Notes under the pieces: model-generated
The model's database searches: none
The model's input: only the letters and a program-made list of their open reading frames with translations
What the model was told of the DNA's origin: nothing
Part shown: in pieces, positions 1 to 40,760 of the stretch
How the letters are laid out: each line of letters starts with the position of its first letter
Numbering within the stretch: position 1 is the stretch's first letter
Made by a program: the position numbers and the translations under genes
Virus record (IMG/VR): IMGVR_UViG_3300036046_000369
Span: 1 to 40,760 of that record
DNA: 40,760 bases
DNA from: a virus
Direction: 5' to 3' (one strand)

Positions 1-1404
1 TTAGCGTCGCCGTACCCGAGGAGCCGAGGAGTAGCGACCACTAATTGTTGGAATGGCACGCTGCACACCACTCGGCGTAGACAGCGGGACAGCTCCGGTA
101 AGGCGCAGCGCCCCTTGGTAGGCCAGCACGCAGGCCATAACGACGTCGTCGTGCTTCCCGAGCGGAGCGGACATGGTGACTCGCCCGGAAGCGGTTCGCT
201 GGTACTGGTAGGCGCCAAATTCCGTAAGTGCATATGCTCCTAGGGGCGTCTCTCGGCTTAGCAATTGGACTTCAGCGCACTGAATCGCGACGGCGAGCTC
301 GTTGACCGAATCCGCCTTCGAGAGCGTCGTGAATCGGTACGCATCGACCGTCGCCCACGTGATCCGGTCGGAAAGATGCTGCGCTACCGCCTCGTTGTTG
401 GTGGCGTCGATCACTACCGGCGCCCGGTTCCAGCGCTCTGAAATCATCGCAAACCTTCGCTCTTGTTCTGGATAATCGAGCTGGTTGAAACGGTCCATCC
501 AAACAAAACGGCGTTCATTCAAATCGAAGACCGCGACCACGGTGTAGTCGTGCACTTGAGCGATGTCGATGCCCAAAACGTAGCGGTGGCGCGGATCGGG
601 GGCTTCCTGCCAGATCGACGTTGCAACGTGCTGGTAGCCCTTGAACACCGTGCCCACCGAATCGAGGAACTCGGCGTCCCACTCTTGCCGAAAGAGATCA
701 TGCGGAGTGCTGAGGCGAGCTGCTTCATATTCCTCGAGCACCAAATAGGGACTTGAATAGCTGGCCATCTGCCAGGATCGATAGCCCGGAGTCTGAGTCG
801 TCCCTAGATCAAAGATTTCCTTGAACCAATTGGCGCCCTGAGGTGTACTGGGGAAAAGAGCAGCTCCAAGTCGGTCGCCAAGCGTCGGACGCAGGCTGGC
901 GTACCACACTTCTGCGCTGGGCTCCTTGGCCGCCTCATCGAAGGTAACCATATCAAATCCGCGGCTGACCAAGGACTTAGGGTTTGCGCTCGATCGTACA
1001 AGCACCCGACCGCCCGTGTGAAAGTTGATCGTTTGCTTGCCTTCCGCCGTTGTGTAGCTGGAAACCAGTGGGCGAAAACCGGGCATCATGACCATACGTA
1101 GGGTCTCCTCAAAGAGATTTTCGGCCATCGAGTACGTGGGTGCGACCATGAGGCCCCAGCCGCCAAAAGCACCAACGCAAACGTTTTCGAAAGCACACAT
1201 GGTGGTCTTGCCCCAACGGCGGCCCATTGCCAGGGCGCGAAACCGACTGCGATCGCAATGGACTTCCAGCGCGCGGTCATGGGGGACGTAATTCACCAGG
1301 TCCGCGATGGGTTTCATGTCGGTCTCCCAGCGCATCGAGGTAACCAGCCGGCGAAAGAACGGCCGCGGCAGGGCCTCCTTGTCGCGAGCCCAGCGATGCG
1401 TCAT
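1..1404 (-). CDS. terL: Terminase large subunit (DNA-packaging ATPase/nuclease)
   Basis: This 467-residue protein is the motor that pumps phage DNA into proheads and cuts it. The ATPase half shows a Walker A motif GRRWGKTT (Lys66) and a Walker B strand ending VTFDEA (Asp156, Glu157). The RNase H-like nuclease half shows the expected acidic residues: Asp280 in VLGIDIA, Asp333 in VVIDATNN and Asp419/Asp420 in KHDDVV. Length is normal for the family. The ATG overlaps the stop of the preceding gene as ATGA, which suggests translational coupling. It is the last gene of the leftward operon, after the tail genes, whereas terL usually precedes the portal gene. Its stop codon is the first three bases of the window, so nothing downstream can be read. 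The identity is secure; the position is what is odd. Confidence 0.95.
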   Translation of the reverse strand: MTHRWARDKEALPRPFFRRLVTSMRWETDMKPIADLVNYVPHDRALEVHCDRSRFRALAMGRRWGKTTMCAFENVCVGAFGGWGLMVAPTYSMAENLFEETLRMVMMPGFRPLVSSYTTAEGKQTINFHTGGRVLVRSSANPKSLVSRGFDMVTFDEAAKEPSAEVWYASLRPTLGDRLGAALFPSTPQGANWFKEIFDLGTTQTPGYRSWQMASYSSPYLVLEEYEAARLSTPHDLFRQEWDAEFLDSVGTVFKGYQHVATSIWQEAPDPRHRYVLGIDIAQVHDYTVVAVFDLNERRFVWMDRFNQLDYPEQERRFAMISERWNRAPVVIDATNNEAVAQHLSDRITWATVDAYRFTTLSKADSVNELAVAIQCAEVQLLSRETPLGAYALTEFGAYQYQRTASGRVTMSAPLGKHDDVVMACVLAYQGALRLTGAVPLSTPSGVQRAIPTISGRYSSAPRVRRR

Positions 1405-3722
1405 TCGGGGACGCGCCGGGCCGTGATGGTCGAGGTGCCGATCGACCTCGTTACTTGGTGCGCAACGTCGATCACCATCAGCCGCTCATTGAATAGGCCA
1501 AACCGCGGCGCGTAGACGGCTACAACATCGAGGGGGAAAATGTCCGGTTGCAGCCAAGTCGTCAGGCGCGCGTCGAGGCCCGGGGTGCGCGCGGTGATGT
1601 GGATGCCATCGGCGGCCTCCTCGGCGAATCCTGGTGCGGCAAACTGGGCGTCTACCCAGACGGTGGGGTTCGAGTACCCCAAGTGGTTGTCGGCCAGAGG
1701 GTCGTCTGTGACACCCACATCTTCGCGGCGCTCCAAAATCGGGTCCCACAGTGGCGCAAATGCGTCAATGCCAACGAGGATTGTCGGCGAGCGCACCTCG
1801 CCCAGGTCTTTGCGTACCTGGATCGACCAGCATCCGCCTGATCCTCCACCTTCTGGGTCGGATTCATAGTAGGTGCGCTTTGTGCCTACCGGCAACCGGA
1901 AACGGCGAAACTGCAGCCGTCCATCGGCACCAAAGAACAGCATGAAACCAATGGACTGCGCGATCTTGCTCATGGCCTGCCAGAGGCCGATGCCGGAAAA
2001 CCGCGTGAGGACAGACCCCCCGCTCCCGTAGGGCAGAAAGTAAGCAGGTCCGCCTTCGCCGTCGCCCAAATCGGCACCGGGACCAATGGGCTCAAGGGGA
2101 ATCAGGCTTTCGAACGTCATGTCGCTGCGGTCGACCCCGCCCAGCTGCGCAAGGTAGGCGATCGCGTAGTAAACGTTCCAGCCGTCCATCCAGGGCAGGT
2201 CCCACCGAGGGCTTTGCAGCTGCGCGGACCGGTCGACCCCGCTCATGGTAAAGCGGACGCCACCCTCTTGGCCGACGGTATCACCGACGTTGTGGCCGTA
2301 ACCGGTGAACACGGTCCCGCTGCCATGGACCGTGCTCAGAAGCGCAATTTCGAGCGCAATTTGGCCTCTTGCCTGGCTCCAGGCGCCCCAAGTATCGATG
2401 GCGCCTCCGGGAAGCACCACCGGGCGGTTGGCCGGAAACTCGAGGCTCACTGCTGAATTGATCTGGAGAGACGCGGGATTGAATCGGTGGCGTACCGACA
2501 CCGTGTCGGGAGCAAGAGAGGCGGGAGCATCCGGATTCGATGCGGTTTCCGACGTCCAGGCCAAATAGAACGCTCTCCAGCCGGCCCATAGGTTCGAGTA
2601 TTCGGTGCCGCGGTACGTCCCGCCGAGAGGCCCTTGGGTATCGAGCACAAAGCTGATCGTCGGCTGGTCGAGCGTACTTTCTGGCTCGTCGAGGGTGACG
2701 GTGTATGACCCCGCTGATCCCGGCACGGCGATTGTGGTGAGGCCGGCCAGGGCGCCCGGTGCGAATCCGACACTAATTTCGGGGGAGCGAAACGTCCCGT
2801 TTCGATGCCATTTGAGCGGCTCCGCCCAAAGGCTGAGCCCCGAAAACGCAGCTGATCCTGCGGCCGCGCTATTAATACGGGCGATGAGGCTACCGCCGGA
2901 GTCCCTTCGATCCTCGGCGTAGGTCAACGTCCGGCCCAGGTCAACGACGCGAATAATGAGGCGCCCGCTATGCAGTCGGAACTCGACGTCGAGAGTCGGC
3001 TCGGCCTGGCCATCGGTGTAGGTTTCCAGCAGCGGCGTCTTGGAGTCGGGTCGGCTAACGGTTTCGATAAGGTCCCAGTCATCCAGCGTCTCGTCCACCG
3101 AGCGCTCGATTCGATAGTCGCCGTTGCCAATACTGACGACACGCCACCACAACCGGTCGTCGTCGTTGCCGATGGCGACGCCGGCCCACACTTTGGGGGC
3201 AAGCGCAGGGGCGGACGAGCCGCCAAGTGGACCATCCGCCAGGATTCGCGCGGGCCGCGGACGTGCCTGGACCGTTAGCGAGAACCCGTGGCAGCTGATG
3301 GGCTCGGCGCATTCGGTCACCAGCGTCGAGGCGCCTGCATCGCTAAAGCTCCCGGCGCCAAAAAAGATGCCCAATGACCGGGTCGACTGGCCGCCCCAAA
3401 TCGGAAGAATCTGCGCGATCCCGGTAGCCGTCGTGACCTTGAAGTCGATCGTCGGCAGGCTGGTGTCGTAGCCGCCCGCGGCCAGGGCCTTCGACCGCTC
3501 GCTGGCATAGCCGGAAGCATCGGGATAGAGGTCCAGGTTGTGAGGCACCCGCAGGGGGGCGGGGCCAATCATCTGCAGGCCGTAGTCGCTCACGAGGCCG
3601 GTCGCATCCGGTGAGCTCGGCTCCCACGGAAAGTGGCAAAGGACGTACGCGGGTTTCTTGACCCGGACAAATCGCGCGATGGGCGCCCAGGCGGCCACTT
3701 GGACGTCGGCGCCAATGATCAC
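1401..3722 (-). CDS. Tail-tip/baseplate hub-like protein
   Basis: A 773-residue, beta-rich structural protein. The C-terminal half has the character of phage hub or tail-associated proteins: a helical stretch (GLWQAMSKIAQSIGFMLFF) followed by strands (GRLQFRRFRLP), and near the C-terminus a barrel-like segment with the pattern FPLDVVAVYAPRFGLFNERL then VIDVAHQVTRSIGTSTITA. No catalytic motif was recognised. It is coupled to its neighbours by ATGA overlaps on both sides (3719-3722 and 1401-1404). Lying after the tape measure and next to the 983-residue protein, it probably belongs to the tail tip that contacts the cell. The exact family was not identified; hub is the best reading, a generic minor tail protein the alternative. 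Confidence 0.55.
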   Translation of the reverse strand: MIIGADVQVAAWAPIARFVRVKKPAYVLCHFPWEPSSPDATGLVSDYGLQMIGPAPLRVPHNLDLYPDASGYASERSKALAAGGYDTSLPTIDFKVTTATGIAQILPIWGGQSTRSLGIFFGAGSFSDAGASTLVTECAEPISCHGFSLTVQARPRPARILADGPLGGSSAPALAPKVWAGVAIGNDDDRLWWRVVSIGNGDYRIERSVDETLDDWDLIETVSRPDSKTPLLETYTDGQAEPTLDVEFRLHSGRLIIRVVDLGRTLTYAEDRRDSGGSLIARINSAAAGSAAFSGLSLWAEPLKWHRNGTFRSPEISVGFAPGALAGLTTIAVPGSAGSYTVTLDEPESTLDQPTISFVLDTQGPLGGTYRGTEYSNLWAGWRAFYLAWTSETASNPDAPASLAPDTVSVRHRFNPASLQINSAVSLEFPANRPVVLPGGAIDTWGAWSQARGQIALEIALLSTVHGSGTVFTGYGHNVGDTVGQEGGVRFTMSGVDRSAQLQSPRWDLPWMDGWNVYYAIAYLAQLGGVDRSDMTFESLIPLEPIGPGADLGDGEGGPAYFLPYGSGGSVLTRFSGIGLWQAMSKIAQSIGFMLFFGADGRLQFRRFRLPVGTKRTYYESDPEGGGSGGCWSIQVRKDLGEVRSPTILVGIDAFAPLWDPILERREDVGVTDDPLADNHLGYSNPTVWVDAQFAAPGFAEEAADGIHITARTPGLDARLTTWLQPDIFPLDVVAVYAPRFGLFNERLMVIDVAHQVTRSIGTSTITARRVPE

Positions 3723-6670
3723 ACTGCCTCCCAGGTCTGCCCATAGTTCGGCGACACGCGCATTTCAATCGAGCCGCCAACGATGGTCGCAAAGCGGAGT
3801 AAGCGTAAAGGGCTGGCGTCGAATTCCAACGCGCCCGCATCCTCGTCAGCGATCAATATGTCTCCCGCCGGCTCAAAAACACCGGATAGTCCCCGAACGT
3901 AAAGCTTCCAGCGGTCACTGTCGTAGGCCGCCAAGGCAGTGAATCCCGTTTTGGGGTCGACGGCAAGGGCCACCCGGGTACCGGTCGCTACACTCATCGC
4001 CGCATCGAACTCCGTTTCATTCCCTGCCGACTCCGTGAATAGGACGTCCGCGTCGCCGTCCAGGACGTAGGCAATCAGGATGCGTCCTTGCGGGTGCCAG
4101 GCCCCTTGTGCCGATTGCACCGGCGAGGAGAGCAGTGTCCAGGTCGCAACCGACCCGAGCCAGTCGCGGCGCAGCACCAGATCGTCGCCCGCCACGAGAG
4201 TGTAGGTAGGACCGTCCGATCGGGACCACATATGCATTTCCCCCGACTCGGTGATTTCTCCCACCCGAAAGCTCGTGCGATAACGGCCCCGGTTCTGCCA
4301 GCGCTGGTCACTGAAAAGGTACGGCAACGGACCATAGCGCAGCTCCGTTCGATGGTCGACGTTGCCTCGCCCGTACGGGGCTAATGTCCGGTACGCACCG
4401 TCCGATGCACTCAATTCCGACCCAGCCACAACCAGGGGAGCCAAGACCTCGAATGCAGCTACAGTTGCCCCGGGCAAGGGTGTGGAATCGGAGGAAAAGA
4501 CGATGCCCTCGGCGCGGCCGCGGAACTGCTTGGATGCGGCCACCGGAATGGCGCCGTAAGTGTTGCTACCGTCCCAAACCCCGCGACCCGCACCAGGGTA
4601 GATGTCGATCACGTCCCAAAGCATCTGCGCGTCGATCGTCGCGTCGGTCCGCGCAAGCTGGTCCGTCCAGGTTTGGGTGGCGTAAGCATACAGCGCGCCT
4701 CCACCGCCGAGGTGGTGCATCTCCAGAGCCGGTCCGTGGAACCCGTCGGGAAGAGCCGGCAGCGCGGTGGCCGAGTACCCCGGAAAATGACTAACCATCG
4801 ATGCGGCTTGGCTGATCGAAAACCACGTGTAGCTGGGGGTGCCGCTGGTGGGCGTGACCAAGGCCATGTCCGGCAGGTCGCTCACCAGGCCGTCGCGAGT
4901 GAGGTGGAGCCATGGGCGCAGCGTCGTCGTGTCGCTGGGACTAGTCCAACCGGGCCCAAACTGGGCGAATGGGCCTTGAAGGTCAAACCGACTGCCGTCC
5001 AGGGCGACCAGCTGCATGGAATCAATCTCCAACGTCGAACCGTCTGGCACGCCAGAAATCTCGATCGAAGGTGTGTGGGTCACGCCCCAGCCCATGGAGT
5101 AGGGGGTTTGCGGGAGCGTCGCGGTCGGAAAGCCTCCGGGGTTCTCGATCGGAAACCGTGAGTCACGCGGTTCGACTTCCGCCGTTTCGTTTTGCTCGCA
5201 TGCAAGGTCGAGGTCGTAGTCGGCAAAGCTTGCGGTAGGCGCAAACTCCCACGCCTTGCCTTGAATGGTCACCGTAATGGTTCCGGTGCCTTTCGCCCGC
5301 GCGCGCAGGTAGCGAAACGGCCCGATCATCAGGTCAGGGCTGTACGTGCGCGTGGCCGACCCTGAGCCACCGGATGCGGCGATGTTGATGGCGCCTGCCG
5401 AGCTGGTGACCGTGGTATTTTCGCCCGCCGTCCAGTTGGCGGCGCTCGATCCATCATCGATCGTAACGCTCGAGTCCCGCGTGAGATCGATGGCCGGCCA
5501 CCGTTTGCCTCGGTATTGCAAGCGCCAGCCCCGCACGTCCTCACCGGCACTCGAAAGCGTGCCCGCATCGAGCCAGGACCGCGTGTAGCCCCATTCGTTG
5601 GCAAAGGCGCCTGTGCCCGGCGTACCGTTGAGGTCCGCCGCACAGCCGTACCGGCGCATCTCGATGCTTGGCCCGCCTCCGACCGACGTGAGCACCGTGT
5701 TCAGCCCCGCGTCCCGAATGGTGCGGACACTGAGCCCGCCGCCGTAGCTATCTAGCCACTTGCGTGCCCTCGTGCTGACATCGATTTTCAGCGCCGGGAA
5801 GAGTGCCACCTCGCCGGTCGAGTAAGTGCCCAGAAAACTGCCCGACATTGTCGTTACGGTCAAGCCATCCGGCAGAGCGGTAGCGGATGCGTCGAACTTA
5901 GATGTGGACCAGGGCGCGGAAAGAGCGCCTCCCTGAAAATTGGCCGAAATGTAGAGACTGTTCCCACGATTTCCGGCGCCCGTGGTGCCTACTATCCTAA
6001 GACCGTAGTCGATGCCAGATCCAAAAGTCTTGACCAGGTCGAACTGATTGAATGCGGTGATCGTGACGAAAGCGGTGGCCGTGTGCCCGTTGAGCGTCAA
6101 CGTCGCCACCATCTGCTCACCGATCACCGCCCGCTCGTAAAAGAGGGCCGCTTTGGCCCTTAAGCCATCCGGGTGGGCGCTACCATAACCGACCACTTGC
6201 CCGGAAACATTCAAAATCGGCTCTCGGGGAAAGCCGTTTGCATCGCAGAGCGCGGCGTCCAAATTAATCAAGTCGTCGTAAAAGGCCACCTCCTCAACCG
6301 GTAGCGAGAACGAGTAGCTCCCCTCGTAATCGAGCTCAAAGGAGCCCGGCCGCGTGTACCAGCCTTCGTTGTACGTGACGGTCCCCGTATCCATCACATC
6401 ACCCACCTCGCCGACCGGTATGCCGACAACCCTTGCCCTGACCTGAGTCGCGTAAGGGGCAGGGGTGGGCGTACAGTCAATCGGGACCGCGCCGCCGCTC
6501 GTCGGGTTGCCGATCAACTCCGCCCCTAGCGCCGCGATCACGAACTGAAAGCCTGCGGACGAATCCGGCGTGGCCTCGCCTTCGAGACAAATCCAATTAG
6601 ACGCGGCAAGGCTCTCGATGTCGCCCGTGAACTCAAGCGTACGAGTACGACCCGTAACGACGGTCGGCAT
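3719..6670 (-). CDS. Large minor tail protein with carbohydrate-associated modules
   Basis: A 983-residue, Gly/Ser/Thr-rich protein, almost certainly a virion tail component. A middle segment (about residues 400-560) reads like a jelly-roll carbohydrate-binding module. Around residues 710-770 the pattern G.V..S...PLPGATV..F followed by SASDGAYR resembles a carboxypeptidase-regulatory-like (transthyretin-type) domain. The last residues contain SPNYGQTWE, which resembles an Asp-box (S.D.G.TW) of sialidase-like propellers, although only one good copy was seen. It overlaps the downstream hub-like gene by ATGA and starts 3 bp after the stop of the 129-residue gene. Position and modules suggest contact with a surface polysaccharide, but no enzyme active site was recognised. 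Confidence 0.55.
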   Translation of the reverse strand: MPTVVTGRTRTLEFTGDIESLAASNWICLEGEATPDSSAGFQFVIAALGAELIGNPTSGGAVPIDCTPTPAPYATQVRARVVGIPVGEVGDVMDTGTVTYNEGWYTRPGSFELDYEGSYSFSLPVEEVAFYDDLINLDAALCDANGFPREPILNVSGQVVGYGSAHPDGLRAKAALFYERAVIGEQMVATLTLNGHTATAFVTITAFNQFDLVKTFGSGIDYGLRIVGTTGAGNRGNSLYISANFQGGALSAPWSTSKFDASATALPDGLTVTTMSGSFLGTYSTGEVALFPALKIDVSTRARKWLDSYGGGLSVRTIRDAGLNTVLTSVGGGPSIEMRRYGCAADLNGTPGTGAFANEWGYTRSWLDAGTLSSAGEDVRGWRLQYRGKRWPAIDLTRDSSVTIDDGSSAANWTAGENTTVTSSAGAINIAASGGSGSATRTYSPDLMIGPFRYLRARAKGTGTITVTIQGKAWEFAPTASFADYDLDLACEQNETAEVEPRDSRFPIENPGGFPTATLPQTPYSMGWGVTHTPSIEISGVPDGSTLEIDSMQLVALDGSRFDLQGPFAQFGPGWTSPSDTTTLRPWLHLTRDGLVSDLPDMALVTPTSGTPSYTWFSISQAASMVSHFPGYSATALPALPDGFHGPALEMHHLGGGGALYAYATQTWTDQLARTDATIDAQMLWDVIDIYPGAGRGVWDGSNTYGAIPVAASKQFRGRAEGIVFSSDSTPLPGATVAAFEVLAPLVVAGSELSASDGAYRTLAPYGRGNVDHRTELRYGPLPYLFSDQRWQNRGRYRTSFRVGEITESGEMHMWSRSDGPTYTLVAGDDLVLRRDWLGSVATWTLLSSPVQSAQGAWHPQGRILIAYVLDGDADVLFTESAGNETEFDAAMSVATGTRVALAVDPKTGFTALAAYDSDRWKLYVRGLSGVFEPAGDILIADEDAGALEFDASPLRLLRFATIVGGSIEMRVSPNYGQTWEAV

Positions 6671-6673
6671 CGG

Positions 6674-7063
6674 CTAGGAGGGCGTGGGCGCCTTGGGTTT
6701 CTTGGGGTTGGCTTGCTCGGCGGGTGGCGGTTCGGCCGGAGTCTCTTCCGGCAAAAGCTCATCTGTTCGCGCGACGCGGTACGACATTCGTCCCTGCACC
6801 TCGATTCGCTCCAGCCCGGTTGCCGCAAGCGCCTCGTGCGCTTCCGGCAACGTCATGCGCTTTTCGACGACAAGCGCCGCGTCCTCGAACACTTCGCGAT
6901 CCTGAGCCCGTACGTCGTGAAACAGAATGAGGCCCTCGGCGGTCTGCAACGTCCCCTGAAAGACGTCTCCCGCGCACTCTTGCCAAGTCAGTTTTGGTTC
7001 CATGCCAGATACAGAGGACGATCCGACCCCCTTGGAAAATGCTTTTCGCTGCGACGTCGTCAT
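6674..7063 (-). CDS. Small conserved-looking tail-region protein
   Basis: A 129-residue protein of unknown function between the tape measure and the large tail-tip proteins. The first ATG (7063) overlaps the tape-measure stop as ATGA. A second ATG at 7003 would give 109 residues starting MEPKLTWQECAG, and no clear ribosome-binding site separates the two. The central part is alpha/beta, and the C-terminus is a Pro/Glu/Lys-rich tail (PEETPAEPPPAEQ) likely to be disordered. In many siphophages this slot holds small distal-tail or tail-assembly proteins, so a tail role is inferred from position only. Confidence 0.6.
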   Translation of the reverse strand: MTTSQRKAFSKGVGSSSVSGMEPKLTWQECAGDVFQGTLQTAEGLILFHDVRAQDREVFEDAALVVEKRMTLPEAHEALAATGLERIEVQGRMSYRVARTDELLPEETPAEPPPAEQANPKKPKAPTPS

Positions 7064-10014
7064 TTCGGGCGTCGCTGAGCGTCCACGTTAACCTGCGTGC
7101 TCTGCGCCGTGTTCCAGCTCTCGATCGCCGAACGCGCCTGGCCGATCGGGTAGCCACCCTCCAGAATATTCACGTTCACTTCAAGTGCGGCCGCCACATT
7201 GCGGGACGAGAACGCTTCCGGATTGCCCGTGGCATGAGCTGACCCATACCGGCTCGGCCCACCAAACCGGTACGACATCACTTGCTCGTGGGTGCCGCCA
7301 AAAGCCCGGTTCCGCACGCCGTGGCGCATGGCGGCATCTGCCCGGGTGTACCGCGACGCCCCAAGCGACATTTGCCCCGACCAGTTGTAAGCCTGGCTAA
7401 TAAGCCGCTGATCCCAGCCTTCGTCGTGCTCCATCTGGAGGCCCGCCATCGTGTTCACCATCTGCGCTCGGTCCTCCGTCAGCCGTGCATCCGCTTCCGG
7501 CGTAAGCAAGCCCTGCTGCTCCAGCGTGGATCGCTGCGCGTCGATTTGCTCGACCCGGGTGCGGTAAATCCCCATTTGCGATTGCAGATTCGAGCGCACG
7601 GTGCCCTGGTTCCCGCCGTAGCCCGCCCTCGCCACCGCCAGGTCGGACCCAAGCCTTGCCAAATCCCGCCGCATTTCCGCCGGTACCGGCACGTTCCCCA
7701 TCGCGTTGAGAGTGTCGATCATCTGGAGCCGCGTGTCGGCAAGCTGGTTGCGCATCTCCTGCATCGCCCCCGAATCGAAGTCAAAACCAGAGTCCATCAA
7801 CGCCTGGATGCCGCGCTCGCGGGTACGCAAGTTTTGGATCGAGCGCATAAACATCGCTTGCTGCGTTCCCACGCTGGCGCGACCCATCAACGCCTGCTCC
7901 CGCGCCGGACGCGACGCCATGTCGCTGTAGAAATCGCCCGTCATCACCTCCGCCTGGACCCGGGCGAGGTCCGCGGCCTTCGCTGCCTCCTGCTGGGCCA
8001 CCGCCAGCGCGCTGCGACGAACTTCGAGCTGGCGGGCCACCAAGCCATCGATCTCGCGGTACGCCGCCAGCTGGCGCTCGACCTCCTCACGCTCCGCCTT
8101 GATCATCGCGAGCCGGTCCGAGGCACCTTCCGCTTCCTCGATCAAGCTGCCGTAGAGCCGCCGTGATGCGGCGCCCTCCAAGTACTGGCCGCGTGCGCCC
8201 GCGGCGTCGAGCTCCTGAATCCCGAGCGCGCGAATTCGGCTATCGCGCTGCACGCTCTCGGCTGACAATTCAAGCCCGGCCGCCTCCGCCATGCGGCGCC
8301 ATCTCTCCGTCTCCGGCATCATCCAGCCCCGCTCGTCGATCTCGGCGCGAATGCCGGAACTGCGCGAGCGCATGAGTCCCGCCCGCGCCTCGGCCTCCAG
8401 CGTCCCTTCGCCTCCGGTCATGACCCGCCGCTGAAACGCCGCATCCGCCATCGCTTGGTCGTAGCCGTACTTCGCCGCCGAATTCTGTTCCCGGCGGCCC
8501 AGAACGGCTTCGTGAGCGTCGAGCATCGTCATCTCGGCGCCGGTGAGCATCTGGTTAGCGCGTGGGTCCGTCGGATCGAGCTCGCGAATGTAGGCGCCCT
8601 CGGCGCGCATGAGGTTCGCGATCTGAGACTCGCGGCGCAGGTAAGCGTCGTCGCTAATGGCGCCGTACCCAAAGAGGCGATTCTGCATCGCCTGACCCGC
8701 CGAAAGACGCTGCAAACCGCGTTGCCGAGACTGCGACACAACGCCACGGTAAGTGAGCCATCGGCCTTCCGCCTGGCGGCCCATTGTCATTATTTTTGCG
8801 CCCGTGGCGAATTCATTGCCGTAAGCGCCGGATTCCAACAGGCGCAACTGATCGAGTTCGCTTAGCTCGCGGTCCGGATCAATCCCCAGCATCTGAATGC
8901 CAAATTCCGAGTACCGTTGGTCTTGCAGCGCCTCGCCAACGCTCGTAATTTGGCCCGGCAGGCCGGCAAAAGTGTCCTCCAGGCCGGTGTACGTCGCTTC
9001 GGCAAGCCGGCGGCCCGTGGCAAGCCCGCGCGCGCGCAGGGAAATACCTGCATTGGGAGGGCCCTCCCATGGGAGTTGCTTGCCGGCGGCCCATTTGCCA
9101 ATGGCGCCAGTTCCACCGAAAACAAGCTCGGGCCAGCTCATCCGTCCCTCCCGATAATCCATGCCCATCCGGCGCTCGATTTTGCTGAGCTCGTTCAGGC
9201 TGATATCCCGCTCGATCAGCGGCGAGAGCGCCGCTCCCGCCAGGCCGCCGACCGAAGCGCCGATACCGGCCCCCACCGGCCCCCCAACAGCGCCGATCGC
9301 CGTGCCCGCGAGCACCAGACCGACCGGCGCCAGTCGCTGGGGATAAAACTCCTCGCCCCTGGCAAGGCTCGCGCCGTAGCCCGACGCCGTCGCGCCCAAC
9401 GCCTGGCCAATGACGTATCCCGCACCCGTACTCGCCGCGGCGCCCATATACTGGCTCATCATCGAGGGCGGAGCCGCCGGCGTTCCTCCTGGTCCACCTG
9501 GTCCACGGTTCTGGAGGAAGTAAGTCCCGTTGACAGGATCGAAGTAATGCCCCGCGATCGGGTCGTAAATCGCCGCGGAAAAGCCAGACCCGTTCCAGGC
9601 CCCCATCGTCGGCGTGATCGAGGGGTGGGCCATGGTCGGCGGCGCCATAACCTGACCCGCCGCAGCGCCCGCCCCCGGCGCCACCCCCGGCATCCCCGGG
9701 AAGACACCTCCGGCGCCCGCCGCAGCGCCCGCTCCTACCGACGCCGCGACTTGGCCCACCGCCGGTGTGCCCGCAATCTGGGCGGCCACCGAGTTCGCCG
9801 CCGCGCTCCCACCGGCCGGGGTCGGCGGAACCATCACCTGTGCCGCGGCGCCACCGCCCGCCACCGACGCTGATGGCGAGGGTTGAGCGCCCGCAGCTCC
9901 CGCCGAAGGCATCTGCTGGGTGACCACCGAGTCCAAGGCCGCCTTCAGGCGAGTCAGGTCGTCGAGCACCTGCTGCAGACCTTCCAGCTTTAGTTCTACT
10001 TTTGCCGCGCTCAT
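7060..10014 (-). CDS. Tape-measure protein
   Basis: This 984-residue protein sets tail length and is threaded through the tail tube. The N-terminus (MSAAKVELKLEGLQQ) is helical, followed by an Ala/Gly/Pro-rich low-complexity stretch of about 150 residues. A hydrophobic Gly-rich segment (around GLVLAGTAIGAVGGPVGAG) probably inserts into the host membrane. A long Ala/Glu/Arg-rich coiled-coil half follows. Codons extend upstream in frame to 10176, but those overlap the tail-fibre gene and read as Arg/Ser-rich noise, so ATG 10014 is chosen. Using the common rule of about 1.5 angstrom per residue, the tail would be near 150 nm; this is inference. It lies downstream of the tail-tube and fibre genes and is coupled to the next gene by ATGA. 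Confidence 0.85.
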   Translation of the reverse strand: MSAAKVELKLEGLQQVLDDLTRLKAALDSVVTQQMPSAGAAGAQPSPSASVAGGGAAAQVMVPPTPAGGSAAANSVAAQIAGTPAVGQVAASVGAGAAAGAGGVFPGMPGVAPGAGAAAGQVMAPPTMAHPSITPTMGAWNGSGFSAAIYDPIAGHYFDPVNGTYFLQNRGPGGPGGTPAAPPSMMSQYMGAAASTGAGYVIGQALGATASGYGASLARGEEFYPQRLAPVGLVLAGTAIGAVGGPVGAGIGASVGGLAGAALSPLIERDISLNELSKIERRMGMDYREGRMSWPELVFGGTGAIGKWAAGKQLPWEGPPNAGISLRARGLATGRRLAEATYTGLEDTFAGLPGQITSVGEALQDQRYSEFGIQMLGIDPDRELSELDQLRLLESGAYGNEFATGAKIMTMGRQAEGRWLTYRGVVSQSRQRGLQRLSAGQAMQNRLFGYGAISDDAYLRRESQIANLMRAEGAYIRELDPTDPRANQMLTGAEMTMLDAHEAVLGRREQNSAAKYGYDQAMADAAFQRRVMTGGEGTLEAEARAGLMRSRSSGIRAEIDERGWMMPETERWRRMAEAAGLELSAESVQRDSRIRALGIQELDAAGARGQYLEGAASRRLYGSLIEEAEGASDRLAMIKAEREEVERQLAAYREIDGLVARQLEVRRSALAVAQQEAAKAADLARVQAEVMTGDFYSDMASRPAREQALMGRASVGTQQAMFMRSIQNLRTRERGIQALMDSGFDFDSGAMQEMRNQLADTRLQMIDTLNAMGNVPVPAEMRRDLARLGSDLAVARAGYGGNQGTVRSNLQSQMGIYRTRVEQIDAQRSTLEQQGLLTPEADARLTEDRAQMVNTMAGLQMEHDEGWDQRLISQAYNWSGQMSLGASRYTRADAAMRHGVRNRAFGGTHEQVMSYRFGGPSRYGSAHATGNPEAFSSRNVAAALEVNVNILEGGYPIGQARSAIESWNTAQSTQVNVDAQRRPK

Positions 10015-10031
10015 GGTTTGTTTTAGGAAAT

Positions 10032-10056
10032 GCGCGTTTTTCGCCAAAAAAAGCGC
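10032..10056. other. Small hairpin between fibre and tape-measure genes
   Basis: In the 49-bp gap a GCGC arm plus five T (10032-10041, one bulged G) faces five A plus GCGC (10048-10056). No U-tract follows, so it is not a convincing terminator. It may tune coupling or mRNA stability. Weak call. Confidence 0.3.
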
Positions 10057-10063
10057 GAATCGT

Positions 10064-13000
10064 TTAGGGGAAAAGGCCGATATCGATGCCGAGCGCCGCG
10101 ACGAGGCACGCCAGCGTGCGCGGGTGGGTGCCATCGGTGATGGTGTACCGGCGCTGAGACGTGATGGTCTCGCCAACCCCCGGCGTTGGCGAAGGGTTCG
10201 AGAAAAAGACCGCCGTCGTGCCGTTCGTCACCGACTGCAAGGTGCCGGTTCCGCCGCCCGAAAACGTCAGAACCGCCCCGCGAGCGTCGCCCAATTCCGG
10301 GTAAAGCCCGGCATCGGTAAACGCCGAGGCGGACAGGACCACCGTGCGAGTGCCCGTGTTGTAGCTCGAAACGGTTGGGGCGAGGTTGTCGGCCGGCGGT
10401 GCCTTCCACTTCTGAACGTCGCCCGCATCCTCCCAGAGTGCCGAGAGGTCCGCGATCTCACCGAAGAACGCGGTCGGATTATCGCCGCGCGCCGAGCCCG
10501 CACCCGTTCCGCGAATCCATGTGTTCATCGCCGTTCGGATCGCCTCGTTCGCACTCACCGTCTGCCCCGCGAGCGTGGCGCCATTGTCGGAGCTGGAGAC
10601 CTTCGGCGGGACGGTTACCAAAACCAGTTCGCAATCGGCTCGCTGAGCCTTGATCTTGCCGGAAATCGAGACAAGGGCCGCTTGCTGGGATGCGGCCGAG
10701 TTGCCGCTTGCTCGGTCGTTCGTGCCCATGGCGAGGAACACGTATTTGTGGCTCGCGAGAGACTTCCACACGTTGTGCGTGCCCGCAATCGTGTCCCACT
10801 GAACGATCTGCGAGCCCGAAAGACCGTACGTCTGGCCGCCTACGCGGCGCACGAATCGGTTCCACGTGCCCGATGTATTCGAACCTTCGGAGTCCTGCTT
10901 CCCGCGAACCAATGAGTCGCCGACCACCGCAAAACTCGGCGGCTCGGCGCCCGTGTACACCGCCTCGACGTCGTAGCAAGACCAGAAGCTGTTCGAGTTG
11001 TTGCTGATGGTGCCGCTGTCGACCTGCGAAGATGTTCCGCCCGGCACACCCGCCTCGGCTTGAGACGCGTTGGTCGATTTCGCGTCAAGCGGATATTGTC
11101 CGCCGCTCGCCACCTCGACGCGTGAGCGGACCCAAAACCGGGTGTCCGCCGGGATGCTGATCGTCAGCTCATCGCTCACCTCGTGCTCACCCGGCGCCAG
11201 CAGGACCGTATTGTTGCCACCAAAAGTAAACCGCGTGAACGTGCCCGCGGGGTACTCGATCGCGGCCTCGACCGTAAGGTCATCCGGATTGTCGAGTACC
11301 ACCGCGGAACCGTTGAACGCGTAACCCTTGGCCGTGAACCGGAGACTCGTAATGGCCGTCGCCGACTCGTGAGCTGCCCTCCCGACCCGTGCCGTCTCAA
11401 CGCCGTCGCTGAGCAAGTTAGCGAGCGACGTGGGGTCATTGAGCAAGCCGGCTCGCTTGATTGAGGGCGCGTAGAGAGCCGTTGCCGCATCCGTCGTAGC
11501 CGTTGCTTCGGAGCTGTAAGAGCCGTTCCCACCGGCATTCACGCCCCGCACGCGGTAGAAATAGGCCGTCGCGGCCGCAAGACCACTGTCGGCAAAGGTC
11601 GTGGTATTCGCTGCGGGCGTAGCAATCGTTGAAAATCCGCTGCCGCTTGTGAGCGAGCGCTGGATTTCGTAACTGGTTTCGTTAGGCAGATCAGACCAAG
11701 ACAAATCGATGGAGCTTGAACCGGATGCCGTTGCCGACAATCCGGTGACCTGTGCCGGTGCGGAAACCGCCGTCGTCGCAGTGGCTTCCACGCTCCAATC
11801 CCCGTTTCCACCGGCGTTCACGCCCCGCACGCGGTAGTAATAAGCCGTCGCGGACGCGAGGCCACTATCGGCGAAGCTCGTCGAGTTCGCCGCGAGCGTG
11901 GCGATCGTCGAAAATCCGCTGCCACTCGTGAGCGAGCGCTGAATCTCGTAGCTCGTCTCGGTCGAAAGGTCCGACCAGGCCAGGTTGATGGCACTCACAC
12001 CCGCAGCCGTCGCCGTTAGCCCGCTCACCTGGCCAGGAGCGGAGACGACGACTGCGGGCGAGCTGCCCACGACTTCCGAGTCGAGGTCTTGCGGCCCACT
12101 TGGGTACGCCGCCCACGCGTTGCGTAGAGTGGCCGCGCTCGTGATCGACGTGCCCAGGATGCTGCCCAGGGACCCTCCAGGTTCAGCGCGGTATTTGTTC
12201 TCCCGGAACACAGCTTGCGCCCCATCGGCCGCGGCAGGGAACCCGACGGCCGGCGCGCCCGCCGCGAGAGACGTAACGTGGTTGCCGATCGCCACCGGCG
12301 CAACCACCTTACGCCCCGTGTCCCCGGTTGCGAAGCGCAACAGCCCACTCGATGCGACCAACCCAAGAACCCGGTTGTTTCGGAAAGTGCAGCGAGTTGT
12401 GCCCTTTTGGTAAAGGCCGGACACGCCGCCCGTACGCATCATGTACACAATGCAGTCCTCGACAACAGTGCCCGTGGACTCCTTGACGACCAGGCCTTGG
12501 TCGCCACCATGCACGGTGCAGCGGCGCATTGCAACGTGGTGAGTGCCGGCGCCGATAAGCACGCCGTGGCTCACCGACGAATCAAAGGTCGAGTCCTCGA
12601 TCACGACCCCGATCGCGCGATCCGCCGAGTTGCCCGTAGGCTCTCCGTCTCGCCCGATCTGAAGCGCTTTCCCGTTTGTCGCCCGGTTTCGACCAAAGCA
12701 GCGGCTGATGCGAATGTCGTCAGCGTACAACCCATGGCTGAAGGTGCCATTACCGATGTCCCAGAAACAGTCCACCAAGTTGATTTGCATGGCACGGCCG
12801 GTCGCCGTCGTCGGCGTGTCCGCTTTGATGCTGAAAAGCTCGCCCGTTCCTCCCACGACGCGGAAGCGGCACTCGTAGAAGTTGATGTTGTACACCCCTT
12901 GCGTGCCGGGGACCACTTGGAGGTTCGTAAGAATCTTGCACGCCATGTTCGCAGCGTTCGTAAACGTGCAGCGCAGGAACGACAAATCGTGAAGCATATT

Positions 13001-13417
13001 CACGACCGCCAGCGAGTCGTTGTAATAAATTAGTCCTTGGTTTGGCGCGTAGCTGTCGTTGCCAAAAGCGATGTCCATAAAGAGGACATTCCCGCCCTTA
13101 TTCACCGAACTGCCTCCGCCGCGAAGAATCTGGTTTGTGACGCCCAAAATCTGCGCCGCACCCCCTTGCCCACGCACAACAACTTGGTTGGTGAAGTCGC
13201 GCGAGAACAGCACGCCGGAGCTGATCTCTTGCACCGACCCGGAGACGTTCACGGTCACGCCCCCTGCAATAGGCACCGTAGCCAAGGCTTTGTTCACGGT
13301 AGCCCAGGCCGTAGCGAGGCTTAGGCCGTCGCCCGTCGAGTCGTTCCCCGTGGGAGCAACGTAATACTGCGCTGCCGTATTGGGATTAATGGCGAGTGGA
13401 TTGATGGGTGCGACCAT
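10064..13417 (-). CDS. Tail fibre: beta-helix + two FN3 domains + SGNH hydrolase
   Basis: An 1117-residue fibre or spike that probably binds and modifies surface glycans. Residues 15-430 start YYVAPTGNDSTGDG and then run as short repeating strands, typical of a right-handed beta-helix. About 457-645 are two near-identical fibronectin type III domains. The C-terminal part is an SGNH/GDSL hydrolase: Ser835 in VVGDSL, a glycine block GLSGSQ, Asn900 in MGTND, and Asp1095/His1098 in TDGTHP. These enzymes usually remove acyl groups from sugars or lipids. About 100 beta-rich residues separate the Asn block from the Asp/His block and look like an inserted domain. Its ATG overlaps the tail-tube stop as TAATG. 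Its place between tail tube and tape measure, where chaperone genes usually sit, is unusual. Confidence 0.85.
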   Translation of the reverse strand: MVAPINPLAINPNTAAQYYVAPTGNDSTGDGLSLATAWATVNKALATVPIAGGVTVNVSGSVQEISSGVLFSRDFTNQVVVRGQGGAAQILGVTNQILRGGGSSVNKGGNVLFMDIAFGNDSYAPNQGLIYYNDSLAVVNMLHDLSFLRCTFTNAANMACKILTNLQVVPGTQGVYNINFYECRFRVVGGTGELFSIKADTPTTATGRAMQINLVDCFWDIGNGTFSHGLYADDIRISRCFGRNRATNGKALQIGRDGEPTGNSADRAIGVVIEDSTFDSSVSHGVLIGAGTHHVAMRRCTVHGGDQGLVVKESTGTVVEDCIVYMMRTGGVSGLYQKGTTRCTFRNNRVLGLVASSGLLRFATGDTGRKVVAPVAIGNHVTSLAAGAPAVGFPAAADGAQAVFRENKYRAEPGGSLGSILGTSITSAATLRNAWAAYPSGPQDLDSEVVGSSPAVVVSAPGQVSGLTATAAGVSAINLAWSDLSTETSYEIQRSLTSGSGFSTIATLAANSTSFADSGLASATAYYYRVRGVNAGGNGDWSVEATATTAVSAPAQVTGLSATASGSSSIDLSWSDLPNETSYEIQRSLTSGSGFSTIATPAANTTTFADSGLAAATAYFYRVRGVNAGGNGSYSSEATATTDAATALYAPSIKRAGLLNDPTSLANLLSDGVETARVGRAAHESATAITSLRFTAKGYAFNGSAVVLDNPDDLTVEAAIEYPAGTFTRFTFGGNNTVLLAPGEHEVSDELTISIPADTRFWVRSRVEVASGGQYPLDAKSTNASQAEAGVPGGTSSQVDSGTISNNSNSFWSCYDVEAVYTGAEPPSFAVVGDSLVRGKQDSEGSNTSGTWNRFVRRVGGQTYGLSGSQIVQWDTIAGTHNVWKSLASHKYVFLAMGTNDRASGNSAASQQAALVSISGKIKAQRADCELVLVTVPPKVSSSDNGATLAGQTVSANEAIRTAMNTWIRGTGAGSARGDNPTAFFGEIADLSALWEDAGDVQKWKAPPADNLAPTVSSYNTGTRTVVLSASAFTDAGLYPELGDARGAVLTFSGGGTGTLQSVTNGTTAVFFSNPSPTPGVGETITSQRRYTITDGTHPRTLACLVAALGIDIGLFP
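11485..12040 (-). repeat. Tandem fibronectin type III repeat in the fibre gene
   Basis: Two consecutive copies of about 93 codons (roughly 12040-11763 and 11762-11485) encode FN3 domains. They share long identical peptides such as TSYEIQRSLTSGSGFSTIAT and RVRGVNAGGNG. The DNA is also closely similar, which indicates a recent duplication within the gene. Such repeats are prone to copy-number change by recombination. Confidence 0.85.
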
Positions 13418-14247
13418 TAAGTAATCACCAAAGGAGGGTTTGTGGGCGTTCCGTTCACCGTCGCGCTGAGCGGCTTGTAGACCTGCGCGGGAGTTACTTC
13501 CGAGTCCTGGTCGGTCGGGTTGTTAACAATCACGCTACCAAGGGTGAACAGCCTCGTTGCCGCGCCCGCAAGCTGCAAGCTTAAGGAGGCCCCCTGCGCA
13601 AAAGCTTCCGAGCCAATAGACCGGGTATCGACGGTCAAGTCCAGCCCTGCCGTCATGACTCCTGCATCCCAGGCCGCTGCTGTCTTCGTTCCATTGAAGG
13701 GGGCATTAACCAGGTGGTTGTTAGCTCCTCGAAGCGAAGCTCGATACCAGTTACCGCTTACCCCTCCCATGCTGACATCGTTGAACATGAGCGGCGCAAA
13801 CGCATCGAACGGCTCGTAGGCCGCTGGCGTAACGTTCGCCTCTGCTGGTTTTCCAGGAGCCACGAACGCGATGGAAAGACCCACCGCCGCTCCAATGGCG
13901 CAAGTAAGCACAAAGCTTTCGAACTTTGCGTTTGAAAGCGTGAAGCTCTTTCGAGAGTTCGAGGCTACGATCGCCACATTCGATGTGTCGTCAAACCCGC
14001 TCGACCAAGTTCGGCTTTGGAATTGATTCCAAAAGCTCAGAGCGAGGACTTCCGTCGATTTGCGACGCACCAAAACATTCGCAATGAAACGAGTCGTCTG
14101 CAAGCCTTCGGCGTGGCTCGTTCCCCACGTATTGCCAACCGGCATGGGGACTTGAATGTTGAGCGGCGAAGGCATCGTCCACGAATAAACGGGAATCAGT
14201 ACTCCGCCAATGCTTACGTAACCGTTGCGTCCTTGAGGTACTGCCAT
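13417..14247 (-). CDS. Major tail-tube protein
   Basis: A 276-residue protein with the composition and layout of siphophage tube subunits: N-terminal beta strands (GRNGYVSIGGVLIPVYSW), a Trp/Gly-rich strand region and a Thr/Ala-rich C-terminal half. It starts at ATG 14247, one base after the stop of the gpG-like gene. Its own stop overlaps the fibre start as TAATG, a classic coupling arrangement. The preceding morphogenesis gene and the tape measure further on support the call. It polymerises around the tape measure to form the tail tube. A clear immunoglobulin-like C-terminal extension was not seen. Confidence is moderate because tube proteins diverge strongly. Confidence 0.65.
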   Translation of the reverse strand: MAVPQGRNGYVSIGGVLIPVYSWTMPSPLNIQVPMPVGNTWGTSHAEGLQTTRFIANVLVRRKSTEVLALSFWNQFQSRTWSSGFDDTSNVAIVASNSRKSFTLSNAKFESFVLTCAIGAAVGLSIAFVAPGKPAEANVTPAAYEPFDAFAPLMFNDVSMGGVSGNWYRASLRGANNHLVNAPFNGTKTAAAWDAGVMTAGLDLTVDTRSIGSEAFAQGASLSLQLAGAATRLFTLGSVIVNNPTDQDSEVTPAQVYKPLSATVNGTPTNPPLVIT

Positions 14248-14248
14248 C

Positions 14249-14749
14249 TTAGATTAGCTCCTGCATTTGCTGGCTGATTTCCGCAGCCACAAGTGCCACG
14301 GCAGCATCGGTAATTCGGATCGGTCGAGCGGGGATATTTTTACTGGGCACCCCGTATTGCATAGCCGGCGCATAGGGCAACGTCGAGCCCAGCCGCAAGA
14401 CGTCGCCATCACGCTCTTCGAGGTGGAACAAGTCGGCGCCGTCCGTCCAGCTCGAAAAAAGGGCCCCGGTACGCATAAGGATGTTCTCGGGCCCAAATGC
14501 TCCGTTCTGCAAGCCCCACTGTGGCACCTCGCCTTTACGGTCCCGCCGCGGATAGCCTTGCCGGCGTTTTTCGGCCACTGTCTTGGGGCTCAATGGCGCC
14601 CAAGTCGGGTCACCGCCACGTGCAAACTGCTGGGCAAAATCCTTTCGCAAGATGTCTGCGGCTGCCTCGAACATCGCGTCGATCCGGCCCTGGCGTGACG
14701 CGATCGCGTCCTTGATCTCGTCCGTCGTTACCGTGGCAGTTACTCTCAT
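14249..14749 (-). CDS. Phage virion morphogenesis protein (Mu gpG / P2 gpS-like)
   Basis: A 166-residue protein with the hallmarks of the tail-completion family: an N-terminal helix pair (IKDAIASRQGRIDAMFEAAADIL), the pattern WAPLSPKTVAEKRRQG, then ILMRTGALFSSW and a C-terminal LGSTLPYAPAMQYGVP..NIPARPI. In Mu and P2 these proteins join heads to tails or stabilise the neck. ATG 14749 overlaps the upstream stop as ATGA; in-frame codons further upstream overlap the previous gene and read as noise, so they are excluded. The next gene is the tail tube, which fits the usual connector-to-tail order. Confidence 0.8.
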   Translation of the reverse strand: MRVTATVTTDEIKDAIASRQGRIDAMFEAAADILRKDFAQQFARGGDPTWAPLSPKTVAEKRRQGYPRRDRKGEVPQWGLQNGAFGPENILMRTGALFSSWTDGADLFHLEERDGDVLRLGSTLPYAPAMQYGVPSKNIPARPIRITDAAVALVAAEISQQMQELI

Positions 14750-15579
14750 TGCAGCAACGGCCTCCCCGCCGGACGAGTTGCCTCGACGTAAATCGTGCCC
14801 GCCGTAATCCCACCCGCCGCCACAAGCGCACTTACCGCCGTGATGAGGCTGGCGGTAGGCGCCGGAGTAGCACCGCCAGGCGACAGCGCCGTCACGCCAT
14901 TGGCCGAAACCGTAGCGGTCCACGTGCGCCCCGCGGCGACGGCCTTGGTCGCCGGATCGAAGGCGCTTCCGGTCACCGTCACGAGGCCCGAGCCTGTCAG
15001 CCCGCTCACGTTCAACTGAGGGAATCCGCCCGCGTAAACGGCGCCGTCGATCGTCGCACCCGCCGTTACGCCCGACCCAACGACGAGGCGAGCTAGACCA
15101 AGCGTGTACGTTGCGCCTTGTAAAACTTCAAAGTAACAACACGAAGGCGCCGGTACTTGGCCACCCGAGAAGCGCGTGTAAAGCGCTTGAAACTGAGGAT
15201 GCTGGAGGCACTGCCATTTGGTCACCTCCGCCGTGTTCCGATAGACGAGGTATTCCGACAAGTTGCGAACGTTCGGAAGGCCGTAGCGCGAAACGTGCGT
15301 TTGCAGAGCTCCCAGTAAAGGTGAAAGATCACCCGCTGATCGCGCCTGGCCGTCGGCAAGTAATGCCAGATTCTGGGCACTACTCGCGAGCACCGCGACC
15401 GGATCGAGGTCAGTCATTGCAAGCACCGCGGCCTGGACGTCCACGGCGGCGCTCGCCGCGCCATAACCCAGGGTAGGTCCGCCATACCCGTAACCGGATG
15501 CGCTCGTCCCAATAAGCCTCAATGCGTACCGATTTGCCGCATCGAGGAGGGCGTTCGTGTCCACGACCGAAATGATCAT
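14746..15579 (-). CDS. Head-tail region structural protein, unknown family
   Basis: A 277-residue protein that I do not recognise. The first half is helical with a Gly/Tyr-rich loop (SGYGYGGPTLGYGAAS). The second half, from about residue 165, is Gly/Thr/Ala/Val-rich and beta-like (GATIDGAVYAGGFPQLNVSG), reminiscent of bacterial Ig-like or fibre-head modules. It overlaps both neighbours by ATGA (15576-15579 and 14746-14749). Lying between a connector-like gene and the gpG-like gene, it is probably a neck or head-surface component, but this rests on position alone. Confidence 0.6.
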   Translation of the reverse strand: MIISVVDTNALLDAANRYALRLIGTSASGYGYGGPTLGYGAASAAVDVQAAVLAMTDLDPVAVLASSAQNLALLADGQARSAGDLSPLLGALQTHVSRYGLPNVRNLSEYLVYRNTAEVTKWQCLQHPQFQALYTRFSGGQVPAPSCCYFEVLQGATYTLGLARLVVGSGVTAGATIDGAVYAGGFPQLNVSGLTGSGLVTVTGSAFDPATKAVAAGRTWTATVSANGVTALSPGGATPAPTASLITAVSALVAAGGITAGTIYVEATRPAGRPLLQ

Positions 15580-16013
15580 TCGCCGCGATCCTCTGAGCTG
15601 CGTAAGCCGGAAACGGGCCGGTGAATCGGCGCCGGTCGGCGTGTAAGTCCGGTCGTAAATCGGACGAGCCCCGGCACAAGAACCTCCCCCCGAACGACGG
15701 CGTCCAGCATCTGATAGCCTCGTTTTTCGAGAGTTTTCCCGTAGGGGTTGGGGCCAACGTACGATTCAAACTGAGCGTAGGACTGCATCTCGATGGTTCC
15801 GGCGGTTAAGTAGTTGGCAATGTTGCGAATGATTGATGGCGCCGGGTCGTTGATCCATTCGCCGTCCGGGTTCTTTGGCCAGTAATGCGATTGACCAATT
15901 CGCCCATCGATTTCGGTATCCGCAAGGCCGGCCGCCGCCTCAATTTCTTCGAGACTTAAAACGCTTTGCCGGTTGCGGCACAGCGCGCGGACGGAGCTTT
16001 CGAGGGCGTACAT
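15576..16013 (-). CDS. Putative head-tail connector protein
   Basis: A 145-residue helical protein that starts 38 bp after the capsid gene, the slot normally held by head-tail adaptors such as Mu gp36 or HK97 gp6. It shows an N-terminal helix pair (MYALESSVRALCRNR then SLEEIEAAAGLADTEID) and a later helix (SIIRNIANYLTAGTIEMQSYAQ), compatible with adaptor folds, but no diagnostic motif was seen. The ATG at 16013 lacks an obvious Shine-Dalgarno sequence. A GC-rich hairpin lies just upstream. The connector role is inferred from order and size. Confidence 0.5.
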   Translation of the reverse strand: MYALESSVRALCRNRQSVLSLEEIEAAAGLADTEIDGRIGQSHYWPKNPDGEWINDPAPSIIRNIANYLTAGTIEMQSYAQFESYVGPNPYGKTLEKRGYQMLDAVVRGEVLVPGLVRFTTGLTRRPAPIHRPVSGLRSSEDRGE

Positions 16014-16022
16014 CGCTTAGTT

Positions 16023-16043
16023 GGGGCCCGGCGGCCAGGCCCC
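16023..16043 (-). other. GC hairpin just after the capsid gene
   Basis: GGGGCC (16023-16028) pairs perfectly with GGCCCC (16038-16043) around a 9-base loop, 8 bp past the capsid stop and 9 bp before the next start codon. There is no U-run. A hairpin here could protect the capsid message or lower expression of downstream genes relative to the abundant capsid protein. Confidence 0.45.
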
Positions 16044-16051
16044 CTATGCCA

Positions 16052-16981
16052 CTAGGCGGTCAGCACGCTTTGCAGGATCGCCCCGCACTCCTTGGCGACG
16101 ACCTTGCAGACGTAGTTCAGGTTGTAAGCGATCCAGTCGCTCTCGATTTCGTCGTCCCACCACTTGCGGACGTACTCTTCCGTCCAAAGCCGAGCCGAGT
16201 GGGTTAAGACCTTTTCACCGACGGTTTCCCCCGGATGAATAAAGCCCAGCCAAACGTCATCGCCCATCAGTCGACTCAGCGTAGCGGCCTGGCCCTTTTT
16301 CGTCGTATTGAGCAACGCGCCCACGTAGACCGCTCGCATCCCGTAAAACTGCGCCGGTAAATCCGACGCACCGCTTTGGGTGGAAAGGTCGACCGTGTAC
16401 TGCCGCTCGCTCTTGTAGTCGGTAGTCGCCATGATGTGGCGCGCCACTTTCGGCGTCAGAACGATCGTATTCGGCGTTCGGCCCGAGGCCTCTTCCACCG
16501 CGTTGATCGCCGTCTCGACGTTTGCCCGAGGAGTCGCTGTCGCGAGGTTCGTCCAGTCGAGGTTGGCCGCGTGCGTATTGTTAGCCGTAGCGCGCAATAC
16601 GCCACCGGCGCCAAACACGCGCTGCTCCAATCCATTGCAAATCATCCTTTTCAGCGTTTCGGTAACTTGCGATTCCAGGTCGACCCCGGAATCATTGTTA
16701 CGGCGCATCTTTTGCGTGATCTTGCTTTTCAGACCGTGAGGCTCGATCATGTAGGCATCGTAACCCCACCCCATGTCGATTTCGTTTTCCGGCGCACCGT
16801 CGGCACGAACATCGTTGACGATGTTGAATGCGGTCTTGTCGTAAACCGCGTAAACGTCCGAATCGTTCGTTACCGAGTAGGGCTTTACCACGAGGTCGGC
16901 TACGTGCTCCGGCGGAGTGAACTCCACCGAAAAGCCTGTAAGCAGCTTGTTGAAATGGGTATGAGCGGAGGATAGTGGCAT
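16052..16981 (-). CDS. Major capsid protein
   Basis: A 309-residue protein with features of phage major capsid subunits of the HK97-like fold. There is an N-terminal arm, then an extended E-loop-like region with Lys/Arg/Asn-rich strands (KSKITQKMRRNNDSG). A spine-helix-like segment follows (ESQVTETLKRMICNGLEQRVFG). The A-domain region contains VETAINAVEEASGRTPNTIVL and YGMRAVYVGAL. The C-terminal part has SARLWTEEYVRKWWDDE. The decoration-protein and protease/scaffold genes directly upstream give the standard protease-decoration-capsid order. Starts at ATG 16981, 3 bp after the preceding stop. No cleavage site was identified by eye, although the neighbouring protease suggests maturation by proteolysis. 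Confidence 0.85.
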   Translation of the reverse strand: MPLSSAHTHFNKLLTGFSVEFTPPEHVADLVVKPYSVTNDSDVYAVYDKTAFNIVNDVRADGAPENEIDMGWGYDAYMIEPHGLKSKITQKMRRNNDSGVDLESQVTETLKRMICNGLEQRVFGAGGVLRATANNTHAANLDWTNLATATPRANVETAINAVEEASGRTPNTIVLTPKVARHIMATTDYKSERQYTVDLSTQSGASDLPAQFYGMRAVYVGALLNTTKKGQAATLSRLMGDDVWLGFIHPGETVGEKVLTHSARLWTEEYVRKWWDDEIESDWIAYNLNYVCKVVAKECGAILQSVLTA

Positions 16982-16984
16982 GAC

Positions 16985-17548
16985 TTATGCGTAGAACGGA
17001 GCCAGCTCAAGCCGCACCGCGATGACGTCGTACTTGGCCGTGGCCGCCTCAAGGGCGTAACCAATCGGGTTGTACAGAGTGTTGGCGCCGGACGTCGCGA
17101 TCGTAACCGCAGGATCGTCCGCAAGGGACAGGTTGTAACTCACCGTGAAGCTCGGATCGACCGGAAGGTTGATCATGGGCAAGTTGGTGAACGGCGTCTG
17201 TGCGCTCGATCGAGCCTCGGCCGCTACGGCGAAGACTCGCGCGTCGACCGCGACGGCTGCATTGGTCATCACTTCCGCGACGCCTTCAACCGCGACGGCG
17301 ATCTCCTTGGTGTTGCGCGCACTGGCTGTCGAAATTCCCGTGACGCGCCGGGTCGCGAATCCGCCCGAAACCGGCGTGGGGACGACCACACGGCCAATAA
17401 CCGCCTGATGCATTCCGGCGGCCACCGCCGCGGCAACTTCCGTTGCGTCCGCAAGAGAGACCGGCTGGTAAGCCGCCAGGGCGCGTCCGTTGCCCGACGC
17501 ATCCCAGTACAGGTAGCTCTCGATCCGCTGGTTCAAGTGGAAACTCAT
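16985..17548 (-). CDS. Capsid decoration protein (DUF2190-like)
   Basis: A 187-residue Ala/Val-rich beta protein lying between protease/scaffold and capsid, where decoration proteins sit. Segments such as YQPVSLADATEVAAAVAAG, HQAVIGRVVVPTPVSGGFATRRVTG and IAVAVEGVAEVMTNAAVAV resemble the DUF2190 / head-decoration fold, in which short strands alternate with Ala/Val-rich turns. These proteins bind the outer capsid surface and stabilise the expanded shell. The ATG overlaps the protease stop as ATGA. Family assignment is from pattern recognition and could be checked with structure prediction. Confidence 0.6.
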   Translation of the reverse strand: MSFHLNQRIESYLYWDASGNGRALAAYQPVSLADATEVAAAVAAGMHQAVIGRVVVPTPVSGGFATRRVTGISTASARNTKEIAVAVEGVAEVMTNAAVAVDARVFAVAAEARSSAQTPFTNLPMINLPVDPSFTVSYNLSLADDPAVTIATSGANTLYNPIGYALEAATAKYDVIAVRLELAPFYA

Positions 17549-18084
17549 CGCTTCCCACCTCGAATCCGCGCCTCGGCCTGAAGCGCCGCTTCACGGAAGG
17601 TCAGCTTCGGGTTTTCCGATTGGATGCGCTCTGCAAGGTCAGCAATCTTGTCGTCATCACCTTTCCCTTCCTCGGGCTCATCTTCCTCGAACTCGACCTT
17701 ATCCTTTGGATCGACACTGATGCTCGCTGGCAGCTCTTCGAGCAAGCTGAGCACTTCATCCATCACGTCGAGCTGGTCCGTTTCCGTGCCATCCCCGAGC
17801 TTGCGCTTGGCGCTGAGCTGGATTCGCCCGCCTGACGCGGATGCCGTCGTGTATTCGGCCAAAGAAATAGCCTTTCGGTAGATCGGAGCCGTGATGCGGC
17901 CCGCGCGAGCAAGGCTGTCGAGTCGCGTCCGAATTCCTGAGATTCGGGACTTGGCCGATAGGTCCGCAAGCGCCCTTTCCGCCTCGGCAAGCCGTGCGGT
18001 GAGGAGCTTCTCGCGGGTCCCGGCCTCGGCGAGCTCCGCACGAACCGTTTCCAGGTCCTGCGGGATGGTTTGAGGGGTACTCAT
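17545..18084 (-). CDS. Nested in-frame scaffold protein (internal start)
   Basis: Within the protease gene, ATG 18084 begins MSTPQTIPQDLETVRAELAE and is preceded by GGAG six bases upstream. This would give a free 179-residue scaffold with an N-terminal coiled coil, a central region and a very acidic segment (EFEEDEPEEGKGDDD). Lambda gpC/Nu3 and Mu gpI/Z use the same arrangement: the protease carries the scaffold as its C-terminus, and a separate internal start makes extra scaffold. Here the internal start lies after the toxin-like insert, so scaffold can be made without it. Confidence 0.6.
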   Translation of the reverse strand: MSTPQTIPQDLETVRAELAEAGTREKLLTARLAEAERALADLSAKSRISGIRTRLDSLARAGRITAPIYRKAISLAEYTTASASGGRIQLSAKRKLGDGTETDQLDVMDEVLSLLEELPASISVDPKDKVEFEEDEPEEGKGDDDKIADLAERIQSENPKLTFREAALQAEARIRGGKR

Positions 18085-19278
18085 GGGGTTCTCCGGAAGT
18101 TGTCCGGCAGCGCCGGACGTAGGTGTGCTTCGGGCTTCAGGCTCGCGCCCAGAGTCCGAAGAAGCTAAAAGCCTCAAAAAACCGTTTGCGTCTCGAAGGA
18201 AGACCCAACGTGCGGTATCTTGCTCAAGGGCGCCTTCGCTGGCATCGTTTCTAGACGTAAAGCGAGGGGCGGCAGTAGATAATGCTGTCGATTCTTGCGT
18301 GCCAGGGGGGCGCCGATAGAGGGTTACTAGGGCTAACTCCGATCGGCCAGTACGAATTTCTTCCACGCAGACCAATTGGCCGTTAATCAGTTTTTCACTG
18401 ATAACCCTATCGAGTTTTCCCTTGCGCGACTCAATGCGCACCGAGTCGGGAGAACTGATAATGACCGGCAGTGACCTTAGGTCGTTTTCGGTAATGGGGT
18501 CCTTATCGCCCGCGTGACGTTTTGCGATATGGCGAACTGCACTTCCGTCGACAGTCCGCTCATACTCGGACACGTCAATTTCTCCGCCCGAAGCCTCACT
18601 GATAGCTGAAGCAATTTCCGGTGGAACGACTCCCAAGCTGGCCTTACCTTCAAAGTGTCCCTTCCACGCTTTTGCTACAAGCTCGAAAAGCGAATTTCTC
18701 GGGAATCTCCCAGACGGGTCGGTTTTCGGTGAGCCGTCCTCATGGGAACCCATTTCGAGCTCCTCGGAACCTGATTTTTGGAACGTTCCATTTGCATGCC
18801 GAGGATGCTTACTTTCATTCCACTCACTTAGGTTCACCGGCTCAATCCGGCCCATGCGCTTGATGTAAGGCCGGTTCGTTAGCCCCAGCCCTTCGAACAC
18901 GCGCTTCGTCTGCTTATCCTCAGGGTCGAACCAGGAAAGGTCCAACTCGGAGCTCACATACGCGAGCGTTCCGTCCTCGATCTCCTGGGCCGTCTTTGGG
19001 TCGGTCACGTCAAAAGTTGCAAAAAGCGAATCGCCAATTCGCTCCAACGAACCCGGCTTCACCCATCCGCAGGCCCGCTCATCGTCGTGTTCTCGATTGA
19101 CCGGCACCTCCCAGCCTTTCGCGCCTTCCGAAAAGTTTCGGACCATCTCGTCGAGCAGATCGGTGGTGATGTCAAGACCACCCGGGATTCCCGGATAGTC
19201 CCAGTGGCCGCAACGCAAGACTTCCGCCCGATACGGCCCCTTGCCACCGATCGAAGACAGGAAAACGAGGGTTTTCAA
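17545..19278 (-). CDS. Head protease (Mu gpI-like) with inserted nuclease-like toxin domain and C-terminal scaffold
   Basis: A 577-residue three-part protein. Residues 1-150 match Mu gpI-like prohead proteases: VPVNREHDDERACGWV, LAYVSSELDLSW and LTNRPYI. From residue 155 comes a linker, ESKHPRHANGTFQKSG. About 190-325 then form a nuclease-like domain of the phage Barnase-EndoU-ColicinE5/D-RelE (PBECR) type: AVRHIAKRHAG with His250 and His255, then SSPDSVRIE and LALVTLYRRP. From about residue 399 a coiled-coil scaffold with an acidic tail follows. The start is TTG 19278, preceded by GGAGG with 8-base spacing and overlapping the upstream stop as TTGA; the GTG at 19335 is less likely. The insert is poorer in GC (18361-18420 has 26 G+C of 60). 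Protease and scaffold are solid; the toxin family is a motif-level call. Confidence 0.75.
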   Translation of the reverse strand: MKTLVFLSSIGGKGPYRAEVLRCGHWDYPGIPGGLDITTDLLDEMVRNFSEGAKGWEVPVNREHDDERACGWVKPGSLERIGDSLFATFDVTDPKTAQEIEDGTLAYVSSELDLSWFDPEDKQTKRVFEGLGLTNRPYIKRMGRIEPVNLSEWNESKHPRHANGTFQKSGSEELEMGSHEDGSPKTDPSGRFPRNSLFELVAKAWKGHFEGKASLGVVPPEIASAISEASGGEIDVSEYERTVDGSAVRHIAKRHAGDKDPITENDLRSLPVIISSPDSVRIESRKGKLDRVISEKLINGQLVCVEEIRTGRSELALVTLYRRPPGTQESTALSTAAPRFTSRNDASEGALEQDTARWVFLRDANGFLRLLASSDSGREPEARSTPTSGAAGQLPENPMSTPQTIPQDLETVRAELAEAGTREKLLTARLAEAERALADLSAKSRISGIRTRLDSLARAGRITAPIYRKAISLAEYTTASASGGRIQLSAKRKLGDGTETDQLDVMDEVLSLLEELPASISVDPKDKVEFEEDEPEEGKGDDDKIADLAERIQSENPKLTFREAALQAEARIRGGKR

Positions 19279-19577
19279 CGCGACGACCTCCGATGAGCCG
19301 GTGGCGACTCGTTCCTCGTCTCGGTGTACCGGCACCGGTCGCCCTTAATAAGCTCGATCAGGTCGTCGATGCGGGCGACGAGCTCCGCCTGCTGAGAAAT
19401 TAGCGAATCGGACCGCGCAAGTTGGCTTTCCAAGTGGGCGAAGTATCGGTCCGATAGCTCTCGCAGCCGAGCGTCATGCTGCTTGACCAGCCAAACCGCA
19501 AGACCAAACGAGGACGAGAGGACCGTCCCCCCAAGGAGAAGAAAATCTTTGGTCGAAGCCGAAATAATGGGGTCCAA
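19275..19577 (-). CDS. Small single-span membrane protein with coiled coil (holin or spanin candidate)
   Basis: A 100-residue protein with one N-terminal transmembrane segment (FLLLGGTVLSSSFGLAVWLV), then a charged coiled-coil-like region (ARLRELSDRYFAHLESQLARSDSLISQQAELVARIDDLIELI) and a basic tail. The likely start is TTG 19577, with AGGA five bases upstream. It is coupled to the protease by a TTGA overlap. Topology fits a small holin, an inner-membrane spanin or a membrane tether. It is far from the endolysin gene at 37.9 kb, so a lysis role is only a possibility. It is the first gene after a 295-bp gap carrying a promoter-like sequence. Confidence 0.6.
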   Translation of the reverse strand: MDPIISASTKDFLLLGGTVLSSSFGLAVWLVKQHDARLRELSDRYFAHLESQLARSDSLISQQAELVARIDDLIELIKGDRCRYTETRNESPPAHRRSSR

Positions 19578-19872
19578 TGGCGTCCTAAGCCAGCCAAGCC
19601 GCCACGAGGTTCCCGCGCAAAAGCGAAAGAACCGAGCACCGAACCTAGCTGTGTTGCACCTGGCTCGCCTTGTCGATTCGGGGCACGAACGGCCTCTTCC
19701 CTCGACTCGGACCAGGATGCGGACGTGGCCCTATTCCAAGGACCGGGACCCAGATCACCCTCCACAAGCAAGGGGTCACGGATATTCGACGAGTGCCTCA
19801 ACCCGGAGACCTTGCAGTCACCTTTGGGGCTTGGTGGGAATTATCCACCGGTTTTCCCCAATTTGCAAGGGG
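19578..19872. other. 295-bp intergenic gap inside the head operon
   Basis: No convincing gene was found here. A frame on the minus strand stays open (TTG at 19801 to 19400), but it reads as Arg/Pro/Ser-rich sequence and overlaps the membrane-protein gene. The right edge holds a promoter-like sequence at 19840-19868. The remainder could be a long 5' untranslated region or a small RNA. The gap is notable because nearly every other gene in this operon touches or overlaps its neighbour. Confidence 0.5.
19840..19868 (-). promoter_or_regulatory. Sigma-70-like promoter upstream of the protease/capsid block
   Basis: On the minus strand TTGCAA (19868-19863) is followed by a 17-bp spacer and GATAAT (19845-19840). 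It begins 5 bp after the stop of the 78-residue gene and points toward the membrane protein, protease and capsid genes. The plus strand over the -10 reads TTATCCACC, one base from a DnaA box, which may be chance. It could be a second start for the structural genes. Confidence 0.5.
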
Positions 19873-20109
19873 TTAAGGGAATTTTTCGCCCGTTTCTAGG
19901 GCGGAGACGGATGAGCCTCGACCGCCCAGTGCCTGGTCGATGTCGTCCGGGTCGCCAAAATCGATGCGCTGCGTCGTCATCTTGAGCACGCTCGGCTCGC
20001 CGCATTGGATCGACATATGGTCGATCGTGCCATTGCGCACCGCCCGGAGAATCTTTAACAACGCGGCTTCCCGCCGGGTGACCCGCATGCGGTACTCGGG
20101 ACCTTTCAC
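19873..20109 (-). CDS. Small protein of unknown function
   Basis: A 78-residue protein starting at GTG 20109, directly abutting the TAG of the gene before it, with GAGGAG six bases upstream. The N-terminal half (RVTRREAALLKILRAVRNGTIDHMSIQCGEPSVLKM) is helix-strand and basic, loosely like a small nucleic-acid-binding domain. The C-terminal half is acidic (DFGDPDDIDQALGG). No family was recognised. It ends just before the promoter-bearing gap. Confidence 0.55.
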   Translation of the reverse strand: MKGPEYRMRVTRREAALLKILRAVRNGTIDHMSIQCGEPSVLKMTTQRIDFGDPDDIDQALGGRGSSVSALETGEKFP

Positions 20110-20604
20110 CTACGGCTCCTCGCGCAGTTGCTCACAGACATCACCAACCCAGACGAGTTGAAAGCCTCGCACGAATCCCGTCGTGAGGGTCGACGCCCCG
20201 TACTCGACTCGGCGCACCGGCGTCGTGTCGTTAAACCAAAGCTCGTGACCCGACGGAAGGGGGATGGCCCGGTTCCGAATGTTAAGGGTCCGAGCGACCG
20301 CCTCGGCCAAAAAACCAACGGCCGCGCTGGCGACGCCAGGCTCGTCCCAATGCACGAAGCCCCACACCGACAGCTCGCATCGCTGCAAGCCGATCACCGG
20401 CATCGCGAGCCACTCCCACGACTCGCTCATCGGTTGCACCATGAGCGCCGGATAGGAGCCGACGTCAAGATTCGGCGTGAAGTAGGGCAGGATTACCCCC
20501 ACATCTTTGGGCATGCCGGCCGTCCGGACCGCCTCGTCCAGGCGCGGCCGCGCGGCAACAAGGGCGTCGACCACCGACTCGGTGACCAGCCGGATGTTAC
20601 TCAT
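20110..20604 (-). CDS. Tail-terminator-like protein (tentative)
   Basis: A 164-residue alpha/beta protein: an N-terminal helix (VTESVVDALVAARPRLDEAVRT), a strand after SYPALMVQPMSESW, then RCELSVWGFV, a long helix (ASAAVGFLAEAVARTLN) and terminal strands (TTGFVRGFQLVWVGDV). This order resembles tail terminator/minor tail folds such as lambda gpU, but no diagnostic motif is present. ATG 20604 overlaps the minor head gene stop by 8 bp (ATGAGTAA), so it replaces the longer in-frame start at 20652. Its position between minor head protein and protease is not where a terminator is normally found, so the call is weak. Confidence 0.45.
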   Translation of the reverse strand: MSNIRLVTESVVDALVAARPRLDEAVRTAGMPKDVGVILPYFTPNLDVGSYPALMVQPMSESWEWLAMPVIGLQRCELSVWGFVHWDEPGVASAAVGFLAEAVARTLNIRNRAIPLPSGHELWFNDTTPVRRVEYGASTLTTGFVRGFQLVWVGDVCEQLREEP

Positions 20605-21655
20605 CGTCACGCCCCAAAATGCCCGCCAAAATTCCAGCCGCGAGTCCTGCAAGCCACCACCCCGCGCCTCGACGCTGGACCCACGCCGTGACGTCCGGCG
20701 AGCCGTACGCTCGCACCGGGCCTTGCAGGTCGAGCGCCGTGGGCGCCGTCAACGCCTTGGGAAGCACGGGCAGCGCCGCGGCCACCAAATCCGATTCCTT
20801 CGGTGGAAGTGCATCCAGAATCTCGGTGAGCTCGCCCGGATCGACCTTGACGTAAGGAACGCCTGCCGCCGGCAGTGCGAGCGGCATCGAGGGTCCGCCC
20901 ATCAATTGCTCGAAGGCTTGTAAACCTTCGGGCGCCGTCGGCGCCGGCTTGAGGTCCTCAAGTCGCTCCGGCAAGACCAAACGCTTCTTGACAACGCGGA
21001 CATGACACCGGCATTTGCGCCCGCACCTCGTATTTTCGCCCGGCCAGCCCTGCGCGACCATTTCGTCCCACGAAAACCCTCCTTTGCGGATGCTTTCCGC
21101 CGCTCGCCGGCGGCAGTCGTCGCAGTGTTCCGCGTCCGGGTCGAGCACCCACATGTACCGGGCGTTAACCGTTTCCGGGCGATCCCAATCACTCGACTCG
21201 CCGCGAGTGTAGATGGACCAAAGCGACTCGCCGTACATGGCGGCCCGCCTCAGGTAATCGACCTTTCCACGCCCGTGGTCAATGTCGTGAATAAAATTGC
21301 GGAAAAATTCCTGCTGGCGAGTCAGCCGGTTTTTGAGCATCTCCCGCTCGCCATCGTTCAGGTCACCACGCAGGTCGCCTCGCGCCCGGCGCCCGGCAAC
21401 GAGCGCATCGGTTTGTGCCTGAGCCATGCGCGAGGCGAACCCTCGAAGGGTCTGCGCGCGCGACTGCTCGCCCGAAATGTACCGATGAACAAGTCGCTGC
21501 ATATCGCTTCCGGCGCTTTGCTCGATCGACGCGTAGCGCGGCAGTTCCACCGCCTGGCGGTCGAACTTCTTGCTCGCGGCCGGCATTTCGGCCCATTCCG
21601 GGACCGTAACCGCGAGGTTAATTCGATCGATGGCGCCCGCCTCCCGCAGCCTCAA
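20597..21655 (-). CDS. Minor head protein (Mu gpF-like) with C-terminal membrane segment
   Basis: Up to 352 residues. The core carries the gpF/SPP1 gp7 signature: a helical body, then YMWVLDPDAEHCDDC (Cys178, Cys181), a FSWDEMVAQGWPGENTRCG stretch and a CGRKCRC cluster, probably a zinc site. Such proteins associate with the portal and enter the prohead. The C-terminus ends with a hydrophobic helix (GWWLAGLAAGILAGILG) before RDDE, uncommon in the family. The start is uncertain: TTG 21655 lies inside the preceding 50-residue gene, a GGAGG motif lies 8 bases before an ATC codon shortly downstream, and ATG 21586 is another option. No toxin domain is visible here, unlike many polymorphic MuF proteins. 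Confidence 0.75.
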   Translation of the reverse strand: MRLREAGAIDRINLAVTVPEWAEMPAASKKFDRQAVELPRYASIEQSAGSDMQRLVHRYISGEQSRAQTLRGFASRMAQAQTDALVAGRRARGDLRGDLNDGEREMLKNRLTRQQEFFRNFIHDIDHGRGKVDYLRRAAMYGESLWSIYTRGESSDWDRPETVNARYMWVLDPDAEHCDDCRRRAAESIRKGGFSWDEMVAQGWPGENTRCGRKCRCHVRVVKKRLVLPERLEDLKPAPTAPEGLQAFEQLMGGPSMPLALPAAGVPYVKVDPGELTEILDALPPKESDLVAAALPVLPKALTAPTALDLQGPVRAYGSPDVTAWVQRRGAGWWLAGLAAGILAGILGRDDE

Positions 21656-21770
21656 ATTCTTGCTGCATCACGAGAATCGCGTGCGCCACGTCGAAGGGGA
21701 GTTGCAGGATATCGACCGAGTGCCGTTGCGCCATGAGGAAGACGTGAATCTCCGGCAAAGTCAAGCTCAC
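21618..21770 (-). CDS. Unannotated 50-residue protein, possible tail chaperone partner
   Basis: Starting at GTG 21770, which overlaps the stop of the 166-residue gene as GTGA, the frame reads MSLTLPEIHVFLMAQRHSVD and continues as a well-formed amphipathic helical protein to TAA at 21618. It fills what would otherwise be a 111-bp gap and overlaps the putative start of the minor head gene. In siphophages a small protein directly after, or translationally linked to, the first tail-assembly chaperone is common (lambda G/GT type), and this arrangement is similar. Function is inferred from size and coupling only. Confidence 0.55.
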   Translation of the reverse strand: MSLTLPEIHVFLMAQRHSVDILQLPFDVAHAILVMQQEFEAAGGGRHRSN

Positions 21771-22267
21771 GGTGTCGCCGCATCCGAGCTGATGAGCTGC
21801 GAGAGCAAAAAATCCAGCCGCGCCGGACTTGGCCGAGTCCTCACGTCCAGCTCTTCGGACAGCGCGTCCACGATCGGCACCGGCAATGCGTCGAGCTCGC
21901 TGCCCGACAGCGAAAAGCTATTCATCAGGCGATGGCGGCGGGCCAGCGCATCGTCTCGCTTGGGGCCATTTTCATCAACCGCCGTCGCCACTCGCTCGGC
22001 CTCCAGCCACTCGCCGTAGGTGAAGGGGCGAAACGTGAATTGCATTCGACTTCGATGCGCTTCCGGCACTTTGGCGAGCTGCTCGATCCGCACTTGGATA
22101 GCCTGTGCCAGCTGGCGCGCCTGCTCGATTTCCGGCGAGTTTTCCTGGCCGTCCCGCTCGGCGCGAGAGAGGAACAATTCGAACGTCTTCAGGCGCGAAG
22201 CCGGCGGTACGACGACAACGGTCGCGTCGGGAAAGGTGATGAATTCGACGGTTACGGTTTGGTTCAT
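21767..22267 (-). CDS. Possible tail-assembly chaperone
   Basis: A 166-residue protein with a beta N-terminus (QTVTVEFITFPDATVVVVPP), a long charged helix (SPEIEQARQLAQAIQVRIEQLAK) and a segment FTFRPFTYGEWLEAERVATA reminiscent of chaperone proteins that coat the tape measure. It overlaps its neighbours by ATGA upstream and GTGA downstream. If correct, the chaperone pair (this gene and the 50-residue gene) lies about 12 kb from the tape measure, which is unusual. No slippery frameshift site was seen. An unrelated head-gene accessory role is equally possible. Confidence 0.4.
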   Translation of the reverse strand: MNQTVTVEFITFPDATVVVVPPASRLKTFELFLSRAERDGQENSPEIEQARQLAQAIQVRIEQLAKVPEAHRSRMQFTFRPFTYGEWLEAERVATAVDENGPKRDDALARRHRLMNSFSLSGSELDALPVPIVDALSEELDVRTRPSPARLDFLLSQLISSDAATP

Positions 22268-22524
22268 AGGATGTTGAGTCGGATCGGTCCGGCAATCATT
22301 TCGGAGCGCAGGGAGCGCTGCTCCGCTCGGTTAATGGCGGCACGCACCTGCTGAGCCGTTAGGCCCATCTCGCGAGCGACCAGGGCAGAGTTGCGCTTGA
22401 GCTGGTAGTCGGGAACACCGGCCCGAAACGAGGCGATTGCCCGCTCCGGCACTCCCGCCGAGGCGGCGACCTCGGCCGACGTCTGGATGGAGGTAGGTCC
22501 AAGCTCGGGCAGCAGGCTGGGCAT
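22264..22524 (-). CDS. Small helical protein of unknown function
   Basis: An 86-residue protein starting at ATG 22524, with AGGAG eleven bases upstream. It contains helix-turn-helix-like patterns (SAEVAASAGVPERAIASFRAG and NSALVAREMGLTAQQVRAAINRAE), suggesting a small helical adaptor or nucleic-acid-binding protein. Its stop overlaps the next start as ATGA. It is the first leftward gene after the portal gene and after the oppositely oriented small gene at 22601-22813. No family was recognised. Confidence 0.55.
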   Translation of the reverse strand: MPSLLPELGPTSIQTSAEVAASAGVPERAIASFRAGVPDYQLKRNSALVAREMGLTAQQVRAAINRAEQRSLRSEMIAGPIRLNIL

Positions 22525-22600
22525 TAGGTGGTCGACTCCTGTTTAAGCGTCATCACGGCAGCATCTCTGCTAAACTGGGGACACGGGAAGGACATCCCCC

Positions 22601-22813
22601 ATGGACGAAGACAAGTACATTTTCTTTGAAAGTCCAAATGACAAACTGGTACGCGACCTGAAAATCGAAGGCGACGACCTAGCGTTTGAAATGGAAGTGT
22701 GGAACGGTGCCGAATGGGTGAATTATTACGGAAACGCTTCCGACCTCGTAAGGCTTGACCCAAGTGAAGCCGCGGTGCTTTACGCTCAGACAAGACCGCC
22801 TCGCCGAGTCTGA
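22601..22813 (+). CDS. Small acidic protein on the opposite strand, candidate immunity/antitoxin
   Basis: A 70-residue acidic protein (starts MDEDKYIFFESPNDKLVRDL) encoded against the direction of the whole structural operon. ATG 22601 is preceded by GGAAGGA within about 15 bases, a plausible ribosome-binding site. Its 3' end overlaps the 3' end of the portal gene by 28 bp, so it converges on the toxin-like domain. Its first 60 coding bases after the start region (22621-22680) contain 27 G+C, well below nearby portal DNA. Position, small size, acidity and independent transcription fit an immunity protein or antitoxin for the RelA/SpoT-like portal domain. No family was recognised and no strong promoter was found, so the function is inference. 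Confidence 0.55.
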   Translation: MDEDKYIFFESPNDKLVRDLKIEGDDLAFEMEVWNGAEWVNYYGNASDLVRLDPSEAAVLYAQTRPPRRV

Positions 22814-24942
22814 CCAGTGGCAGCAAGCCATGCGGCCGCGTAGATTCTGTTCTGCTCCTTGCGAAGGAAGTTACGCCTAGCCCTTTCTTCCGTCGTAATT
22901 TTCCGATTCCCCTTCGCTGCCGCACGCGCAATTTGGGTCTCTTCCTCGTACAAACTATGCGCTACCTTTTTGGCCTCCATCATCGCCGAATGCGTGATTT
23001 GGATTTCGACAATATGGCCATTCGGAGCCTGAAGATTTACTAGTATGTCACGGTAACCGGCGTCCGTTGGCTTCCGAATGCGATCCTTCGGCAATCGGGC
23101 GAGTTTCCATTCACCAGTTGTGAGTAAAAGGTCGAGCACCGTCTGAATATCGTCCAGATTGTCGACCACCACTGAAGCGCGAACAATATCCCCTATCTGG
23201 CCCCAATCGCCGTCGTAATCTCCTTCTACTTTGGCTTCTGCCCGCTCTTCGGCTTTGAGGGGCGCCACCACGACACGCGGTCCCGTTGCCTTCTTTGCCG
23301 CTTGCCACCCCTCAGGTGCTGACCCGTCAAAAAATGGAATCCCGAGCGTATCCGCAATGTTTTTACTCGTCGCTTTGAATTGAGGATACGCCTCTTGGGC
23401 GTGCGTGTATGCCTCCGACTTCATGCGTGCCGGACTGCTCATTTGCTTACTCAAGCCCTCGACATCGCCGAAGCTGTGCCCCGAGCCTTCTTGCTTTGAC
23501 CAGCGACCCCGATTTTCAGGATCACCGCCACGTTTGTGCTTCGACTCGTCGTACGCCAAGCTGACCTCCTCGCTCATCCGCGCCATCTGCTCGCGCGCCT
23601 CTCGCACCAGGTCGCGCGCCTGAGACCGCGCGTCCACGACGTAGAGCGGCACGCCACTCTCGCCGGCAATCTGCTGCCAGTCGGCGCGCAGCTCCTGGCC
23701 ATCACGGTCCTCCACCGGCACGCCTTGCGTCAGGAGGTCCACCAGTCCCTTCAAAAGCATGCGGCGCACCTTCACGTCGAGCGGCTCCATTACGATGCGG
23801 CAGCGAGGCGCAGAGGGGCCAAAATTGTAGTCAACGAACTGGCCGAGCAACCCGGCGTTGAGCACATTGGCCAAGCCTTCAAGGATCGACTCGATGTTGG
23901 CGAGAAACAGTTCGATCTGCGTCTCACCAAGATTGTAGGTCCCCGTGTCCGGCGAGCTCGAACTTGCCATCTCCGGAACGACCATCGCCATGCGAATCAC
24001 CGAATTCAGGTGGTCAAGCTTCTCGACGTAGCGGTCCTCGCCTTGTACCGACTTAATGTCGACGTCCCACAGGTAGTTCGGCGAATCCTTGCTAAACGTG
24101 CTCGGCAGGACGACATCGCTGCCGCTACCCATCCCGCTCATCTGCTCCAGCATCACGGCGCCGTTGTCGATGACGTTGCCCTCCTCATCCGAGGTGCCGC
24201 CCGGCTGGTACCGTCCGATTTTCCACGGCACGGCAAAGCTGCGCGAGTACTGAGCCATGTCGTCGTACACGCTCTCGGCGATCGCGACGAAGGGGATCGC
24301 CGCCTTGGTGCGCGGCACGCCGTAGTTCGAGTCGAACTCCTTGTCGTTCACGAAGAGGAGGCATTTCGAGGCCGGCACCTCTTGACCGCCGCCCACAAAC
24401 TGCCGCACGCCGGCGAAATCGCCCGTTCGCGGGTCGATCAGCAGCCGGGTGTCACTCGGGTCAAACGCCGCAAAACGGCGAACCGCCCAGGCGAAAGGGT
24501 AATCGCGGTCCGGCCCGGCCCCACGGACCTGGACATTCCACCGCGGCTCCCATCGCACCTCGACCACTTGGTGGCCGAATTCCAGGGCGCCGCGGGCGAG
24601 CGACTGAAAGAGCTCGCGGATTTGAGATCGCAACAGATGATCGGCCAGGTCCGACACCAACGGATCGGAACACTCGAAGTGGAAGTTCGCACGCTCGACC
24701 GGCAGCCGAATGATCGAGAGCGCATCCCGGACGACCGGATAGAAGCGCACGCGGTCGTACTCCTTGATCGTGACGCTATCCCACCGGCTCGCCTGGACCC
24801 GCGTGATGCCGCGACTGTCGCGGCCCCAGCGGTTGATCTGCGGCACGTAGCGCGCGTCGCCCGTGCGGCCGAGGGGACGCAGGTCGGGCCGCTTCCCTTC
24901 TCGCTTGAGAAGCCCAAATCGCGCCAGCAGCTCACTCCACAT
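22786..24942 (-). CDS. Portal protein (Mu gp29/DUF935-like) fused to a RelA/SpoT-like domain
   Basis: A 718-residue protein. Residues 1-450 match gp29-like portals: RFYPVVRDALSIIRLPVERA, SRSFAVPWKIGRY and a C-terminal helical wing, forming the dodecameric DNA channel of the head. From Asp465 there is a linker DESKHKRGGDPENRGRWSK. Residues about 500-700 then form a RelA/SpoT-like nucleotidyltransferase domain: GDIVRAS (Asp585, Arg588), LPKDRIRKP, GYRDILVNL (Tyr630) and VEIQITH (Glu646). These match the metal-binding, GYxS-like and ExQ motifs of (p)ppGpp synthetases and related toxins. DNA encoding this part is less GC-rich (22981-23040 has 28 G+C of 60; 24121-24180 in the portal core has 39). 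ATG 24942 overlaps the previous gene by 11 bp. Portal and domain are both convincing; what the enzyme transfers, and to what, is unknown. Confidence 0.8.
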   Translation of the reverse strand: MWSELLARFGLLKREGKRPDLRPLGRTGDARYVPQINRWGRDSRGITRVQASRWDSVTIKEYDRVRFYPVVRDALSIIRLPVERANFHFECSDPLVSDLADHLLRSQIRELFQSLARGALEFGHQVVEVRWEPRWNVQVRGAGPDRDYPFAWAVRRFAAFDPSDTRLLIDPRTGDFAGVRQFVGGGQEVPASKCLLFVNDKEFDSNYGVPRTKAAIPFVAIAESVYDDMAQYSRSFAVPWKIGRYQPGGTSDEEGNVIDNGAVMLEQMSGMGSGSDVVLPSTFSKDSPNYLWDVDIKSVQGEDRYVEKLDHLNSVIRMAMVVPEMASSSSPDTGTYNLGETQIELFLANIESILEGLANVLNAGLLGQFVDYNFGPSAPRCRIVMEPLDVKVRRMLLKGLVDLLTQGVPVEDRDGQELRADWQQIAGESGVPLYVVDARSQARDLVREAREQMARMSEEVSLAYDESKHKRGGDPENRGRWSKQEGSGHSFGDVEGLSKQMSSPARMKSEAYTHAQEAYPQFKATSKNIADTLGIPFFDGSAPEGWQAAKKATGPRVVVAPLKAEERAEAKVEGDYDGDWGQIGDIVRASVVVDNLDDIQTVLDLLLTTGEWKLARLPKDRIRKPTDAGYRDILVNLQAPNGHIVEIQITHSAMMEAKKVAHSLYEEETQIARAAAKGNRKITTEERARRNFLRKEQNRIYAAAWLAATGQTRRGGLV

Positions 24943-25297
24943 TGCCCACTATCTCCGACGGTTGGACGTCCTCCCGTGCCGCACGCAAGTGAATCCCTTG
25001 CGTGATCCCCACGATCAGCGCGTTCAGCTGGCTGCCGCTCTGCATCATCTCATCCTCTTCCGCTCGATCGCCTAAGCCGTAACGCGCAAGCAGTTGAATC
25101 GCTTGCAGCCGATCTTTCGCTTGGAGGTGCACCTTACCCCTGGCCACATCCACTAGCCACGGTAGTGCCGCCTCAAAGCCTTTGAGCGCTTTATCGCGAA
25201 CGATGGAACGCTTTCGCCCACCACTCGTGGTGCCGCCGCGCTTAAGGTTTGGATGACCCGGAATACGGTCGGGTTTTGGGTGGACGATTTCGCTCAT
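24932..25297 (-). CDS. Putative terminase small subunit
   Basis: A 121-residue protein just upstream of the portal. It has a basic Gly-rich N-terminus (GHPNLKRGGTTSGGRKRS), a helical core (ALKGFEAALPWLVDVARGKVHLQAKDRLQAIQLLARYGLGD) and a charged tail. The core pattern, two helices ending in LLxRYGLG, resembles small DNA-binding proteins annotated as terminase small subunits or DUF5681-like. The neighbourhood (portal directly downstream, repeat array directly upstream) fits a packaging-initiation protein that binds a pac/cos site. ATG 25297 follows GGTGGTGAC. The large subunit is 24 kb away at the end of the operon, which weakens the inference. Confidence 0.5.
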   Translation of the reverse strand: MSEIVHPKPDRIPGHPNLKRGGTTSGGRKRSIVRDKALKGFEAALPWLVDVARGKVHLQAKDRLQAIQLLARYGLGDRAEEDEMMQSGSQLNALIVGITQGIHLRAAREDVQPSEIVGNVE

Positions 25298-25478
25298 GTC
25301 ACCACCGGGTAGGGAGACAACCCCCAGTTTGCCGCTTCAAAACACAAGTAATTACACTGACTTAATCCAGGTACCCCCAGATCGATGCCCAATCGGAGGG
25401 ACGCCAGAAGTCCACTAGAAGTCCACCAAAAACAAATACCTGCCGTTTGAACCTGAACGCCGCCTTGATCGGAGGAGT

Positions 25479-25626
25479 TTAGTGGACTTAGTGGACTTAG
25501 TGGACTAAAACCCCTACCCCCGCGCGCGATCAGGCGCGCACACCCGCGCGATCGCGCGGGATCCCGCGCGCGATCGCGCACGCGCGGACCGGGAAAAAAG
25601 TCCACTAAGTCCACTAAGTCCACTAA
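25479..25626. repeat. Inner inverted repeat made of 3 + 3 nine-bp iterons
   Basis: Three tandem copies of TTAGTGGAC (25479-25505) face three tandem copies of GTCCACTAA (25600-25626). The two 27-bp arms are perfect reverse complements separated by 94 bp. Counting the outer arms, there are ten exact GTCCAC/GTGGAC cores plus one variant (GTCGAC) in about 300 bp. Repeats of this kind typically bind a replication initiator or a terminase small subunit. Neighbouring genes are the primase-helicase and the putative terminase small subunit, so either role is possible. Confidence 0.85.
25521..25586. other. Palindromic GC core with four GATC sites
   Basis: Between the iteron arms lies an almost pure G+C stretch of overlapping perfect palindromes: CCCGCGCGATCGCGCGGG (25543-25560), CGCGCGGGATCCCGCGCG (25553-25570) and GCGCGATCGCGC (25568-25579). 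GATC occurs at 25528, 25550, 25560 and 25572. The DNA could extrude cruciforms or be a protein-binding core. The high GC content argues against this segment being the DNA-unwinding element itself; the A-rich flanks at 25428-25438 and 25592-25599 are better candidates for that. Confidence 0.7.
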
Positions 25627-25649
25627 CTTCGGTCCCGTCAGGTTCAATT

Positions 25650-28163
25650 TCACAGTAATTCTTTTTGGTGGACTTCTAGTCGACTTCCCCCCTCCTGAAG
25701 TCCACTAACGGACGAAAAACCCGCATAACTGCCGCCGTCAGTTTTTACCAGCCGGTAACGAGCGAAGCCGCTCGCCATGCTCGCCCGCTCGATCCGTCGC
25801 CCCGACCGGACCTTTCCAACCTGAGCGGCGATGGCGCGACCGAATGCCATCGATCGGCTGCGCTCGCTGTTTGCCCGCTCGAACACGGCGTCCAGAAACC
25901 CTTTGTTGAGGGCGTTTTCGCAAAGTTCCGCGGCGGTAATCGGATTACCCCCATACCGCTCTTCCCAGTCGGCCATGAATGCATTCCACATTTCCCCGAT
26001 TTCGTTTCTGGATGTTTTTAGCTCCTTATCGTTTTCGAGTAAGCCGTCTACCCCCGACCACCCCAAGATTCCCCCTACCACGTTTACCCACGATTCGAAC
26101 GATCCCTTTTGCGCCGGCGAGCCGGGCCGACCGGCGGCGAGCCAGTGGTCGACCAGGCGAAGGACGGCGCCGACCACACGCCCGCGGTTCTGGTCGATGA
26201 AGCGCAGGAGATTCTCGTGCCGGAAGCCCGTGCGCAGGTGGGGGTCCTCGACCTTGGCGTCGAGGCGAATCCACACCGATCGGCGCGCCATATCCTCGCT
26301 GATGCGCCCATTGTTCGCGGTCGCCGCCATCACAGAACGAAAGACGATCTCGCGGGTTGCGGATTGTCCGAGGATTCGGCCGCTGATCCGGTCGGACGTG
26401 ATGGCTTGGGTGAAGCTCGGCGAGTTGATTTTGTGCGTGAGATTGTCGAAGAAGATGGCCGAGCGACCCTCCATTGCCATCGAAAAGATGAGCTTCTCGA
26501 CGTCCGGCTCGTTGATGGGGAAGGGGATGGATGCCGGCGGCCGGCCCATCGAGGGCATGAGGCAGGCCTTGACGAGGAGGCTCTTGCCGGTGCCCGGATC
26601 GGGAGCGTCGACGAAATGCAGAGGGGTCGGGCCATCGATCATGGGCCGGATGAACGGCAGCAGCATGAGGGCGAAGGCGCCCGCTCGGGATGCGCGCGAA
26701 TCGAACGGAAAGCCTTCGAATATTTCCGTGTCGAGGTAGGCGACGGCGTCTTTGGCGCTGCCATCAAAGCGCGGCCAGTCATCGACCGATGGCGCCAGAT
26801 GGTAACGGCTGCGCTCGTTGTAGCCCGAGTGCCGCTGAATGTGCCCGTCGGAGCTCACGATAGGTGCCGACGCGATCCCCTCCAGGATGGGGATGCCCGG
26901 CCAATCCGGGTGGGCCAGGAGGTCGCCCACGACGTCGACGGGTGGGGCGGCGTGGCGAGGGCCCTTGTCGGTGATGCGGACCCAGTCGGCGGCGCGGGCC
27001 AGGTAGTACCGCAGGCCGTTCGGGCCTAGGGCTCGAATGGACCGCTCGCCTCGCTCATCGACCTCGATGTGGGTCAGCATGCCGTCGCGCACGAAAATGC
27101 GGGGAGGATCGTTGGCTGCGATCAGGGCGCCGAGGGCGTCGCTCGAAATGTCGCGCAGCTCACGGTTCGTGATCTCGATCGTGCGCTCCATGATGCCGGC
27201 CGGGGGCTCGCTCGCTTCGGCATTTGCGGCCACCGCGGTGACGGCTCTGGGTTCGCCGTAGCCCTCCCGCGCGAGGGCGGACGCGCATTTTGTGAAGTCT
27301 CCGCCGAATTCCAGCACCGCGCGAAATCCAAATGGACGGTAGAGCTTGTGGACCTCCAGCGGCGACTCGGTGGAGTAGTTGATGACGCCGTAGCCGGTGT
27401 CCCACGGCCCGAGCTGCAACGAGTGGCCGTCTTTCGGGTGCTTGCCCGGGCGGCACCAAAACGACCACTCCCCCTTGATGTGCGAGAGGGTGAAGCCGTG
27501 GGCGGCGAGTAAGGCCGGGAAAATCTGCTCGGCTTCCGCGTCGTACGCATCACCGGGTCGGCCGCCCTTCTTCTTCGCAACTTGCGGTGGGGCGCTGGGG
27601 ACGGCGGCGACGTCTTTGATCTTTTCCGGGTCGAGGAACTCGCCTGGGTGGAGCAGGGACTGGAAATCAGCGCCTGGGCGGCGGCAGGGCAAATAGTAAA
27701 GCCGATCGGCGTTCTTGCAGCTCGCGTCCGCGAGGCCGTGACCAATGGCGGCGGATAGTTTCTCCCAGGTCGCCGGCCAATGGGGCGCCGCGACCACGCG
27801 GGCGAGGGGAAAGATTACTCGCCAGCGGGGCACTGCCGGATGGTCGCCTTTCGGAACGCCATGGTGAAAGGTGGTGTGAAAGATGTAGGCGTAGGGCTCA
27901 AAGTCCGCTGCTAGGTCCTCGAACGCCAGGCCCTCATCGAAGTCGAGAACGAAGCAGCTGAGGGCGATGACATTGGCGGCGCCGCGGCGAGGAGGCGCTA
28001 CGGTGAGCGTCGGCGACCAAAGACCCACCGAATCCCGCGCGTCTGTGACGGTAGGGGTTGCGAGCAGCTGGTGCAACTCGCCGAGGTCGACTCGCCGCGC
28101 TTCTCCGGACTGAGCCTTGGTCGATCGCCAGAGGACGATGTCATAGCCGTCTAGGCCCACCAC
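25650..28163 (-). CDS. Primase-helicase (AEP-like primase + AAA/SF3-type ATPase)
   Basis: An 837-residue replication protein. The N-terminal third has an archaeo-eukaryotic-primase-like pattern: FVLDFDEG (Asp74, Asp76), then IFHTTFHHG and PRWRVIFPLA. A Lys/Gly-rich linker (KKKGGRPGD) and a middle domain with SFWCRPGKHPKDGH and later GYNERSRYHLAP follow. The C-terminal helicase domain shows Walker A DPGTGKS (Lys527), Walker B AIFFDNLTH (Asp573) and an ATANN sensor. It probably unwinds and primes phage DNA. The start is one of two adjacent GTG codons (28163 or 28160) next to GGAGGA and inside the previous gene's end. The last about 20 residues are encoded by the repeat array, so the C-terminus is shaped by that element. 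Confidence 0.8.
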   Translation of the reverse strand: MVGLDGYDIVLWRSTKAQSGEARRVDLGELHQLLATPTVTDARDSVGLWSPTLTVAPPRRGAANVIALSCFVLDFDEGLAFEDLAADFEPYAYIFHTTFHHGVPKGDHPAVPRWRVIFPLARVVAAPHWPATWEKLSAAIGHGLADASCKNADRLYYLPCRRPGADFQSLLHPGEFLDPEKIKDVAAVPSAPPQVAKKKGGRPGDAYDAEAEQIFPALLAAHGFTLSHIKGEWSFWCRPGKHPKDGHSLQLGPWDTGYGVINYSTESPLEVHKLYRPFGFRAVLEFGGDFTKCASALAREGYGEPRAVTAVAANAEASEPPAGIMERTIEITNRELRDISSDALGALIAANDPPRIFVRDGMLTHIEVDERGERSIRALGPNGLRYYLARAADWVRITDKGPRHAAPPVDVVGDLLAHPDWPGIPILEGIASAPIVSSDGHIQRHSGYNERSRYHLAPSVDDWPRFDGSAKDAVAYLDTEIFEGFPFDSRASRAGAFALMLLPFIRPMIDGPTPLHFVDAPDPGTGKSLLVKACLMPSMGRPPASIPFPINEPDVEKLIFSMAMEGRSAIFFDNLTHKINSPSFTQAITSDRISGRILGQSATREIVFRSVMAATANNGRISEDMARRSVWIRLDAKVEDPHLRTGFRHENLLRFIDQNRGRVVGAVLRLVDHWLAAGRPGSPAQKGSFESWVNVVGGILGWSGVDGLLENDKELKTSRNEIGEMWNAFMADWEERYGGNPITAAELCENALNKGFLDAVFERANSERSRSMAFGRAIAAQVGKVRSGRRIERASMASGFARYRLVKTDGGSYAGFSSVSGLQEGGSRLEVHQKELL

Positions 28164-28768
28164 TCCTCCCGGATGGGGGCACTCTTTCCGCGCTCAAATT
28201 CGACGTACAGGATGCGGATGCTCAGTTTTTGGGCTCGGAGCGGGCCGCCTCGCTCCTCAAACCGGCGGTAGTGGGCGGCGCGCTCGGATGGACCCGCGGC
28301 TTGGATGCCGATCATTCCTTCGGGCCCCTCGGCGAGGAGGTCGACGCCGAGGAGGAGGTCGTGATGGCGCTTGGTGCGGGCGTCGTAGCGCTCCCGATCG
28401 AGAATGCGCCAGCCTTGCGTCCTGGCCCACTTTTGGGCATAGTCGGTCGAGTACCGGGTCGACCCGCCTTTTGCCTCCTTGGGCAGCGCCTCGCGCTCCA
28501 GTTTCGCCTTCTGGCGCTGCTCGGCGCGGATTTGAATTCGGGTTAGACGGATGGCGCGTGTGCGGTAGGCGTTGTACTGGAATGCCGACTCGCCCTTTTT
28601 CTGTGGCCGGAGAAGGGCATCGATCGGGAAGTCAGGCGGAAGTTCGGGCAGGTCGTCAAAGTCCGAAGCCTTGCGTGACTTCCGAGGCGACTTGCCGCCG
28701 GGCGCGAAAGGATCGTCCTCCAGCTCCGGCGTGGGTTCCTCAATCCCAAACAGCTCGTTGTACGTCAT
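28151..28768 (-). CDS. Possible PD-(D/E)XK-like nuclease or resolvase
   Basis: A 205-residue protein whose C-terminal half reads STDYAQKWARTQGW, then RHHDLLLGVDLLAEG, GMIGIQAAG and later KLSIRILYVEFERG. This order (helix, D in a hairpin, then a G-I-Q strand) resembles small PD-(D/E)XK enzymes such as VRR-NUC or phage Holliday-junction resolvases, but the usual E-x-K is replaced by I-Q-A. The catalytic assignment is therefore unsure. The N-terminal half is charged and Pro-rich with a helical region (RIQIRAEQRQKAKLEREAL). ATG 28768 is chosen; upstream codons lack support. It overlaps the primase-helicase start and may process replication or packaging intermediates. Confidence 0.5.
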   Translation of the reverse strand: MTYNELFGIEEPTPELEDDPFAPGGKSPRKSRKASDFDDLPELPPDFPIDALLRPQKKGESAFQYNAYRTRAIRLTRIQIRAEQRQKAKLEREALPKEAKGGSTRYSTDYAQKWARTQGWRILDRERYDARTKRHHDLLLGVDLLAEGPEGMIGIQAAGPSERAAHYRRFEERGGPLRAQKLSIRILYVEFERGKSAPIREEWWA

Positions 28769-28828
28769 GGTGCAAATCAAGAAAAGGGGTGGGCCCATCC
28801 GTGGGCCCGGGGCTATTTCCGTGGCGGG

Positions 28829-29704
28829 TCACTCGGCGAATGGGTCGTACTCGTCGAAGATTTTTGGGATCGACGTGCTCTTTTCATGACCGTCGATGAG
28901 CCCCTGCACGACGAGCTGCGGGAGGTCTTCCATTCGTTGCCATTTGGGAGCGTCGCCGCCGCCGACCACTCGCTCGTGCCACTTGCGAGCCATGAGTAGG
29001 TAGGTTGGCTCGCGGTCTTCGATGGCCGGCCAGAGCTTGCGCTCCCGAATGCGCGCCTTCAGCTGGGCGAGGAGCGTGGCCGTCGCCTGGCGGGGCTCCT
29101 CAAACTGCGCATCCTCTTGCTTCTCGCGCACCTTATCGGGCACGCCGCGGTAAGCCGGGTGGGTGCGCAACTGCTCCAGATGCCGCTCCTGCGCCGCGGC
29201 GGCATCGTAGCGCTCTGAGGTTTGCGACCGGGGAACTTTGATCGGCGTCGGCTTGTTGGTGACCGGATCGACCCGGTCCCAGTTGGCGTACGTGATGTCG
29301 TAGTCGGAGCCCTTGGTCGAGCCCGATCGGGCGCTGATGCGCACCAACTCGTAGAGGGCGATTTCGAGCAGCCCTTCCATGAAGGTGTTCGAGGCCGTTT
29401 TGCTCGACATCGAGACCGCCACCCACTCGTTGCCGGTGGACGTTTTGAGGGTTGCGCTTACCTTGTGGTAGGGCCGGCCGCGATCATCTTCGCCGGTCCA
29501 CTCGTGGATTTCGACGAGGCGCCCGACAAGGGCGGACGTTTTTTCGCCGTCGAAGTCGGGGGAGTCCGCGCGGCCGCTGCCGCGGTTGATGCAGCCGCAG
29601 CTGATGCGCCAGCCGCCACCACCGGAGGAGGTCATGGGCACCGCCGAGGCCGGCGGTACGGGAGCGTCGATGTCGTGGGCGATTTTGTTATCGAGGGTGT
29701 TCAT
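28829..29704 (-). CDS. Putative single-stranded-DNA-binding protein
   Basis: A 291-residue protein. Residues about 60-150 look like an OB-fold: ALVGRLVEIHEWTGEDDRGR, SATLKTSTGNEWVAVSM, ELVRISARSG. The C-terminus ends FDEYDPFAE, an acidic tip with an aromatic residue, as in SSB proteins that recruit replication partners. A long charged middle region (residues 170-230) is helical. The gene lies directly upstream of nuclease and primase-helicase, as expected for a replication module. No family match can be proven by eye; a DUF-type replication accessory protein is the alternative. Confidence 0.5.
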   Translation of the reverse strand: MNTLDNKIAHDIDAPVPPASAVPMTSSGGGGWRISCGCINRGSGRADSPDFDGEKTSALVGRLVEIHEWTGEDDRGRPYHKVSATLKTSTGNEWVAVSMSSKTASNTFMEGLLEIALYELVRISARSGSTKGSDYDITYANWDRVDPVTNKPTPIKVPRSQTSERYDAAAAQERHLEQLRTHPAYRGVPDKVREKQEDAQFEEPRQATATLLAQLKARIRERKLWPAIEDREPTYLLMARKWHERVVGGGDAPKWQRMEDLPQLVVQGLIDGHEKSTSIPKIFDEYDPFAE

Positions 29705-29754
29705 GGGTTTGGTATCCAGAAGGACCCGCCGAGGCGGGCCGGTGGGGAGTCAAG

Positions 29755-29961
29755 CTAGGATTTCTCCTCTCGTCGTTCTGCGATCAAGGCGAACCCGGAC
29801 GGCATGTAGGGCTGAATCAAGGTCTTGAGGACTACGGCGGCGTCGAAAATTCGCGATGCCTCGTTGGGCAGCACGTTTCGGAGCACGACGACGCCGACGT
29901 TGGGGAAAAGGAGCCACGGGTGGCGAATGCCGATTCTCAGGGAGTAGCGGAGGTTGTTCAT
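29755..29961 (-). CDS. Small protein of unknown function
   Basis: A 68-residue protein starting at ATG 29961, with AAGGA about ten bases upstream and ATGA overlap with the previous stop. It is mostly hydrophobic and beta-like (HPWLLFPNVGVVVLRNVL) with a basic-acidic C-terminus (ERREEKS). No transmembrane segment is certain. Codons further upstream in this frame overlap the preceding gene and read Arg/Pro-rich, so they were discarded. Confidence 0.5.
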   Translation of the reverse strand: MNNLRYSLRIGIRHPWLLFPNVGVVVLRNVLPNEASRIFDAAVVLKTLIQPYMPSGFALIAERREEKS

Positions 29962-30215
29962 GGTTTGCGATCCTTGGCCGTGCGCGGGCGGCGCTTCAGG
30001 AACAGGGGCAGGGGCTGGATGAGGCCCTTCTCGATCGGGGTCACGAAGTTGGTGGCGTCGGCCAGGCCGATTTCGAGCTCGCTCACGTAGGCACGGCACG
30101 CGTCGCGCTCATCCGCGTATCGCCAGCCGCGCGAGAAGGCTTCGTCGGCGGTGTCGCACGCGCACCACTCGAAGTCGCCGCGGTGGTCCTCCAGCAGGAC
30201 GAGGTAGACCTTCAT
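29958..30215 (-). CDS. Small alpha/beta protein of unknown function
   Basis: An 85-residue protein, MKVYLVLLEDHRGDFEW, with GAGGTG six bases before the ATG. The pattern of a strand followed by CDTADEAFSRGWRYADERDACRA resembles small phage proteins that handle or sense a substrate, but no family was recognised. It is coupled by ATGA to both neighbours. The C-terminus is basic (KRRPRTAKDRKP), which could mean nucleic-acid contact. Confidence 0.6.
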   Translation of the reverse strand: MKVYLVLLEDHRGDFEWCACDTADEAFSRGWRYADERDACRAYVSELEIGLADATNFVTPIEKGLIQPLPLFLKRRPRTAKDRKP

Positions 30216-30463
30216 CGGTCCACCTCGGAGCTGGCCGGGTTCGGCTCGGAATAAAAGGGCCCCATTTCACGGGCCTTATAAGACGTCCGCGCAAAAGGGC
30301 CGCCCGATGGCCATTGCCGGCCGATCTCCTCCGATGTCTGCTGGACGATGGTGAGGTCGGAAAACAGGGCGTGACGGTCGGCGACGCCGAGGCGGGAGGC
30401 ACGTCGCAGGACGCGCTGAATGGCATCAGCGCGTCGGTGGTCGAGTTCGACGAAAGAATTCAT
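30212..30463 (-). CDS. Small early protein of unknown function
   Basis: An 83-residue protein starting MNSFVELDHRRADAIQRVLRRA, helical and basic at the N-terminus, with SDLTIVQQTSEEIGRQW in the middle. It is the second gene of the leftward operon after the HTH regulator, separated from it by a 129-bp gap that contains a hairpin. No family was recognised. A longer in-frame start (30508) exists but has no ribosome-binding site. Confidence 0.5.
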   Translation of the reverse strand: MNSFVELDHRRADAIQRVLRRASRLGVADRHALFSDLTIVQQTSEEIGRQWPSGGPFARTSYKAREMGPFYSEPNPASSEVDR

Positions 30464-30519
30464 CGGGCACCCCATACGCAGGAGGCGTTGGGTGCTGCCG
30501 AGGGGCAAGCGGCGTAGGA

Positions 30520-30547
30520 CGCCGGGCCGGGTTTTCGTTGCCCGGCG
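30520..30547 (-). other. Strong hairpin after the leftward regulator gene
   Basis: CGCCGGGC (30520-30527) pairs perfectly with GCCCGGCG (30540-30547) across a 12-base loop, 45 bp beyond the regulator stop. No U-tract follows on either strand, so it is not a textbook terminator. It may be an attenuator or processing site limiting read-through into the rest of the leftward operon, mirroring the terminator after the first rightward gene. Confidence 0.45.
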
Positions 30548-30592
30548 GAGCGAATCGTCGAAGCGGAAAGGGTCAAATCCATTTCGCGAGCC

Positions 30593-30847
30593 CTATACGC
30601 ACGGGTCATCGGATGCCGCCGGAGGCGTGTCCGCGGACTCGGTGGCATCTGGCGGCGTGGCTGGCTTCTGCTCGCTCCAGCGCTTCAGGATCACGGAAAC
30701 GCTTTGCCGACTGACCCCGTACTTCTCGGCTATTGCCCGAGTTTTCAGCTTGCCCTGCAAGTAGTCTTGGACTAAGCAAATTTCAGACTCAGGGGTTAGT
30801 TTTCGGGGCGCACCACCTCGCCTAAGGGCAATTCGGTCGGAGTTCAC
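30593..30847 (-). CDS. HTH regulator, first gene of leftward operon (Cro-like position)
   Basis: An 84-residue DNA-binding protein. The helix-turn-helix lies in KLKTRAIAEKYGVSRQSVSVILKRW, of the Hin/resolvase-like homeodomain type, preceded by PRKLTPESEICLVQDYLQG. The C-terminus is Pro/Asp/Ser-rich. The start is chosen as GTG 30847 because the strong promoter ends its -10 at 30854, placing the expected transcription start at or next to this codon; no other in-frame start follows soon. The message would then be leaderless. In-frame codons up to 30940 only translate promoter DNA. It diverges from the repressor gene and is probably an early lytic regulator, not a replication protein. Confidence 0.6.
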   Translation of the reverse strand: MNSDRIALRRGGAPRKLTPESEICLVQDYLQGKLKTRAIAEKYGVSRQSVSVILKRWSEQKPATPPDATESADTPPAASDDPCV

Positions 30848-30848
30848 G

Positions 30849-30876
30849 TGGTCATTATGGTCATTGGACCAATATT
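30849..30876. promoter_or_regulatory. Candidate operators at the leftward promoter
   Basis: TGGTCATT is directly repeated (30849-30856 and 30858-30865). The 11-bp perfect palindrome ATTGGACCAAT (30863-30873) lies in the promoter spacer. The related boxes TTGGTC(T)AAT and TGGTCACT occur at the rightward promoter. Shared boxes overlapping both lytic promoters are the expected pattern for sites bound by one repressor. Confidence 0.5.
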
Positions 30877-30882
30877 TGTCAA
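30854..30882 (-). promoter_or_regulatory. Leftward lytic promoter
   Basis: On the minus strand TTGACA (30882-30877), a 17-bp spacer and CATAAT (30859-30854): near-consensus sigma-70. The spacer holds TTGGTCCAAT at the same place as TTGGTCTAAT in the rightward promoter. It drives the HTH regulator and, by read-through, the replication and structural genes. Confidence 0.75.
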
Positions 30883-30928
30883 GTAATATTTGGCCCAGCA
30901 AAGTCATCTTTGCCAAGTGAGGCGAGAT

Positions 30929-31594
30929 ATGCGGGCACAAACCGTCCAGTCAGGGCTTGATCGACACCGTAAGAGCTATCGATGGCTTGCGAACCAAATC
31001 AACCGGAGCCACGAATCAGTACGCTTATGGGTTCAAGGCCGAAGCTTTCCGAAGTCTGATTACGACTGGGAAAAGATGCTTCAAGCAGTGCAAGAGCTTG
31101 ACGGGACAGCCACAAACGGCAAAAGCGGTGTCAACCTACCTCAGCAATCGGCTCTTCGCTCTCTTACTGGAATGCCAATGGTGGAAATACTGGTTGTCGG
31201 AAAAGATGCATTGCAACATAAAAATGTGACCGTTCGATCTGAACAAGCGGTGATATCCGTGCCTGAAAAACTTGCGATTGCTGGTGATTTCGCTTACATC
31301 GTAGACACCGACTCAATGATGCCAATTTTAGAGCCTGGTGATATCGCTATAATTCGTAAAAGCGACGTCGCCCGGAGGCTTCCCTTTTTGATTGAGCGCA
31401 ACGGTGAATTACGCTTTGTGCAGTTGCGGTGGCGCGACTCTAAATGGATGCAAGGCAAGCTGAATGCACTGGACGGCGAAACTCCTATCGAGGGGTGGCG
31501 CCTCATCGGGTATCTCGTCGGATGGTTTCGATCGCGTGGCACTCGTGAAACGATTGATTACGATTCCGACGGACTCAGGCTTGATGTACCGTAA
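30929..31594 (+). CDS. Phage repressor, HTH plus LexA/S24-like domain
   Basis: A 221-residue CI-type repressor. The N-terminal HTH is in YRWLANQINRSHESVRLWVQGR. The C-terminal S24-like domain has the strand-turn VDTDSMMPILEPGDIAII, with the nucleophile position at Ser129. The lysine expected further on, in the usual 'v-K-r' strand, is replaced by glutamine (Gln165 in ELRFVQLRW). No clear Ala-Gly cleavage site was seen. Self-cleavage in response to DNA damage may therefore be lost. ATG 30929 follows GAGG six bases upstream. It diverges from the leftward operon and is expected to repress both lytic promoters. Confidence 0.75.
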   Translation: MRAQTVQSGLDRHRKSYRWLANQINRSHESVRLWVQGRSFPKSDYDWEKMLQAVQELDGTATNGKSGVNLPQQSALRSLTGMPMVEILVVGKDALQHKNVTVRSEQAVISVPEKLAIAGDFAYIVDTDSMMPILEPGDIAIIRKSDVARRLPFLIERNGELRFVQLRWRDSKWMQGKLNALDGETPIEGWRLIGYLVGWFRSRGTRETIDYDSDGLRLDVP

Positions 31595-31600
31595 TTTCGA

Positions 31601-32149
31601 CTAGCGCGAAGTCAGCGCCAAGAAGTAGATCGACGCCGGATAAGTTGCCAGCACTAAGCTCAACAGAAGGGCGGCGCCAACCCAGGCAATCGAAGTTTCG
31701 ACCCGACGACGTTCGCGGACCATGTTCCAAAGAACGATGCCGAGACAAGCGTCAAGCAGCGCGATGGCAACAAGCGCCGTGATAAAGGGACCCGCGCTGC
31801 CATCGATTTGCAGCGTGCGAAGCGCCCACGCGAAAAACGCCGCTCCCGCCGTGATTCTCGCCAGATAGAGCCCTATCGAGAGCGCGATGGCCTCCGGCCG
31901 AGGCGAATTCCGAATGGTATTGGACCTCCTCACGTCGACCAGCGGCAAATCCTCCAGGGAAACGAAGTCGCGAGGCGAAAAATTTCGCCGAAAGTACGCG
32001 TAAGCGCCTGCGGGATCAACATCTTCCGGGCGTACATCCGGGCGCGACAAGCGGAGCTGGCGGTCGACGCCGTCTCGCCACGAGACATAAGCATCCAGTC
32101 CCGGCGGATTTGCGGTTGCTGGAATCGGCTGCGTCGAATTCGTGCCCAT
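31601..32149 (-). CDS. Four-helix membrane protein in the immunity region
   Basis: A 182-residue protein with a soluble N-terminal half and about four C-terminal membrane helices (ALSIGLYLARITAGAAFFAW, ITALVAIALLDACLGIVLWNM, TSIAWVGAALLLSLVLATY, with SIYFLALTSR at the end). It converges on the repressor gene with a gap of 6 bp and lies between the two lytic promoters, so it is probably expressed in the lysogen. Superinfection exclusion or another lysogenic-conversion role is a reasonable inference. No family was recognised and no clear promoter or ribosome-binding site was found. Confidence 0.6.
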   Translation of the reverse strand: MGTNSTQPIPATANPPGLDAYVSWRDGVDRQLRLSRPDVRPEDVDPAGAYAYFRRNFSPRDFVSLEDLPLVDVRRSNTIRNSPRPEAIALSIGLYLARITAGAAFFAWALRTLQIDGSAGPFITALVAIALLDACLGIVLWNMVRERRRVETSIAWVGAALLLSLVLATYPASIYFLALTSR

Positions 32150-32193
32150 CGCAACAAGGTACCGCCTTGACGGCAGGTTAAAGCCCGACTTTT

Positions 32194-32252
32194 ATTTGCA
32201 TTTCTGGCCAAACATGCTTGACATTTTTTGGTCTAATTTGCATAATTGGTCA
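32194..32252. promoter_or_regulatory. Candidate operators at the rightward promoter
   Basis: Two direct repeats, ATTTGCATTTCTGGCCA (32194-32210) and ATTTGCATAATTGGTCA (32236-32252), agree at 13 of 17 positions. The second overlaps the -10 element. TTGGTC occurs twice, 18 bp apart. These are likely repressor sites controlling the rightward operon and perhaps the divergent membrane-protein gene. Confidence 0.5.
32218..32246 (+). promoter_or_regulatory. Rightward lytic promoter
   Basis: TTGACA (32218-32223), 17-bp spacer, CATAAT (32241-32246). Identical -35 and -10 hexamers to the leftward promoter, with TTGGTCTAAT in the spacer. It should produce a leader of roughly 20 bases before ATG 32273. 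Confidence 0.8.
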
Positions 32253-32272
32253 CTGGAGATCACCAAACATCC

Positions 32273-32635
32273 ATGATCCGATACCGAATTCTCAGCGCGC
32301 TTGATGTTCAAGTCGGCCAAGTCCTCCGCATGAGCGGCGGCTTGCCGCTCAACTTTCTCCCTTGCCGGGCGGGGGATGAAACCTCCCGCCCTATCTTCTG
32401 GCCGGGCACGTGGATCGAGGTCGTGAGTGTTTTACGCTCCGATTCAAGGCTTGTCATCAAGGGCACTGAGCTCGACACGGGCTACCTGCAAGCGTGGACG
32501 CTCTCTTACGACAAGCATGTGCTCGCCCTCGTCGATCCGTCTCAAGTGGCCGGATTGGCGCCCGGGGATGATGCCAGACGCCAGGCCACTCTAATTTCCT
32601 CCTCTAACGAGCCTGCCTCGACGCAGGCCGCCTGA
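32273..32635 (+). CDS. First gene of the rightward operon, unknown function
   Basis: A 120-residue protein starting MIRYRILSALDVQVGQVLRM, beta-rich in the first 90 residues (WIEVVSVLRSDSRLVIKGTEL) with a Ser/Thr/Ala-rich tail. It lies directly behind the rightward promoter and is followed after 9 bp by an intrinsic terminator, the layout of lambda cro/tR1 or of an early antiterminator gene. No HTH is visible, so a Cro role is not supported by sequence. Function unknown; the context suggests a role in deciding whether transcription continues. Confidence 0.6.
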   Translation: MIRYRILSALDVQVGQVLRMSGGLPLNFLPCRAGDETSRPIFWPGTWIEVVSVLRSDSRLVIKGTELDTGYLQAWTLSYDKHVLALVDPSQVAGLAPGDDARRQATLISSSNEPASTQAA

Positions 32636-32644
32636 TCCTCCCTT

Positions 32645-32683
32645 GGCCCGGCGTTTGGCGCTATGGGCGCCGGGTCTTTTTTT
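32645..32683 (+). terminator. Intrinsic terminator after the first rightward gene
   Basis: CCCGGCG (32647-32653) pairs with CGCCGGG (32668-32674), extendable by one G-C and one G-T pair, followed directly by TCTTTTTTT. All later rightward genes lie beyond it, and no promoter was seen between it and the exonuclease gene, so partial read-through or antitermination is implied. Confidence 0.85.
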
Positions 32684-32710
32684 CCCAGAACAACGACGAG
32701 ATCAACGACA

Positions 32711-33670
32711 ATGCCAAGCACCCTCAAAAACGGCGCCGTCACCCTGAACCGGTACGGCTATCGATTCAACGGCAAGGGCCCCTACCAGCGGGTTTCCACG
32801 ATCAAAGAAAAGCTCAGCTCCGGAAACGGGCTGGTCGACTGGGCGGCAAAGATGGTCGCCGAGCGTGCCGCCGCGATCGGCGAGGACCTGGCCGCCGGGC
32901 GAATCGATCTGGCTGCCGCGGCGAGCCTCTTGCAGGACGACAGCTTGCGCCAGGCGCACAACCAAGTGCGGGACACCGCGGCCGATTTCGGCACCCTCTT
33001 CCACAGCCTGGTGGACGGCGTCGCCGCAGGGGATCAGGACATCCTCGGCGTCACCGAGCGCGCCATTCGCGGGATCGCGATTCAGCAGCACGCCAAGGAA
33101 TCGGGCGCCGAGCTCGCGGACGAAAGAGCCGAGCGCATCTATGCGCAGCGACTCTCGGATAGCGAAGCGGCAAAGCTCGGCGGGCTGGAGCGGCAGATTC
33201 ACGCGCGGCTCTGGCCGGACGTCGAAGCCTTCCTCGACTGGGCGGATCGGATGAAGCCGGTCTGGAACCGCAGCGAGTTCCAGCTGTTCTCCGACACTTA
33301 TAACTACGCCGGATCGGCGGACGCCGACATTACGCTCGGCGGCGACCGAGTGCTGGTCGACGTGAAGACGTCGAAGTCGGTCTATTCGAGCTACGCGCTC
33401 CAGCTCGCGGCTTACCGTTACGCCGAGTTCATCGGTTTACCCAGCGGTGAAAAGCTTCCCGTGCCCGAATTCACCCGGGCCGCCGTCTTGCACGTGCGCG
33501 ACGGCCAATGCCGGCTGCTGGAGCTGGACGCCGGGCGCGAAGTATTCGATGCCTTTCTGGCCTGCTGGCGGCTCTATTGGTTCGACCGCAACTCGAAGGA
33601 TTCGGTCGTGCCGTTCCAGGTCAGCCTGCCCGTGCCGTCGGCAGAAGATCTTGAGGCGGTCTTCGCGTGA
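32711..33670 (+). CDS. RecB/Cas4-like exonuclease (PD-(D/E)XK)
   Basis: A 319-residue nuclease. The C-terminal half has the RecB-type signature: GSADADITL (Asp206), VLVDVKTSKS (Asp217, Lys219) and then QLAAYRY (Gln231, Tyr235). The N-terminal half is helical with Ala-rich stretches. Phage members of this family trim DNA ends for recombination or degrade host DNA. ATG 32711 is chosen; in-frame codons upstream run through the terminator. It is coupled by GTGA to the next gene. No annealase partner was recognised nearby, though the SSB-like protein is encoded in the other operon. Confidence 0.8.
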   Translation: MPSTLKNGAVTLNRYGYRFNGKGPYQRVSTIKEKLSSGNGLVDWAAKMVAERAAAIGEDLAAGRIDLAAAASLLQDDSLRQAHNQVRDTAADFGTLFHSLVDGVAAGDQDILGVTERAIRGIAIQQHAKESGAELADERAERIYAQRLSDSEAAKLGGLERQIHARLWPDVEAFLDWADRMKPVWNRSEFQLFSDTYNYAGSADADITLGGDRVLVDVKTSKSVYSSYALQLAAYRYAEFIGLPSGEKLPVPEFTRAAVLHVRDGQCRLLELDAGREVFDAFLACWRLYWFDRNSKDSVVPFQVSLPVPSAEDLEAVFA

Positions 33671-33960
33671 GCTCGATCAGTCTGCAGGAGATCAAGCAGT
33701 ACATCGCACTCGCCGAGGAGTACTGCCGGCGCATCAAGGCCTGCGACCTCGTGGCGGAATGCGAGCTGCGCCAGGCGGACGACAAGACCTCGCTCGCCGT
33801 GTGCGTTTACGCGCAGGGGCTTCGCGATGGATTCCAGGCCGGAAGGGGAGCCGATGACCAGGGGACGGCCCGAACTCCCCTCGGGCTTTACCTTTGCGTC
33901 GCGGCCGCGGTTCTTTTCGTGGCCGCGATCGGCTTTGCGCTAGGGGCGGTGACCCGATGA
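33667..33960 (+). CDS. Small single-span membrane protein
   Basis: A 97-residue protein starting at GTG 33667 (GTGA overlap). It has an N-terminal helical cytoplasmic-type domain (SLQEIKQYIALAEEYCRRIKACDL) and a C-terminal membrane helix (LYLCVAAAVLFVAAIGFALGAV). Such tail-anchored proteins could be regulators, membrane recruiters or lysis-related, but no family was recognised. It is coupled by ATGA to the DUF2786 gene downstream. Confidence 0.55.
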   Translation: MSSISLQEIKQYIALAEEYCRRIKACDLVAECELRQADDKTSLAVCVYAQGLRDGFQAGRGADDQGTARTPLGLYLCVAAAVLFVAAIGFALGAVTR

Positions 33961-34733
33961 ATTCCGCCCAGGGTTTTGCGGAGAGGAAGCAAAAGGCGTT
34001 AGAGCGAATCCGCAAGCTTCTTCGCCTCGCAGAAAACTGCGCCGCGTCGGATGGGGAAATCAAGAATGCGATGGACGCCGCGCTTGGCCTAATCGCGCAG
34101 TATCAGTTCGAGCAGGCCGAGATCGAGGTAGAGGCGCCGAACGACAAGGAGGAGCAATTTGCCTCCGCCTGGGTTTCATCCGGAGCAAGGCAGGCCACCG
34201 TCTGGGCTTTCACCTTAGCCGATGCCGTTGCAAAAGCCGTCGGCTCGGTGGGCGTATACGAGAAACGCGCAACGGTAACCAAAGGAGTGTTCGAAGCAAA
34301 GGTAATCGAATGCGGATACACCTTTTACGGGCCAGCCGCCGACGTTCAGTTCACTCAAGAGCTTTACAGCGAATGGCTGCTTGTGATCACCACCATTGGG
34401 CAAGGCCGCTACGGAAACGTGATTCGAAATGGGGGGCGCGAGTATTGCCAAGGTTTTTCGATGGCTATCCACAAGATCGCCGAAGACCTTTATCGGCCTG
34501 GAAGCACGGCTTTACCGGGCAAAGAAAGTCATGCGCTAGTTCGGCTTAATAGCTCGCTGGCCCAGAAGAGGTCCGCCGCTAGTGACTGGCTAAAGGGACA
34601 AGGTGTTACGTTGCGGTACACGAAAGTAGGTCTCCCCAACAGCGGATCAACTGCCTACATAAACGGATATCGCGACGGCCAAGATTCCGGATTCGGTGTT
34701 TCCCGACAGAAGCCACTAGGGGCAGGCCGATGA
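33957..34733 (+). CDS. DUF2786-domain protein
   Basis: A 258-residue protein. The N-terminus (KALERIRKLLRLAENCAASDGEIKNAMDAALGLIAQYQF) matches the DUF2786 pattern of a basic helix followed by a region with repeated small residues ending in a Tyr-containing helix. The rest (SSGARQATVWAFTLADAVAKAVG, YGNVIRNGGREYCQGFSMAIHKIAEDLY) is an alpha/beta domain often found with it in phages; its function is unknown. ATG 33957 overlaps the previous stop as ATGA. Confidence 0.7.
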   Translation: MNSAQGFAERKQKALERIRKLLRLAENCAASDGEIKNAMDAALGLIAQYQFEQAEIEVEAPNDKEEQFASAWVSSGARQATVWAFTLADAVAKAVGSVGVYEKRATVTKGVFEAKVIECGYTFYGPAADVQFTQELYSEWLLVITTIGQGRYGNVIRNGGREYCQGFSMAIHKIAEDLYRPGSTALPGKESHALVRLNSSLAQKRSAASDWLKGQGVTLRYTKVGLPNSGSTAYINGYRDGQDSGFGVSRQKPLGAGR

Positions 34734-34987
34734 GGGTCATGTTCACCGCCGTGGTCAGCGCTGACAACGGCTTTGAGCGAGCTCACAGGCCGTCTTTGCT
34801 TACTCTTAATGCAAACGAAATCGCGGTAAACGTTTTACTCGACATTGATGATTCCGCCTTTACCTTGATTACGACGCCTTGCATCGAAATCAAGGTTCCA
34901 GCGGACGCCGTGCAACGAGTGGTCCATGCGACTGACGACGTTTGCAAGCTGATTCAGCGAACGCTTGCCTCGGAGGCGGGAGATTGA
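34730..34987 (+). CDS. Small beta protein of unknown function
   Basis: An 85-residue protein of alternating strands (VMFTAVVSADNG, ANEIAVNVLLDIDDSAFTLITT) ending in a helix (AVQRVVHATDDVCKLIQRTL). It overlaps its neighbours by ATGA and TTGA. No family was recognised. Confidence 0.55.
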   Translation: MRVMFTAVVSADNGFERAHRPSLLTLNANEIAVNVLLDIDDSAFTLITTPCIEIKVPADAVQRVVHATDDVCKLIQRTLASEAGD

Positions 34988-35208
34988 GCTATTTCCCTAC
35001 CGTATACACGGAGCACATGCAGGGCATCCGGCTGGAGGTCTGGAAAAGTCGGGCACCGATGGAGCCGGGTTATTGTTGCGACCTTTTCCGTGGAGAATCG
35101 TTTCTTCAGTTTGCCAGCGTCACCGAAAGATCGGATTCAATCGAGGAAGCACGGAAGAAAGGCCGAGCGCTGGCCAAGAAGTACCTACAGGAGGAGTCGC
35201 CGCAATGA
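34984..35208 (+). CDS. Small protein of unknown function (TTG start)
   Basis: A 74-residue protein. TTG 34984 overlaps the previous stop as TTGA and has GGAGG a short distance upstream; an upstream start would lie wholly inside the previous gene. The sequence LSYFPTVYTEHMQGIRLEVW then SIEEARKKGRALAKKYLQE is strand-rich with a C-terminal helix. No family was recognised. Confidence 0.55.
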   Translation: MSYFPTVYTEHMQGIRLEVWKSRAPMEPGYCCDLFRGESFLQFASVTERSDSIEEARKKGRALAKKYLQEESPQ

Positions 35209-35453
35209 CTAAGCAAGAACTCGACGCCATCGCGCAGGACGCCGAATTGGCCTACCTCTACGCCCGCAACGTAGTGAAAAAACCCTGGAAACCCGGCGAA
35301 GCCGCCATCGCCCGCGACGCATGTTGGGCATTCTTGTACGCCTGTTACGTGGTGAAAGGCCCTTGGAAACCCGGCGAAGCCGCCATCGCCAAGGAACCTC
35401 GCTGGGCTAAAGACTACGAGGAATTCCTCAGGAGCCTCAATGACCGATCCTGA
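35205..35453 (+). CDS. Small two-repeat protein (PWKPGEAAIA motif)
   Basis: An 82-residue protein built of two copies of a 26-residue unit: helix ending VVK, then PWKPGEAAIA, then a basic-aromatic helix (Y.YA..VVK.PWKPGEAAIA). The start, ATG 35205, has GGAGGAG eight bases upstream and overlaps the previous stop. Repeats of this type, with W/P.GE..I, occur in variable number in some phage and bacterial proteins. Their role is unknown; a binding or scaffold role is plausible. Confidence 0.7.
   Translation: MTKQELDAIAQDAELAYLYARNVVKKPWKPGEAAIARDACWAFLYACYVVKGPWKPGEAAIAKEPRWAKDYEEFLRSLNDRS
35286..35390 (+). repeat. 27-bp perfect direct repeat inside the two-repeat gene
   Basis: The sequence from TGGAAACCCGGCGAAG at 35286-35312 recurs exactly at 35364-35390, a period of 78 bp (26 codons). 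It reflects recent internal duplication and makes the gene a likely site for repeat-number variation between relatives. Confidence 0.85.
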
Positions 35454-35613
35454 TCAGTTCGAACCCATGAACCCCGAAGTGCCTCCGCCATTCTTTGTCG
35501 CCGTGGTCGCCCTGATCTGCATCTTCATGGGCTTCCTTTTCGGCCATTCGCAAGCTGCGCTGCGGGATGACGCCGCGATCCGCGCCGACCTTGGCCAGCC
35601 GGTGAACCGATGA
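35440..35613 (+). CDS. Unannotated 57-residue single-span membrane protein
   Basis: ATG 35440, with AGGAG five bases upstream, overlaps the end of the repeat gene; the frame runs to TGA 35611-35613 and overlaps the next start as ATGA. The protein begins MTDPDQFEPMNPEVPPP, then has one membrane helix (FFVAVVALICIFMGFLFG), then a short polar tail. Pro-rich N-terminus plus one membrane span suggests a holin-like, spanin-like or membrane-signalling peptide, but none is provable. Confidence 0.65.
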   Translation: MTDPDQFEPMNPEVPPPFFVAVVALICIFMGFLFGHSQAALRDDAAIRADLGQPVNR

Positions 35614-36221
35614 ACTTTGCTGAAGGGCCGAAACTTGATGGTGGGCTGCAGCCCTTCAATTGCTACTTCGAAGTTTGGAACTCAGGCGAGCCCATGGGCG
35701 CGTTTCTTTCTCTTGACGACGCTATCCGGTATGCGGAAGACCCGGACCTCTGTCCGCTCCTCGAACCGCACGGTTACCTGATTATCTACATGAACAGAAC
35801 GTGCAGCGTGGACTGCAAGTTCCCCTATATAGAACGTTGTCAGGGCGGCCGGTGGACTGCTCGCGTTTACGACGAAGAGGCCATCAGTTACGTCGATGTC
35901 CCCAGGACTGTTTTCCTTGAGGAAGTCGAGCGATGGCTAGCCATGAAACAGAGGTACAAGCCTCCATTTCCACCAAGCCTCAAGTTCTATAGGCTTAGCG
36001 GGGACGGTATTGAGTCATTCAGACTCTTTAAGAGCCTACCTGCCGCTCTAATAGCAGGGGACGAACATCTAAGCCAAGTTCGCCAAGCCGAGGTTGTGGA
36101 CATTGCGATTCGCGCGTCAGTCGAAGAGTTTCAAATCGAAGAGGACTCCGATTTCGGGGAACTCACCGCAATTTGGACGAGAGGCGTGCACCCGGACTGC
36201 GAGTGGGAGAAGCAGCCCTGA
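35610..36221 (+). CDS. Protein of unknown function
   Basis: A 203-residue alpha/beta protein with several Cys and aromatic residues (PFNCYFEVWNSGEPMGAF, RTCSVDCKFPYIERC). The first half reads as a compact beta domain and the second half as helix-strand with an acidic end (EEFQIEEDSDFGEL). Starts at ATG 35610 (ATGA overlap) and ends at TGATG with the next gene. No family was recognised. Confidence 0.55.
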   Translation: MNFAEGPKLDGGLQPFNCYFEVWNSGEPMGAFLSLDDAIRYAEDPDLCPLLEPHGYLIIYMNRTCSVDCKFPYIERCQGGRWTARVYDEEAISYVDVPRTVFLEEVERWLAMKQRYKPPFPPSLKFYRLSGDGIESFRLFKSLPAALIAGDEHLSQVRQAEVVDIAIRASVEEFQIEEDSDFGELTAIWTRGVHPDCEWEKQP

Positions 36222-36484
36222 TGCCCCTTAGCTGGAGCGCCAAAGCGGCGAAGGTGATTCGAGAAGTAATCGCGCAAAACCCCGAGCTTCCTGAGCCAGA
36301 ACTGCGCAAGAAGCTCGCCCAGGCGTACCCCTTTGGAATTCGGTCGTATCACCCATACGAAGCGTGGCGCAAGGCCTTGGAGGATGCCCTCGGGCCATCA
36401 CCGAAAGCCATTGCGGCGCGGCTCAAACGTGATGCCGAGATCAGCCACGAGCAGGCGACCCTCAACTTGGAGGACAACCAATGA
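36221..36484 (+). CDS. Small helical protein of unknown function
   Basis: An 87-residue basic, helical protein (WSAKAAKVIREVIAQNPELP, ELRKKLAQAYPFG, IAARLKRDAEISHEQA). ATG 36221 overlaps the previous stop as TGATG and has GGGAG about 11 bases upstream. It could bind nucleic acid, but no HTH or known motif is clear. Confidence 0.55.
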   Translation: MPLSWSAKAAKVIREVIAQNPELPEPELRKKLAQAYPFGIRSYHPYEAWRKALEDALGPSPKAIAARLKRDAEISHEQATLNLEDNQ

Positions 36485-36984
36485 GCGAAACACGGAACCT
36501 TATGAATGAACACGCCGCGGAAGCCCTTTACAGGCTAACCGAATGCCTTATCGATGCCGACAGGAGCAATCCGGTCCGTAGTGATGGAAGCCTTAACCTT
36601 ATTCAGGAGCGAGCCAACTGCATCATCACCTACATTCTTTTGGCTGCCCAGCAAAACGCCCGTACGCTCCTATCCGGCTATCTGCCGACTGATTTAACGA
36701 GGTCGGAGTTCCCACGGTACGTGTCGTTAGGCGATCGACAGAAAATCATAACCTACGGAGAACTTGTGTGCGGGGACATCATCAAAACGCACTCTATGGC
36801 TCAGAATGACCCGCTTTTGGTGTGGCGTCAGGTGGTAGGGCTTGTGCCAGGTCCAGATGGCGAAATGGACGTTTACATGGGTGGAACGGGTGGCAGTCCG
36901 TTGGACGCTAAGGGCCTCGGCGCAAACGCATCCGACCCCGTTGCCGTCCTTGACCAATCCACTGAAGCGAAGGAGCCTAAATGA
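36481..36984 (+). CDS. Protein of unknown function, ATGA-coupled
   Basis: A 167-residue protein. The N-terminal part is helical with Asn/Gln-rich stretches (NEHAAEALYRLTECLIDADRSN), a central hydrophobic helix (CIITYILLAAQQNARTLLSGY) and a C-terminal Gly-rich region (VYMGGTGGSPLDAKG). It shows no signal peptide or known fold. It lies in a run of coupled genes of lower GC content than the structural region. Confidence 0.5.
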   Translation: MSETRNLMNEHAAEALYRLTECLIDADRSNPVRSDGSLNLIQERANCIITYILLAAQQNARTLLSGYLPTDLTRSEFPRYVSLGDRQKIITYGELVCGDIIKTHSMAQNDPLLVWRQVVGLVPGPDGEMDVYMGGTGGSPLDAKGLGANASDPVAVLDQSTEAKEPK

Positions 36985-37433
36985 TCCTTTCCTTTAGCAG
37001 CACCTGGCCGGCCGTAGTGACAAGGCAGAAAACCCAAACGATGCGGACTTGGAAACCGCAAACCATCAAATGGTATCAGCGAGCCGCGGCGAATGGGGCG
37101 TTCGTCGATGCCTACGATAAGAGCCCTCGCCATGGAGGGCATAAGATCGCGGATATTCGCATCGTTCGGGTCACCCTAAACGTGGACACTCGGACCCTGG
37201 GCAGAGACGACTGGGTGCAAGAAGGGTTCCCTTACCTTCAAAGCCTTGAATGGGAAATTGACGGCAAAACTTCCCGGGAACTTTGGGAGTTCTGGCAGAA
37301 ACGAAACACCGAACCGATGACACAAGTCGAATTCGAAGTTCTTGACCTAACCAGCTACGGGGCTTGCCAAGCTGAAGTCATTCGTGGTCGCTTTGTGCTC
37401 AAAGTGTGTGAGCTGCACAGGCCGAAACGATGA
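36981..37433 (+). CDS. ASCH-domain-like protein
   Basis: A 150-residue protein whose start reads MILSFSSTWPAVVTRQKTQTMRTW. The pattern of a strand, a short helix, then a K-T-x-T-x-R-x-W motif is typical of ASCH/PUA-like RNA-binding domains. A later part (FEVLDLTSYGACQAEVIRGR) is compatible with the same fold. ASCH proteins bind RNA or modified nucleosides; a role in phage RNA or nucleoside metabolism is inference. Confidence 0.6.
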   Translation: MILSFSSTWPAVVTRQKTQTMRTWKPQTIKWYQRAAANGAFVDAYDKSPRHGGHKIADIRIVRVTLNVDTRTLGRDDWVQEGFPYLQSLEWEIDGKTSRELWEFWQKRNTEPMTQVEFEVLDLTSYGACQAEVIRGRFVLKVCELHRPKR

Positions 37434-37882
37434 ATAGTCTTCCGCTTGACAAGTTGACGATCGCCCTGGAATACATCGAAGATGATGGTGACTGGGTATC
37501 GCAGGTCCTTGAAATGCCTAGCTCTTACGCGAAAGGTGCGACTCCAGAACTAGCGGCCAGCAATGCGCTCGATATTATGCGGGATCGACTATCCGTCTTT
37601 CGCGACAATCCATCGGGTGAGCGTGCAGTCGTCTTGCGCATTTTTTGGAATGGGCAGCGGGTTTGCGACAAGCTATTCGAAAACGACGAACGCGCTGTTC
37701 GAGAGGGTAGAGAATTTGCCCGAACGCACTACAAGAAAGGCAACCCCGCGTACGCGTGCGCTCGGCTCCGCAGTTATAGTCCCAACGGCTATTCCGAGTA
37801 CTGGATGAGTGCACATGGGCCCCTTTTCGATAGCCTCGACGATCTCAAGGAAAAGCTGGGCAAAAAACGAAACGATTCTTAA
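37430..37882 (+). CDS. HicB-like-domain protein
   Basis: A 150-residue protein. Residues 8-60 (LTIALEYIEDDGDWVSQVLE then KGATPELAASNALDIMRDRLS) have the HicB antitoxin-like pattern: strand, acidic turn, strand and an ALDIM helix. The C-terminal part is unrelated and unrecognised, and there is no HicA toxin gene next to it. A stand-alone adaptor or inactivated antitoxin relative is likely. Confidence 0.55.
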   Translation: MNSLPLDKLTIALEYIEDDGDWVSQVLEMPSSYAKGATPELAASNALDIMRDRLSVFRDNPSGERAVVLRIFWNGQRVCDKLFENDERAVREGREFARTHYKKGNPAYACARLRSYSPNGYSEYWMSAHGPLFDSLDDLKEKLGKKRNDS

Positions 37883-37886
37883 TGCC

Positions 37887-38465
37887 ATGACAACCCAACC
37901 CTACAAAGCACCCCCGGGTTTCGACCCGAAGCGATTCGCCGATCTACCTCGAACCGAGCGCGCCCTCGCCTGGGCGGCTTATCTTGCCGATGTTGCACGG
38001 GTGCGCGAAGTAGGCAACAATCGAGGGCCTTGGGTGGACCGCATTCTTTACGAAGGAACTCAGCTGGGCCCGGGCAACGCTTGGTGCGCGGCGTTTGTGA
38101 GTTTCTGCCTCCGAAACGCTGGGTTCAGAGAGTTCCGCTCCGCTCGCGTTTCCGCTTGGGCTGACTGGTCCATTCGTCGCCAGCTTGCCGTTTCCTTGGA
38201 AGGTTTGCGCCGCGGGGATTTGGTTTACTGGATCCATGCAAACGGCACCGGCCACATCGAGATCGTGACCACGCCGTCCGGCCAACGCTTAGGTGCTCCC
38301 GTCCAGCATCTTCCAGTAGGCGCCGTTGTCCCGTCGGGCTACGTCGCGACTATCGGCGGCAATACCAGTGCGGGCAATGCTGGCTCACAACGCGAAGGTG
38401 ACGGCGTGTACCGGCGACTTCGCCCACTTTCGATGTTCTCAATGGGAATCCGGTGGGACGGTTGA
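37887..38465 (+). CDS. CHAP-type endolysin
   Basis: A 192-residue cell-wall hydrolase with a CHAP/NlpC-like fold: GNAWCAAFVSFCLRNAG with Cys67 as nucleophile, GDLVYWIHANGTGHIEIVT with His123, then VATIGGNTS. There is no signal peptide or membrane helix, so it would need a holin or other export step. ATG 37887 gives a good N-terminus just after the previous stop. The nearest membrane proteins that could be the holin are at 33667-33960 and 35440-35613. Confidence 0.8.
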   Translation: MTTQPYKAPPGFDPKRFADLPRTERALAWAAYLADVARVREVGNNRGPWVDRILYEGTQLGPGNAWCAAFVSFCLRNAGFREFRSARVSAWADWSIRRQLAVSLEGLRRGDLVYWIHANGTGHIEIVTTPSGQRLGAPVQHLPVGAVVPSGYVATIGGNTSAGNAGSQREGDGVYRRLRPLSMFSMGIRWDG

Positions 38466-38743
38466 CCCCGCCCATCGAATTGGCGCCGATCATCGAGCGT
38501 TTTGGTGCATTGACCTCCGAACTGCACCGTCGAGGCGGGAGCGTCATCGTGGTCGTGGCCTGGCCGGAGGCGGGAGGAGTTAAGGCTTTACCGATCATCT
38601 TGGCCAAAGACGAACACCTGGATGCGCTCTACAGCGCCTTGGTGGCGGCCACCGCAAAGTCTGACCTCTTGACCAAGGCCCTGCGAGAGGCGGTTGAAAC
38701 TGCATACGAGGAAAAGAAAAATGAGGAAACGAACAGGAACTAA
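38453..38743 (+). CDS. Small accessory protein of unknown function
   Basis: A 96-residue protein. The start may be GTG 38453 or TTG 38462; the latter overlaps the endolysin stop as TTGA. It contains a strand (GGSVIVVVAWPEAGGVKALP) and a long Ala/Lys/Glu-rich C-terminal helix (KSDLLTKALREAVETAYEEK). No family was recognised. It could be lysis-associated by position only. Confidence 0.5.
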   Translation: MGRLTPPIELAPIIERFGALTSELHRRGGSVIVVVAWPEAGGVKALPIILAKDEHLDALYSALVAATAKSDLLTKALREAVETAYEEKKNEETNRN

Positions 38744-38948
38744 GCTCTTAGATACAGGTAGCGGCATTACCGTTTACATTCGCCGTCAGAAAGATGGCGC
38801 CGTGATGGCGACGCTTACGGATGAACCGCGACCGACCCTCTGGGGCATTGGCGCTGATGAGGAGTCGGCTCGCCGCGAACTAGAAGCCCGGGTTGCCGCA
38901 TTGCGGGAGCGCATGCGAAATGGATGGTGGCGCAGTAATGGGGTTTAA
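38721..38948 (+). CDS. Small protein of unknown function
   Basis: A 75-residue protein starting MRKRTGTKLLDTGSGITVYI, with GAGGAAAAG before the ATG. It is basic, strand-rich at the start and ends in a long charged helix (ADEESARRELEARVAALRERM). It overlaps both neighbours, and no function is evident. Confidence 0.5.
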   Translation: MRKRTGTKLLDTGSGITVYIRRQKDGAVMATLTDEPRPTLWGIGADEESARRELEARVAALRERMRNGWWRSNGV

Positions 38949-39354
38949 AGTATTCGAAAAAACGGTGCCCGCCGCGCTGCATAAGGCGAAGAAGGATTCG
39001 ATTAGCCTGAGTCGAGCCGGTACCTTGATTCCTTGGCAAACGGCCCAGCGTTTGGGTGTGAACGAGTTCAAGCAGTTCGGGTACCAGGTGTACTTTGATC
39101 ATGAAAGGCGGCTGGCCGGGTTGGATTTCGGTTTCTTTTCGGAGGAGCATTTCCCACACATTGTCGCCGTTTCTAAAAAGCGACGGGTCTGCCTATTGAA
39201 TCTTCAGCAGATCATTTGCGCCGAATTGGAGATCCCGGTTCGTCCGCTCCGCCAAACAGTGAATGAGCCATTAGTGTTCACCGACGACCTTCCACCACTC
39301 CTCGCCTACTTCAGCTACGAAGCGGTGGTAAAGGAGCTGAGGCTCGACGCCTAG
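38938..39354 (+). CDS. Protein of unknown function
   Basis: A 138-residue protein starting MGFKVFEKTVPAALHKAKKD. It is mixed alpha/beta (GYQVYFDHERRLAGLDFGF, HIVAVSKKRRVCLLNLQQII) with no recognised motif. Its ATG overlaps the previous gene by 11 bp. It ends just before the excisionase-like gene. Confidence 0.5.
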   Translation: MGFKVFEKTVPAALHKAKKDSISLSRAGTLIPWQTAQRLGVNEFKQFGYQVYFDHERRLAGLDFGFFSEEHFPHIVAVSKKRRVCLLNLQQIICAELEIPVRPLRQTVNEPLVFTDDLPPLLAYFSYEAVVKELRLDA

Positions 39355-39358
39355 ACGG

Positions 39359-39691
39359 ATGACCTTCGACCCGCTCGACCGCTGGCTCAAGCTGCACATC
39401 CTCGCGGAAATGTACGGCGAGGCGGCTTCGAGCTTGCACGATTTGGTGCAAGCTGGACGTCTTGCGGCGCGGTGGCGGGGTCGAATCACTTACCTGAACG
39501 AGCGGCAGTGGCAGGATTTCTTGAGTAGTCTGCCCGCCCAACGGGTTCCCAATGGCAAGGCAAAGAGTTCGAGGGGAGGGGACGATCGAGCAGCTGCCGA
39601 GCGGCCTCTACCGAGTCCGGGGCAAGTGCCGCGGGGTACGCGTGTCCGGCGAGGCGGCGGCGACGAAGGCCCAGGCGGTCCTCAACTATAA
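39359..39691 (+). CDS. Excisionase-like HTH protein
   Basis: A 110-residue protein whose first 65 residues look like a small excisionase/MerR-type winged helix: LKLHILAEMYGEAASSLHDLVQAGRLAARWRGRITYLNERQWQDFL. The part after about residue 65 overlaps the integrase gene by 140 bp and reads Arg/Gly/Pro-rich, so the real protein may be shorter in function or simply have a disordered tail. Directly upstream of the integrase, it is the natural excision-directionality partner. Confidence 0.6.
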   Translation: MTFDPLDRWLKLHILAEMYGEAASSLHDLVQAGRLAARWRGRITYLNERQWQDFLSSLPAQRVPNGKAKSSRGGDDRAAAERPLPSPGQVPRGTRVRRGGGDEGPGGPQL

Positions 39692-40760
39692 GGCAGCCCT
39701 TCAGGCCCTTCAGGGCACCAAGCCCGCCGCCGCACTTCAAATCCCCACTCTTCGCACGTGGTCGATGCAAACGCTGGAGGGGGCGTACAGTGCCCGAATT
39801 CAGGATGGAACCCTGGCGCCATCCACATGGGACCTTTACGAGACCGTCCACCGCATGCACATCGATCGCGACCCGATCGGCGACATGCTGATGACCGAAC
39901 TCGGACCCGAGGATGTCGAGCGCTGGGCCGCCGATCTCCACACCAAAGAGCTGCGCGACAAACTTGGCCGAATCAAGCGGGCAGCTCGCCCGATGTCTCG
40001 ATCGTCGAGGGCCCGCTACCTCGGCTACCTCTCCGGACTGTTTGAGCGGTTTCGCGTGGTGCGACGTGGCCGGCCAGACAATCCCGTACGGGACGCGGCC
40101 AAGCCGCCGCCCTATGCCGCGCCAGGTCACGAGACGTTCCGCATTCTGAGCCGGGCGGAAACGGTCCGGTTGATCGCCCTCGCGCGGGCGCACGAAGCCG
40201 AAACGTACGGGGCCAGGCCGCGATTCTCGGCGGCGATGGCCGAGCAGGGTGTGCGGCGTGGCCGGATGGTGCTGGTCGTTCTTCTCGGCCTTCACGGCCT
40301 TGGACCCGCCGAAATGGCCGGGCTCCAGCATTCCGATTTTGAGGATGGAGGGTTCTGGGTCCGCCGGCAAGCCAATCGAGGGAAGGTGAACACGCGGCTC
40401 AAGACCGCCGGTCGAGGCGGATGGGTCGCGGCGCACCCGGTCCTCGTTTCCGAGGCGCTGAAATCACCACCGGGCTACTTGCTCGCAACCGCCAGCGGCA
40501 AGCCGATCCGGCAGGAAGCGATCCGGCGCATGTTCGCCGGCATCGTGCGCGGCTCGGAGTTCGAAGGCATGAGCCCCTACGATCTTCGCCACACCTTCGC
40601 CATGCGGCTCCTGGAGGAAGGCGCCGACGTGAGGACGGTCGCCGAGATGATGCGCAGCTCACCGCAGGTGGTGCTCGCGCGGTACGTGCGGTCCCGATCC
40701 GACCTCAAAACAAAGGCGGCCAAATCGCTGAAGCTCGATGAAGAGGAACCCACAGAGTAA
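39552..40760 (+). CDS. int: Tyrosine recombinase (phage integrase)
   Basis: A 402-residue integrase. The N-terminus (GTIEQLPSGLYRVRGKCRGV) is an arm-binding domain, followed by a SAM-like core-binding domain (about 65-190). The catalytic half has Lys284 (NTRLKTAGRG), Arg346 in YDLRHTF and the nucleophile Tyr378 in LARYVR. The first catalytic arginine, expected in a T-G-L-R-x-x-E motif, is Gly251 here (HGLGPAEM), one base change from CGA. The His of H-x-x-R is Tyr343, which is common, and the second His is Arg368. It may be inactive, rely on another arginine, or reflect a sequence error. It ends with the last base of the window. Confidence 0.85.
   Translation: MARQRVRGEGTIEQLPSGLYRVRGKCRGVRVSGEAAATKAQAVLNYKAALQALQGTKPAAALQIPTLRTWSMQTLEGAYSARIQDGTLAPSTWDLYETVHRMHIDRDPIGDMLMTELGPEDVERWAADLHTKELRDKLGRIKRAARPMSRSSRARYLGYLSGLFERFRVVRRGRPDNPVRDAAKPPPYAAPGHETFRILSRAETVRLIALARAHEAETYGARPRFSAAMAEQGVRRGRMVLVVLLGLHGLGPAEMAGLQHSDFEDGGFWVRRQANRGKVNTRLKTAGRGGWVAAHPVLVSEALKSPPGYLLATASGKPIRQEAIRRMFAGIVRGSEFEGMSPYDLRHTFAMRLLEEGADVRTVAEMMRSSPQVVLARYVRSRSDLKTKAAKSLKLDEEEPTE

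Follow-up and report, generated by a model that had tools for sequence, protein, structure and literature searches.

The window analysed here is an entire viral record of 40.8 kb, and since both of its ends fall on gene ends, it is probably a trimmed provirus. The large terminase gene (1-1404, minus strand) is the last in a minus-strand block, far from the portal gene (22786-24942, minus strand); the major head protein is encoded at 16052-16981 and the integrase at 39552-40760. Two proteins carry additional domains: the portal protein has a RelA/SpoT-like domain C-terminally (residues 579-665, PF04607, E 4e-7), and the head maturation protease (17545-19335, minus strand) has a fused PBECR3 nuclease-like domain (residues 252-346, E 2e-15). 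The repeat array studied here sits between the 3' end of a primase-helicase gene (25650-28163, minus strand) and a gene for a 121-residue protein for which no family match was found; the portal gene comes next. An open reading frame of 119 residues (25294-25653, minus strand) covers the array and overlaps each neighbouring gene by 4 nt; its low-complexity translation gave no family match, and it is probably not a gene.

The array spans 303 bp (25407-25709) and holds, between 25410 and 25705, all ten of the GTCCAC/GTGGAC cores that the original prediction had placed within 300 bp. Its top hexamer occurs ten times, against at most seven in 797 other 303-bp stretches of the same record and at most six in 2000 Markov simulations. 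The outer arms (25407-25439 and 25655-25687) match at 30 of 33 positions, the same figure as first reported, and the inner arms (25479-25506 and 25599-25626) form a perfect inverted repeat of three 9-bp iterons each (TTAGTGGAC), as predicted, except that its length is 28 bp instead of 27. From left to right, the elements are the left outer iterons AGTCCACTA (25409-25417) and AGTCCACCA (25420-25428), on the plus strand and part of the outer inverted repeat; the three iterons of the left inner arm (25480-25506, minus strand), whose counterpart on the plasmid pWTY27 has been footprinted with RepA; the central spacer (25507-25598); the three iterons of the right inner arm (25599-25625, plus strand); the right outer iterons AGTCCACCA (25666-25674) and a degenerate AGTCGACTA (25677-25685), both on the minus strand; and an outermost right iteron AGTCCACTA (25699-25707, plus strand). 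The helicase stop codon lies at 25650, so that the right outer iterons fall within the last helicase codons and the outermost one within the helicase gene, while the inner arms, the spacer and the left outer iterons lie beyond the stop codon. The symmetry of the array is only approximate, because the centres of the outer arms (25547.0), the inner arms (25552.5) and a 13-bp stem in the core (25562.5) differ; the elements are roughly mirrored, as proposed, but the inner and outer centres are 5.5 bp apart rather than sharing one point near 25550, and "concentric" applies loosely. The iteron offsets of the window were set by hand, automatic centring having chosen the wrong gap. In DNA searches, neither the array nor the sequence around it had a match among phages and plasmids, and the Rfam matches obtained (miRNA hairpins) all scored far below the gathering thresholds and were taken as chance.

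The adjacent gene encodes a protein of 837 residues (PHROG DNA polymerase/primase, 7e-32). The full-length model was poor over the N-terminal part; the predicted model of residues 330-806 has fold matches to D5/SF3 helicases, including vaccinia D5, MPXV E5, SaPI5 PriRep1 on dsDNA, SCCmec Cch and NrS-1. A model of residues 700-812 derived from 58 sequences shows the element order of a winged helix, with helices at 744-754 and 767-781 and strands at 789-797 and 800-807, and its structural matches, all of modest Z, include solved winged-helix domains. A match to Zalpha, a Z-DNA-binding domain (Z 6.5), was one among many winged-helix matches and was not used. The protein is thus predicted to be an SF3/D5-type helicase with a C-terminal winged helix (codons 744-807, 25743-25934, minus strand), in which the putative recognition helix (767-781) maps to 25821-25865 and the wing-tip residues (796-800) to 25764-25778, both on the minus strand.

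Relatives were collected in two scans, of viral contigs and of species genomes, using the protein alone and not the array. Scans for close relatives by protein gave no matches; the nearest relatives are only about 38% identical. The two scans recovered 160 loci whose proteins share 31-38% identity with the helicase part. These fall into 72 clusters at 90% DNA identity, 70 of which had enough sequence for testing. According to the records, the hosts are mainly Alphaproteobacteria, with single cases in Thermomicrobiales, Planctomycetes-type lineages, Dehalococcoidia, Armatimonadetes, Poribacteria and Dethiobacter. Within its locus, the strongest iteron cluster lies at the helicase 3' end in 65 of these 70 clusters, and its layout is nearly constant; comparison with related phages, suggested as a check on the original prediction, thus showed conservation. 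Three large phages with related helicases (RcXuper, phiCbK and RpAliso) have no array beside the gene.

The iteron word itself varies among relatives (AGGTTCAC, ACGTTCCC, AGGTCCCC, ACATTCAC, ACGTCCAC and others), and one degenerate pattern, roughly ANGTYCMC, fits 59 of 65 words. The orientation layout is nearly constant across 64 lineages: from left to right minus, minus, plus and three minus iterons, then the centre, followed by three plus, two minus and one plus. Summed over these lineages, every iteron 30-60 bp to the left of the centre is minus and, with one exception, every iteron 30-60 bp to its right is plus, whereas those about 90-100 bp out are mostly reversed and those about 110-130 bp out mostly take the inner orientation again. 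The outer iterons of the window lie 118-140 bp from the centre, compared with the usual 90-102 bp or so. In 60/64 lineages the array centre falls within the coding sequence of the helicase C-terminal tail; it lies past the stop codon in the window, pWTY27 and a few others. As a route to relatives, a scan of viral contigs for GTCCAC triples was rejected, since it returned mostly collagen-like coding repeats, and most of the inverted arrays it found are in viruses without a helicase of the window type. Many viral contigs (L107, L030, L099, L113, L109, L110, L065 and L083, among others) carry inverted, 9-bp-spaced GTCCAC arrays with a different layout, often made of ATTGTCCAC repeats; the array adjoins an unrelated replicase gene in L107 (VapE-like), L030 (DUF927) and L099 (DUF3987).

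Between the inner arms, the spacer of the window is GC-rich and has no clear AT-rich opening element. The palindromic GC core with four GATC sites described in the original prediction is present, with the sites at 25528, 25550, 25560 and 25572 and a perfect 13-bp stem (25546-25558/25567-25579); folding of the 94-nt spacer gave z = -3.2 relative to dinucleotide shuffles. In 54 of 64 lineages, the purine/pyrimidine-alternating run in the spacer is longer than any other in the locus (median 23.5 bp, maximum 36 bp, about 6.4 bp when shuffled). Long alternating sequence of this kind is prone to form Z-DNA. The spacer of the window is longer, CG-rich and strongly palindromic, and its alternating run is 12 bp (p 0.023) and broken by GATC. 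Its edges still carry ACCCCTAC and CCGGGAAA, in an arrangement reversed with respect to the helicase gene; CCGGAA-like motifs are at the distal end in 34/64 lineages and at the proximal end in 2/64. Compared with most relatives, the edge motifs at 25506-25599 are reversed as though the origin core had been inverted.

A GC palindrome between two same-strand genes could also be an operator or terminator governing transcription that runs on from the primase-helicase gene to the late genes, and initiators often control their own genes. Nevertheless, no terminator or promoter call and no GC stem with a T run was found within the array, the sole terminator-like match being outside it (25254-25271, plus strand), so a terminator in the core was rejected. 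The layout is moreover retained inside coding sequence in relatives, and ten iterons exceed the needs of an operator. We therefore regard a regulatory element as a highly improbable main reading of the array, although a secondary regulatory role is possible.

To relate iteron words to the protein, covariation was computed over 59 lineages and restricted to residues 329-810 (482 columns). Covariation within the tail that relatives translate from the array was set aside, since the iterons themselves encode that tail and the argument would be circular; codon 800 ends at least 6 bp ahead of the first iteron (median 69 bp). Iteron base 2 goes with residue 776 (C with Lys/Arg in 22/23, G with Ile/Met in 16/22), base 3 with residue 772 (G with Thr in 36/41, A with Ile in 9/9), base 4 with residue 768 (T with Arg in 40/43, C with Gln or His in 12/16), base 5 with residue 800 (T with Ala in 38/45) and base 7 with residue 798 (C with His in 32/34, A with Arg/Gln in 22/25), and base 7 also tracks residues 799 and 796. 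Shared ancestry was controlled for by contrasting 28 disjoint sister pairs. In these contrasts, residues 772, 768, 800 and 798 rank first of the 482 columns for bases 3, 4, 5 and 7, with p values of 3e-5, 2e-4, 1e-4 and 8e-7, respectively, of which only that for 798 survives strict correction alone; four first ranks inside a 33-residue stretch are unlikely to arise by chance. Residue 776 is in eighth place for base 2, preceded by others from the same domain.

Leave-one-out accuracy was 0.73-0.98, compared with 0.59-0.80 when the nearest relative was copied. For the window, the predicted bases were A, G, T, T and A and the observed ones A, G, T, C and A (4/5), with only bases 2 and 7 going beyond a majority guess; the missed base coincides with Phe800, which is absent from every other lineage. 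Iteron words thus appear largely predictable from the initiator sequence, and the covariation indirectly supports the helicase winged helix as the probable reader of the iterons. Of the two binders put forward in the original prediction, the 121-residue protein and the primase-helicase, our data favour the second.

The same evidence bears on two further readings. High-GC DnaA boxes such as TTGTCCACA have GTCCAC as their core, and the array could be a set of host DnaA boxes, or else a partition site bound by another protein. The window iteron AAGTCCACT, however, is mismatched to TTATCCACA at four of nine positions, and across relatives the word shifts to AGGTTCAC, ACGTTCCC and others, tracking the helicase, which leaves this reading with a slightly smaller chance still than a regulatory element. 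Alternatively, the iterons could be in-frame 9-bp repeats of the 119-residue reading frame and no DNA site at all, given its 4-nt overlaps with both neighbours and the translation of the array as helicase tail in relatives. But most of the array is outside the helicase gene in the window and pWTY27, mirrored orientation is a DNA-level feature, the reading frame has no match of any kind, and varying words that track the protein would be left unexplained; we give coding repeats the least credence of all the readings considered.

The closest characterized system is pWTY27, a Streptomyces theta plasmid with a repAB-iteron origin (NC_013667), whose RepA shares 27% identity with the window protein over 514 residues (E 2e-51). 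There, a 300-bp region 3' of repA is required for replication, RepA specifically shifts this region, its DNase I footprint covers the inner inverted repeat, and the replicon is bidirectional (PMC3583192). As in the window, the array lies directly 3' of the helicase/initiator gene and combines mirrored 9-bp inner iterons with reversed outer iterons, its GTGGGA iterons having mirror-symmetric offsets of 37, 46, 84, 102 and 113 bp. The two differ in that pWTY27 is a plasmid rather than a phage, has a separate primase gene (RepB), uses the word GTGGGAAC, has two iterons instead of three in each inner arm, and has in its spacer a 12-bp alternating run but no CG palindrome, which the window spacer has; in the window the right outer iterons are inside the gene end and the outer distances are longer.

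These comparisons also bear on the second candidate function of the original prediction, a terminase recognition site (pac/cos) where a small terminase would bind the repeats and the large terminase would begin packaging. The array does adjoin the head-gene block and the gene for the 121-residue protein, a possible small terminase. It accompanies the helicase gene, however, in 65/70 clusters, and the next gene encodes a RuvC-like resolvase in six of ten sampled relatives and a terminase in none; the same layout is found on a plasmid without known packaging, the iteron words track the helicase winged helix, and the large terminase is at the opposite end of the record (1-1404). A packaging site accordingly seems very improbable, about on a par with a regulatory element. 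For the other candidate, a replication origin, support is strong, coming from the position 3' of the helicase genes, the layout, the covariation, pWTY27 and a change point in GC skew. Plus-strand skew, taken at the four-fold sites of same-strand genes, is -0.09 to the left of the array and +0.24 to its right, and the best change point is at 26121, about 0.5 kb from the array (statistic 7.7, permutation maximum 4.1). This is compatible with an origin nearby and is not proof of one; the block right of the array extends for just some 4.5 kb and might be modular.

Other systems share parts of this arrangement. The origins of SaPI Rep and SCCmec Cch2 immediately follow the helicase gene, whose product binds them through its C-terminal domain (PMC7581432); these are self-loading helicases that read short iterons 3' of their own gene and whose fold resembles that of the window protein, but helicase sequences and iterons differ. 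In the pRN1/Bordetella BIP-1 type, a stem-loop origin without iterons has been proposed 3' of the gene, and the pRN1 protein showed no specific binding (PMC4234260); like the window, this type has an origin element with a long inverted repeat just 3' of a primase/SF3 helicase/winged-helix gene. Phage P4 alpha, as described in the same work (PMC4234260), resembles the window protein in joining primase, helicase and an origin-repeat-binding winged helix in one chain, while by that description the origin repeats differ. The BPP-1 primase has no detectable similarity to the window protein. In BPP-1 (NC_005357; L384:1108-1210), two plus two inverted 9-bp iterons (GCCTCGTTT/AAACGAGGC) surround a spacer that contains the longest alternating run of the locus, CATGTACACGTATG, and the array is about 0.5 kb past the DNA primase gene. 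The mirrored-iteron design with an alternating spacer may be wider than the helicase family of the window.

Taken together, the array is very probably a (pro)phage replication origin, at which the adjacent primase-helicase would bind the iterons and load facing assemblies, the spacer would open and two forks would form. Array, layout, position and iteron/winged-helix covariation were computed here, while replication, binding, footprint and bidirectionality come from pWTY27. Copies of the primase-helicase would bind the 9-bp iterons via the C-terminal winged helix, and the mirrored triple arms would load two helicase assemblies face to face over the spacer, with the outer, oppositely oriented iterons stabilizing the complex. 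The spacer would be the site of duplex distortion and opening, after which two forks would depart in opposite directions. We infer two hexamers, spacer opening and activity in the virus of the window; for the two rings and the opening site, SaPI Rep and SCCmec Cch2 served as the analogues.

It was already known that iterons can lie 3' of the gene for a self-loading helicase. We consider it somewhat more probable than otherwise that the arrays represent an undescribed cross-phylum class of origins of phages, prophages and plasmids, with a fixed mirror grammar usually inside the 3' end of the initiator gene, usually an alternating core prone to left-handed DNA in place of an AT-rich unwinding element, and words diverging under a simple amino-acid-to-base code of the winged helix. 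No description of the orientation grammar, the alternating core or the recognition code was found in the literature examined, which included only a minority of subscription papers, so that novelty is not proven. On this reading as an origin, an anonymous repeat becomes an origin for which the initiator, the binding domain and the probable base contacts are readable from sequence. Dozens of natural initiator/origin pairs, differing in word but alike in grammar, are available in the family, which makes origin specificity, incompatibility and helicase loading directly testable, and automated detection of such origins in prophages would be feasible. The alternating, GC-rich core, finally, poses the question of how origins without an AT-rich element are opened.
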